Below, in pieces: positions 1-64,000 of a stretch of 64,000 nucleotides of DNA. A program made the translations under genes and the position numbers. Each line of letters starts with the position of its first letter. Within the stretch, counting starts at the first letter, position 1. The DNA is taken from positions 25,720,565 to 25,784,564 of the forward strand of contig NC_073303.1 in the NCBI RefSeq assembly GCF_027595985.1, in the 5' to 3' direction. The notes under the pieces were generated by a model. The model was given only the letters and a program-made list of their open reading frames with translations, was not told the origin of the DNA and made no database searches. The DNA comes from Sorex araneus (taxonomy: Eukaryota; Chordata; Mammalia; Eulipotyphla; Soricidae).

Positions 1-3337
<3,337 letters not shown>

Positions 3338-3695
3338 CCCCCGGCGGCGCCCCGCCCCCCGCCCGGCCCGCGCGAGACGCGGACCCAGGGGCGGCGGCAC
3401 CCAAGCGCCCCAGCCCGCCCGAAGACGTGTCCACGCGCTCCCCACCCCGGCGGCGGGCCTCGGGGTGCCCACGCCCACGGACTCGGGGTGCCCTCCTCCA
3501 TTCCCTCTCCCGCGGCAGGGGCGGAGCCGCGCCGGGGCCGGCGATGAGGAACATCTGGAGCCCGAGCCGCACATCTGGTCCCCGCCCGCCCCGCGCCCCC
3601 GCCACTTCCTGTCGGGGCGCAGTAGCCGGGGTCGGTTTAACCCGCTCGGGGGCCGGGGACCCCCGCGCCCAATAAAGCCGCGTCCTCCGCAGGCC
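3338..3695 (+). other. TULP1: TULP1 3' UTR
   Basis: GC-rich, about 340 nt, from the TGA to shortly after the AATAAA at 3671. It already lies inside the TEAD3 CpG island. Confidence 0.75.
3671..3676 (+). terminator. TULP1: TULP1 poly(A) signal AATAAA
   Basis: Canonical AATAAA, the first one after the TULP1 stop codon. Cleavage is expected about 15-25 nt further on. Confidence 0.85.
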
Positions 3696-4249
3696 GAGAG
3701 CGGCGCGTGGTTCCTAGCGCGGCCCAGGGCGCCCCCGAGCCCCGCGCCGCCCCGGCCCGTCCCGCGCGCCCCTCGCGGGTCCTACCGAAACTCGGGGGAG
3801 GGGGCTCGCAGTGTCCAGACGCCCCCCGCCCCTGCGGGGGAGCCCCGGGGGGAGCCGGGCCGGGAGGGAGCGCCCCGGAGGTCCGGGAAGAGGGGGGCCA
3901 AGGGAGAAGAAATTCGAGAAACGAGCCTCTCGGAGAACCAGACAAACCGGGTTCGGGCAGGGCGGGCGCTGCTGCGCCGGGGCGGGGCCGCGGGCCGGGG
4001 CCCCCGCGAGTGGGGGGCGCCGAGACCCGGGACCGGGAGCGCGGGGGGCCGCGCGGGGAGGGGGGGGCTGGGGAAGCCCGATCCGCGGCTCCGCGCCGCG
4101 CCCCGACGGGAGCCCCCGCCCCGCGCCGCCCCGCCGGGCCGGCGGGCGGGGGCCGGGCGCGGCGCGCAGGGGGCGCCCGGCACGGCCGCGCCTCCCGGGG
4201 TCCCCGCGCGGCCCCGCCCCCCCGCCGGTGCCCGCCCCCCGGGGCGCCC

Positions 4250-4475
4250 CGCCCCGCCGGCCCCGCAGCCCCCACCCGCCCCGGCCGCTCCACACAAACT
4301 TTCCGTCCCGCTCGCTCCCTCCTCCGCGCGCGGCGCCTCCCGCTCCGGCCCGGCTCATTCCGCACATTCCGGCCCGTCCCCTCCCCACGACCCCCCCTTC
4401 CCCGGCCCCCCTCGCTCGGCTCCCTCGGGCCCGGCGGAGCGGCCCGGCCGGAGCGCCCCCCCGAGCTCGGACCAG
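4250..4475 (+). other. TEAD3: TEAD3 non-coding first exon (5' end uncertain)
   Basis: The 3' boundary is set by the consensus donor ACCAG|GTAAGC at 4475/4476, inside the CpG island and upstream of the coding exon at 12525. The start is a guess: the drop from near-pure GC to 'cacacaaactttccgtccc' near 4292 suggests initiation around 4250-4330. Human TEAD3 also has an untranslated first exon (established). Confidence 0.55.
4356..4370 (-). promoter_or_regulatory. Tandem M-CAT/TEAD-binding motif pair, 3-bp spacer
   Basis: On the minus strand this reads GGAATG-TGC-GGAATG: two perfect direct repeats of the TEAD core (M-CAT, CATTCC on +) separated by 3 bp. A direct repeat with a 3-bp spacer is the arrangement known to favour cooperative binding of two TEAD molecules. 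It lies in or next to TEAD3 exon 1, so TEAD3 may regulate its own gene or be set by YAP/TAZ activity. Confidence 0.6.
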
Positions 4476-5826
4476 GTAAGCCGGGCGGGCGGACGCGGGC
4501 GGGAGTGGCCGGCCGGCCGCCCGGGGGTCAGCACAGGGGGGCGGGGGCCCCCCAGCTATTGTCCGGCGCGAGCCCCGGGTCCGGGTGCCGGGAAGTTTGG
4601 AGGGAAGGGGGGCACGCTCTCCGGGAAGCCCCGCCCATCCCGCGCGCACCCCCCACCTACCCCCCCCACTGGCCGCCCCGCGATCGGGCCGCGCCGGTCC
4701 GGCGGGGCCGGGGAGACTCCGGGTGTCTCGGCTGGACGCGGCGGGGGGCCCCGCGCACGGCCACCGCCGCCGCGGGGAGCTCGGACCCGGGGCGCCCCGG
4801 CCCCGGCCCCGCCGCCCTTTGGACTCTCCCGGCCCCGGCTCGCCCCGGCTCCACGCAGGCCTCGGCCCCGGCCTCCCAGCGCCCGGCCCGGCCCGCGCGG
4901 GGCCCATCGCCACGGCGCCCGGCCGTGCCGGAGGCTGGGGGCTGGGGAGGGGGCCGAGCTGGGCGCCCCCCGGGGCCGGGAACCCCCACCCCGGACAGAG
5001 CCCGCCAGGCCCCAGGTCCTGCCCGGAGCTCAGCGCCCGGCGCCAGAGGGGCCGGAGTTGGGGCCTTGTCCTCTGTCACCGGCTCCGGAGCCCTGTCTCA
5101 GCTTTGGAGGGTTTGAGGGACGCTTGTCCACCCCGTACCCCGCGGGGCCTGTCCTCACGCCTGTCTCCAGCCGGGCCCGGAGACCCCACCGTGCCACCCT
5201 GCCGGAGAAGGGGCCCTGATCCCGGACGCTCCTGGGCAGGGGCAGAGGGCCTTGGGGGCCACTCTCCTCTGGCTTCCCTCTCCAGGTAGAGGAAGCGCCG
5301 GGTCAGGCCTGGACTTGCCGCCCTGGAGAGCCAGGGAGGGGGTGGGGGTGGACACAGGCCGAGGGGCCGGTGCCCACGGGGCCCTGAGTCTGCCGCCTGT
5401 GACCTGGCGCTGTGCAGGCATGTCCCTCCCCGGGGCAGGGGGCCTGGACTCCGTCTTGGCTGGAATGCTCGCGGCAGCCCGGGGCAAGGAGGGACGTCCA
5501 GGGGCCCCCATGGCGTCCCGGCTCCTTCCACACCCCGGTCGCCCCCTTTCCCAAACTCCTCCCGGGAGGGGCCCCTTGCTGGATGCGGCTCTGTGGGCCT
5601 CTCCTCCCTGGGTGCAGGGGTCCGGGAGGTTGGGAGGCTCAGCCTCTCGGGCCTCCCCCCAGCCCCCACCCCTGCGAAGGCAGTAATGAATGCTAATTAG
5701 CGCACTGGGGCTGGGGCTGGTCAGGGGTTGACAGGAGAGGGGTGTGTATGTACATATGTGTGTGCACACACACATGATATCTGTGCATGCAGGGGCACAT
5801 GTGTGTGGCATGTGGAGCACACACAG

Positions 5827-5874
<48 letters not shown>
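5827..5874. repeat. (TG)n microsatellite
   Basis: About 24 uninterrupted TG units, with looser TG/CA sequence from 5741. Confidence 0.95.
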
Positions 5875-5878
<4 letters not shown>

Positions 5879-8800
5879 TGTGTGTTTACGCGTAATCATG
5901 GATGCAGTCTCTGGCTTGTTTCGCCAGCTGAGGAAATGCTCAAGCCGGAAGGAGACATCTCTCTCCGCAGCTCTAGAATCACTGCACATGTGCTTCTCTG
6001 CTGGGCCCTGGACACTGCTGGAGAGTCCCCTGGGGCCTCAGTTTCCCCATTTGACATAAGCGACTTCCCGGGCCCCTGGCTCCCCGTCGGCCTTCTCTCT
6101 GTCCTGGGACCCGGATGTGGTCAGGACGACCGGAGAGGGCCGTGGGCTTCCTGGGGGAGGGGGCGAATGGTCTGAAGCAGACCAGGCAGGGGGCGGCCGT
6201 TCTGCAGAGCGGGCCCCCCGGGGGTGCGGGCAGCAGGTGCCACAGGCAGGTGGGGTTGGGGGGACCTGCCCTGAGAAGACGAGGCGCCCGGTGGGCTCTG
6301 GCAGGCTAGACCCAGAGAACGGTGCTCGGGGGCCACTTGGAAGCCTGCCCACCCCCAACTCCCAGGGGCCCCTCGGGGCCGTGTGGACGCTGGCGGGGGC
6401 GGTGAGGGGCGGCCTGCTGTGAGGGGTGGGGAAGGGGCAGGCAGACCCGGCGGGCTCTGAGCATTTTCTGTGGGGGTCGGGGGAAGGGGTCACGGTAGAA
6501 GGGGTCACGGCCTCCTTCCCCCTTGGAGTGGGGCGAGCTGTCGCCTCCGAGGGGCGGCCTGGAGGTCCCAGCGTCTCCACCCCCGGGAGCATCTCTGGTC
6601 AGAGCTGGGGGTCAGCAGTCGGCTGGGGGTCCTGGTGACCCGCCGGTGCCCGCTCGAGGGTGCCCGGCCGGCAGGCGCGAGGGTGTCCTGGCGTGCGCCC
6701 CGCGGCCCCAGCCCCTGTGTTTCCTCGAGTGCTGATTGTTTCCTGTGATCCCTGCCAGGCCCGACGGGACAGGAAGCGATAGAGGGAAGCGGGAGCGTGA
6801 CTCTGCGTGCGAGAGGCGGGAGTGTGGGCGCGCCTGGGGGCGAGGGGCGTGTGTGAGAGAGAACCGGGCAGAACCAGTTTGCGTGTGCACCCGGGAGCCC
6901 GCCCGCCCGGCGGTGGCCGGGAGAGGAGCCGGGGGTGACACCGGGTGTGCGAGGACGGTTCGTCTCTGTGTGACGGGCCCTGCGGTGCTGGGGAGACGGG
7001 GCGGGCCCGAGTCCTCCGTGTGGGGCGGCCTGCAGGACGTGCCGAGGGTGAGAGAGACGGATGGACGGACGGACGGACAGAGAGGGACTGTCACTGAGGG
7101 TGTGGATGCGAGAAGCAGCTTGGCCGCGGGCGGCATCTGTGACCGCATCCGCCTGTGTGAGGGACACCAGTGACAGGCACGCGTGGGTGATGCCCAGGGA
7201 CATGTCTGGGTGCGTGAGGAACCCGGGACAGCATGGATGGCCCCCGCATGATGACATGTGACCCCCCCCGTATGGGAGAGCCGGGGGACAATGGGGCATG
7301 TGTCCCCAGAAACTGCTGTGACAGCGGCCAGCCTGGGGGGAACCTCGGGGTGTGCCTGAGACGCTCCTGGGGGTGACCGCTCTCCGGGCGGACAGCGCGG
7401 GTGACTGCCTTCAGGGCTCTCCCGGACGTGGCGTGCGTTACCGTGGGGTGGGTGACCCATGGGGGGGACCTGTGACCCCCGTGACTCAGATGGCCGAGGG
7501 CAGAGGATGGCTTGAAACAAAGAAGGAATTCCGGCCTCCGAGAGGGAGTCTGTCCAGGTTCATGGCTGTTTTGTCACAGTCACAGTGGTCCAGGGCCAGG
7601 GCTGGGTGGCTGGGTGGTCAGACACAGGCCTCCTGTGTCGGGTTCATTCCCGACACCCCCTAAACATTCCCCATGGAACGGCCACCGGGAGGGTGCGGGA
7701 TGTCGCCTCGAGAGAAGCAAGTGGGTGATGGAGGCCGGCTGGTGGCAGTCCCAGTGGGACCCCGGAACCCAGGGGCCCCACAACACCTGGACTGTGACCT
7801 ATGACCCTGGGGCGCCCACCGCCTGCCCTGGTCCCAAGGGGGACCAGCTGGGGAGCCAGGACAAAAGGGGGGGCGCCCTGGGCCCCTTCCCTCTCGGGGA
7901 GCTGTGGGGCCCCCTCCCCGTCCTGTGGGGGACAGTGCCGGGGAGGGCGAGTTGGGGGAAGGAGGGGCTGCCCTCCCCCTCCGCCCCTCCGCTCCCGCAG
8001 AAGCCTGCGCCCCTGTCAGGGTGGGAGGGAGGAGCCTCCGTTCCCAAATTGGAAGCACATTAATAAGCGCGGGTGAGGGAGGGAGACCCCCCCACCTCCC
8101 TCCCAGCGGGCTCGGCAAATTGTTTCCTCCTGAAAGGCCGGACGCCGCTCCAGAAAAGGGGGTGCACCCCAGCCTGGGTGGGGGCGGCGGGGGGGACAGG
8201 GTCCCTCAGGGCCCCGCGGGCTGGAGCGGGGAGGGGCGCCTTCCCCACCACACTGTGGTGATTGCAGCCACTGGGGGGAGGGGCCCACAGCTGGGGAACA
8301 GCTGGCCCGCAGGGGGGCCGAGGGGCTCCCTCCGCCCTGCGCCCGGATCAGCCGTGCTCACTCACACCCCGGCTGCCTGGCCCAGTCCTGGGGTGTCAGG
8401 GTGGACTTTGGGGCGAAGCCCTGCTTTCCCACCCCCAGGAGAGTGCCTTGGGGGGCCGGCCCCAGGGGTCTCAGGGCTCCTGTTGTTCTCCCAGTGGGGG
8501 CTGGTGCAGAGATGAGGACGGGGGGGGCTCCCTCAACTGTCCTGTCTGTGTCCCCCCACCCCCCGCAGAGGGCAGAGCCCATGGGAGCCCCGGCGGCAGA
8601 CAGACCCCCGCTCCCTCTGGGTGGGGGCTAGACCCAGCGTCCCCGGCCAGTTGCTCCAGCAGACCTGACCCCGGGGTGGGGGGAGGCAGGCCGTCTGGCA
8701 CCCCAGAGTCTGCTCCTAGACACCTGCCACCACCTGGGGCAGCTGAGGGCCTGGTGAGGGCCTCGGATACTGGAGCCAGCCAGAGACCCCCTGCTGGGGG

Positions 8801-9024
8801 TGCCCAGGGGGCAGGGGGGGACCCGAATGAGGGTGTCCTGGATGCAGTTCCTGCAGCTCCCGCTGTGGCTCTCTCTCTTCCCCGTGGGTCTGTCCTGGCG
8901 TGGGGACCCCATGGCGGTCCACGGCCTGACCACCGCGGTTTGTTGCCTTCTGCTTCTTCCCATCCCCTTGACTCTGGGTCCCCACGGCTCACTTGGTCAC
9001 AAGGACTTTCTCCTGGTTGCCCAT

Positions 9025-9129
9025 TCCACACACATACACACGCACACACGCACAGGCACATACACGCAGGTTCTGCCTGTCTCTGTCTCACACACACATG
9101 CACACACATTCAGGTTCTGTCTCTCTCTT

Positions 9130-9170
<41 letters not shown>

Positions 9171-9421
9171 GGTTCTGCCTGTCTCTCGTACACACACACA
9201 GGTTCTGTCTGTCTGTCTGTCTCTCTCTCTTACACACACACATTGGTTCTGCCTGTCTGTCACTTACACACACACAGGTTCTCCCTCTCTCTCTCTCTCT
9301 CTCTCTCTCCCTCCCTCTTCCTCTCTCTTTCTCTCTCTCTCACAGGTTCTGTCTATCTGTCTCTGTCACACACACAGAGATTCTGTCTCTCTCTTTCTCT
9401 CACAGGTTCTGTCTGTCTCTT

Positions 9422-9469
<48 letters not shown>

Positions 9470-9575
9470 TGGTTCTGCCTTTCTCTGTCACACACACACA
9501 TACACACACACATAGGTTCTGTCTGTCTCATACACACACACACACACACACACTCACACACTCTGGCTCTGCATC
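9025..9575. repeat. Composite CA/CT minisatellite
   Basis: About a dozen variable units, each (CA)n then ggttctgcctgtctct-like then (CT)n. The constant 'ggttctg' marks the register. Confidence 0.9.
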
Positions 9576-10974
9576 TTTTTCTGTGTGTCTCACCCAGGGT
9601 CCCCCTCCGGTGTGAGTGCGGGGTCCGAGCCCCTGACTCTCTTGCCCCTCGCTCTCTTCACTCTCCTGGCCTGTGTCCCCGTCTCCCGGCTGCACCCCAG
9701 CTCTGCCCACTCCCGAGGCTGCACTTCTGCCCCCTCACTGGCCGGTCTGTCTCTCGGGGCCAGCCCCCCGAAATCTACCTTCTCTGAGGGACCCTTGAGG
9801 AAGCGTGCTCTGGACATGGGGGGGCTGCTGCCCCCTGACCCGCTCTCTGCTCGGGCTCCCGAGAGGCCCCCGCTTGCCTCTGACCAGCCCCACAGCTGCC
9901 GGGGAACCAGAGCAGCCCCTGCCCCCCACAGCTGGGCCTGGGTTGCAGGGCGGGCTGGAGGGGGGGCACACACTGGACTGTCCTCGTCCCACAGCTGAGA
10001 CTGGGGGCCACAGGACCGGCCCGTCCTGGGCCGGGACCACTAGAGAGTTGGTTCCCCCGGGTCGGGTCGGGTCGGGTTTGACGCTGCCCTGAGCACTGTG
10101 TGAGGTTGAGGCCAGTGGGGGACAGGCGGGAAGGTGCGGGGGGGCCCTGACCATCCTGGCCGCCGTCCCCTCGCCCCCTCCCCCTCGCCAGCTGCCCTCG
10201 GTCCCCGCCTCCCCTTCGGTCCCGGCTCCCAGCGCTGCTGTGTTCCCATATTTGGCCACAGTGCTCCTGCGGGGGGCGGGGCGGGGCTGACATCACCCGA
10301 GGAGGGGGAGCACTGCCTGCGGAGAGGGGAGGCAGCAGGGACTGGGGGAGGCAGCCAAGTCGCTTCCCAAAGTCCCGGGCTAGCCAGGCCCCTCCTGCTC
10401 CCAAGGAGCCCTGGGTGAGGGGTGGCGGGGGGGGTAGCGGGGGAGGACACGGGGAGTCCTGCTCCTTGCGGGGTCCCCCAGGCCCCCAGCCTGGTCACAT
10501 GCCCCGTCCCGCCTCCCGTGTTCAGGGACCAGGACCCCCAGGGCTCAGGGGTGGGGACCAGAAGCCAGTTTCCCGGGGCGAGGGGGTGATGCGGGCCAGT
10601 GTCAGCCCAGCAGGGCCTCTCCCCCGCCCCCCCGGGGTCTCGGAGGACCCCCACTGAGCACCTCAGCAGCCACGGGGCTCCAGAGTCGCCCCAGCTGGGG
10701 GCGGGAAGGGGAGAGGCTGGTCTAGCCCCCTCCTCGCGGCGGCAGGTAACGGGGTTCTAGCCCCAGCCCCTCGGTGAGAAGGCTGGCTCGGGTGAGCTCT
10801 GTTGCCCAGAGTACGGCCCACCATGGCGGCTGGGAGGGTGGGGGGCGGCCGTAGCCCTGTCCAGGAGCCCACGCGCTTTCTGTTTGTTTCCTTAAAGGAG
10901 GCAGATTTCTGAGGGGACACTGAGTCATTTTTTCCCTGGGAAGGGAGCGGTAGGCTAAGTTTGGAAACCCGTGC

Positions 10975-11145
10975 GTTAGAGCCTGGCTCTGGCCCTCCCT
11001 GGCTGTGTGTCCTTCAGCCGGTTGCTTAACCTCTCTGTCCTTTGGTTCCTCACCTGTAAAGAATAATAGTATTTACCCCCTAGGTCGGAGTGAGCATTAA
11101 GCGAGTTGATATGTGTCCAGGAGGGTGTCTGCCTTATTGATGGCC
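10975..11145 (+). repeat. MIR SINE, sense
   Basis: Shows gcttaacctctctgtcc, ttcctcacctgtaaag and aataatagtatttaccccc in MIR order. Confidence 0.85.
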
Positions 11146-11245
11146 CAGAGTGTCTGTCTGCAGTGATACGGACATGACCCCCGCCCCCCCCCGCTCCCCA
11201 CGCTGACTCCATTCTACTGGGGGCCTCCCCGTAGACTCCCTAAAC

Positions 11246-11425
11246 GGGGTCTGGAGAGATAGTTCAGTGGGTAGGGCACTTGCCTTGTGCACGGCCAACC
11301 GGGGTTCAACCCCCTGCATCCCATTTGGTCCCCTGAGCTCGCCAGGAGCGATTCCTGAGTGCAGAGCCAGGCATGACCTCAAACTAAAGTAAGTAAACAG
11401 TGTTTTTAAAGACTTCCTAAACAGG
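11246..11425 (+). mobile_element. Shrew-type tRNA-derived SINE
   Basis: Head ggtctggagagatagttcag, B-box variant ggttcaacc, body catttggtcccctgagct. Lies in TEAD3 intron 1. Confidence 0.9.
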
Positions 11426-12524
11426 CAGGCGCGCCCCCCGCCCCCGGGAGAGCCACAGTCATTCCTCAGGACCCTGGGGAGGAGGAGGGATTGCCCCCCG
11501 CCCAGGGGTGCCCTTCCTCTCTGCCCTGCCCCCACCCCGAGGCCTAGAGCACCCCCAGGATGCACTGTGGAAATGCTCTGACTCCAGCTTCCCTTCGTGC
11601 CTGGCCATGGAGACCGTGAGGCTGCAGGACCCCCTGGCCAGGTGGGGGGCCCGTGGAGGGCCATCAGCACCACCGGCCATGTGGGGTCCGGCCGGGAGCG
11701 GTCAGTTCCTCTACTTTCTCCCCCATGGCCCCTTCCTACCTGTTTCCCTTCCCGTGCCCCCTCCCCCATCCTACCAGTTGACCCCCCCACAGACCTCATT
11801 GTTTGCCCTGGAGACCCCCTTGGGATCTCCCGGGGCGGGGGCGCATGTCTGGCCTGAGAAGTGCCCATCCGAGTGGCAGGCGGTCAGAGTTTACAGAGCG
11901 GGGCCTTCCAGCGCCCTGTGGCTGCTTTACGGGCTGCTGTGGGGCCCGGGGGAGGTGCGGTAGCAGGAAATGGGGTGGCGGGGCGGGCGGGTTGAGCAAG
12001 GCTCTGGCGGTGGCACCTTCTGGGCCACGCTGGGCCCTGCATCCTTCCCCACTCGGGGCGGGCCAGGCCGCAGCCTCCGGGAGGGGGTCCCTCCGCCCCC
12101 CACTCTCCCGGCACTGGTGCCCAGCAGGGTCCGACCCATACAGGGAGGCCAAGGGGGCTTGGGCGGGGCTCCTGGTGGGGGGGGAGGGCGGCAGGGAGGC
12201 GGAGCAGCACCAGGGAGCCCCTCCACCTCGGAAACGCAGGGCCTCGCCCCCTGTCTGATGCCGGGGGACCCCAAGAGCCTCTGTGGTCCCCTGTGGATGC
12301 TGCCCCTCCCCCCCGAGGGAGGCGCGTGCGGTGGTCCCAGGAAGCGTGTGTCCATCGTCCAGGGCGCCACCTGGGCCGTGCCCCGAGCCTGGGAATGGGC
12401 ATCGCGGTTGCCCCTGGTGTGATGTCACCGAGCGCGAGCCCTTGGCGGCAGTGTAGCCAGGGAGAGGCAGGGCTGGGCCCTCCCCCACCCCCCGGCCTGA
12501 CCCCCGTATGTCTGCCCCTCCCAG

Positions 12525-12776
12525 GCCCCAGCCGCCCGGTGGGCTCAGGCCCCGAGCCCAGAGCAACCAGCACAATAGCGTCCAACAGCTGGAACGCCAG
12601 CAGCAGCCCCGGGGACGCCCGGGAAGATGGGTCCGAGGGCCTGGACAAGGGGCTGGACAATGACGCGGAGGGCGTGTGGAGTCCGGACATCGAGCAGAGC
12701 TTCCAGGAGGCCCTGGCCATCTACCCGCCCTGCGGCCGCCGCAAGATCATCCTGTCGGACGAGGGCAAGATGTACG
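12525..12776 (+). CDS. TEAD3: TEAD3 exon 2: 5' UTR end and residues 1-67, AUA start
   Basis: Acceptor gcccctcccag before 12525, donor TACG|gtgcgt after 12776. Coding begins with ATA at 12575 in strong context (A at -3, G at +4) and reads [14 protein letters not shown], the human start. The frame stays open upstream within the exon but has no AUG there. The first half of the TEA domain is here. Confidence 0.95.
12575..12577 (+). promoter_or_regulatory. TEAD3: Non-AUG (AUA) initiation codon of TEAD3
   Basis: Bases acaATAG keep purines at -3 and +4. No AUG in frame exists in this exon before codon 66, so AUA start is needed to make an intact TEA domain. AUA initiation was reported for human TEF-5. 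Confidence 0.85.
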
Positions 12777-15700
12777 GTGCGTGTGGGGCCCCGGGGCCGC
12801 CCCTCCCCCTGCTCTCTGCCCCCTCACCCAACCGGTTTGGCCAAGTCCCGCGCGGCTGCCAGCCCGCCAGGGCGAGTCTGGGCGTGCGAGTGTCTGCACC
12901 CTCATAAACAGGCCAGAGCCAGGCCCACACCTCCCGCCCGGCCGGCCGCCACCTCCCCCCAACTGGCCTGCAGGTTTCGGCGTGACTCAGTGGGTCCAGG
13001 AAACTGGGTCAGTCCAGCAGGCCCCAGGCCAGGCCAGGGAGAGGGTCCACTCCCCAGAAGGCCGGGGTGGGTTCCCCCGCAGGGGTCAGCCCCGGAATGA
13101 GCAGGGGCCGCCCTCCGGCCAGTTCCCTTGGGGCCTCCCTGACTGCCCCCCTCACTCCCGGCCCCCCTGGCCCCCCCACTCTGTCCCCCACTCACTTCCT
13201 GCCCCTGTGAGCCCTGAGCTGCGTTTTCAGGGTCACCCAGCCTCTGCTGGCCGGCTCACACGCGGCCGGCCCGGGTGCCAGAGCCAGCATGGGGCGCGGG
13301 AAAGGAGGCGCCGGGCCAAGTGCTCCTCTGGGCGCTCCCCAGTTTCCCAGGCCCACCCCGAGCTCCAGAGCCTCCGGCGTGGGAGGCACGTGTGCCCGGG
13401 AGCCGGCGACGTGGGTGGGGTGTCCCCGGGACTCCCTCCCCGCCGGCAGGCAGCCCCCAGAGATATTCTTAGCAGGGTGGAGGGAGCAGCGCGGCCGGTT
13501 CTGTCCTGGGAGAGGAATCCGGAGAATGTGTCCGTCCGGGCAGGCCTCGGGACTGGGGCTGGGGGCTCTGGGCTGGCTCTGGGGTAGGAGGCGCCCGCCC
13601 TGAGGAGGCTGCTGGGCCCTGCCGTTGTCCCACTCACCCCGCCCAGCTGACCCTCAGAGGGTCCTCGTCGCTGAGCAGAAACCGCACACCCCAGGCCGAC
13701 GGGGCGGCGTGAGACTCTGGTCGTGGGTGACACAGGACACAGTGACGCCCCATGGACAGAGACTGGTGGAAAGCACTGGCCTGACTCAGCACAGCCCGGG
13801 GGTGGGGGGCGGGGGCAGGGGCAGGGTCGTCTAGGACAAGACCCTGCAGAACAGAGTCACCGAGACAGCCCTTCTTACTCACTGGGCCACATGTGTGCAC
13901 ACACATGCACACGCACACACTTGCACACGTTCACACACATGCACTCACACACACATTCACACCACACACTTGAACGCATATTCACATGCATGCACATGCA
14001 CACACACAAACATGTGTTCACACACATGCACATGCTCACACACATGCCCACACGCTGACATTTACACACACATATAAGCACACATTCATACATGCACATG
14101 CACGTGTATTTGTACACACATGCACACACTCCACATGCATGCACACATGCATACGTTCACATGCACACGCATTCACGTGCATGCCCACGCACACACGAGC
14201 ACCTGCCCCCTCTGCGGACACTGGTCAGCTCCCTGTGGCCACTCCTTTCCTGGACTCTGTGGGACTCACGCCCCTGGACCCTGCTGGCAGCCAAAACTTC
14301 CCAGCTCCGGGGCTGGAGCGAGAGCACAGCGGGTAGGGTGTTTGCCTTGCACGCGGCCGACCCGGGTTCGATTCCCAGCATCTCATATGGCCCCCTGAGC
14401 ATCTCCAGGAGTAATTCCTGAGTACAGAGCCAGGAGTAACCCCTGAGAGTCGCCAGGTGTGACCCAAAAAGAAAAAAAAAAAGACTTCCCAGCTCCTATG
14501 GAGGGACCGAGGGCAGGTTGGGGGGTTCGGGGCCTGCAACAGTTCCCAGGTGTCCGCCCGCCCTGTACCCCACTCATTTCCCACTCTGCCCCTTCTAGGC
14601 CGGAACGAGCTGATTGCACGCTACATTAAGCTGAGGACGGGGAAGACTCGGACGAGAAAACAGGTAGGGACGCCGCCATGTGCAGTGACCCCCCCACTCC
14701 CCCCTCCCTCACGCTCCCTCTTCTCCTGGAGCACCCCTGTTCTAGAGGAAGGGGCGCTGACCTCTCTCACGGTAGCCCAGTGCCGCTGCAGTCCCAGCCT
14801 GAGTGGTCCCTAGAGCAGTCGGCCGGGCCTGGGGGTCCTGATGGGGAGGGGGTCCTGTTAAGCCGGCAGTTAACCCAGACCAAGAGCGGGGGCAGGAATT
14901 AGGACTGGGGAGGAGGAAGAGAGCTGGAGGGCTTCCTGGAGGAAGTGCTCCTTCATTTCTGTATTTAGCCTAGCAGGAGAGAGAGACAGAGACAGAGACA
15001 GAGATCGAAATTCCAGGTTAGGAAAGCTGGGTTGTAAATAAAAGTGGTGAACCCGCACAGAACTTACTTTAATTTGTTTAATCTTCCCATCAGAGAGGTA
15101 GATAGAGTAGTTATCGCCATTGCACAGATAAGGAAACTGAGGCATGGGGAAGTAAAGTGGCCTCCTCAAGGACATTGGGCTGGCGGGTGGAGGAGCCAGT
15201 CACCCCACCAGGTGTGGTGGAGCCCGGGGCCAGGGACCTGAGGGACAGGGGGACAGCAGGGGCAGGGCTGGGGGGTGAGGGGCAGCAGGGAGTAGCAGGA
15301 CTGGCGGGGCTGGGGCAGTTTCGAGGGCTGGAGGGTATCCACGGGGCGGGCAGTGGGCCTCGAGGGTGGTGGCAGTGGGGATGTGAGAGGCCATCTGGGG
15401 CCCCGGGCAAGGGAGTGGCGGAGGGGCTAGGGAGAGAGGACCCTGCGAGGGCCACAGCCAGCACTCGGCCCCAAGCACCTCGGGGCCTGCCCCTCCCCCG
15501 ACCAGAAGCGAAGGCAGGAAGCCAAAGGAAAGGGAGTGAAGTGGGCGAATTCCGGGGTGTCCGGAGGCAGCTCTGACTCCCAGCGCTTCCCAGCAGCCTG
15601 TGCGGCTGGGGTTCGAACCCACCAGCCAGCCGGGACCCGCTGTGTGTGCAGGGGGAGCCCTGCCCCAGCCCGCCGTGCCAGAGAAGGTGGAGACCCCCGC

Positions 15701-18700
15701 CCCGTGGGGAGGCAGAAATGCTCCCGCATTGGTCCGAGCACTTATTAACCGCCCTCCCCGGCCGGCCCCCCGCCCCCCCCCCCCCCCGGGCTGCCGGCGG
15801 CTTCGTTCGTTCTCCGGGTGAATGATTGAGCCGCCCCGTCCGGACCCCGGGCCGGCCGGCCGCAGCAAGGGCCCTGCTGGCAGAGCCCAGGCCGCGGAGG
15901 AATGTTTCCTGCCGGCCCCGCCTTCCAGCACGGCCTCGGGCCAGCGGCTCCGGGCGCCCAGCCAAGGCTCGGCGGGTGACTGGCGGCCTCCGTGCGGGAG
16001 GCTCGGGTTTGAATCCCCCCACCCCCGCACCACGGGGTCCTGGAGCACTGAGCCAGGAGCAGCCCTCGGCGCTGCTGTATGTGCTGCCCCCTCCCCCTTC
16101 ACAAGAAAAGAAATTACCGTCGTCGTCCCACGGGGGCGGAGAAGGCGCTTGCCTTGCACGCAGCCGACCCAGGTTCCATCCCCGGCTCCCCATCAGGTCC
16201 CCTGAGTCCGCCACGAGCAATTCCCCGAATGCAGAGTCGGCCGGGGGGGGGGGCGAGGGGGGGAGAGGCCGCAGCACCCCCGGGGGTGCCCCTGAGAGAA
16301 ACAAACAAGCAAAGTGGAGATGGAGAGAGAGTGCAGGGATAGGATCCTACGGGCCTTGCAAAAGCTGACGCGAGTTGAATCCCCAGCATGCCATATGGTC
16401 CCCGTGGTGCCAAGGAAGGCAGGGAGGAAGTTCCCGCCTCCTCCAGTCTTAGTCTAGAGTCGCACGTGAGGATTTGCTGCTGCCTTGCTGTCTTCAGAAG
16501 CTGCCGCCGCCGTGGGGTCCTGCTGCCCCCTTGCGGGACTGCCTTGAGGGATGAGAGGGGAGCGTTTGGCGGGGTCCTGACGAGTGAGCGTGGTGTTTGG
16601 TCCGAGCCTCAGGCTGAGGAGCCGAGTTCTGGGTCCCTCCAGCCCTGGCAGGCGTCCCCTCCAGGCTCCCAGCTCCCAGCAGCCCTGGCGGGCCTGGGTG
16701 TAGGACACAGGCTACATGTGCAGGACGCATGGTCCCTGTCCCTGGCATCGCGTGGTCTCTCGAGCCCCGAGCACAGAGCCAGGAGCAGCCCTGCCGAGCA
16801 CTGCCAGGTGCGGCCTGCCCCCAGACTGAATAAATCTGGGCAGGAAGTGATGGTACAGCAGGTAGGGCATTTGGCTTGCACTCGGCCGACCCGGGTTCAA
16901 TCCCCAACATCCCGTACCGTCTCTGAACACCACCAGGAGTACTTCCTGATGCAGAGCCAGGAGGAACCCCTGAGCAGTGCCAAATTTAGCCCAAAAACAA
17001 AAATGAAGGGGCTGGAGCGATAGCGCAGTGGGGAGGGCGTTTGCCTTGCATGCGGCTGACCTGGGTTCAGTTCCCAGCATCCCATATGGTCCCCCGAGCA
17101 CCGCCGGGAGTAATTCCTGAGTGCCTGAGCCAGGAGTAACCCCTGGGCAACGCCTGGTGTGACCCAAAAAGAAAAAGAAAAAAAAAAGAGAACAAAGCAA
17201 CTGAGTAAATCAAAGGCACTATCCAGGAGCTGTGAGGTCGAGGCAGGGCTGCACGGACAGGTGAGGTTTCTCTCAGGGTTTTACTGACTTGGGCGGGGGA
17301 CAGTGCAGTTTGTGCGGCCAAGCAATAGCCCAGAGGGTAGGGAGGGTGTTTGCCTTGCACGCAGCTGACCCTGTTTCCATCCCTGGCACCCTACCTGGTC
17401 CCCTGAGCACCTTCAGGAGTAATTCCTGAGGGCAGAGCCAAAGTATGCCCCCCCAAAAAAAGCAAAACCAAGGGGCTGGAGCAATAGCACAGCGGGGAGG
17501 GCATTTGCCTTGCACGTAACTGACCCGGGTTCGATTCCCAGCATCCCATATGGTCCCCCAAGCACCGCTAGGAGTAATTCCTAAGTGCAGAGCCAGGAGT
17601 AACCCCCGTGCAACGCCGGTGTGACCCAAAAAGAAAGAAAAACAACCAAAACTGCAGTTTCTGTTTTTCACAGAGACATGCACAGGAACAACTCCTCAAG
17701 GGGCATCTCCGGGTGCTCCCCTGGGCCCTGCCCACAAGGACATGGTGAGCCCCTGGGCTGGCCTCTCCAGCCACAGTCTGGCTCCAGCTGAGTGACCTCG
17801 GCTTCGCTGCTGGCCCTCTCTGTGCCGGGGTTCCCCTCGGTGCTGCCTGAAGATGGGGGCGCCCGTGCGTGTCCGGTGCTGGGTGCAGCTGTGGGTGCTG
17901 GGAGCACTCAGAAACGCCGAGTTCTCAGCGGGGCTCAGGGCAAGCAAGTGGGTGCCAGAGTCCGGGCCCAGTGAGGCCACTTGGGAGCACCCCTGGGTCC
18001 TAGCCCGGCACCCCATGTTTAGTGACAGGTGTGGGGCTATGATGGAAAAGGCAAGGAGGTAGCCGGGGAGAGAGCCCCAAGGACGGGGGCGCGGGTTCGA
18101 TCCCCGGCACTGTGGGGTCCCCCCAGCCCCCTCCAGCACCACCGGGATGTGGCCCCGGCAGAAAAAAAGATAAAGACGGAGCTGTAGAGATAGTACAGCA
18201 GGAAGGGCTCTTGCCTTGCACAATGCTGACCCGGGTTCGATCCCCAACATTCCATAGGCCTCTTGAGCAACACTAGTGCCTGAGCTCAGAGCCAAGAGTC
18301 AGCCCCGAGCACTGCTGGGTGTGGCCCAGAAAAACAGAAAAGAAACTTTAGATGCTGGAGTGATAGTGCAGGGAGTAGGGGCGATAGAGTGAGTCGGTGA
18401 TAGTGCAGTGAGTAGGGCAATAGAGTGAGTAGGGGTGATGGTGCAGTGAGTAGGTCAACAGAGTGAGTAGGGGTGATGGTGCAGTGAGTAGGGCAATAGA
18501 GTGAGTAGGGGTGATGGTGCAGTGAGTAGGGCAACAGAGTGAGTAGGGGTGATGGTGCAGTGAGCAGGAGTTATAGTGCAGTGAGTAGGGGTGATGGTGC
18601 AGTGAGTAGGGCAATAGAGTGAGTAGGGGTGATGGTGCAGTGAGTAGGGATGAGACAGTGAGTAGGGGTGATGGTGCAGTGAGTAGGGATGAGACAGTGA

Positions 18701-21700
18701 GTAGGGGTGATGGTGCAGTGAGTAGGGGCGATAGAGTGAGTAGGGGTGATGGTGCAGTGAGTAGGGCAATAGAGTGAGTAGGGGTGATGGTGCAGTGAGC
18801 AGGAGTTATAATGCAGTGAGTAGGGGTGATGGTGCAGTGAGTAGGGATGATACAGTGAGTAGGGGTGATGGTGCAGTGAGTAGGGCAACAGAGTGAGTAG
18901 GGGTGATGGTGCAGTGAGTAGGGGCGATAGAGTGAGTAGGGGTGATGGTGCAGTGGGTAGGGGCGATAGAGTGAGTAGGGGTGATGGTGCAGTGAGTAGG
19001 GCAATAGAGTGAGTAGGAGTGATGGTGCAGTGAGTAGGGGCGATAGAGTGAGTAGGGGTGATGGTGCAGTGAGCAGGAGTTATAGTGCAGTGAGTAGGGG
19101 TGATGGTGCAGTGAGTAGGGCAATAGAGTGAGTAGGGGTGATGGTGCAGTGAGCAGGAGTTATAGTGCAGTGAGTAGGGGTGATGGTGCAGTGAGTAGGG
19201 CAATAGAGTGAGTAGAGGTGATGGTGCAGTGAGTAGGGGCGATAGAGTGAGTAGGGGTGATGGTGCAGTGAGCAGGAGTTATAGTGCAGTGAGTAGGGGT
19301 GATGGTGCAGTAAGTAGGGATGAGACAGTGAGTAGGGGTGATGGTGCAGTGAGTAGGGGTGATGGTACAGTGAGTAGGAGTGATTGAGTAGGGATGATGG
19401 TGCAGTGAGTAGGGGTGATGGTGCAGTGAGTAGGGGTGACGGTGCAGTGAGTAGGGGAGATAGTGAGTAGGGGTGATACAGTGAGTAGAGGGGATGGTGC
19501 AAATGAGTAGGGCGTTTACCTTGTAGACTGCTGATCTGGGTTCGATTCTCGGCATCCCATATGGTTCCCTCAGCCCAGAGTCAGGAGTAATTTCTTTCTT
19601 TTTTAAAAAAATTTATTTATTTATTTATTTATTTGCTTTTTGGGTCACACCCAGAGATGCACAGGGGTTCCTCCTGGCTCTGCACTCAGGAATTACTCCT
19701 GGCAGTGCTCAGGGGACCATATGGGATGCTGGGAATCGAAGCCGGGTTCAGCCGCGTGCAAGGCAAACACCCTCCCCGCTGTGCTATTGCTCCAGCCCCA
19801 GGAGTAATTTCTGAGTGCAAAGATAGGACTAACCCCTGAGCACTTCCAGGTGTGGCCCAAAACCCAAACAAAATAAGAAGAAACTTTGTTTGTGGACATT
19901 TAACCCCCCCTGGCGCACTGAGGGCGGGCGCAGACCCCACCAGATGAGACTCGCCCGGCCCCCAGCACCCCTGGACTGAGCCGCCTGGCGTCACTGACCC
20001 AGCACTGACCGTCTGTCTGGCCCACACAGTCAGACCGAGCACTGCCGCGGGTGGCTTCCGGGACTCCCGAGCACTGCTTGGGGCCTTCCTACCTCCAAGA
20101 GACAACCTGTCGAGAAAGGGCTGCGGGGCTGGTGGGCTCCCTGGGGCTCAGGGTCAGGGACAGCATCAAGGGACTGTGAGCGGCACAGTGCATGTGTGTA
20201 GTGTGTGCACACGTGCATGTTTGCGTGTGTGTGCACGTGTATGCACACCTGGGACTCAGCTCAGGTCCGCCAGCAGAGGGGGCCCAGACACAGGACCTGG
20301 TTAGGGTGCGTACCTAGCATGTGCCGCCCACACAGGGAGTCTGGGATCCCCCAGTACGGCCAGGTGTGGCCCATGTGTGCCACGGGGCCCAACATCATTG
20401 CATCCTGCGACCCTGCATTCAACCAGCAGCCCGGTCAGCTGAGAACTGCTGGTGGGGTCCCTGGGCACATGCACACATGTACACACACCTGCAAACACAC
20501 GTGCACGCACATGTACGCACACGTGCATACATGCATGCACACACTTGCGCGCATGTACAGGCACACACCTGCACACCACACATGTACATATGCACGTGCA
20601 TGCATGTATGCACACACACGCACATACATTCACTTGTGCACACCTGCACACACGTGCGCAAACACGTGTATGTGCACACACGCAAACATGCAGGTGTGCG
20701 CACACACATACACACATGCACACACTGCCACATGTGAGGCCAGGAGATGGAAGGCATGGGCCGTTCAGGAGCTGCGTTGATGAGACAGGAGGGGGTTGGG
20801 GGGGCGGGAGGGCAAGCTGCCGGCCTGACAGGAGGACAGTGCTGTGGCCAGAAGGTCTAACGCAGTGGCCGTGGCCTTGATGTAAACACCGTGGTTGCCA
20901 CCAGGAACATTACGGCCATCACTTTCCTCAGATGCCAATTAGCACAACAGATAAGGGCCTGGGATGGGGCTTGAGGGGCAGAGCACGGGCCTTCCCGTGG
21001 TCTGTCCGGGGGAGGCGCCCCACAATAGCGAGGAAAGGGGGATAAAGGGAGTAAACAGATATCCCCTCGGGTGAGGCGCCAGCACAGCCGGTCAGGCGCT
21101 TGCCGTGCACCTGGCGGACCCTGGTTTGATTTTGGCACCGTGCCCTCTGGTAAGGGTAGTGACTCGAAAGACAAGAAACAAAAGAAGATGCCTCCTCTGA
21201 GGGCACCGGTGAAATAGTCTCTCTCTCTCTGGGAAACGAACAAACAAAAGCCCAGAAGTTCTCCTTCGCTGGCTTCAGTGTGGCCCTCGTGGGCCAGGCA
21301 CTCTTGTGCAGTGAACAACCTTCCCAACCGCACATGGCCACCCGGGAAACCATACAGGTTCCCGACCCAGGCCGGGGCCAGGGAGAGCGCAGTGCTCGCG
21401 GGCTGAGGGGTGTCTGCCCACAGGGTCCCGCATCCCCCGCCCCCGCGCCCCTTTGGTCTCAGAGATGTGAGCTGTGTGTCCGTGCCGCCCCCTCACTCTG
21501 TGTGTTTTCCTCTCCCGCGGGGCGCGGGGCGGCCCTTAGGTGTCCAGCCACATACAGGTTCTAGCTCGGAAGAAGGTGCGGGAATACCAGGTTGGCATCA
21601 AGGTATGTTGGGCGCCTGCCCGGGGCCTCCAGCCCCTGCTCTGCCCCCGCCCTGGCGCCTCCCTCGGCTCTCCGGCCCGCTCTGCCTGTCCTCTGGCTCC

Positions 21701-24700
21701 AGCTCGGTTCTGGCCTGGTCTTCTGGTGCTCTCTCTGCTCCTTTTCTCTCTCTCGCTCTTTCTCTCTCTCTCCAGGTCTCTAGCCACTTGCAGGTTCTAG
21801 CCAGGCGGAAATCTCGCGAGGTTCAGTCCAAGCTGAAGGTAGGGGGTCCCCCGCCCCGAGGCCGGGCCCAGGCCTGCTGCTGCCCTCTGGATCCTGGCCG
21901 GGGGCCGGGCAGGGTCCCCCACCCCAGGCCAGCAAGGGGAAGGGGGCCAGCCGGGGGCCCCCCCGAGGCCCTCACCCCGCTTCTCTGGTTTCCTTTCTCT
22001 CCTTCCTCCTGATCGCTGCTTGCTGCCTGCAGGGGCCATGAGGTGGGCAGGGGAAGACCTTCGGGGGTCCGGGCCGCAGCGCTGCCGTGGTGGGCCTGGC
22101 CATCCCGGGCCCCGGACCTCGCGTTTGCACACTTCCGACCCGGGTTCGATCCCTGGCATCCCATAGGGTCCCCCACTCCAAGCCTCACTGGGAGGGATCC
22201 TGTGGCTGAGGGTTTCGTAGTCTAGGGTTCCAGGCCTGGGAACCCCCCTGCCCCCGACACCCCCCAGCCTGTATCCTGGTTGCAGACTGTGGACACACTC
22301 CAGGGATACTGGCTCCGTGGGATCCAGGCTTCCAGCCTGTCCCGGCTCAGCCTGACCAGTCCAGGGCTCCCAGAGGGAGGGATGCAGGGAAGGCTCCCCC
22401 GAGGGCGGGGCTTGGAGCAGGTGGGCGGGGCTTGGAGTCAGTGGGCGGGACGCAGTCTTGGCCCCACCCACGGGGCGTGTCTGTGTTTCTAACCGGTCTT
22501 CCCTCTCCTTCACAGGCCATGAACCTGGTAAGTACCACCAGCCCACCAGCCCCTGGGCAGCGGGGAGGGCTGGCTCTGGGACCAAGACGCTAGCAGGTCA
22601 CTTAACCAGGGGACTTTCATATCCTGTTTTGTGAAGTCCGTCGGATAGGTTTGCCCTCGGGACTTATTTACACATGACATTTTTGGGGCTGGATAGAACG
22701 CAGTGGGCCAGCCCTTACTTAGCATGGGAGAGACCCAGGTTCCATCCCCAGCACCGCATAGGGTTCCCGGAATACAGAGCCAGGAGTAAGCCCCGAGCAC
22801 AGAGTCAGGAGTAAACCCTGAGCACCTCCAGGTGTGGCCCTGTCATCATTATTACTAATAATAAACAGAATTTTAAAGAATAAATAAGGGCTGGAGTGAC
22901 AGTACAGCAGGTAGGGTATTTGCCTTGCACACAGCCTACCCAGGTTTGATCTCTGGCATCCCATATGGTCTCCCAAGCACCTCCAGGAGTGACCCCTGAG
23001 CACTGCCTGGTGACTCCCACCAAAAAATAATAAATAAGCATGAAATATTTTGGTTACAGCGGGTAGGGCGTTTGCCTTGCATGCCGCCGACCTGAGTTCG
23101 ATTCCCAGCATCCCATATGGTCCCCCGAGCACCACCAGGAGTAATTCCTGAGTGCAGAGCCAGGAGTAAACCCTGAGCATCTCCGGGTGTGACCCAAAAG
23201 CAAAAAATCCTAAAAATCAAAGTAAAATAAAATAGAACAATTGACCTGGGGGGCCTGTGAAGGCAGATTCGGGGACAGAGTGATAGTACAGCAAGCGGCT
23301 GAGGCACCTGCCTTGCACTGATTGGTACCATGTATGGTCCCTGAGCCCACCGGAAGTGATTCCTGAGGGCAGAGCCAGGACAAAGCCCTGAGCACCGCTG
23401 GTATGGCCCCGAAGCCAGGGGGGAAAAAGGAGTCTCTGATGTAGAGCACTGTGAGCCCAGGAACTGGTGCTTTGAGCGAGTGTCCAGGAGGCGCTGCCCC
23501 AGCCTTAGACGGGCCGCCCCGGGGTCTGCAGGGCCGTGTTAGGGCGCAGGCAGGCTTGAGACGGGAACACCAGGCACTTCCTGGTGTGGGCTGAGCAGGG
23601 CAGGGGGAGTGGGGTGGGGTGTGCAGGGAGGACAGTGCTGAGCGGGTCGGGCAGGGGCCCGGGCCACCCAGTCCTGCCCGGCTGAGCGTCCCTCCGTCGC
23701 TGCAGGACCAGGTGTCCAAGGACAAGGCGCTCCAGAGCATGGCGTCCATGTCCTCGGCGCAGATCGTCTCGGCCAGCGTCCTGCAGAACAAGTTCCGCCC
23801 GCCCTCGCCCCTGCCCCAGGCCGTCTTCTCCTCGTCCTCCCGGGTACGGGGCGGGGGGGGGGGGGGGGGGGCCCTGGGGCGGGGGAGCCCTGGGCGGAGG
23901 GAGGGGGCGCAGGGCCGGGAGGGGAGGATACTCAGGGGTCCTTGGGCCTTGTCCCTTCTCTGCAGTTCTGGAGCCCCCCTCTCCTGGGACAGCAGCCTGG
24001 ACCCTCTCAGGAGTGAGTATTGGCGGCTGGGGGCGGGGGTCCGTCCCACACCCCCTCTTGTCCTGCCCCCACAGCCTTAGTCAGAAATGGGGATGTGGGT
24101 GCCAGAGAGAGAGCGCAGGGGCGAGGTGCTTCCCAGGGACCCCAGCACTGCCGGGGTCACTCCTGAGCGCAGGGCCAGAAGTCTCCTGAGCACCGCTGGC
24201 TGGCCCCCCGCCCCGGCCCCACCCCAAGCAGAGGGTTGAAGAGGCGCTCGCGGGGGCTCGCCCACGGACCTTTCTTTGTTTGTTTGCTCGGCCTCAGCCG
24301 CTCAGCCGCTGTCCTCCTCCGTTTATTTTTCCCTCAGCTAATCTCTGCGTCAATCTCCCAGACGGAGCCGGGGACTAGTTGGCTCCTTTTCTCGGAACCT
24401 TCCTGGTCAGGCGCCCCGAGGGGTTCATGAGCCGCTCGGGGTGGGGTTGCCACGCCACCTGAGCAGCGTCGGGCAGCGCGCGGAGGCGGCAGGGCCAGCG
24501 GGGAAACAGGGCCGGGCCGAGAACTCGTGGGCTTGCACTAGGGGCCTTGCACAGGGCTGGGGTGCGCTCTGCTGAGGGCCCAGTGAGACCACCCGGGTGA
24601 CGGGTGGGAGGGGGCACAGGGAAGGGGTGACACTAACCAGGCTGTGCCCCTCTCTGCAGCATCAAGCCCTTTGCACAGCCAGCCTACCCCATCCAGCCTC

Positions 24701-25610
24701 CCCTGCCTCCGGCGCTCGGCAGTAAGTCCTGGGCCTGGCCCACACCTCTGACGGGACAGGGGAGCCCAGCTGGGGGGGGTATGCCTGTGTGTGCGTGTGC
24801 ATGTTGTGGGGTGGGCGTGTGCACGCACACGTGTGTGTGTATGAGGGGTGTATGTGTGTATGTGCATGTGTGGAGGTATATGGGTGTGCACATATGCATG
24901 GGGTGTGCACATATGCGTGAGGGGTGTATGTATGTGTGTGTGCGTGCGGGGTGTGTGCGGGGATGTATGTGATGTATGTGTGTGTGCACGCATGCATGCA
25001 TGTGGGGATGTATGAGTGTGGGTACCTGTGAATGAATGTGAATGTGAGAATGTGTGTGTGAATGTGTGTGAGTGTAGGGTGTGGGGGAGAATGTATGAGT
25101 CAATGTGTTTGTGGGGGTGTGGGTGAGGGTATGTCTGAATGCGAGGGTGTGTATGTGAGAGTGAGTGTGTATGTGTGAGTGAGGGTGTCTGTGTGTGGGT
25201 CAAGGTGGGTGAAGGGATGAGGGGATGAGTGTGAGCAGGTGTGTATAGGAGTGAGGGTATGTCTGAGGGTGTGTGAGAGAGTGTGTGTAGGTGTGTGAGA
25301 GTGTGTGGATGTATGAGTGATTATGTGAATATGAGCGTGTGTGAGGGTGTTTAAGAATGTGTGCGTGAGGGTGTATGTGAGTATGTGTGTAGATGTGAGT
25401 GAGAGTTGGGTGTATGTTAGTGAGGGGGTGTGTGTGAGAGTATGAGAGTGTATGTGTCTGTGAGAGGATGTATGTAGGTATGTGTGTGAATGTTGTGTAT
25501 GTGAGTGAGGGGGTGTGTGTGAGTGTGTAAGGGTGTGTGTGTGAGTGTATGTCAGTTGTGTGTATGTGAGTGTATGAGGGAGTGTGTGTGAGTGTATGAC
25601 AGTATATGTG

Positions 25611-25664
<54 letters not shown>

Positions 25665-28648
25665 CGAGAGTGTCTGCAGACATCTCCTGGGGCGTGGGAC
25701 AGACCTTGAGTAGCCGCCTGCCTTTCACAACGTTGCTTCAAGAACTCTGCAAGAAGCTCCCTTCTGGGGCAGAGAAATAGTACAGTGGGAGGGCACTTGT
25801 ACGCGGCCGACCCGGGTCCAATCCCCAGCACCCCATATGGTCCCCGAGCCCACCAGGGGTGAGTCCTGAGCATAGAGCCAGGAGTAAGGTCTGAGCACCA
25901 CTGGGTGTGACCCCAAAACTCAGGAACCAGTCGCCAAACGTATGACATTGCTCCTATGGATGGAACATTTTCTGTAAGGAAATGCACCAAAATCTTCAGG
26001 TTTTCATCTTGCTATTTAATTAATGGCTTTTATCTTTTGTTTTGTTTTGTTTTGGTTTTGTTTTTTGGGCTACACTGGGCGATGCACAGGGGTTCCTCCT
26101 GGCTCTGCACTCAGGAATTATTCCTGGCAGTGCTCAGGGGACCATGTGGGGGATGCCAGGGATCGAACCCCAGTTGGCCACAGACAGAAGTGCCCTCCCC
26201 ACCGTACTCTCTGCCCTGGCCCTGACTTGACTTTTAAATATCTAGTTAGCTAGTTATTGAATCGAATCTCTGTGAAATATGCCATTACAAAGTTGTTCAC
26301 AGTGATTGGACGTTTTTAGAGTGGTTTGTTCTGGGGCCCCACCCTGTCTCAGAGAAGGTCTGGCATTCCCGGGAGCCCCTCCGCACGCACAGGCCCACCC
26401 ACGACCAGCTCTGCGCAGCCGGGGTGGCACCGTTGTTTATTCTTGGCTTTGGATCGTTGCGTTTTTAGGGAGGCCCCGTGGCGTACAGTCCTGGGAACAT
26501 CCTCCGAGCCCTCCGCCACTGACTGCGGGACTTTGATCCTCCCTTCACCCTCCTGCGTTTTCCGTTCTGGAGGATAGAGATGGAAAAAGCCTGTCGAGGG
26601 GCAGGATAGGTAGTTCAGTGGTTTGATCCCCAGCACCGCGTAGGGTCCCCTGAGTACCCCCCACACCCCAAGAAGTGATTTTTGAATACAGAGCCAGGAA
26701 CGAGCCCTGAGCACTGCTGGGGGTGCCTACCTTCCCCCCAAAAAAGGCCTGTTGACGCGTCTCTGACCCTCGGGCCACACGCACACACGCGCACGCCCGC
26801 CTCCTCCTGCAGGTTACGAGCCGCTGGCACCCTTGCCCCCCGCCGCCACCTCCGTGCCCGTGTGGCAGGACCGCACCATCGCCTCCTCGCGCCTGCGGCT
26901 CCTCGAGTACTCTGCCTTCATGGAGGTGCAGCGGGACCCCGACACGGTAACGTGGGCCGGGGTGGGAGCGGGCTGGGGGGGCCACCCTTGCCCTGCAGCC
27001 CTCCCCACTCCACCCCCCCACCACCCCGAGCTGTCCTGACCCGGCGCCGGCCCTCCCCACAGTACAGCAAACACCTCTTTGTGCACATCGGCCAAACGAA
27101 CCCCGCCTTCTCGGACCCGCCCCTGGAGGCGGTGGACGTCCGTCAGATCTACGACAAGTTCCCCGAGAAGAAGGGGGGACTGAAGGAGCTTTATGAGAAG
27201 GGCCCCCCGAATGCCTTCTTCCTCGTCAAGTTCTGGGTGAGCCGCCAGCACCCGGGAGGCTGCCCGCCCCGGCCAGCACGCACACTCCCTGTGCTTTCCC
27301 GTGGGCGGGGAGAGGGGGGCTCCGCGCGGCCGCGCCACCCCACGGTCCAGCCAAGGAGGGAGGGGGGAGCCGGGGCTTAGGCTGGCTAAGCCTCGTGGAG
27401 ACGACCCCGACAGATTGGGCCTGGTCCACCGCAGTGCTTGGTCTTAGTTCGTGTGGGGGCCGCCCGCAGCTGTCCTGTGTGCTGACTCCTGGCTCTGTGC
27501 TCAGGGGTCCCTGCGGGCAGGGCTGGGGGACTGGATGGACCCCGGCTCGGAGCATGCAGGGCCGGCGGCCTCCCCGCTGTGCTGTTACTCCGGCCCCTCT
27601 CCCCACTGTCTCCTGGAACCCCTGGCGGTGCTGGCAGTGGGTCCTCAGCCTGGATGGCCCCCCGCGCCAGCACTCACAGCATTCCCGCCCCCCCACCCCA
27701 GGCCGACCTCAACAGCACCATCCAGGAGGGCCCCGGGGCCTTCTACGGCGTCAGCTCGCAGTACAGCTCCTCGGACAGCATGACCATCAGCGTCTCCACC
27801 AAGGTGTGCTCGTTCGGCAAGCAGGTGGTGGAGAAGGTGGAGGTGAGTCGGGGAGCAGGGGGCAGCCCCCCGGCCCGGAGCAGGCCCCGAGGTGCCGCGT
27901 TTGCCCCTCTCTGCAGACCGAGTACGCCAGGCTGGAGAACGGGCGCTTCGTGTACCGCATCCACCGCTCGCCCATGTGCGAGTACATGATCAACTTCATC
28001 CACAAACTCAAGCACCTGCCCGAGAAGTACATGATGAACAGCGTGCTGGAGAACTTCACCATCCTGCAGGTGTGTGTGTGCATGTGTGTGAGCATGTGTC
28101 TGTTTGCACTTGTGTCTGTGTACATGCACAGTTGTGTATGGGTGTGTGAAGTACATGATGAACAGCATGCTAAGAGAACTTCAGCATCCTGCAGATGTGT
28201 GAGTGTGTATGTGTGCATGTGTGTGCATGTGCATGTGTGTGTTTGTGTAGTACATGATGAACTCTACCATCCTGCAGGTGTGTGAGTATGTATGTGTGCA
28301 TGTGTGTGCATGTGCATGTGTGTGTTTGTGTAGTACATGATGAACTCTACCATCCTGCAGGTGTGTGAGTGTGTATGTGTGCATGTGTGTGTTTGTGTAG
28401 TACATGATGAACTCTACCATCCTGCAGGTGTGTGTGGCCAAGGGTCCCAGCCCCTGTGCTCCTGTTTAGATTTTGTTTCCTCTCTGGCCCACCCCTGGGG
28501 GTGCTCAGGGCTCACTCCTTCTTCCGGCCCACAGGTGGTCACGAGCCGGGACTCCCAGGAGACGCTGCTCGTCATCGCCTTCGTCTTCGAGGTCTCCGCC
28601 AGCGAGCACGGGGCACAGCACCACGTCTACAAGCTCGTCAAGGACTAG
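12575..28648 (+). CDS. TEAD3: TEAD3 (TEF-5), TEA-domain transcription factor, complete coding span
   Basis: DNA-binding partner of YAP/TAZ and VGLL proteins at the end of the Hippo pathway; nuclear. Twelve coding exons join to 1305 nt, 434 residues plus stop (human 435): 12575-12776, 14599-14663, 21540-21602, 22516-22527, 23706-23843, 23966-24012, 24660-24721, 26813-26946, 27063-27236, 27702-27842, 27917-28069, 28535-28648. The TEA domain covers about residues 28-104 ([50 protein letters not shown]). A proline-rich linker follows, then the YAP-binding immunoglobulin-like domain (about 216-434) ending HHVYKLVKD. Cys367 in [12 protein letters not shown] corresponds to the autopalmitoylated pocket cysteine. 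The start is AUA (Ile codon read as Met), as established for human TEAD3; the next in-frame AUG is residue 66, inside the TEA domain. All phases agree. A second version of the third coding exon lies at 21776. Confidence 0.97.
12777..14598 (+). other. TEAD3 intron 2
   Basis: GC-rich left part without recognised elements, a CA/CATG tract at 13880-14205, and a young SINE at 14309-14483 that ends 115 bases before exon 3. Confidence 0.8.
14309..14483 (+). mobile_element. Young tRNA-derived SINE with 13-bp target-site duplication
   Basis: Near-consensus copy (A box tagcgagagcacagcggg-like, B box ggttcgattcc, A-rich tail). It is bounded by perfect acttcccagctcc repeats at 14296-14308 and 14484-14496. 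Confidence 0.96.
14599..14663 (+). CDS. TEAD3: TEAD3 exon 3: residues 68-89
   Basis: Acceptor ccccttctag, donor CAG|gtaggg. Encodes [20 protein letters not shown] plus KQ, the second helix of the TEA domain and the basic stretch before helix 3. Confidence 0.97.
15050..15215 (-). repeat. MIR SINE, antisense
   Basis: Contains attgcacagataaggaaact, gaggcatggggaagtaaa and later MIR blocks. Confidence 0.75.
15960..18345 (+). mobile_element. Cluster of nine or more head-to-tail SINE copies
   Basis: All on +. Approximate copies: 15960-16085 (decayed), 16126-16245, 16322-16415 (partial), 16712-16840, 16841-17005, 17008-17192 (near consensus), 17312-17470, 17472-17648 (near consensus), 18031-18168 (decayed), 18177-18345. 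Insertion into A-rich tails of earlier copies would explain the same-strand stacking. Unique DNA lies at 16416-16711 and 17649-18030. Confidence 0.85.
18353..19505 (+). repeat. Minisatellite expanded from a SINE A-box region
   Basis: About 55-60 copies of a roughly 20-bp unit close to ggtgatggtgcagtgagtag, often alternating with a shorter variant (ggcaatagagtgagtag), giving a higher-order unit of about 38 bp. The unit equals the SINE head segment from gatagcacagcgggtaggg. Long minus-strand open frames of HHHPYSLY type are translations of the repeat. Confidence 0.95.
19596..19800 (-). mobile_element. SINE nested in an older SINE, 13-bp target-site duplication
   Basis: Near-consensus antisense copy with an A-tail read as (TTTA)n. 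Flanked by aggagtaatttct at 19583-19595 and 19801-19813. Confidence 0.95.
20180..20735. repeat. CA/TG-rich tract (two blocks)
   Basis: TG-rich block 20185-20250 and CA/CATG block 20465-20732, separated by a possible decayed SINE fragment. Confidence 0.85.
20878..20965. promoter_or_regulatory. Candidate intronic regulatory block
   Basis: A unique stretch among repeats holding a FOX-like tgtaaaca, a RUNX-like gtggtt, an NF-Y/homeodomain-like ccaattag and a GATA-like agataagg within 85 bp. Motif co-occurrence only; conservation was not tested. Confidence 0.25.
21068..21160 (+). mobile_element. Decayed SINE fragment
   Basis: Retains gcgcttgccgtgcacctgg and a degenerate B box; no tail. Confidence 0.5.
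21540..21602 (+). CDS. TEAD3: TEAD3 exon 4a: TEA helix 3, canonical TEAD3 form (63 nt)
   Basis: Encodes [20 protein letters not shown] plus K, identical in type to human TEAD3. Donor AAG|gtatgt is good. The acceptor is poor: the pyrimidine tract is interrupted by about 20 G/C-rich bases (gcggggcgcggggcgg) just before cccttag. Phase 0 at both ends. Confidence 0.93.
21776..21838 (+). CDS. TEAD3: TEAD3 exon 4b: alternative TEA helix 3, TEAD1/2/4-like form (63 nt)
   Basis: A tandem homologue of exon 4a, 173 bp downstream, with the same length and phase. It encodes [20 protein letters not shown] plus K. The RRKSRE..SKLK pattern is that of TEAD1/TEAD2/TEAD4 rather than canonical TEAD3. It has a long pyrimidine tract ending tctctctccag and donor AAG|gtaggg, so its splice signals look stronger than those of 4a. 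The frame is open. Whether it is used, and whether 4a and 4b are mutually exclusive, cannot be read from DNA. Confidence 0.85.
21839..23705 (+). mobile_element. SINE copies around TEAD3 microexon 5 (introns 4 and 5)
   Basis: Plus-strand copies at about 22125-22200 (fragment), 22686-22845, 22887-23030, 23054-23210 (5' truncated) and 23272-23430. The remaining bases up to each exon are GC-rich and unremarkable. Confidence 0.85.
22516..22527 (+). CDS. TEAD3: TEAD3 microexon 5: Ala-Met-Asn-Leu (12 nt)
   Basis: GCC ATG AAC CTG between ccttcacag and gtaagt, both strong sites. It matches the AMNL of human TEAD3 just after the TEA domain and keeps phase 0, so skipping is silent for the frame. Confidence 0.93.
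23706..23843 (+). CDS. TEAD3: TEAD3 exon 6: residues 115-160
   Basis: Acceptor cgctgcag. Encodes [20 protein letters not shown] onward to VFSSSSR. The donor CGG|gtacgg is weak and is followed within 10 bases by a run of 19 G. Confidence 0.95.
23853..23871. repeat. Homopolymer G(19) next to TEAD3 exon 6 donor
   Basis: Uninterrupted G run nine bases inside the intron. It can form G-quadruplex RNA, and its length is prone to sequencing error. Confidence 0.85.
23966..24012 (+). CDS. TEAD3: TEAD3 exon 7: residues 161-175
   Basis: [15 protein letters not shown] and two bases of Asp; acceptor ttctctgcag, donor GA|gtgagt. Human has FWSSPP, so one serine fewer here explains the 434 versus 435 length. 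Confidence 0.94.
24660..24721 (+). CDS. TEAD3: TEAD3 exon 8: residues 176-196
   Basis: [20 protein letters not shown] plus G, the proline-rich linker. Acceptor ctctctgcag, donor A|gtaagt. Confidence 0.95.
24780..25672. repeat. Long degenerate TG/GTGA-rich simple repeat
   Basis: Nearly 900 bp of tgtg, gtga and gtat variants ending in a pure (TG)n at about 25615-25661. Purine/pyrimidine alternation on this scale may form Z-DNA. Confidence 0.92.
26813..26946 (+). CDS. TEAD3: TEAD3 exon 9: residues 197-241
   Basis: [20 protein letters not shown] to EVQRDPDT; start of the YAP-binding domain. Acceptor cctcctgcag, donor ACG|gtaacg (non-consensus at +4/+5). Confidence 0.96.
27063..27236 (+). CDS. 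TEAD3: TEAD3 exon 10: residues 242-299
   Basis: [20 protein letters not shown] to FFLVKFW, core beta-strands of the YAP-binding fold. Acceptor ccccacag, donor TGG|gtgagc. Confidence 0.97.
27240..27412 (+). repeat. Intron 10 copy of a segment also present in the TEAD3 3' UTR
   Basis: Shares cacccgggaggc, cacactccctg, gtgggcgg, gagaggggggctcc, gccaccc, aggagggaggg and cggggct in the same order with 28741-28930. Confidence 0.65.
27440..27600 (-). mobile_element. Decayed SINE in TEAD3 intron 10
   Basis: Reads tgactcctggctctgtgctcag and ends cgctgtgctgttactccggccc; the middle is diverged. Confidence 0.75.
27702..27842 (+). CDS. TEAD3: TEAD3 exon 11: residues 300-346
   Basis: [20 protein letters not shown] to GKQVVEKVE; acceptor ccaccccag, donor GAG|gtgagt. 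Confidence 0.97.
27917..28069 (+). CDS. TEAD3: TEAD3 exon 12: residues 347-397
   Basis: [20 protein letters not shown], then C367 and [20 protein letters not shown] to NFTILQ. Includes the lipid-pocket cysteine and the YAP-contacting helices. Donor CAG|gtgtgt runs into a TG-rich array of exon-derived repeats. Confidence 0.97.
28070..28534 (+). repeat. Exon-derived minisatellite in TEAD3 intron 12
   Basis: TG-rich sequence interleaved with copies of the 3' end of exon 12: a 43-nt diverged copy at 28152-28194 and three identical 27-nt copies at 28251-28277, 28334-28360 and 28401-28427 (TACATGATGAAC ... ATCCTGCAG). Each 27-mer is preceded by gtgtag and followed by gtgtgtg, so each looks like a tiny exon encoding YMMNSTILQ in the exon 12 frame. 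Confidence 0.93.
28535..28648 (+). CDS. TEAD3: TEAD3 exon 13: residues 398-434 and stop
   Basis: [20 protein letters not shown] to [12 protein letters not shown] at 28646-28648. Acceptor cggcccacag. Confidence 0.97.
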
Positions 28649-28740
28649 GGCGTCCTCTGCCGCCGCCACCGCGACCGGGATGAGCCTCTTGTCCACACCC
28701 CCGCCTGGCCCCGCACCCCCGGTGCCCAGGACCCAGGACT

Positions 28741-28930
28741 CAGCCGGGACCCGGGAGGCCGCCCGCTCCCGCCACCACACACACTCCCTGCCACTGTTCT
28801 GCGCTTTACTTGTGGGCGGAGAGAGGGGGGCTCCACGGCCGCCACCCCGCTCTGCCCCACCCAGGAGGGAGGGAGGAACCGGGGCTCAGGCTGGGTGGCC
28901 CCGTGGCAGGATGGAGACGGGGGAGGAGTC
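28741..28930 (+). repeat. 3' UTR copy of the intron 10 duplication
   Basis: Partner of 27240-27412, in direct orientation, about 1.5 kb downstream. Confidence 0.65.
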
Positions 28931-29768
28931 GGCGTGCGGAGACCCTGGACGGAGCGGGCCAGGCTGGGCTGGGTGGAGGCGAGAGCAGGGCCCGGGTGCC
29001 CGCAGTATGCCCCACCTGGTGCCAGCCTCTCCGTGCCCCGGACCACCTCACACCTGCAAGGCGAGCCCGGGTGAGGTGCTGAGAATCCAAGGAGTTGAGG
29101 GCCCTGCGAGGGGGAACAGGCAGAGCTGGGGTCCTCCCCGCCAGTCCCCGTCACCCCTGTCCCCGGAGAAGCCACACGGACACGAACTTCCTGCCGTGGG
29201 GGTCAGCCACAGAGGCCCAGTGGGAGTCGGGCACGAGTCAGGAAGGAGCAGACCTCGGGGACCTGAGCACGTCACCTGCCCAGAGTCCCCTGCGGCAGGG
29301 CGGGGGACGCTGTGGCGGAAACTGCCCTCTGCTGCCCGCTGTCCAGGCGGGTGGCTCTGAGGCCAGCCCTCTTGTCGGATGGGGTTCCTGAGCCCCCCCG
29401 GCCCGGCAGCCTCCCGATGGGGCGTGGTGCCCAGGTAGACCTGGGCTCGGAATAGGCTGGAGGGTCAGGTAGGAAGCGGGGGGCGGCCCCCGTCTCCCAG
29501 GCCCGCAGCTGCCACCCCGGCCGCCCAGATATTTAAGTTTCACATGAAGTACTGTGCCCCGCCCCCCGCCTCCCCTGAGCTTCCCGACGGCTCTCACCGC
29601 GCGTATCGCTCAGGCCACCTCCAGACCCGACCTAGGTTTTATAATGTATATTATATATTTTTTGTGTATTTTTTAAATCCAGCTGTGATGGGTTATATCA
29701 TAAATGTGTCACGGGGCTGGGGCAGGGGTCCTCAAGGCCCTGCTCCAGCTGCAAACAAACAAACACCA

Positions 29769-29774
29769 ATTAAA
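29769..29774 (+). terminator. TEAD3: TEAD3 poly(A) signal ATTAAA
   Basis: ATTAAA, with the G/U-rich stretch cctgtgtggccagggtgtg 20-45 bases downstream. No AATAAA occurs between the stop and this point. Confidence 0.8.
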
Positions 29775-29790
29775 GTTATTTGTTTATGGG

Positions 29791-32700
29791 CTCCTGTGTG
29801 GCCAGGGTGTGCGTAGACCGCGGGGCCGGAACAGCTTCCGGCCTGCGCTCCTGCTCTGGGGCCTGGTCGGTCGCGCCACCCGACCCTGTCGCTGCTGGGG
29901 GTGGGGGTCCCCAGCCCTACCCACGCTCTGAGCAGACAGAGGTGATGTCAGACTCCTTGGAAGCCGCTGAGCCCAGCCTGCTACCCGCGCCTGCAGGAGT
30001 TGAGCAAATGTGGCCTAGGGGCGGGAGGGGGGCGAGGTGTGGGGGAAGGAGCACTCCCAACGAGTGCTCAGGGGGCCTGAGTGCACTCCTGATAGTACCA
30101 GGCCAACCAGGGGGCATCCAGGCAGTCCTGGGTGTGAGCCCGCGGTCTTGCATGTATTGGGCATGAGCACCCCAGCCCTCTCCCCCACACTGGGATTGCA
30201 GCCACCCCCGCCGTGCTGGGGGGCTCCACGGTGGCAGGGACTGAACCCCGGCTTCTCGCGTGCCCAGTAAACCTAACTTGGACACGCATCGAGAAACCAA
30301 AAAAATCTGTGACTCGCCTTCTTGTGCAAGTTGCTTGATTGCAGGCACGCAAGGGGCATGAAACCTCATTCCGGGTGTCCCTGGCACAGGGGCTGTGTCT
30401 GTACGCAGGGCTACGTAAACACCATTTTGTAGCTTCCTACTGAAGTACCAAGTGCTAGCACTATGCTTAAAATGCTGCTTTTGCTGGGAGCTGGAGAGAA
30501 AATGCAGAGGGGGAGGTACTTGCCTTGCACGCAAGTAAGTTTGATCTTGGGCACCAAATATGGTCCCTCAAGCACTGCCAGGAAGGGCCAGAATGATGGT
30601 CCAGCAGGGAGGGTGTTTGCCTTGCAGGTGGCCACCCCAGATTCGATCCCCAGTATCCCGTATGGTCCCCTGAGCACCGCCAGAAGTCATTCCTCAGGGG
30701 GGCGGAGCGATAGCACAGCGGGGAGGGCGTTTGCCTTGCACCAGCTGACCCGGGTTTGATTCTCAGCATCCCATATGGTCCCCCAAACACCGCCAGGAGT
30801 AGTTCCTGAGTGCAAAGCCAGGAGTAACCCCTGTGCATCGCTGGGTGTGACCCAAAAGGAAAAAAAAAATTCCTCAGTGCAGAGCCAGAAGTAACCCCTG
30901 AGCATTGCTGGGTGTGACCCCAAAACAAACAGGAGTGAGCAGTGAGCACAGAACCAAGAGTAAGCCCTAAGCACAGCTGGGTGTGCTACTCAAAAGCAGG
31001 ACATTTTGGTTTGGGGGGCTACACCTGGCAGTGGTCAAGAATTACTCCTAGCTCTGTGCTCAGGGTCATTCCTGGTGCTGGGGGGCCATAAGGGGTGTTG
31101 GGGATTGTGCTGGGATTGGTCTAGACCCCTGTGCTCTTTCCAGTCCTGATTGGGGGTCTGGCAGCAGGTGGGGGGTGAGGTGTAGAGGTGTATGTCAGGG
31201 ATTAAACCAAGGGCCTCACACGTGCAAGTGTCCTAATCAAGGGTCCCTCACAGCTTTTGAGCAGATACCGCCACCCGCCATTGCAGATGCAATGAGGCTT
31301 GTAGACAGCAAGAAGCCAGGCCCTGACCATCACTGTAAAAGACGATGTTTAAGCTTTCAGGCCAGGAAAGTATCAGGGTTGAGATGGTCCTGAGCATTGC
31401 CAGAGGTGACCTCTGACCAGAGAAACCCTAAGCATCAGCAGGTGTGGCCCCCAACGTTTCCATGGGTTAGAGACAGGAATAAGGCCTTGCCGGAAGGTAC
31501 CAGAGCAGAGCCAGAGGGAAGCTGGCCGGTTGTCTGCTGGCACCAGATGCAGAGCTGGGCTTCCGGCCTGTGGTCCTAAGCGAGCAAGTTTGTGGCTGGC
31601 CTTGGTCATTGGGTCAGGAGAAATCTTCCAAAACCTTTGGCTCCACTAGCTGCTCAGGTCAGCAGCACTGTGGGTGTTGACCGGTCTTTCACCTGGGCCT
31701 CACCTTTGTGCCCATAAAAAATCCTGAAGATTGGGGCTAGAGCGATAGCACAGCGGGTAGACCCGGGTTCGATTCCCAGCATCCCATATGGTCCCCTGAG
31801 CATCGCCAGATGTGACACATCCCACCCCCAAAAACCCTAAAGATCATGGGGACCAAGCAGTTATATAGTGGGTAGGGCGTTTGCTTTGCAGGCCATCAAC
31901 CTGGGTTTGATCTCCAGTATCCCATAGGGCCCCCTGAGCAGCACCATGCCTGATTCCTGAGCCAGGGGCACCACCGGGTGTGCCCTACCCCCACCAGAGT
32001 CCTAGAGTGGCAATGTGTCCCCAGCCCACCACAGCAAGGGCATGGGGTCTCAGATCTCTCCCTCCAGCCTGCTGTTGGGGCGGATCAGACCTCAACAGGT
32101 CGTGGGCAGGTCACTTGTCCTGTGGAGGCCAAGTGTCCAGGATGTCACAGGCTTGAGGCAGGCCTCTGCCCCCACTCCCCAGAACTTTTGCAGTTGGCAG
32201 CTTTGTGACAGAGGTCAAGTACCTGCCTGGGGGCTGGAGCATCAGCACACTGGGTAGGACACTGCTGACCCTGGCCAGGCAGTGGGAAGCCAGTAAGCCT
32301 TGAGTTGTACTTTCACCAAGTGACAAGTGCTGCCTTTCCCCTCTAAAATAGACTGGAACTTTCCAACTAACGGTCACTTGGCATGGGGGCTGGGCTGCCC
32401 ACATGCTGCAATGCTCAGAGGACCATACGGGGTGACGGGATCAAACCCAGATCCACTGAGTACAGATAAAGCACCTTACCTGCTACATTATCACTACTTT
32501 ATTCACCATAAAGGAGAAAACCCCCAAAACTAAGCCATTTGGCACTATTCATGCTTCAAAGACTACAGACTGCCTCACAGATTATTTCTATTTGAGCACT
32601 TCCACTGATTAAAGGATGAATTGGTTCCTGTATTTGCAAGTTAAATGAAACTTAAATCGAGGGTTAAATCTCAGCTATTTCCTGCCTCCAAAAGCTAGCT

Positions 32701-33144
32701 TTACAGTGTCCCAGGCCACAAAGGTGGCACAAGTCTGTCCGGGGGCCAAAGGGTCAGAAGTTTCCAATCTCCACTTTGTCACACACCTAGAAAAACTTCC
32801 AACAGGGCTTCCATGCTACCAGCTGGGGACAGCAATCTACCAGCACTTCCTAGCACCTTACCCTGCAATTCTCTGGCTCACTACGGGCTGCCAGCACACC
32901 CCAGAAGGACCTAGGAAGCACCTCAGTATTCTAGACCACAGACTCCCGGGCACTATGTAACCACAGGGGGTTGCAGGCTGGCCCTGACCCGGGGCTGTTC
33001 AGTATTCGGCAGCTCCGCTGTCCCATTTCTCAGTACCTACATTGGAAAGGGATCTGATGGTAACGCCGGCAGGAGCCGTCACTGGCGCTCCAGAAACGGC
33101 AGAGCTAACTCAGCACCTACTTTCTCCCCCCAGACACAGGCAGG
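29791..33144. other. Intergenic gap between convergent TEAD3 and RPL10A
   Basis: Mostly SINEs. Copies: 30484-30590 (+), 30591-30920 (+, split by a nested copy), 31005-31148 (-), 31733-31842 (+, internal deletion), 31846-31990 (+), 32385-32508 (-). Unique low-GC sequence at 31190-31730 and 32510-33140 shows no coding exon. Confidence 0.8.
30698..30868 (+). mobile_element. Nested SINE with 9-bp target-site duplication
   Basis: Near-consensus copy inserted in the 3' part of an older + SINE (30591-30920). attcctcag occurs at 30689-30697 and 30869-30877. Confidence 0.93.
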
Positions 33145-33163
33145 AGGACACGGCAGTACTCGG

Positions 33164-33169
33164 TTTATT
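33164..33169 (-). terminator. RPL10A: RPL10A poly(A) signal AATAAA
   Basis: AATAAA only nine bases after the stop codon, giving a 3' UTR of about 30-35 nt. Very short 3' UTRs are usual for this gene. Confidence 0.9.
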
Positions 33170-33178
33170 CAGGGGCAC

Positions 33179-35480
<2,302 letters not shown>

Positions 35481-36690
35481 GTTTCCGCGTTTCGGGGCTT
35501 CGCGGTAGGGGGAACTGGCGCGGGCGGCCGCTAGAGGGCGCTGCACAGCTAGCCGTGCGCGGGGGAGGATCCCGGGGATGGGCGGCAGCGGGGGTACTGC
35601 AGGGCGGGGCGGGCGGGGGCGGGGAGGGGGGTCCACAGGGGGTAAGCTGAAAAAGTACTTGAATGTAGCTTTTTGGGGGCGGGGATAGGACTTGGAGCCA
35701 CACTGTACAGTGCTCAAGGGATCATGCAGGCGCTGGGAACCGAACTCGGGGACCCTGCATGCAAGGCAATGCTGTCGTGGAGTACACCCCAGGCCTCTTG
35801 GACAAACTTGAACCCGACTGCTGATTCACTGACGTTCAATGACATCTCCTCTGCAAGCGGAGGCGGGGGTCCCATCCCAGGCCCGCTTATGGTTCCCCAA
35901 GTTCCACTGCGAGCTACTCTGAGCACCACTGGGCCCCACAGTTCCATCTAGCTGCTGGTGTCCACCTGGGGTGTCCCTCGTAAGCCGGCTAAGCAGACGT
36001 GCCCGTGGCTCACAGCCCTAACTATTTTTTTTTTTTTTTTTTTTGCTTTTTGGGTCACACCTGTTGATGCTCAGGGGTTACTCCAGGTTCAGCACTCAGG
36101 AATTACCCCTGGCAGTGCTCAGGGGACCCTATGGGATGCTGGGAATCGAACCTGGGTCAGCTGTGTGCAAGGCAAACGCCCTACGCACTGTGCTATCGCT
36201 CCAGCCCCACAAGCCCTAACTCGTGGCCCGCTTCTCTGCCTCGCACCTGACCCTCTCAGCCCCCTGTAATGCCGGGCCCTAGGTCAGCTGTCCGAGAGTC
36301 CTCCCAGCTCTGTACTGTCCGCCCTGTCAAGCCTCCCTCTCCTCGGGGTCGCGCTGGCCTGATGAGCAGCGCGGGGTGGGGGCGGGTCTCCAACAGTCTC
36401 TCATCCGCAGACCGAGCGCACACTCCACCTTCCCCTCACAGAGGAGCTGTCGGGGACAGGACGGCAGGGAGGGTGTGGGGTACGTGTGCGTGTGTGCGTG
36501 CGTGTGTGCATGCGTGTACGAGTGTGTGCAGGGATGGCGGGGAGGGACTGTATGTGTGTACGGGGCCTGGATGAGGGAGTATGTATGCGTGTTGTAGGGA
36601 CTCGTGGGAGTATGCACATGTGTGTGGGAGCGTGTATATGTGTGTGTGCAGACTGTGAGTAACAACAAGCAAGCAGGCACAGCTGCCAAT
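35481..36690. other. Spacer between RPL10A promoter and FANCE 3' end
   Basis: A decayed minus SINE (35668-35790), unique sequence, a young minus SINE (36024-36211) and a TG-rich tract (about 36478-36655). Confidence 0.8.
36024..36211 (-). mobile_element. Young SINE with target-site duplication
   Basis: Starts with a T(18) tail; agccctaact flanks it at 36014-36023 and 36212-36221. Confidence 0.92.
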
Positions 36691-36711
36691 AAAACTCCAC
36701 TGAACTGTCTT

Positions 36712-36717
36712 TTTATT
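36712..36717 (-). terminator. FANCE: FANCE poly(A) signal AATAAA
   Basis: AATAAA (TTTATT on +) about 240 nt after the stop, giving a short 3' UTR of about 260 nt (36955 to about 36695). Confidence 0.75.
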
Positions 36718-36955
36718 CCACACTGTACATCAGGCGAGAAGTGAGAACACGGAGTGGGGGATTCCAGGGACCCCCTCAGCGTCACTCGTGAGCAGGGCCT
36801 GGCTTGTGACCAGGAAGGAGGCCAGCGCAAGAGGCTCTAGAAATCCAACAGCCTCAGCCCCAGGCCCTACCCGGAGGAGGGGCAGCGGTCCTCGAGAAGG
36901 CCGGGCGGTGACAGCCAAGTGTCCAGTGTCCTTCAGGAAGCTGGTGGCAGGAGGG

Positions 36956-37057
36956 TCAGGGGGGCAGGCGCCGGAGGGCAGCCTGCAGGGACTTCCTCAG
37001 GAAAGTGGTGTGGGGCTCAAGGGCGGTGGCCAGGCCCAGCCTCTGCGTCTTGGTGAT
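36956..37057 (-). CDS. FANCE: FANCE exon 10: residues 512-544 and stop
   Basis: [20 protein letters not shown] to LRRLPP, TGA at 36958-36956. Acceptor ttcttgaccccag; a SINE begins 25 nt into the intron. Confidence 0.96.
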
Positions 37058-38976
37058 CTGGGGTCAAGAAGAGCGAGTCAGGGGGCTGGAGCGATACCAT
37101 AGCGGGTAGGGCGTTTACCTTGCACGCAGCCGACCCGGGTTCAAATCCCAGCATCCCATATGGTCCCCTGAGCACCGCCAGGAGTGATTCCTGAGTGCAG
37201 AGCCAGGAGTGACCCCTGTGCATCGCCAGGTGTGACCCAAAAACCAAAAAAAAAAAAAAAAAAAGAAGAAGAGTGAGTCAGCCCTCTGCACCTGGTCCCC
37301 TCTGTTCATTCTGACTTCTGAGTCACCCCTGGCAGTGCTCAGGGTTTACTCCTGACCATATGGGATGCCGGGGATTGAACCTGGCTCAGGCTTGTGCAAG
37401 GCAAGCGCCCAGCCTGCTGTGCTATCACTCAGGCCTATTCCTGTTACCAACAGGGGGACAATTTTTGCCTGCCTGCTATGTGGCTTCATTTCATATCATC
37501 TTTACAACCCTCCCATTTCACAGAGGAGAAAAACTGAGAAATAGAGAGAGATACTACTGTGGCCCCACCTCCCTTATAGTCCACACTTCCTGTTTGTTTG
37601 TTTGTTTTTTTAAGAAATCTGAATTTTTATTGGGGGGTGTCACACCTGAAGATGCACAGGACTTACTCCTGGATCTGCACTTAGGGATTACTCCTGGAGG
37701 TGCTAAGGAGACCATATGGGATGCTGGGAATCAAACCCAGGCCGGCCACGTGCAAGGCAAACACCCTACTATTGCTCCAGCTCCGAAATCTAGACTTTTA
37801 TGATGATGATGATGATGATGATATTTGGCAGAGTCTCTTGCCCACATGATATTTCGGACACACCAGGCAGTGGTCTGGGATCACTCCTGGCAGGGCTCAG
37901 GGGATAATCCGGGGTGCTGGGGATTGAACTGGGGTCGGCCGCGTGCAAGGCAAACGCCCTACCCGCTGTGCTATCGCTCCAGCCCCTCGCGCACTTTCTC
38001 TTGGCGGCTGCCCCCTCCTGACGGGTGCACCTGAATCTTCACTGCACTCGCCAACTGCGGACAGGACCAGATCTCTCTGGCCGGCTTCCGGGGTCTCTAG
38101 CGCCCCCAGAAGCTCCCCGAGAAGGGGCCTCTGTCCCTGTTCCCATTGTTTCTGGGAGAATCCCGGGCATGTTTGTGTCCCTGTTTTTCCAGTATCCAGG
38201 GGCAAACCCAAGGCCCCTTACCTGCGAGGCGCGTGTCTCTCCCAGAGCTGTCCCCCTGCCCAGGACCCCTGACTTGCAGCAAATCACCACGTGGCCTTGC
38301 ATGTCCCAGGAAATGGTAAAAATCAACGGCCCTGGGCCAGAGAGAGACAGTCCAGGGGAAAGGTGCTCGCTTCGCGGGAGGCCAAGGCTGGCTTGGTCCC
38401 CAGCACCACGCAGGGTCCCCTGAGCACCGCCAGGAGTGAACCCCGGGCAGCGAGCCAGGAGTAGCCCCTGAGTGTCACGGGGTGTGGCCCAAACACCCTT
38501 TATCAAATAGACACAATCCCGGAGACTGGGGAGAGAGTTCACGATTGGGGAGAGAAATCAGGGCGTCAGCGAGAGCTCGGAGATTGGCTCCGGGGCACTG
38601 CAGAGCGAAAGACAGAGAGAGTGAAGGGGAGGCAGAAAGACTGCACAGGCGACAAGGCGCTTGGCTCAGTCCCGAGGACTGAGGGCCCCGGCCCAGCCAG
38701 GAGTGACCCTCCGACACAGCGTGAGCAGCCCCGGTACTACACTACCTCTCCAGATATCCTCCCCCCGCAACACACATTTGGGGGGCCACAGCCAGCAGTG
38801 CTCAGCGCTTACTCCCGGCTGTGCTCAGGGATCACGCCTGGCAGGCTTGAGGTGTTGCCGTATGGGGTGCCGGGGATCAAACCCAGTCAGCTGCAAGCCA
38901 GGCCAGGGATCAAACCCGGTCAGCCACATGCCAGGCCAGCGCCTACCCGTATCTCTCTCTGGCCCAACACCCCCCC

Positions 38977-39030
<54 letters not shown>

Positions 39031-42000
39031 TTGGCTTTTTTGGGTCACACCCGGCAATGCACAGGGGTTACTCCTGGCTCTGCACTCAGGAATTACCCCT
39101 GGCGGTGCTCAGGGGACCATATGGGATGCTGGGAATCGAACCCGGGTCGGCCGCGTGCAAGGCAAACGCCCTACCCACTGTGCTAGCTCTCCAGCCCCCA
39201 CCCCTTTTTTTAAGATGCTGCCAGGGGGGCCTGGGAAGAGGGCTCAGAGGGCTGCAGGGAAGGAGCCCCGAGGACAGCTGTGACGGGCCAACCAACACAC
39301 ACCAGATACTCCCTCCACCGTCTCACGACTTGCGGACAAACTAACTTCTCCGAGCCTCGGTTTCCCACTGCAGAGAAGGGAGCCGGCAACAGGCTCTCAG
39401 AGGCGACGGGCGTGGAGTAAACCAGGGCAGGGGCTGGCAGGGGTGCAGAGGAGGCCAGTGGAGCCCCCACACAGTAGCTCTCTGACCTTGTTTCCCCCCC
39501 CCCCCCCGCCCCTGCTCTGTGCACGCTCCTGTTTAAGCCCAGTGGAGAACCCGGAGTCTCTGTGGATCCACGGCATCCACGGCCTGTGCCGGGGGTCTCC
39601 CTCCCCCCTACTCAGCCCTTCCCAATTCTCAACTGCAGGGCCAGACAGACTCAGTACAGCAGGCAGGGGGGCACTTGTCTCGCACGGGGCTAACCCAGAC
39701 TCGATCTCCGGCATCCCATAGGGTCCCCCAGTGCTGCCAGGAATGAGCCCTGAGGGCGGGCAGAGTCAGGAGTAAGCCCTGAGGGGGCTGGAGTGATAGC
39801 ACAGCGGGTAGGGCATTTGCCTTGCATGTGGCCGACCCAGGTTCAATCCCAGGCATCCCATAAGGTCCCGCAAGCATGGCCAGGAGTAACTCCTGAGTGT
39901 AGAGCCTGGAGTAACCCCTGAGCATTGCTGGGTGTGACCCAAAAAACAAAAAACAAAAAAACAAACAAAAGGAGTAAGAAGCCCTGAGCACCGCAGGGTA
40001 TATCCCCTTGTCCCCAAATAAAGACCAATTCCAGGGCTGGAGAAATCGTAGAGTGGGTAGGGTGTTTGCCTTGCAGGCAGCCGACCCATGTTTGATCTCC
40101 GACATCCCTTATGGTCCCCTGAGCACCGCCAGGAGTGGTTCCTGAGTGCAGAGCTAGAAATAAACCCTGAGCACTGCCAGGTATGGCCTGAAAAGCCAAA
40201 AACAAAAGCACCCCAAAACCAAAAAAAAAAAAAAAACCCAAACCCAAAACATAAAAAAAAACAACCAATTTCCAACTGCAAGGGACGGGCGGCTGCCCCT
40301 CCCCCACCACCCAGAGTCCCGTGTGACCCTCTCCTTGGCCGCCTTGCCAATCATCTTTGGGCTGGGAGAGCAGGCACAGGCTGCAGTGCTCAGAGGTTGC
40401 TCCTGGCCGTGCCCAGGAATGCCTCCTGGTGGTGCGCGGGGACCGAACCCGGGTGCGAGGGAAACACCCTCCCCGCGGTACTACACTACGGCCCCCGTCT
40501 GCGTAATCGTCTGTCTCCTCTCACTCGCTGCGTGCCGAGGCCGGGCTCCGAGTCAGGCACCCCCAGCTCCTCCACGGCCCCGGCCCCGGGGCACAGAGGC
40601 CGACGCAGCTGTTGGGGTCCCGCCCACACTCACGCTGGCCTGGTACTTGGTCATCACCAGGAGCAGGAGCTTGGCGTAGGCCAGGGACGCGGCGGCCGCC
40701 GGGCCCTCTTTGCAGAGCCTCTCCATCAGGGCACGGAACTTCTCGGCGGTCATCTCCACCTGCGCACAGTGGGGGACGAGGCGGTAACCCGGGAGGGGCC
40801 TGTGGTCCTCTGCGGGCCCCCAGACCCCCACCCTGGACTCCATTCCTGACGCCACCAGCTTGGGACTGGAGGGGCCCGCGAGAGTCACTTATCCGAGCTC
40901 AGCCTCGGGTGCCCTGTCTGTGAAAGGGGCCTCTCGACCTCTAACCCTGAGGACCCAGGGAATTCAATGCCGGGCGGGGAGAGGGGATAGCAGGCTGGCC
41001 CGGGTCCGGGTGGCAGCCGTGCACGGTGTCCCAAGCGCCACCGGCTGTGGCCCTGGAGGCTCCGGCACCGCCAAGCGAGCAGCTCTGTCTCCTCGGGTCC
41101 TTGTGAGGAACCTCGCCCAGCTGGCCAGGGGTCCCCAGAGGGTGGCGGGGGGGAGGCCTGAACTCCTGAGCATTAGCCCAAGGTGAGGGGCAAAAAGCCT
41201 GGATTATCCCCCCGGACCCTGCAAAGGCTCGAGAGAGGACAACGATCCCCGCCCAGCTGGCACGGGGCAGGGCGCACGCACAGAAGGGCAAGCAGTCTCA
41301 AAGGCCGCATGGCCCGGTGACAGCCACCCCTCATAGCAGCGCCAGCAGGGCCAGAGGGCCCAGAAGGCCGCACTCGACCCCTGGTGCAGGGCCCCACGCT
41401 CCGAGCACCAGCGGCCATGGCCCCCCAGAGCACATAAGCAATGTTTCCACATCGTGCACCGGGCACGGGGACCTGAGTCTCTTTGTCACCTGTCTGCTGC
41501 GGTGGGCACAGCTCCAAAGCCCCCTCTGCAGATGAGGGGCCTTGAGGCATGAGGAGGTCAGTGAAGCAGAACTTAAGGTCCTGAGAGTGGAAATTGCCAG
41601 AACAAGTCAGAGATGTGGCTTGACAGGACACGTGTCACACGAGTGAGGCCCCTACTCCACGCACATAACCAAAAAAAATCGGAATCGAGGGACAGCACAC
41701 TTATGGGGCGGGGGTGGGAGGAATGCGCCTGGAGGTGCCGGGGGTGATGCAGAGCCGGGGACTGAGCCCGCTGGGCCGTCTCAGCTCTTCAGCCCATTCC
41801 CCTGGGCCGGGAAAGGCGCCCTGACCCCCGTGTCCTTGTCAGAGCCTCTCTGGGAGGGGCCCCGGCCGAGAACGTCGGGCCCTGCAGAAGGGGACTCTCG
41901 GGGAGGGAACAGGGAACAGGACCCTTCTCCCTCCTGCCTTGCACGCGTTCACAGCGGCAGCCGCAGGAACCTTCCAGGGACCTCGGAAAAGGACAGGATG

Positions 42001-43415
42001 ACACCCTTGCCAGAGTGGTCCCCCTCACAGCTGGCAAGGGTGGCCTTGGGCTCTGCAGGCAGCCGGCACTGCCCCCAGCCCTTGCTCCCCCACCCCCGCC
42101 TGCCCCGGGCCCTTCCCACGCCTAGGCCCGCTCACCTGCCGCTCCAGGAGCGCCTGCAGCACCGGGAAAGTCCCCTCCTGCCAGGGCTGCTCCAGAATCG
42201 GGCTGCAAGGCACAGGCGCCGTAAGGAAAGCCCCGTCTCCCCCCATCCAGACCTGGGCGGCCCTGCTCCTGCCTCCCCTGCAACCCTCTGGAGACGGTGA
42301 CGGGAGAAGAAGCCGCCTCTGCTGGCTCCGTGCTCGGGCGGCCCAGCCAGCCTGCTGCTGCTGCCCCAGGAGGGACGCCCGGGAGAGGCGCGAAGGCCCC
42401 CTGGGAGCTCCTCAGGGACAGACGGGGCCTGGGAGGGGCCGGAGCAATGGTGACCCGGGCGACCTGGTTCCATCCCCAGTGCCCAGTACCTCGGTCCCAA
42501 GCCCTCCAGGAGTGATTGCTGAGTGCAGAGCCAGGGCCCAGCCCGAGCACTGCCAGGTGCGGCCTCAAACCAGAACAAAATGAAGCGAAACGCCCTGCAG
42601 AGGCCAGTCAACGTGACCAATCTGGAATAAACAGGCACTATCACGCGTGGACCTGGGAAAACCCTAGAGTGAAGAGTCTCCAGGTTTTCTGGTTTTTTGT
42701 TTATTTTTTTTTGGGGGGGTGCACACCTAGCAATGCTCAGGGGTTACTCCTGGCTCTGCACTCAGGAATTACTCCTGGCGGTGCTCGGGGGACCATATGG
42801 GATGCTGGGAATCGAACCCGGGTCGGCCGCATGCAAGGCAAATGCCCTCCCCGCTGTGCTATCGCTCCAGTCCGGAACTTTCTAAGACGAGGCTGAGCTC
42901 TGACGCCCTGTCTGTGCTCTAACCCACCGTGCCACGCCGTTAGACTCGAGAGTGGAGGCTGCGGCCTCCTGAGGGTCGCGCAGGTGCCTGTGCACTCCCC
43001 CACACGGGCAGGCGGTACTGGGTGCGGGAAGGGAACGCGGGGACACCCGGGACCGGCAACGGAGACGGTGTGGCGGTGGTGCCCGAGCGTCTGTCACACG
43101 CCTCGGGGACGGACACTCACTCCAGCAACAGCAGCTGCGCGTCGGGCTCCAGCGCCGGGTCCTTCATCAGGCAGCACAGCAGTTCCGTCTGGGCTGCGCG
43201 TGAGTGGGGGCGAACAGAGAGAAGCCTGGGGGTGCGTCCCCCAAGCGGAGGGGCGAGAGGAACGATACCCACTCTTAGAGGAAGGGGGGCTTGGTCCTCT
43301 GGCTTTTCTCCTCTCCCTTGCCAGGGACCACAGCCTGTGGGTTATCAGGATCACCTCAGCACATGTGCGCGTGTGCGTGTGGGGGTTATCAGGATCACCT
43401 CAGCACATGTGTGCA

Positions 43416-43446
<31 letters not shown>

Positions 43447-43904
43447 GTTATCAGGATCACCCCAGCACATGTGTGCATGTGTGTGTGAGGGTTATCAGGA
43501 TCACCTCAGCACATGTGTGCGTGTGTGCGTGTGTGTGTGTGTGGGTTATCAGGATCACCTCAGCACGTGTGTGCGCGTGTGCGTGTGGGGGTTATCAGGA
43601 TCACCTCAGCACGTGTGTGCGCATGTGAGTGTGGGGGGGCTATCAGGATCACCTCAGCACATGTGTGCACGTACGTGTGTTATCAGAATCACCTCAGCAC
43701 GCATGTGTGCATATGTGCGTGTGTGTGGGGGGGGTTAATCAGGATCACCTCAGTGCACACGCATGTGTATGTGTGTGCGTGCATGTGGGGGGGAGGGGGT
43801 TATCAGGATCACCTCAGTGTGCGTGCGTGTGTGCATGTGTGTGCGCATGTGCATGTGTGCCTATGGAGGTTATCAGGATCACCTCAGTGCGCACGTGTGT
43901 GTGT

Positions 43905-43954
<50 letters not shown>

Positions 43955-46900
43955 CCTTGGGCCTACAGCTCAGTCCTGCTCCCCTGTCCTGGGTATCTTG
44001 AAGCCACTGGGCCATATCCCAGATATTCCAGGCCCTTTCTTTCCGGGGACTCCTAAGAACCAGGCAGGATAGCTCAGAGTAGGAGGAGGCACTGGGGTTT
44101 GAACCCAAGACCTAGCGCTTTCCACGCAAGCACAGGGCCCCAGCACTCAGTGACTTCTGTGACGTCACTCATGGGGCAGGGAACGGGGAGGGTGGCAGGG
44201 GGCCCGGCTAGGTCCCAGAATTACCAGGTCCTGAGGCCTGGAGCACAGGGCCGAGGAGGGTTCTGCAGACGGAGTGGGGGTACTTGGCACAGAAGGAGGT
44301 CAGGGCAGTTGTGAGCAGGCGAGAAGCTGAGGAAGTGAGGGCGAGGATCTAGAGGCAAGGGAAAGTAGCATTCACCCACTCAGTCATTCGTCTGACCCCC
44401 TTCCTTCTGGGTTGAGGTAGAGCGACCCCTGGCGGTGCTGAGGGATTACTGCAGGCTCTGTGCTCAGGGCTTACTCCTGGGGGTGCTCAGGGGATGAAAG
44501 GCAGTGCCAGGGACGGAAGCAGGGGCAAGTCTGTATGCCCCCCATGCCCCAAGCACCTTCCCTCTGACAAGCGTTTAGCAGATGTCGATTCAGAGGGGAG
44601 GGATGCAAAGTGGGGAAAAGGACTAAGTTCTTTTCGCTAGCACTCCCATGAAGCACCTATGGGAGGAAAGGAGGACCGAGCTCTCCTCCCTAGCCCCCGG
44701 GGTCGCTCAGGGTCCCTTGATCATCCCGGAAGAGCGAAGGCCTGCAAGGCTGAGGAGCCTCTCTACCCACCGCTGGGAGGCCCCGAGCCCCCCCACCGTG
44801 TCCCCACCACTCCCCGTGCCTGCCCAGCCCCCTTACCCGGTCCAGAAAGAGGCTCCTGGCCAGCACGGTGGCGTTGCTGAGGCTCAGGCCCGGGGACAGG
44901 GCCAGCAGCCAGGTGCACAGCCGCAGTAGCTCGGTGTCCGGCAGCTGAGTGACCCGGAGCTGTGCACACAACAGGGACACCTGCCCCGCAGGCGGGCACT
45001 CAGCTCGGGCAGCAGCAGGACCCCACCAGGACCCGGGACAGCCACCCCCGGGGAGGGAGCAGAGCGCAGGGAAAGCCACTTCCCGCCACATCCCCCCCTC
45101 CCACCTGCGAGACCCTGCAGGGCCTCACCTGGGCAGGGCCGCACTCATGCAGAAGCTGCAGCTCCGCTGGGGGGGCGCCCTCCAGCCCCTGGAGAGGAGA
45201 ACCCCACCTGAGGGCTGAGCTTCCATTCAATGACAGCCCCGGAGAAAGCCTCGGGGACGGAGGGGCAGGAGGGGAGGAGGGGAGGGCGCCCCCAAGAGGA
45301 GGTGAGGGCAATACAGGGAGGAGGTGAGGGTGTCACTGAGAGGTGAGGGCGCCACCCGGAGGAATAGGCGGGAGTAGCCAGCAGGAGTGCCAGGACTAAG
45401 GAAAGAATTCCCCCCACCCGACCCCCGACGTGGGTCTGGGGTCCCCTCCACTCCCACCCCGTGTGCCCGGGCAGTACGCCTCCCTGCCCGCCTCCCTGCC
45501 CGGGGCTTCCCTGGGTGTGGTGGCTGCGGAGGGGCAGCGGCCGGAGAAGGGAGAAGGACTCTGGCGGGGAGGGGACACCTGACCTCCTGGAAGCTCTTCA
45601 GCAGCTGCTGCAGCCTGGGGACCTGGTCCTGCCAAGGAGAAGCCGGTCACCGCCGAGCCCGGCCGGGGCCCCCTCCTCTGAGAAGGCCCAGGTCAGACAG
45701 CGCAAGCAAGCCGCGGTCACAAAGCCACGCACGGCGGCCAGGGGCTCGCCTTGAACACGGCCGACCCACATGCAAACACATGCGGGCAAGTGCAGAGCCA
45801 GGAGTAACCCCCGAGCACTGCTGGCTGTGGCCGGAGAAACCAAACAAACAAATAAAAGAAAAGGAAGCGGGGCTGGAGCGATAGCACAGCGGGTAGGGCA
45901 GCACAGTGGGTATAGCGGGTAGGGCAGCACAGTGGGTAGGGTGTTTGCCTTGCACGCGGCCGACCGGGGTTCGATTCCCAGCATCCCATATGGTCCCCTG
46001 AGCACGGCCAGGGGTAATTCCTGAGTGCAGAGCCAGGAGTGACCCCTGAGCATTGCTGGATGTGACCCAAAAAGCAAAAAAAAAAAAAAAAAAGAACAGG
46101 AAGCCTGTCCCTTGAAGGAACTCAAGCCAGGGGGCTGGAGAGCGCCCATCTCCGTTCTCAGGGAAGAACTCTGACCCAGCCCCCCGCACCGCACCGCACC
46201 TGGTGCCCTGAGCACGGCCAGAAGCCAGCTGGTGGGGGTGGGGGGGTGGACACGACTCAGGCTGGGGCCACAGCGGCAGCTTTTAGGCTGGACACAGGCT
46301 TCGCGTGGAGGAGGTCCAGGTTCGAGCCTTAGCCCTGCCAGCAGTGATCCCTGAACACAGATCTGGGAGTAGTCCCTGAGCACTGCCAAGTGTGGCCTAA
46401 AAAACAAAGGATGGGGGGAAAAATCTGACTCGGGCTGGGGCTGGAGACAGAGCCCTTGGCCTGCACGCCGGGACCACAGAGCACAGAAAACCACAGAGCA
46501 CGCAAGGACAGAGAAATGAAGCAGTCCTGCAGGAGCCCCCCCACACCGCAGAGCCCCAAGGGGCGGGGAGGGCCAGAGGCACCGGCATCTCCCCCCTGCT
46601 CCCCCTTAAAGATCATTAGTCGGGGCTGGAGCGATAGCACAGGGGGTAGGGTGTTTGCCTTGCACGCAGCCGACCCAGGTTCGAAACCCAGCATCCTGTA
46701 TGGTCCCCTGAGCACCGCCAGGGGTGACTCCTGAGTGCAGAGCCAGGAGTAACCCCTGTGCCTCGCCGGGTGGGACCCAAAAAGCAAAAAAAAAAACCCA
46801 AAAAACAAAAACAAAAAAAACAAAGATCATTAGCCACAGGGGCCGGAGATAGGACTGCGGGTCGGGCTCCTGCCTTGCATGCAGCTGGTCCCAGTGAGAT

Positions 46901-49478
46901 CCCTCCTCGTGGCGCCCTGGGCCAGGCTGAGCCCTGAGCACAGGCTCGGGAGTAAGAGCCAAGCACTGCAGAGTGTGGGTCCCCCAAAAGACAAAGGCCA
47001 CCCGCGGGCCAGGAGTGACGGCACAGAGACCGGGAACCGTGCCTTGCGTGCAGCCAAGGGGTCCCTCAAGCCCACCAGGAGTGAGCCCTGAGGACAGCCG
47101 GGTGTGACCAAACCCCCACCCCACCCCCCAAGAAAAAAAATCGCCAGCCCCAGGGCTCCACTTCCAGCCCCGGCCCCACCGCCCCCAAGAGGCTGCAGAC
47201 GTGGCCCCTCAGGAAGCCTGTTTGCCCCCCTCCGTGGGTGACAGATGTCCAAGCTGGGAAAGAACATCCCAGCTGGCTTTCGCCCCGAGACTGCCCCTCT
47301 GGCCCACCCCCGCCTCCTCACCCCTGTACCTGGAGTGCTTTGGGCAACGCCACACTCTCTGCCTGGGCCTCCTCGGCGTCCTGTAGCTTCTGGGCAGCCT
47401 CTGCGGGCTCCGGCCCCCCAAGGGGCTGGCTCCTGGCGGCCGGGGAGTCGGAGGGTCCAGGTTCTGGACTCGGCTCTGCAGGAGTGACTTCTCTCTCCGC
47501 GCTCCCCGAACCTCGAAACCTCTTGGGAGCCCTCTCCCCGCCAGGGCTGGCCGGCTCCTCCGGCTGCTTCCTGCGTGCAGGCTGCTGGGAGTCCAGCCCG
47601 GCGCCTGGCGTCTCCTCCGGGTCTGGGGTCCGAGGCGGCGCCTTCAGCCCCCTGCCCCCCTGCCCCAGCCGCCTACACAGGCTGCGCAGCTGGGTCTGGC
47701 AGGCCGCAGACAGTGGGGACACGGCGGGCGGAGGGGAGGAGGAGGAGGAGGAGGAGGAGGAGGAGGAGGAGGAGGAGGAGGAGGAGGAGGAGGAGGAGGA
47801 GGCAGCCCCTAGGTCCCTCTGCATCAAGTGGCCGAGGGCCTGGAGCCAGCCGTCGGGGACAGCTGCGGGGCTCGCGTCCTGCCGGGCAATTTGCAGCAGC
47901 GCGTGGAGCTGGCGCTGGGGCAGCGCGGGGTGGACGGCCATGAGCAGGGTCAGCAGGTTTGTCCGGCAGAATCCGGGCAACTGCAGCAGCAGCGGCTTCC
48001 TGGGCAGCGGGTGGGGGGGCGGGGAGAGGAGGGTCAGTGGCCTGCGAGGGTGCAAGGGCAGGTGGCGTCTGACCCGGGGCCCGAGAGGCTAAGCAGGAAT
48101 CCGTCAGCGAGTCCATGGTGCGTCTGCTCTTCCCAGACCCTTCAGCTCAGACCCTCACCCCCCCGATCCCACTCTGCACAGACTCACGCTGGGTTCTACT
48201 TTTTTTTTTTTATAATTTGGGGGTGGGGGGCACAGGGTTGAGTTGGCAGTGCTAAGGGGTCCCTCCTAGCAGTGCTTTGGGGACCATAGGTGGTGCTGGG
48301 GGATCAGTCACCTACAAGGCAAGTGCCGTAGCACCTGTATCGCCCTGGTCACAGGCTTATCTGACGTTTTCCAAACTTTGAGTACCAACAGTATCTCCAG
48401 GGCCGGAGCGCAAGAACAGGAGGCACGGTGTGTGCCAGGCATGCGGTGGGCCCGCTTGATTCCCGGCACCTCAGTTGGCTCAGCAAGCACCTCCAGGGGC
48501 ACAGAGCTAGGGGTAGCCCTGGAGCACTGTGGGATGTGGCCCAACCCCTCCCCCCCCCAAAAAAAAAACCCTCTATATACTCCAAGATGCTGTGCAAACC
48601 TTAGTCTACGGGCCTGTACTCCCTTGGGAACTGTGACCCCCTGGCCCAGCTCTGGTGCTCCTTTCACCAGCCTGCTGTGTTTCTAGGGGGCCGTGAGTCC
48701 TTCCTGTCATTTTCCTGAGGGGGGGCAATCTGGGGCCTGGTGCACAGCAGAGACACAGGGTCCGGCTGAGAACCGGCCGCTCTTCCCCCCGCACGGCCCT
48801 GCGTGTCCATGTCTCACACAAGGGAGCCCTGGGAAGTAAGAGCCAGGACGCAGGTGGGCTGCTGGGGGCGTGTTGTGGCATCCGTGAGGCTGGCGAGGCT
48901 GTGACGGGAGGCCTGCGGGCACGGCCGCCCCCTGCCCGGACCCATCGCCCTCTCTCTCCTGGGCCTGACGGTGACACTGTTGGCCATCACACACGGAGGC
49001 CAGGGGAAGTCAGAGGAATGAAACAGTAACTCTTACTTCTGGTGGAAAACAAACAGCAGGAGAGAAAACTAGAGTAAAGGTTTTTTTTACAAAAGGTCAC
49101 TTTGGGGGGCTGGAGTGATAGCACAGCGGGTAGGGCATTTGCTTTGCACGCGAATCAACCCTGGTTCGATTCCCAGCATCCCATATGGTCCCCCGAGCAC
49201 CACCAGGGGTAATTCCTGAGTGCAGAGCCAGGAGCAACCCCTGTGCATCGCCAGGTGTGACCCAAAAAGCAAAAAAAAAAAAAAAAAAGAGTATAAAATA
49301 AAGCGCTAGAGAGATAGTACAGCAGATAAGGCATTTGCCTTGCATGCAGACAGCCGGGGTTTAATCCCAGGCATCCTGTATGGTCCCAGGCTGAGCACCA
49401 ACAGGAGTGATTCCTGAATGCAGAGCCAGGAATAACCCCTGAGCACTGACAACTGACAGGTGTTATCCAAAAAGCAAA

Positions 49479-49525
<47 letters not shown>

Positions 49526-51572
49526 TAAAATGAAACACATAGGGGGCCAGAGGGCACATGCCTTGCATGGGGCAGGCCCCAGTTCTACGCTCAACACTGT
49601 CAGGAGTCCTGAACAGAGCCAGGAGTAAATCCTGCGTGAGCACAGCTGCGCATGACCCCAGAACAAATCAATGAACACGCAGGACTACAAAAAGAACACG
49701 GTTATAAGGAAAGCCCAACTCGACACAGGAGCCTGCATTAAGTCTGCTTCTTCCCATAATCCGGCCGGAAAAAGCAGCACAGCTGGACAAACAGTTCTAT
49801 CGAGTGCTCAAGCCCCCAGAGTTGGGAACTCAGCATGTTGGAAGAAGTTCACACTGGGAGTGTGGGAAGAAGATATAGGTTTCTACTTCTCCGAATGGGA
49901 AACAGGAAACGAGGCATCACAAATGTTTACCCTATGGACTGGCCTGTGTTCCGGTCTCCAGCCTAATGCTGAGGGGGAAGCCGAGAAGGAAGGGGCAGCT
50001 CTCGGGGACCCCAAAGCCTCCCACTTCCCATGTGGGTCAACCAGCATACTTATCTAAGGCGTTTATGCATGCTGTGCGTATACATACATATAATGTGTGT
50101 ATGTTTGGGGACCCTCTCCATCCCTTCCTGGCTATGCTTAGGACTTACTCCTCTGATCCCTCTGACTCCAGGGATCACTCCTGGCGGGGCTCAGGGGACC
50201 ATATGGAGTGCTGGGAATTGAAGCTCAGCAGTGTGCAAGGCAAGAACCCTACCCTGCTATACTATTTCTCCGGCTAGTATATCTAATGGGGCTGAGTATG
50301 TGCCTTGAGGCAAGGGGTCTGCGGTTTGATCCCCAGGCCCCCATAGCCCCAAAAGCACCACCAAGACCAACCCCCAAGCACAGAGCTGGGAGAAGCCCCT
50401 GATCACAACAGGGCATACCGCCACCCCCACCCCCTCAAAATAAACAACCAGCAAGAAAGTAGAGGGCTGGAGCGATAGTACACGGCCGGCCGGTAGGGTG
50501 CTTGCCTTGCACATGGCCGACCAGGATTCGATCCCCAGCATCCCATATGGTCCCCTGAGCACCACTCAATGAGTGCAGAATCAGGAGTAACCTCTGAGCA
50601 TCTCCGGGTGTGGTGAAGAAAACAAAAACAAAAACAGAAGAAGTGGTAAGAGAAGCACACCAAAATGAAAGGGGCAGAGCTGCCAATTCTAGTGTAGCGC
50701 TCAAACCCAGACCAGATGGCAGAGTTCATACTAGGCGTGAGATCTACCAAGCACAGGCCCAGCCTTGCAGGGTATGCTCCAAAATAACAGAACCACCAAC
50801 CCCCAGCCCCAGATAAGGAATAATTAATCCTTAAGGAAAGCGGTCTTGCCTTGAAATGCCTATTACGCTTGAAAATCTGATCACAGAAAGTCACCGGCTG
50901 AGCAGATGCTGTCACTACTGCTTAAACTTCTACTTCTGTCGCCTGTGTAATGTTTATAACTTACCAGATGCACACTTTATACCTAAGTATATACCTACAC
51001 CATATAGGAGAAGTAAGTTTCTTTTCTTTTCTTTGCGAGGGGGGTGCTGGGGGCCAGACCCGGCAGTACTCAGGGGACCATATGCAATGCCGGAGATGGA
51101 ACTGGGTGAGGTTGCGTGCAAGGCCAACGCCCTACCCGCTCTTCTCTCTCTAGGTCCTGAGCTCGGTTTTAGGCGTAATCAGACGCAACTTGCGCCGGCT
51201 GATGGGAGGACGCTCCGCGACACTGGCCAGGCTGCTGGGCGGGCCTCCTCCCAGATGCGCTGCAGTGCGGCGCGAAGCGCCTCTCGCGCGTCGGTCCTCA
51301 TCTATCCCCGGGGGGAGTAAGCGACCACCTCCGCCTGGAGCGACTTACAGCTGCAGGCGGCCGTCCGGCCCCTCCACGACCGGCTCCTCCCGGCACAGCG
51401 CCTCGAGGACGTGGGCCCAGTCGAAGGGGTCCCCGCGGCGCGCGGCCCACGCCCGCAGCACCCCAAGGCCGCGCCGCGCCCCGTCGGGCCCCGCCTGCAG
51501 CGCCTGCAGCAAGAGGCGCGCGGGGGCCTCGAGCTGCGCCCAAGGCACGGGCGCCGCCTCCGGGGCTGCCAT
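36956..51572 (-). CDS. FANCE: FANCE, Fanconi anaemia complementation group E, complete
   Basis: Nuclear subunit of the Fanconi core complex. It bridges FANCC to FANCD2 so that FANCL can monoubiquitinate FANCD2/FANCI at interstrand crosslinks. Ten exons (51349-51572, 47330-47999, 45584-45628, 45129-45188, 44837-44980, 44225-44348, 43121-43193, 42136-42202, 40634-40759, 36956-37057) join to 1635 nt, 544 residues (human 536) with consistent phases. The N terminus ([20 protein letters not shown]) and first helices are conserved. The middle of exon 2 is low-complexity and carries a 22-serine tract at 142-163. The C-terminal helical-repeat region that binds FANCD2 is well conserved ([48 protein letters not shown]). 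The start is the ATG giving [11 protein letters not shown]; an upstream in-frame ATG (51699-51701) lacks homology to the family. Confidence 0.97.
37082..37265 (+). mobile_element. SINE inserted beside the FANCE exon 10 acceptor
   Basis: Full copy antisense to FANCE with an A(20)-like tail, flanked by 16-bp duplications (aagaagagcgagtcag at 37066-37081 and the same with one change at 37266-37281). Only 24 bp separate it from exon 10. Confidence 0.95.
38978..39030. repeat. (TTA)n microsatellite
   Basis: About 17 TTA units directly before a minus-oriented SINE, so it probably grew from that SINE's A-rich tail. Confidence 0.95.
39784..39969 (+). mobile_element. Nested SINE with 16-bp target-site duplication
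   Basis: Inserted in an older + SINE (39640-40015). aggagtaagccctgag at 39768-39783 recurs at 39970-39988 with a 3-nt insertion. Confidence 0.92.
40634..40759 (-). CDS. FANCE: FANCE exon 9: residues 470-511
   Basis: [20 protein letters not shown] to VMTKYQAS; acceptor tgtgcgcag, donor AGC|gtgagt. Confidence 0.96.
40760..43120 (-). other. FANCE introns 7 and 8
   Basis: Intron 8 (40760-42135) is unique apart from MIR-like stretches at about 40840-40970 and 41500-41620. Intron 7 (42203-43120) holds SINEs at 42437-42585 (+) and 42700-42874 (-, near consensus). Confidence 0.75.
42136..42202 (-). CDS. FANCE: FANCE exon 8: residues 447-469
   Basis: [23 protein letters not shown]; acceptor gccttgcag, donor CAG|gtgagc. 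Confidence 0.95.
43121..43193 (-). CDS. FANCE: FANCE exon 7: residues 423-446
   Basis: [24 protein letters not shown]; acceptor cacgcgcag, donor GA|gtgagt. Confidence 0.95.
43330..43955. repeat. Minisatellite in FANCE intron 6
   Basis: About eleven units of roughly 40-65 bp: a constant gttatcaggatcacctcagc core followed by a variable (TG)/(CG)-containing spacer, ending in a pure (TG)n at about 43900-43952. Confidence 0.95.
44225..44348 (-). CDS. FANCE: FANCE exon 6: residues 382-422
   Basis: [20 protein letters not shown] to PVLQASGP; acceptor ttgcctctag, donor G|gtaatt (weak at +5). Confidence 0.95.
44349..44836 (-). other. FANCE intron 5
   Basis: Contains one minus-oriented SINE at about 44420-44562. 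A tRNA/ID-like fragment occurs at 44090-44145 in the neighbouring intron 6. Confidence 0.7.
44837..44980 (-). CDS. FANCE: FANCE exon 5: residues 334-381
   Basis: [20 protein letters not shown] to ARSLFLDR; acceptor gcggggcag, donor CGG|gtaagg. Confidence 0.96.
45129..45188 (-). CDS. FANCE: FANCE exon 4: residues 314-333
   Basis: [20 protein letters not shown]; acceptor cctctccag, donor CAG|gtgagg. Confidence 0.95.
45584..45628 (-). CDS. FANCE: FANCE exon 3: residues 299-313
   Basis: [15 protein letters not shown]; acceptor ccttggcag, donor GAG|gtcagg. Confidence 0.94.
45869..46094 (+). mobile_element. SINE with short tandem expansion of the A-box region
   Basis: Otherwise near-consensus. 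The segment gcacagcgggtaggg is present about four times in tandem (45887-45941) before tgtttgccttgcacg. Confidence 0.93.
46620..46821 (+). mobile_element. SINE with 12-bp target-site duplication
   Basis: aaagatcattag at 46608-46619 and 46822-46833; long impure A tail. Confidence 0.95.
47330..47999 (-). CDS. FANCE: FANCE exon 2: residues 75-298
   Basis: 670 nt. Begins [20 protein letters not shown], contains the serine tract, a basic/acidic variable region ([20 protein letters not shown]), and ends SVALPKALQ. Acceptor gctgcccag, donor CAG|gtacag. Confidence 0.96.
47735..47800 (-). repeat. FANCE: (TCC)22 triplet repeat coding for 22 serines in FANCE
   Basis: Perfect GGA repeat on + (TCC on the coding strand), 66 nt, in frame with exon 2, followed by three prolines. 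Human FANCE has no such run as I recall it (a mixed GTSMEGASPLS-like stretch instead). Confidence 0.95.
48000..51348 (-). mobile_element. FANCE intron 1 with SINEs
   Basis: SINEs: 48200-48350 (-), 48398-48575 (+), 49107-49290 (+, near consensus), 49302-49520 (+, tail followed by (TA)n at 49487-49520), 49545-49660 (+), 50105-50276 (-), 50288-50440 (+), 50464-50630 (+), 51020-51155 (-). Unique sequence at 48600-49080, 49665-50100 and 50640-51015 has no recognised feature. Confidence 0.85.
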
Positions 51573-51900
51573 GGCCCGGGGCTGGTGCCGTGCCGTCCCT
51601 TGCCCCGGCTCCGGGAGACCAGGGTAAAAATAAACCTCCCCAGACCCCCCGAAGACAGCCGGGCAAGGGACCGGCCAGCCCCAGCGGCTCCGGAACGGCA
51701 CGATTCGCGCGCTTTCGAGACGGAAGGAAGTGGGCGGGACCGCACTTAGAGATTGGCCCGAGAGTCGGAAGGGGCGGGGGAAGTACGGTGTGGGCCAATG
51801 AACAGAGGGGCGGAGTAGAAGGGCGGGGCAAGGCGGAACTGTGTATCTGCCGGGATTGGCTCCCGGGTGGGGGCGTGGCCATGAACGAAGGGGGCGGGTT
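51180..51900. promoter_or_regulatory. FANCE: FANCE CpG-island promoter
   Basis: CpG-dense, with three CCAAT boxes (51752-51756 and 51855-51859 on the minus strand, 51795-51799 on +), several GC boxes (tgggcggg, ggggcggggg) and no TATA box. Initiation is expected at about 51600-51720 on the minus strand. CCAAT boxes facing both ways fit a bidirectional promoter. Confidence 0.7.
51349..51572 (-). CDS. FANCE: FANCE exon 1: residues 1-74
   Basis: [20 protein letters not shown] to VEGPDGRLQ and two bases of Leu; donor CT|gtaagt. Inside the CpG island. Confidence 0.95.
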
Positions 51901-52193
51901 TGCGGGTGGAGTCAGGCTTAGGCGTTTGGGAGGCGGCGAGACGTGGAGAGCGCGGATCCTGGGATGCTGAGCCTAACGCTCTTCTTGCAGCTCTCTGTAG
52001 CGGGAGATGCAGACTGGTTGTCATACTGTGGTGCTTCAGGACCCACGCTGCATTTAATTTGCTCTGACACCCATGTTTCTCGCAGATAGCCTCTGCGGGT
52101 AGGAAATGGTCTCTGCGGTACCTTCCCGTAGTAAATTCATTTCTTTCACAAGCCATCTACTTCCATCATTCAAGTTCTCTCCAAAAATATCTA

Positions 52194-52274
52194 GGGGTGG
52201 AGGGTGTAACTCAGTGGCATAGAGCTTGCCTCGCGTGAGATCCTGATGGGTTCCATCCCTGGCACCCCACCACC
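52194..52274 (+). mobile_element. ID-like tRNA-derived element
   Basis: gtgtaactcagtggcatagagcttgcc with A box tnnctcagtggc and a B-box variant gggttccatccc; shorter than, and distinct from, the abundant SINE. It sits against a minus SINE. Confidence 0.6.
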
Positions 52275-52728
52275 TTTTTTGTTTTGTTTTGTTTTTGGAT
52301 CACACCTGGCCATGCTCAGAGGTTACTCGTGGCTCTACGCTCAGGAATCACTCATGGCAGTGCTCAGGGGGATCACATAGGGTCCTGGGGATTGAACCCA
52401 GATGAGCTGAGTGCAAGGCAAAAATCTGATCCACTGTGTCATTGCTCTGGCCCCCACAGTTGTAGTTTTGATGCACAAAATAGCCCTGAGGATGGAGTCC
52501 AAATCAAACAAACTGCCACAAATATGACCAAAGGCGTTGCTGTGAACTTCCAAAGACCAAGAAGTCTGCAGAGGTTGTTTTCAGGGACCAGAATCCATCT
52601 CCCAAAGTTAGAGGGATCACTGCCGAGGGTAGGTAGAAAGGGAGAGGAGAACACCCCAGACTACCTCCCGGAAACTCTCATTTGGCTGACACTTGTATTT
52701 CCCATTCTTTCAGATTCTTTATCACACA

Positions 52729-52729
<1 letters not shown>

Positions 52730-52762
<33 letters not shown>
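52730..52762. repeat. (AC)n microsatellite
   Basis: About 15 units with one ACAT interruption at the left. Confidence 0.92.
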
Positions 52763-52769
52763 TCCCTGC

Positions 52770-53050
52770 ATTCATTCAGTAAATGTCTCTTGAGCACCTG
52801 GCAACACAAGAAACAAACCAAGACTCTTGCCCTTGTGGAGAGACCATTTAAGGCAGAGGGAACAGCAGATGCAAAGGTCCTGGGGAAGAACTGTGGGCAG
52901 AGCAGAGTGCCTTTGCTGGGGTTCAGAGTTGAAGAAAAGTTGGACAAAAGCCACAGCCCAAATTTCATGAGCCTTGGAAGTCACAGAGAGAACTCTGGCT
53001 TTCACCCTGAAGAGTATGAAAAGCTTTTAGAGTCTTTGATCTTGATCTGG
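52770..53050 (+). repeat. Probable L2-type LINE remnant
   Basis: ttcattcagtaaatgtctct, ttgagcacctggc, gcccttgtggag, aggcagagggaacagcagat and gcaaaggtcctgggg follow the order of an old dispersed mammalian repeat that I associate with L2. Family assignment is from memory. Confidence 0.5.
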
Positions 53051-55110
53051 TTTCCATTTGAGCAAAAAAACAAACCTTTTTTATGTGTGCCACATCCATT
53101 GGTGCACAGGCTTACTCCTGCCTCTACACTCAGGGGACCATTTAAAGTGTCTGGGATCAAACCCAGGTCAGCCAGGTGCAAGTCGTGCGGTTTGGTTTTT
53201 GTTTTTATTTTTGTATCACACCTGCCATGCTCAGGATTTACTCCTGGCTCTGTGCTCAGGAATTACTCGAATAATTCCCGAGGGGCTGGAGCAATAGCAC
53301 AGCGGGTAGGGCGTTTGCCTTGCACGCAGCTGACCCAGGTTCGATTCCCAGCATCCCATATGGTCCCCTGAGCACCACCAGGAGTAATTCCTGAGTGCTA
53401 GAGCCAGGAGTAACCCCTGTGCATCGCCGGGTGTGATCCAAAAAGAAAAAAAAAGGAGTAATTCCTAGAGTGTTCTGCCCTGCTGTACTCTCTCCAACAC
53501 CCCCTTCCCCCGCAAAAAGTCTTTCTAAAAGAATTTTCAGAAAAGTATTAAGAGAGATTGAGGAGCATTTCTTTGTGCCAACTTTGGAAAGGCCAAACTA
53601 ACAGGAAATCACATTTTCCTCAGGCTAGCTGTTTTAACTTCACAGGAGATGCGTTTGGTCTTCCAAGGACCTGGTGAAGGAGTGGCACAGCCCCTGACAA
53701 AGAGTGGACATGGGAAGGATGCCACGCAGCCTGCCCTGTGCATGCTCACCCGCCAGCTCAGCGAGGTGCCCACCTGGCTCGGCCACCAAGATGTGGATTG
53801 TAAAGGCTGGAGTGATAGTACAGCGGGCAAGTCACTTGCTTGTCCTGCACATGGCTGACCAGAGTTCAATCCCTAGAATCCCATACGGGCCCCAAGCACC
53901 ACCAGGAGTAATTCCTGAGTGCAGAGCCAGGCCACCCCTGAGCAGTGGCCTAAACCTCTCCCCACACCCCTAAAAAAAAAAAAAAGGAGCTGGAGTGATA
54001 GCACAGCGGGTAGAGTGTTTGCCTTGCACACGGCCGACCCGGGTTCGATGCCCAGCATCCCATATGGTCCCCTGAGCATCACCAGGAGTGATTCTTGAGT
54101 GCAGAGCCAGGAGTAACCCCTGAGTACCGCCGGGTGTGACCCAAAAAGAAAAAACAAACAAACTAACTAACTAACTAACTAAAAGATCTGGATTGTAGCC
54201 GGGGAAAGAGAACAGCAGGCAGCAGGGAAGTTCTAACGTGGTTCAGGGAACCTGGGTTCTGTAAGGTCATTCTAGTTTCATATTGCTAAGATTTGGGGGT
54301 GGGTGGTTGGGTCACACCTGGCAGTGCTCACTCCTGGCTCTGCACTCAGGGATCACTCCTGCCAGATCTCAGAGGACCCTATGCTGGTGGGGACTGAACA
54401 AGGGTTGGCGCATGCAAAGCCAGTGCTTTCCCAACTGTACTGTTTCTCTGGCCTATGCTAAGATTTCTTTCTTGCCCTTTCTACTCTTACTCTCTTGGGA
54501 AAGTAGAGTTGTCCAGAGACTTTGTGACAGATGATGTTATACCAAGTGAGCTGTCTCCTAGGTAGAAACGCACTTGGGCTCCGGGGACAACTCCCTTTTT
54601 TTTTTTTTCTTTTTTCTCTTGTGACACTGGTAGTGATGCATTTTAGGTGCATTTTATTGCTTATCTTTCAGAATCCTTCTGCAAAAAAAAAAAAAAGCTC
54701 AGTTATGGGGGCTGGAGCACTAGCACAGCGGGTAGGGAGTTTGCCTTGCACGAGGCCGACCTGGGTTCAATTCCCAGCATCCCATATGGTCCCCTGAGCA
54801 CCGCCAGGAGTAATTTCTTAGTGCATGAGCCAGGAGTAACCCCTGTGTATCGCCGAGTGTGATCCAAAAAGAAAAGAAAAAAAAAAAAAAAAACAAGGCC
54901 CTGGAGACAGTGGGAAGCCTTGGGCTTCCCAGAGAGACCATTGACCACATCCCCCTGCCCCCAGCTGTGTTGCTGCCACTGCCCTTGGGGGTGGGGACAG
55001 CTGGTGACTTTCAGCTCCCACCAAACTCCCCCAAGGGAAAAGACCTACCACCCACCAACTCCTCAGCCTCACGCTCCCACATAGGTTCTGGATTCTAGGA
55101 GTCGAAGTTT

Positions 55111-55114
55111 TGTG

Positions 55115-55146
<32 letters not shown>

Positions 55147-55306
55147 TTTTGGGTCACACCTGGCTCTGCACAGGGGTTACTCCTGGCTCTGCACTCAGGA
55201 ATTACTCCTGGCGGTGCTCAGAGGACCATATGGGATGCTGGGGATCAAACCCAGGTCAGCTGCATGCAAGGCAAACGCCCTACCCGCTGTGCTATCGCTC
55301 CAGCCC
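55111..55306 (-). mobile_element. SINE with T(27) tail and target-site duplication
   Basis: Flanked by aggagtcgaagttt (55097-55110) and aggagtcgcagttt (55307-55320). Confidence 0.93.
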
Positions 55307-58300
55307 AGGAGTCGCAGTTTGAACAGTTGGGACCCATTAGAAGTTCAGAACCCCAGAAGGTCGTGGCCAGAGCACGGTCCAGGAAGAACATGCTGTCGCT
55401 GTCTCGGGCTGCCGCAGGGCCCAGCACGTGGGAGTGGAGGAAAACGGGTGACAAATCCAACCTGCACGAGCCTGAGTTACCCCAGGGAACCAATGCTGAG
55501 ACGGAAGGTGAGCCAGGTTGTATACACGGCACAGCGGTGCCACAAACAAGCGGGCACCGCAAACCATCACACCCGCGAACAACCCTGGCTAACGGCAACA
55601 GGCTGCAGATTTATCAGGGGATGCAGAAGCCATGGCCAGCTGCCTCCCCGCCTCCATCCCTTCTCTCCCTCCTGTCACCACCTCATTCCCGAGGCTAGCA
55701 CCTCACTCTCGGGACAGGCAGGGTCGGAGTTCGGAGCCTTAGCTGGGAGCCAGTGCAGATAAATGCGGTCAGACTTGAAGAGGCGGTGACCGTCCCCCCC
55801 ACATAAAGAACCAGCATCGGATCTGGGTGTGAGACAGCACAAGGGGAGAAGGCCACCACCTCCCAGCTCTGGTGCCCCAGGTAAAGGGTGCTCAAGGCTG
55901 ACAGTACAGGACCCAAAGGTACCCAGACCTCTGAAGGTACCAGTAGCCGCTGAGCTACCGTCCCACATGTAGTACAGCATGTACTACATGTAGTACAGCG
56001 ACACTCCAGCAGATGGCAGTAAAATAATGACTTTACTTGTGAGTGTCTATTTGGGCCAGCAGTCTGGAACCTCCTTCCCTACTAGAAGTAAGTTTCAGCA
56101 AAGCCACTCAGAGGAAGAGCAGGTAACCCTACCCAGTGGTGCACAGGGCTTACTCCTGGCTCTGTGCTCAGGAATTGCTTCACCGGGGGACCCTACGGTG
56201 GTTGGGGATGGAACCTGGGTCAGCCACGTGCAAGGCAAGCGCCCTACCCACTGTACTATCACACCGGCCCCCACAGTTTGTTTTGCTTCACCCACCATTA
56301 TGCTCAGCTCTGGCAGTGCTCAGGAGACCCTATGCAGTGCAGGAGATTTGAATCTGGGTTTCCCCGTGGATGGCAAGTGCCTAAACCTGTGGACGAGACT
56401 TCTCGCCCCTACCCCCAAAATTAACTCTCACCAAGTTCAGACTGTGTTCTAGTCTGTGGGATGGTCTTATGACTTACTAGTTGCTAGCTGATGGATCCGA
56501 ATGAGGAATTTCCTCTTTAGAGCCAGGGAGGTAGTAAAGGGGTTAGGGTACGTGCCGTCTGGGTTGGGTCCCTGGCATAATAAGGCCATCTGAACCGTGG
56601 GGCCCCGGTGGCCCCTGGCACTGTATACTCAGGCTCTACCTGAACCGCCCACCCAGGTGGCCAAGTTTCCCTGAATTGGCCCTGGGCCCTCTGAATACCA
56701 CTTGGGAGGCCCTTGCAAATTTCCTCTTTGGAAATTTTGAAAGGAGTGGAGTCCAGGAGTACAAGGTACCAAGTTTATTTTCCAGCACCACATGGCCCCT
56801 GAGCATTGCTGGAGGGACCCTGGGGAGCCCCAGAAAAACACTGTGAGACCCAAGCACAGATCTCATATCTGGCCAGGACTGCTCTGCTGAATACTGCCTA
56901 AAAAAATAAAAAGATAAAAAAAAAAAAGCAATTTCCCACTTCTAAGATTTCAAGTTTCAGTCCTTGAAAGGTCAAATCCAGGAGATATTTGTGGGCAGCT
57001 GGTATTTGTGGGCAGCTGTTTAGATCCGAGCAGTTTTCTTCTCACAGAAGATGACGCTGAGCGAAGGGCCAGAGCGACAGGACAACGGGGAGGGTATTTG
57101 CCTTGCACAGGGCCGTCCCGGGTTCGATGTCCGGCATCCCATATGGTCTCCTGAGCACCGCTAGGAGTGATCCCTGAGTAGAGCTCCACCCCCCAAGATA
57201 AAAAAAAAAATTTAAAAACCTAGCTCTCCTCCTTTTGATCCTTCCGTATGATGAAAGCGAGCATCATCATCAGGACCCCGTCCAGGCTGGAGATGCCACA
57301 CAGTCCCCCTCTCTGCCCATGCAAACGCCCCCCTCCCCTCCCGCCGCCCCTGCTCCCCGCACCGAGTCTGGGATAGAACCAAGCATCCTGGGCAATGCTC
57401 AGGCCTGACAGATCATTGCTTGGGACAGACAATGTCTCGACCTTGATATCTCTCCCCACGCACACCCAGTGGTACTCAGGGATCACTGGTGGGAGGCGGG
57501 GGGCAACCTCATGTGGAGCCAGGGATCGAACCCAGGTCAGCCGCGCGTGTAGGACAGCCGCCCTGCCGGCTGTACTAGCTCTCGGCCCCCACATTTCCTT
57601 CTCCACATGCCGGGCCTCCCTTCCTTCCTCTGCAGCTCCAGGAGCGTTAAGAGGCTCCACTTCACCGAGCCCCAGCGCGCCCATGTGATGGGCCAAGCCC
57701 CACCCATCCGGGCGCACCCCTCCCCCGACGTGAGAGCCGGCGCGCGGCTGGGCGGCTGCCAAGGACGCCCCGCGGCTCTCCAGCTGCCCCCTGACCTCTC
57801 GCTCGAGTTCTCATGTTCCGACCCGAGCAGGATCAGCCCCTCTCCCAGCACCCCACTTGGAGCCTCCGTGAGACGTGCCCCTGCTTTTTCTTGGAAGTAA
57901 AACTGGTCTTGCTGAGGGAGAATCTTGGTCCTGGGCAGAACCAGCGAGTCTCCACACAGAAAAGTCGGGCCAAGCATCTGGGCTGGAGAGTCTAGTGGGT
58001 AGAGCCCTTGCCTTGCATAGAGTCAACCTTGGTTCCATTCTCAGCACCCGATATGGCCACCAGGCGTGATCCCTGAGCCCAGAGCCAGGAGGAAGCCCTG
58101 AGCATGCCAGGTGTGGCCCCCAAACCAAACAAACAAAACGGGGTGGAAATGCTAATTCCAGATTTCGGGTTAATCCCTACCCTACAAAGGAGATCAAAAG
58201 CTTTGGCACTGGGCTGGAGAGATGGTGCTGCGGGTAAGGTGCTTAACACGCATGCATCTGACCAGGGTTTAATCCCTGCCACCCCAGATGGTCTGCCAAA

Positions 58301-58677
58301 CCCCACCAGAAGCGATCCCTAAAGCACAAGAGCCAGGAGTAATCCCTGAGCACTGCTGGATATAGCCCCCAAACAAAATAAACCTTTGGGGGCCGGAGAG
58401 ATGATACAGTGGGTAGGGCATTTGCATGCAGTCAATCTGGGTTTAATTCCCAGGACCCTGTATGGTCCCCTGAGCCTAGCAGGAATGATCCCGGATGCTG
58501 AGCCAGGGAGTATGTCCTGGGCACCACCAGGTAGGGCTCAAAAAGCAAAAACAAACCAAAAAAAAAAAAACTTTCTGTTATTTTTCCCAGTTTCAAGGGA
58601 AAGACTCCTGTCTCAGGAAGGAGACTTGCGAAGATCATCTAGGGAAAAACATGTATTCAGAGTACTTAGTTCTCCTT

Positions 58678-58678
58678 A

Positions 58679-58719
<41 letters not shown>

Positions 58720-58720
58720 G
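58678..58720. repeat. (TCA)n microsatellite
   Basis: About 14 TCA units between unique sequence and a + SINE (58720-58890). Confidence 0.95.
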
Positions 58721-58939
58721 GGGTCGGAGAGATAGTACAGAAGGTAGGGCACTTGCCTTGCACATGGCAAACCCAGGTTCGATCCCCCATACCACATATG
58801 GTCCCCCAAGCCTTACCAGGAGTGATCCTGAGTGCAGAGACGGGAGTAGGTCCTGAGCATCGCCATGTGTGGCCCCTCAAACTAAAATAACAGCTAAACT
58901 CTGGCCTGCGAGACAGCACAGAGCTGAGCCGGTGCTTGC

Positions 58940-59250
58940 AAGCGTACGGGCATCCTGGAAGGCCCGGCCGCCCGCCCAGGCAGTGCGCGTGCGCGCAGCT
59001 GGGCCACAGGGCAAACACCCGGGCGGCTGGTCCCACACCTTATTCATGCGGATGCCGCACAACGCGACCCGACTGTCCTGTTCGCTCTGCAGCCACAGCC
59101 CGCATCAGAACCCCCCACTCGCACCGCGCTCGGCTCGGGCGCCCACCAGGCCCTCCTCCGCAGACCAGCCTGCGCTGGGCCGCCCTGTCTCCCTTGGGCC
59201 AAAACTCCTGCGAGCAGCGGGGATGGCCGTGGCCCACAGCAGCGGTTGGG
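58940..59250. promoter_or_regulatory. Small orphan CpG cluster
   Basis: CpG-rich block in otherwise CpG-poor intergenic DNA, with NRF1-like cagtgcgcgtgcgcgcagc at 58981-58999 and several CG-containing motifs up to about 59240. A roughly 56-bp imperfect tandem duplication (ctcaccaaggagtcct) follows at 59319-59420. No coding exon recognised. Confidence 0.4.
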
Positions 59251-60399
59251 GGAAACTGGTCCCGCTCGTTCATTCACTCCATCACGCGGCGTCAGCTGTC
59301 TTGCTGCTGCTGGCAGGGCTCACCAAGGAGTCCTGCGGCCCCCCCTACCCCACGGAGCTACAACCTCTCACCAAGGAGTCCTCCACCCCCCCCAGTCCCC
59401 CAGTTCCAACCTCTCATTTATCCACTTGGAACTGGGGGACAGGAGCCACAGGACAGTGGGGAGGGCTGTACTCTGACCCGGCTACATACAATTTTCTATT
59501 TTGGATTATATCAGATTGACTGTGAAAATTTATTTCACGTGTTGCTTTTTACCATTTTGTTTCTTTGGGGGGGAGGTGGGGGCGGGTCATACCCGGCATT
59601 GCTCAGAACTTATTCCTGGCTCTGTGCTCAAGGGTCACTTCTGGCAGTGCTTAGGGGGCCATCTATGGTGCCGGGGGTTCAAATCGGGGTCAGCAGATGC
59701 AAGGCAAGCATCTTACTTCCAATCCTATCTCTTTGACCGATGCTTTCTACTTTTTTTTTTCAATGTGGCAGTTGATAATTTTTAAATTACATACATGAGA
59801 TGCTAGGGAGAGAGCTGGGTTTGCATGCCAGAGTCCCGGGTTTGACCCTTAGCGCAGTATGGACCCTTGAGCACCACTGGGTATGGACTGAAAACTAAAA
59901 TAAGCTACGTTCATGACTTGTGAAATGCTGCAATCACTGTATTAATTTTTCATTATTTTATTTTTTTGCTTTTTGGGTCACACCCAAAAAGTCGGGTCGT
60001 GGCGTTCAGGGGTTACTCCTGGCTCTGCACTCAGGAATTACTCCTGGCAGTGCTGGGGAGACCATTTGGAATGCTGGGAATTGAATCTGGGTTGGCCTCG
60101 TGCAAGGCAAACCCCCTACCGGCTGTGCTATTGCTCCAGCCCCGGTGCAGTCACTGTAGACAATAGTTTTATTGTCCTTAATATATTGAATTGTTTAATA
60201 AATCAGCATTTTTTTTGGTTTTGTTTGTTTCTGAGTCATACCTAATGTGTTAAGACTTACTGCTGACTTTGTGCTCAGGAACTACTCCTGGCAGGGCTTG
60301 GGGGACCATATGGGGTGCCAAGGATCGAACCTGGGTCAGGGGCCTACAAGGCAAGTGGCCTTCCCACTGTATTATTGCTCCAGTTTCCTCGTCAGCATT

Positions 60400-60770
60400 T
60401 CTAATCTACTCAAGGGAAGTGAACATACATGTCCACATAAAAACCTGTGCAGAAACGATCCTAGCAACATGATTCTTAACAGACCCAAAGCAGAAACAAC
60501 CCCTAAACCCATCAACTAATGAAAGGATCAAACAAAACACAGTGTGTTCATACAATGCTTTTTAATTGTCAGCAATAAAGACATGGCGTGCTGCTACATG
60601 CCACCACACAGCTGAACTTGAAGTTTTATGTGAAGCAGAGGCCACACACCCATGTACTTATGAGTCATTTATGAAAAATGTCCAGGATATGCACATCCAT
60701 GGAGACAGGAAATAGACTCGTGGTTGCCAGATTAGATTAGTAGGGGCTGGAGTGGCTGGAGAGTGATTGC
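60400..60770 (+). mobile_element. Old LINE-1 3' end fragment
   Basis: Order of accctaaacccatcaact, atgaaaggatcaaac, gtgtgttcatacaatg, cagcaataaagacatgg, atgaaaaatgtccagga and gtggttgccag matches the 3' region of old mammalian L1 elements. No intact frame. Confidence 0.75.
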
Positions 60771-60990
60771 TTATGTGTTTCTCTGGGGTGTTGAAAATCT
60801 TCCACTAGATCATAGTAGTATTGGCACAATCCTGCATAGACTATTTTACATTGAATTGGATGCTTCCTTTCTTTCATTCATCTTTATTTCATTCTTTCTT
60901 TCTCCTTCTTTTGGTTTGGGGGCTGTACTGGGCAGTACTTTCAGCTTACGCCTGGATCTGTGCTCAGGAATTACTCCTGGCAGTGTTCAG

Positions 60991-61234
60991 GACTGGAGCG
61001 ATAGCACAGCAGGTAGGGTGTTTGTCTTGCATGCGGTTGACCTGGGTTTGATTCCTCTGTCCCTCTCGGAGAGCCCAGCAAGCTACTGAGAGTATCCTGC
61101 CTGCACGGCAGAGCCTGGCAAGCTACCCGTGGCATATTCAATATGCCAAAAACAGTAACAAAAGTCTCACAGTGGAGATGTTACTGGTGCCCGCTTGAGC
61201 AAATTGATGAGCAACGGGATGACAGTGACAGTGA
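60991..61234 (+). mobile_element. Second SINE subfamily with (CAGTGA)n tail, nested, 10-bp duplication
   Basis: Same tRNA-like head as the common SINE, but after gggtttgattcctctgtcc the body switches to an unrelated sequence (gagagcccagcaagctactg, cacggcagagcctggcaagc, aacgggatgacagtgacagt). Inserted in a minus SINE; cagtgttcag at 60981-60990 and 61235-61244. Confidence 0.93.
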
Positions 61235-61324
61235 CAGTGTTCAGAGACCATATAGGGTCCTGGGGATTGAACCTGGGTCAGCCACGTGCAGGGCAAACAC
61301 TCTACCCGCTGTACTATCTCTCCA

Positions 61325-61331
61325 CCCCTTG

Positions 61332-61365
<34 letters not shown>
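61325..61365. repeat. (AT)n microsatellite
   Basis: About 14 AT units followed by T(9), at the tail of a minus SINE. Confidence 0.9.
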
Positions 61366-61372
<7 letters not shown>

Positions 61373-61974
61373 TACCCAGTGGTGCTCAAGGGTTACTCAT
61401 GGCAGTGACAGGGACTGAACCTGGGCCTTCTGCATGCAAGGTATGCGCTCAGTCTTTGAGCTGTCTCTTTGGCCAAATTGGACACATTACAATTGGTGAG
61501 GTTTTTGGTTTGTGATTTATACTTCATGAAATCTGTTGCAAAAACATGAATTTTTTTAGTCACAGCTGATGATGCTGGGGACTAACTACGTGTCCAGGGA
61601 TCACTTCTGACAGGGCTCAGGGGGCCATATGGGTCGCCAGGGATTGAACCTGGGTTGGGTGCATGCAAGGCAAACCTTATCTACTATACTATCACGCCAA
61701 CCTCCCAAAGCAGATCTTTTCCCCTTCTGTTTCTGTTGGGAAGCACCCAACAGAAAAATCATTTTCAAAATAAACACTGGTGGCCAGAGCGCTTTTATAG
61801 TGAGTAGGACATTTGTCTTGCACGTGGCCAATCCAGGTTTTATTCTTGGCATCCTATGTGGTCCGTTTGGAGCACTGCCAGGATTAATTCCTGAGTACAA
61901 TACCAGGAGTAATCCTTGAGTATCGCCAGATGTGGCCTCCCCCTTAAGGAAAAAAATGCTAAAATAACCACTGA

Positions 61975-62145
61975 CACTGATCTAGACTTACTCTGCCAAC
62001 TACTATGCTAAGCACATCATCTGAACTTGTGAGCCAGGCCCTGTCACGGGTGGGTGCCCTTTCATAGATAAGATGACTGGGGCCCAGAGAGATTAACAAA
62101 CTTGCCCCGTACCACACAGCTAACAAAGTAGTAATTTAAGTCAGC
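61975..62145 (-). repeat. MIR SINE, antisense
   Basis: ctatgctaagcacatcat, agataagatgactgggg and accacacagctaacaaagta in MIR order on the minus strand. Confidence 0.8.
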
Positions 62146-63506
62146 AGTTTGGTGGGCAGAGCGAGCCTGCAGGGGTTAAGGCACTTGCCTTGCGTCCTGC
62201 CAACCCCAGTTAGAATCCTGGATACAGCAGCTGGCCTCCAGAGCACCGCCAGGGGTCACCCCTGAGCACAGAGCCAGGAGCAGCTCCTGAGCACCACCCA
62301 GAGTGGCCCAACAACCGACACAGAGAGAACGCAGGTGGTCTGACCCCACAGACAATGGGGCATTCTACTAGAAGTCAGGGGGTGAGAAGCTTGAAGAAAT
62401 GTTCCCTTCTAGATGGGAAATCTCCAGGGACAGAAAGAACCAGAAACCATGCTCAGAGAAAGCAGGACGCGGGTCCCTGACCCCACCTGGGCCCCTCGCA
62501 GTGCCCCATGCTCAAGTGAGTCACATGATGGTGACAGGGACTTCCAGGAACTGCTACCAGCCTCCTGAGCCTTGCTGGCCAACTCTTCCAGGGCGAATCC
62601 GGGCCCCCGTGGAGCCCGCCAGTGACGACCCATAGCTGCTGAGGGCAGGCAGGTGGGTCCAGAGCCCCTGCAGCTCAGCCCCAGTGGGACTCCAGCACAG
62701 TGGCATGTGGCTTCAAATGGTGACAGGTGCTGGGGACTGGACAGAGAAAGGCAGAGAGATGGGTAACCCTGGGCGTGAGCTCAGAGCTGGCTCCCCAGTA
62801 GGTGCTCAGTCCCTCCGCTGTCCCCGTGAAAAGGCACCATCACCATCACCATGGAAACAGATGCTTCCCTGGGAGAATATGCACATCCAGGACACCTTCC
62901 TGACAGGGCAGCTGGAAACGCAGCGCCAAGTCCCTCGGGCCGAGTTCCTATGATGAGAGCATGGGAGTTATTGATACTCCCCGCCCACCCTGCCGCCAAG
63001 TTCCTGTCTCTGTGAGATGCTGTGTGTGATGGTGGAGCTCGAGCCCCACATTCAAGTCCTGGTCCCACTGCAGAGCTGGGCGGGTAACCCAGCTTTCCCA
63101 TAGCTGGTTCCCTCACCCTTAGAAATGAGGGTGGGCTCCCCGGGTCTGCAGCTTGAGATGAGCTTCCTGCAGAGGGCAGGCTGTGGGGTGGGATGGAGAG
63201 GGGTGGAAAGGGGGGAGGGAACAGAGAGAGAACATTTGCCTTCTCTTGGCCAAACAGCACCCACGTCTGCTTTCCAGGGCCAGAGGGGTAGCAGAGCAGG
63301 TGAGGTGTTTCCTTGCACAAGGCCAACCTGGGTTTGATCCCTGGCATCCTATATGGTCCCATGAGCCTGCCAGGAGTAAGCCCTGAGCACTGATGGGTAT
63401 GGCCCAAATATTAAAAAAAAAAATCTGCTTCCCACCCCGGTAAATTTTACTACACTGTCTCTGTCCCTCTCCAGAGAGAGGGGCGGGGGGTGGGGTGGGG
63501 AATAAA

Positions 63507-63598
63507 GGGCTGGGGATGTGGCACAGTGGTAAGGCACATGGCTTTCATGCATGAGGCCCTGGGTTCGACCCATGGTGTAAGAAGAAGGAGAAGGAGGG
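63507..63598 (+). mobile_element. ID-like tRNA-derived element with (GAA)n tail
   Basis: gggctggggatgtggcacag, A box tggcacagtgg, B box gggttcgaccc, then taagaagaaggagaagg. It resembles rodent ID/tRNA-Ala-type elements more than the local SINE. Confidence 0.65.
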
Positions 63599-63599
63599 G

Positions 63600-63938
63600 C
63601 TGGACCATTATGACATTAACAGTTGGAAGGATGGCTCCGGATGGGAGTTGTGTGCTGAAAGGGGCAAATGACCAAACATGATGGCCTCTCAGTATCTATG
63701 TTGCAAATGATAATGCTCAAAAGAAGAGAGACAGAGAGACAGAGAGAAGGAAGAAAAGTGCCTGCCATAGAGGCAGGCTAGGGGTGGGGGTGCCCAGAGA
63801 GATATGTGGGATATTCGTAGTGGAAAATGCACAGTGGGTGGAGGGCTGTGTACTGAAGCTCAACCATGAAAGCTTTGTAGCTGCATCTCACAGTGACACG
63901 ATGATTCAATTAAAAAAATTTCTTTAAACAAATAAAAG
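63600..63938 (+). mobile_element. Probable 3' end of a lineage-specific retrotransposon
   Basis: Ends cacagtgacacgatgattca, then aattaaaaaaatttctttaa and an A-rich tail. The text (tggctccggatgggagttg, catgatggcctctcagtatc, tgcctgccatagaggcagg) looks familiar as a dispersed shrew repeat, possibly an L1 3' UTR. No coding frame. Confidence 0.4.
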
Positions 63939-64000
63939 AGGGGCTGGAGTGATAGCACAGTGGGTAGGGTGCTTGCCTTGCACACAGCTGACCTGGGTTT

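Follow-up and report, generated by a model that had tools for sequence, protein, structure and literature searches.

The TEAD3 locus of the shrew Sorex araneus raises the question of whether a single TEAD gene can supply two versions of the last part of its DNA-binding domain. TEAD proteins, which contact DNA for the Hippo pathway and are drug targets in cancer, are commonly regarded as four invariant proteins. The stretch of DNA analysed here (the window) comprises 64,000 nucleotides (nt), and all of the TEAD3 features described below lie on its + strand. Exon 2 (12575–12778, ends approximate) was located by tblastn using a human TEAD3 sequence as the query (65/68 identical) and extends from the ATA start as far as M-Y-G. 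It is followed by exon 3 (14599–14663, 65 nt), which ends in phase 0. The sequence-only reading had placed two 63-nt, phase-0 exons in tandem downstream of exon 3, and its coordinates were right: exon 4a (21540–21602) and exon 4b (21776–21838) each encode 21 residues, are stop-free, are preceded by AG and followed by GT (donors AAG/GTATGT and AAG/GTAGGG, respectively), and are separated by an intron of 173 nt (21603–21775). The next large exon (23706–23843) was located by tblastn with human TEAD3 and by reading the sequence. Phase 0, as claimed for the neighbouring junctions, was found at exon 3/4a, 4a/4b, 4b/12-nt exon and 12-nt exon/next exon, while the exon 2/3 junction, farther upstream, reads as phase 1. 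The 12-nt exon, encoding AMNL (22516–22527), follows 4b and precedes the large exon just mentioned, and was absent from the earlier reading; its position is that of TEAD1 "exon 6", also 12 nt (PMC10167241).

Exons 4a and 4b are identical at 38 of 63 nt and at 14 of 21 residues. Their first 12 codons (V-S-S-H-x-Q-V-L-A-R-x-K) were expressed as a degenerate DNA pattern, which matched only 4a and 4b when both strands of the 64-kb window were scanned, and two matches were reached in 0/100 dinucleotide shuffles. A query bearing 4a also retrieved 4b by tblastn (E 0.002). The homology that defines a tandem duplicated exon substitution event (adjacent, at least 8 residues, BLAST-detectable) is thus present, with 21 residues in each exon, and a swap keeps the frame, as both exons are 63 nt long with phase 0 on both sides. 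The sequence supports 4a and 4b as two genuine alternative versions of one exon, with 4a belonging to the canonical, main form of TEAD3.

The same pair is found in TEAD1 of this genome, in the same order and 89 nt apart (4a, L014 3424–3486; 4b, L014 3576–3638), which is the decisive point in favour of the sequence-only reading. TEAD1 4a contains KKVREIQAAIK, and TEAD1 4b, which follows, contains RRKSRDFHSKLK. TEAD2 and TEAD4 have one exon each, of the 4b type. The description of TEAD3 4b as a TEAD1/2/4-type exon is supported. A genome-wide protein search with the 4b query (E≤10) yielded at least 6 candidates, of which 6 were scored and 6 were matches: TEAD3 4b and 4a, TEAD1 4b and 4a, TEAD2 and TEAD4. 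With the 4a query at E≤0.001, only 4a was returned. No second exon-4 match above 19 bits was detected by tblastn in TEAD2 or TEAD4 (9.5 and 9.9 kb), a search that a decayed relic of 4a could escape, and no such relic was among the matches listed in the genome-wide 4b search at E≤10. Pattern scans for relatives of the exon pattern in viral and prokaryote contig collections gave 0 matches each.

The suggestion that 4b is not an obvious relic was upheld by its intact splice dinucleotides, open frame, invariant second codon positions and a conservation about equal to that of the TEAD2 and TEAD4 exons. Among the four 4b-class exons, which are paralogues from one genome, 8, 0 and 16 of the 21 columns vary at the first, second and third codon positions, respectively. 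TEAD3 4b differs from TEAD1 4b, TEAD2 and TEAD4 at 12, 17 and 18 sites, none of them a second position; under uniform placement, the probability of this absence is 0.004, 0.0003 and 0.0002, respectively. The residue identities of each exon to the other three, out of 63, were 56 for TEAD2, 53 for TEAD3 4b, 52 for TEAD4 and 51 for TEAD1 4b. In this comparison among paralogues of one genome, the changes in 4b are concentrated at silent positions, as expected of a constrained coding exon, and TEAD3 4b is accordingly read as a coding exon under constraint rather than as an old relic. At synonymous sites, TEAD3 4b and TEAD1 4b are closer to each other (pS 0.46) than are other 4b pairs (0.70–0.86), with approximately 16 such sites in the exon; this likeness could hint at gene conversion.

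The splice signals of the two exons differ considerably. Acceptor strength was calculated in bits with a simple weight matrix, and the contrast pointed out in the sequence-only reading was reproduced, with 15.9 bits for TEAD3 4b and −4.4 bits for 4a. The TEAD1 acceptors gave −2.4 bits (4a) and 12.8 bits (4b) with the same matrix. A weak 4a acceptor and a strong 4b acceptor are therefore a design common to TEAD1 and TEAD3. TEAD3 4a has a CTCAC branch-point-like site with its A at −45, and no U-N-A branch-point-like site was found in the 150 nt scanned upstream of 4b. A is entirely absent between −74 and −3 of 4b (72 nt, 21702 to 21773), a point against 4b that had been missed. Since this stretch offers no A for a branch point, the strong tract of 4b may not mean efficient use. 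The 173-nt intron contains 4 A in total, those outside the splice sites being at +29 and +99, and its last 70 nt contain 9 UCUU/CUCUCU matches. The RBFOX motif GCATG was absent from the + strand at 21440–22040, and one copy is present in TEAD1, at L014 3748, 110 nt past TEAD1 4b. In alpha-tropomyosin, steric blocking has a known limit on the distance between branch point and donor. Steric exclusion of this kind was considered for TEAD3 and dropped, because, with a branch at +29, the first AG encountered would be the one at +99/+100. RNA pairing between the flanks, as a means of holding one exon out, was also dropped, since the duplex energies were equalled or surpassed by 58, 142 and 169 of 200 shuffles. 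As regards mutual exclusivity of 4a and 4b, there is no frame penalty, the spacing is 173 nt, TEAD3 offers no clear branch point and flank pairing does not exceed chance; nothing in TEAD3 itself forbids joining 4a to 4b.

At the protein level, the first ten residues of 4a and 4b differ by a single conservative change, I/L (I5L), and the other six changes fall in codons 11–21, where helix 3 ends and the linker follows. In this region, 4b carries RRKS, a protein-kinase-A-type motif, and a more basic SKLK end, the counterparts in 4a being RKKV and a GIK/AIK end. We take the RRKS serine to occupy the place of TEAD1 S102, modified by protein kinase A; S102 phosphorylation of TEAD was not shown among the matches listed in our literature search. 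The TEAD4 exon has alanine in place of this serine, and hence a 4b exon can do without the RRKS site. Phosphorylation of TEAD by PKA and PKC is reported to disrupt DNA binding (PMC6628201). An effect on nuclear traffic had also been proposed. A bipartite nuclear signal is mapped in fly Scalloped; the Scalloped-type basic clusters are kept in both exons, which makes the proposal weak for 4a versus 4b, and the signal would be lost only if both exons were skipped. The TEA domain profile (PF01285, cut-off 25.1 bits) scored 99.1 and 98.1 bits with either exon, 74.8 bits, still a pass, with neither, and 104.5 bits with both. Because the match stops at the ninth residue of exon 4, the equal scores are uninformative about the half that differs. 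An NCBIfam scan gave no match.

The age and present state of the pair might be read differently. In 10,000 codon bootstraps on the four TEAD1 and TEAD3 exons, scored as grouping by exon type, by gene or cross, the DNA sequences grouped by type in 9,575, by gene in 315 and cross in 0, with 110 ties, and the protein sequences grouped by type in 9,970, with 30 ties. As the grouping follows exon type, with the 4a exons of the two genes together and likewise the 4b exons, the duplication is considered to predate the TEAD1/TEAD3 split. Separate duplications in the two genes would fit the 315 replicates by gene and the identity of TEAD1 4a with TEAD1 4b (44/63 nt), which equals that of TEAD1 4a with TEAD3 4a, but we regard them as very improbable in view of the predominant grouping by type, the same exon order, and the residues K11, V13 and I20 common to both 4a exons and R11 and L20 common to both 4b exons. 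It is also unlikely, though less remotely so, that 4b is a young fossil, an alternative exon in the past that TEAD3 of this lineage no longer uses but that has not yet decayed. The A-free stretch before 4b and the silence on TEAD3 4b in the literature searched (open-licence PMC text) are in line with this idea. Under neutral decay, 4b would keep its splice dinucleotides, open frame and at least 19/21 residues with a probability of 0.16, 0.009 and 0.0005 at 0.1, 0.2 and 0.3 substitutions per site, respectively; a recent loss of function, over a branch no longer than about 0.14 substitutions per site as interpolated from these values, may thus still be compatible with the sequence of this one genome. 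Against it stand the intact splice dinucleotides and frame, the unchanged second positions relative to three 4b relatives, and a residue conservation lying between those of TEAD2 and TEAD4.

Two other readings concern what the exons would do. The main idea of the sequence-only reading, that exon choice alters which DNA sites TEAD3 binds, is correct in that the exon covers helix 3, and I5L sits among its base-reading residues. However, codons 1–10 encode the same residues apart from this I/L, with differences of 0.56 per silent site and 0.07 per replacing site, and the changes lie beyond. Because the base-reading part is nearly common to both exons, a change in DNA preference is not our best guess, and we would call it quite unlikely. 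A doubled helix-3 segment with altered activity, produced by splicing in 4a and 4b together, seems decidedly unlikely as well. The 173-nt intron is long enough, the A at +99 could be a branch point, and the joint protein scores well on the TEA profile, but in TEAD1 only 36 or 48 nt separate the 4a donor from the likely branch points, near the steric-blocking limit.

From the pair, its TEAD1 counterpart, the grouping by exon type and the coding constraint on 4b, which are observed or computed, we consider it likely that 4a and 4b are an ancient interchangeable tandem pair, older than the separation of TEAD1 and TEAD3 and surviving in both, with TEAD3 4b as a minor regulated alternative and a swap that affects the helix end, linker and kinase sensitivity; the presence of 4b in transcripts, the kinase switch and the tissue are what we infer. 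One tandem duplication before the split would have given the pair retained in both genes, and TEAD2 and TEAD4 probably lost 4a. TEAD3 would be made mostly in the 4a form and TEAD1 mostly in the 4b form. Either exon would provide nearly the same base-reading face, and the choice would give different last turns of helix 3 and a different linker, with 4b bringing RRKS and the SKLK end. Given RRKS at the place of S102 and the altered helix end and linker, the choice would most likely set whether phosphorylation can shut off DNA binding and how the domain is joined to the rest of the protein. A bolder version, which we put forward tentatively and with more doubt than belief, is that an ancestral vertebrate TEAD had a splice switch that made the end of its recognition helix either phosphorylatable (4b, RRKS) or non-phosphorylatable (4a, RKKV), that TEAD1 and TEAD3 took opposite defaults while TEAD2 and TEAD4 became fixed for 4b, and that cells thereby set Hippo output to be sensitive or resistant to cAMP signalling. 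Since 4b, the spare exon of TEAD3, is well preserved and the same pair occurs in TEAD1, the choice can be judged old and probably useful. If the swap is conserved and used, TEAD1 and TEAD3 would each be two proteins, possibly differing in their answer to kinases, primers or antibodies to this exon would detect one form only, and 4a/4b would illustrate cleanly how gene duplicates divide an old choice of exons between them.

TEAD1 structures and one human primer indicate that 4b is the main form of TEAD1, and databases may hold a TEAD1 form with VREIQAAIK. Neither a 4a/4b swap nor RNA support for 4b was described for TEAD3 in the open-licence PMC text searched. In PMC10325915, "TEAD1 exon 5B" has a weak 3′ and a strong 5′ site, and its skipping was confirmed by PCR. 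We infer that this exon and a published "90 bases" region, which may be a size rather than a distance, both correspond to TEAD1 4a; published human RNA data thus fit use of the TEAD1 pair indirectly. PMC3158048 lists an in-frame skipped TEAD1 exon, included in mesenchymal cells, as an "internal repeat downstream of TEA domain", and in PMC7498679 Tead1 is given, without its exon, as one of the Mbnl splicing targets known from earlier reports. PMC8495978, PMC7438495 and PMC12486507 did not bear on the TEAD exon pair.

Among the closest known systems, the TEAD1 pair resembles the TEAD3 pair in order, length, phase, residue signatures and weak 4a and strong 4b acceptors, but differs in its intron (89 versus 173 nt), its main form (4b) and the presence of branch-point-like A sites upstream of 4b (−42 and −54), which TEAD3 4b lacks. 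The TEAD1 exon 6 microexon (12 nt) is RBFOX2-regulated and has a reported effect on the interaction with YAP rather than on DNA binding (PMC10167241); it is the next alternative unit downstream of helix 3, with the TEAD3 12-nt exon in the same place, but there four residues are included or skipped, whereas 4a/4b is a swap. In TEAD4-S, exon 3 skipping, involving RBM4, removes the DNA-binding domain and gives a dominant negative form (PMC5867882). Splicing alters a TEAD DNA-binding domain in both cases, but the 4a/4b swap retains it. Tandem duplicated exon substitution events (Martinez-Gomez et al. 2022, PMC9741552) are alike in their adjacent homologous exons, interchangeable segments and old origin; a term search of the main text found no mention of TEAD. 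Subfunctionalisation among gene duplicates is described there for FYN-related kinases and calcium channels. The TEAD case differs from the systems in that text in that two paralogues retain both exons, with opposite main forms.

The window occupies C2:25720565–25784564 of a 2.4-Gb genome, and its many copies of a SINE known from Sorex agree with the shrew label. The human TEAD3 protein aligned exon by exon with it from 12575 to 28645, thereby identifying the locus. Exons 4a (21540–21602) and 4b (21776–21838), which cover helix 3 of the TEA DNA-binding domain and the linker, are each 63 nt long, open and in phase 0 on the forward strand, as the sequence-only reading had correctly observed; AG precedes and GT follows each of them. 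They agree at 38 of 63 nucleotides and at 14 of 21 residues, with silent differences in 7 of the 14 codons for identical residues; codons 1–10 contain one residue change (I/L) and codons 11–21 the other six. Downstream on the same strand are a 12-nt microexon encoding AMNL (from 22516) and the next large exon (from 23706). A GCATG motif (RBFOX-type) occurs at 22722, 195 nt downstream of the microexon; regulation by RBFOX2 is reported for TEAD1 exon 6 (PMC10167241).

TEAD paralogue regions of the same genome were located, retrieved and identified by the peptides of exon 4 and the next exon. We take them to be TEAD2 (L012), TEAD4 (L013) and TEAD1 (L014) by comparison with human sequences; the latter two names are also backed by the sequences of TEAD4 and TEAD1 structures. 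TEAD1 contains two exon-4 copies of 21 residues each, a 4a-type followed 89 nt later by a 4b-type. Its name also gains support from an RT-PCR primer for human TEAD1, given in PMC12422734, which matches L014 at 3611 in every letter, within 4b. A single exon 4 was found in TEAD2 and likewise in TEAD4, each of the 4b type. A whole-genome search with 4b (E ≤ 10) yielded six scored candidates at six places, all TEAD1–4 exons already found; these counts are lower bounds, so decayed copies may have escaped detection. By eye, the TEAD4 intron ahead of exon 4 (L013 813–1759) is mostly a CATC-type tandem repeat, in the stretch where a 4a copy would be expected. In TEAD2, a 12-nt exon-like stretch encoding ALNV (L012 reverse strand, reverse-complement position 2536; AG before, GTAAGT after) lies at the same place as the TEAD3 AMNL and TEAD1 exon 6 microexons.

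In 10,000 codon bootstraps of the four TEAD1 and TEAD3 exons, DNA identity grouped them by type in 9,575, by gene in 315 and crosswise in none (110 ties); residue-based bootstraps gave 9,970, 0 and 0 (30 ties). Since 4a grouped with 4a and 4b with 4b, the duplication predates the separation of TEAD1 and TEAD3, a split dated to the early vertebrate genome duplications.

Among the four 4b exons, 8, 0 and 16 of 21 columns varied at codon positions 1, 2 and 3, respectively. TEAD3 4b showed per-site silent differences (pS) of 0.46, 0.86 and 0.77 and replacing differences (pN) of 0.10, 0.08 and 0.13 against TEAD1 4b, TEAD2 and TEAD4, values in the range of TEAD2 versus TEAD4, both single exons (pS 0.75, pN 0.08). 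As there are only some 16 such sites, the lower pS of the TEAD1 4b–TEAD3 4b pair may be a chance result, or it may reflect a degree of gene conversion. Out of 63 residue comparisons with the other three 4b exons, 56 were identical for TEAD2, 53 for TEAD3 4b, 52 for TEAD4 and 51 for TEAD1 4b. In 20,000 neutral simulations from 4b, runs that still had the splice dinucleotides, an uninterrupted frame and 19 or more of 21 residues made up 16%, 0.9% and 0.05% at 0.1, 0.2 and 0.3 substitutions per site. 4b has thus been constrained through most of its existence; a recent loss of function is possible, up to about 0.14 substitutions per site (interpolated).

On a simple weight matrix, acceptors scored −4.4 (4a) and 15.9 (4b) in TEAD3 and −2.4 and 12.8 in TEAD1; a weak 4a and a strong 4b are thus common to both genes. 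The corresponding donors scored 9.5 and 8.7, and 9.1 and 8.2. TEAD3 4a has a branch-point-like CTCAC with its A at −45; no such site was found ahead of 4b, where 21702–21773 contains no A. The 4a–4b intron (21603–21775) has 4 A in 173 nt, versus a window average of 20%, and only 3 of 6,383 overlapping windows of equal length in the 64 kb were as A-poor. Nine UCUU/CUCUCU matches occupy the 70 nt ahead of 4b, and at least as many occur in 29 of 12,786 overlapping windows; PTB proteins bind such tracts and often silence exons. We read TEAD3 4b as a strong-site exon that may be restrained by a weak or remote branch point, perhaps with PTB, and hence would be minor or tissue-limited. The two candidate branch points for TEAD1 4b (L014 3424–3638 region) are 36 and 48 nt away from the donor of 4a, a spacing near the steric limit for mutually exclusive exons.

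The forward primer of the TEAD1 exon 6 assay sits in 4b, and shrew TEAD1 4a lies 89 nt upstream of 4b, so that the published '90 bases' region is probably human TEAD1 4a, provided that '90 bases' means distance. 'TEAD1 exon 5B', described in PMC10325915 as having a weak 3′ site, a strong 5′ site and PCR-confirmed, drug-enhanced skipping, fits 4a better than 4b. SRSF1 promotes inclusion of TEAD1 exon 5, according to a review (PMC10167241). All of this bears on the question indirectly and concerns TEAD1, not TEAD3. The papers searched yielded no description of a TEAD3 4a/4b swap, nor, within the scope of these literature searches, of the pair shared by TEAD1 and TEAD3. That 4b serves as a functional alternative in some way we consider likely.

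The Pfam TEA profile scored 99.1 with 4a, 98.1 with 4b, 104.5 with both and 74.8 with neither; this shows that either exon supplies the start of helix 3, but as the match stops at the ninth exon residue, the differing halves are not compared. The sequence-only interpretation, which included a possible change of DNA preference or nuclear traffic, is partly right. The base-reading residues of helix 3, which TEAD structures place at the second S of VSSH and at the Q, do not differ between 4a and 4b. Changes from 4a to 4b common to TEAD1 and TEAD3 are RKKV to RRKS, a terminal GIK or AIK to KLK, and a net charge from +4 to +5. The RRKS serine is residue 102 of TEAD1, presumably the one that protein kinase A modifies. 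A review (PMC6628201) goes no further than stating that DNA binding by TEAD is disrupted upon phosphorylation by PKA and PKC. TEAD4 has alanine at this position, so the site is not universal among 4b-type exons, and a phospho-switch through 4a/4b choice is a tentative idea that we hold to be somewhat improbable. As for nuclear traffic, the basic clusters of the bipartite signal of fly Scalloped (PMC3121794) are retained in TEAD3 with either exon, which weakens the case for a change through 4a/4b choice; skipping both exons would remove the signal. By its sequence, the pair belongs to a known class, tandem duplicated exon substitution, and is putative as regards transcript use.
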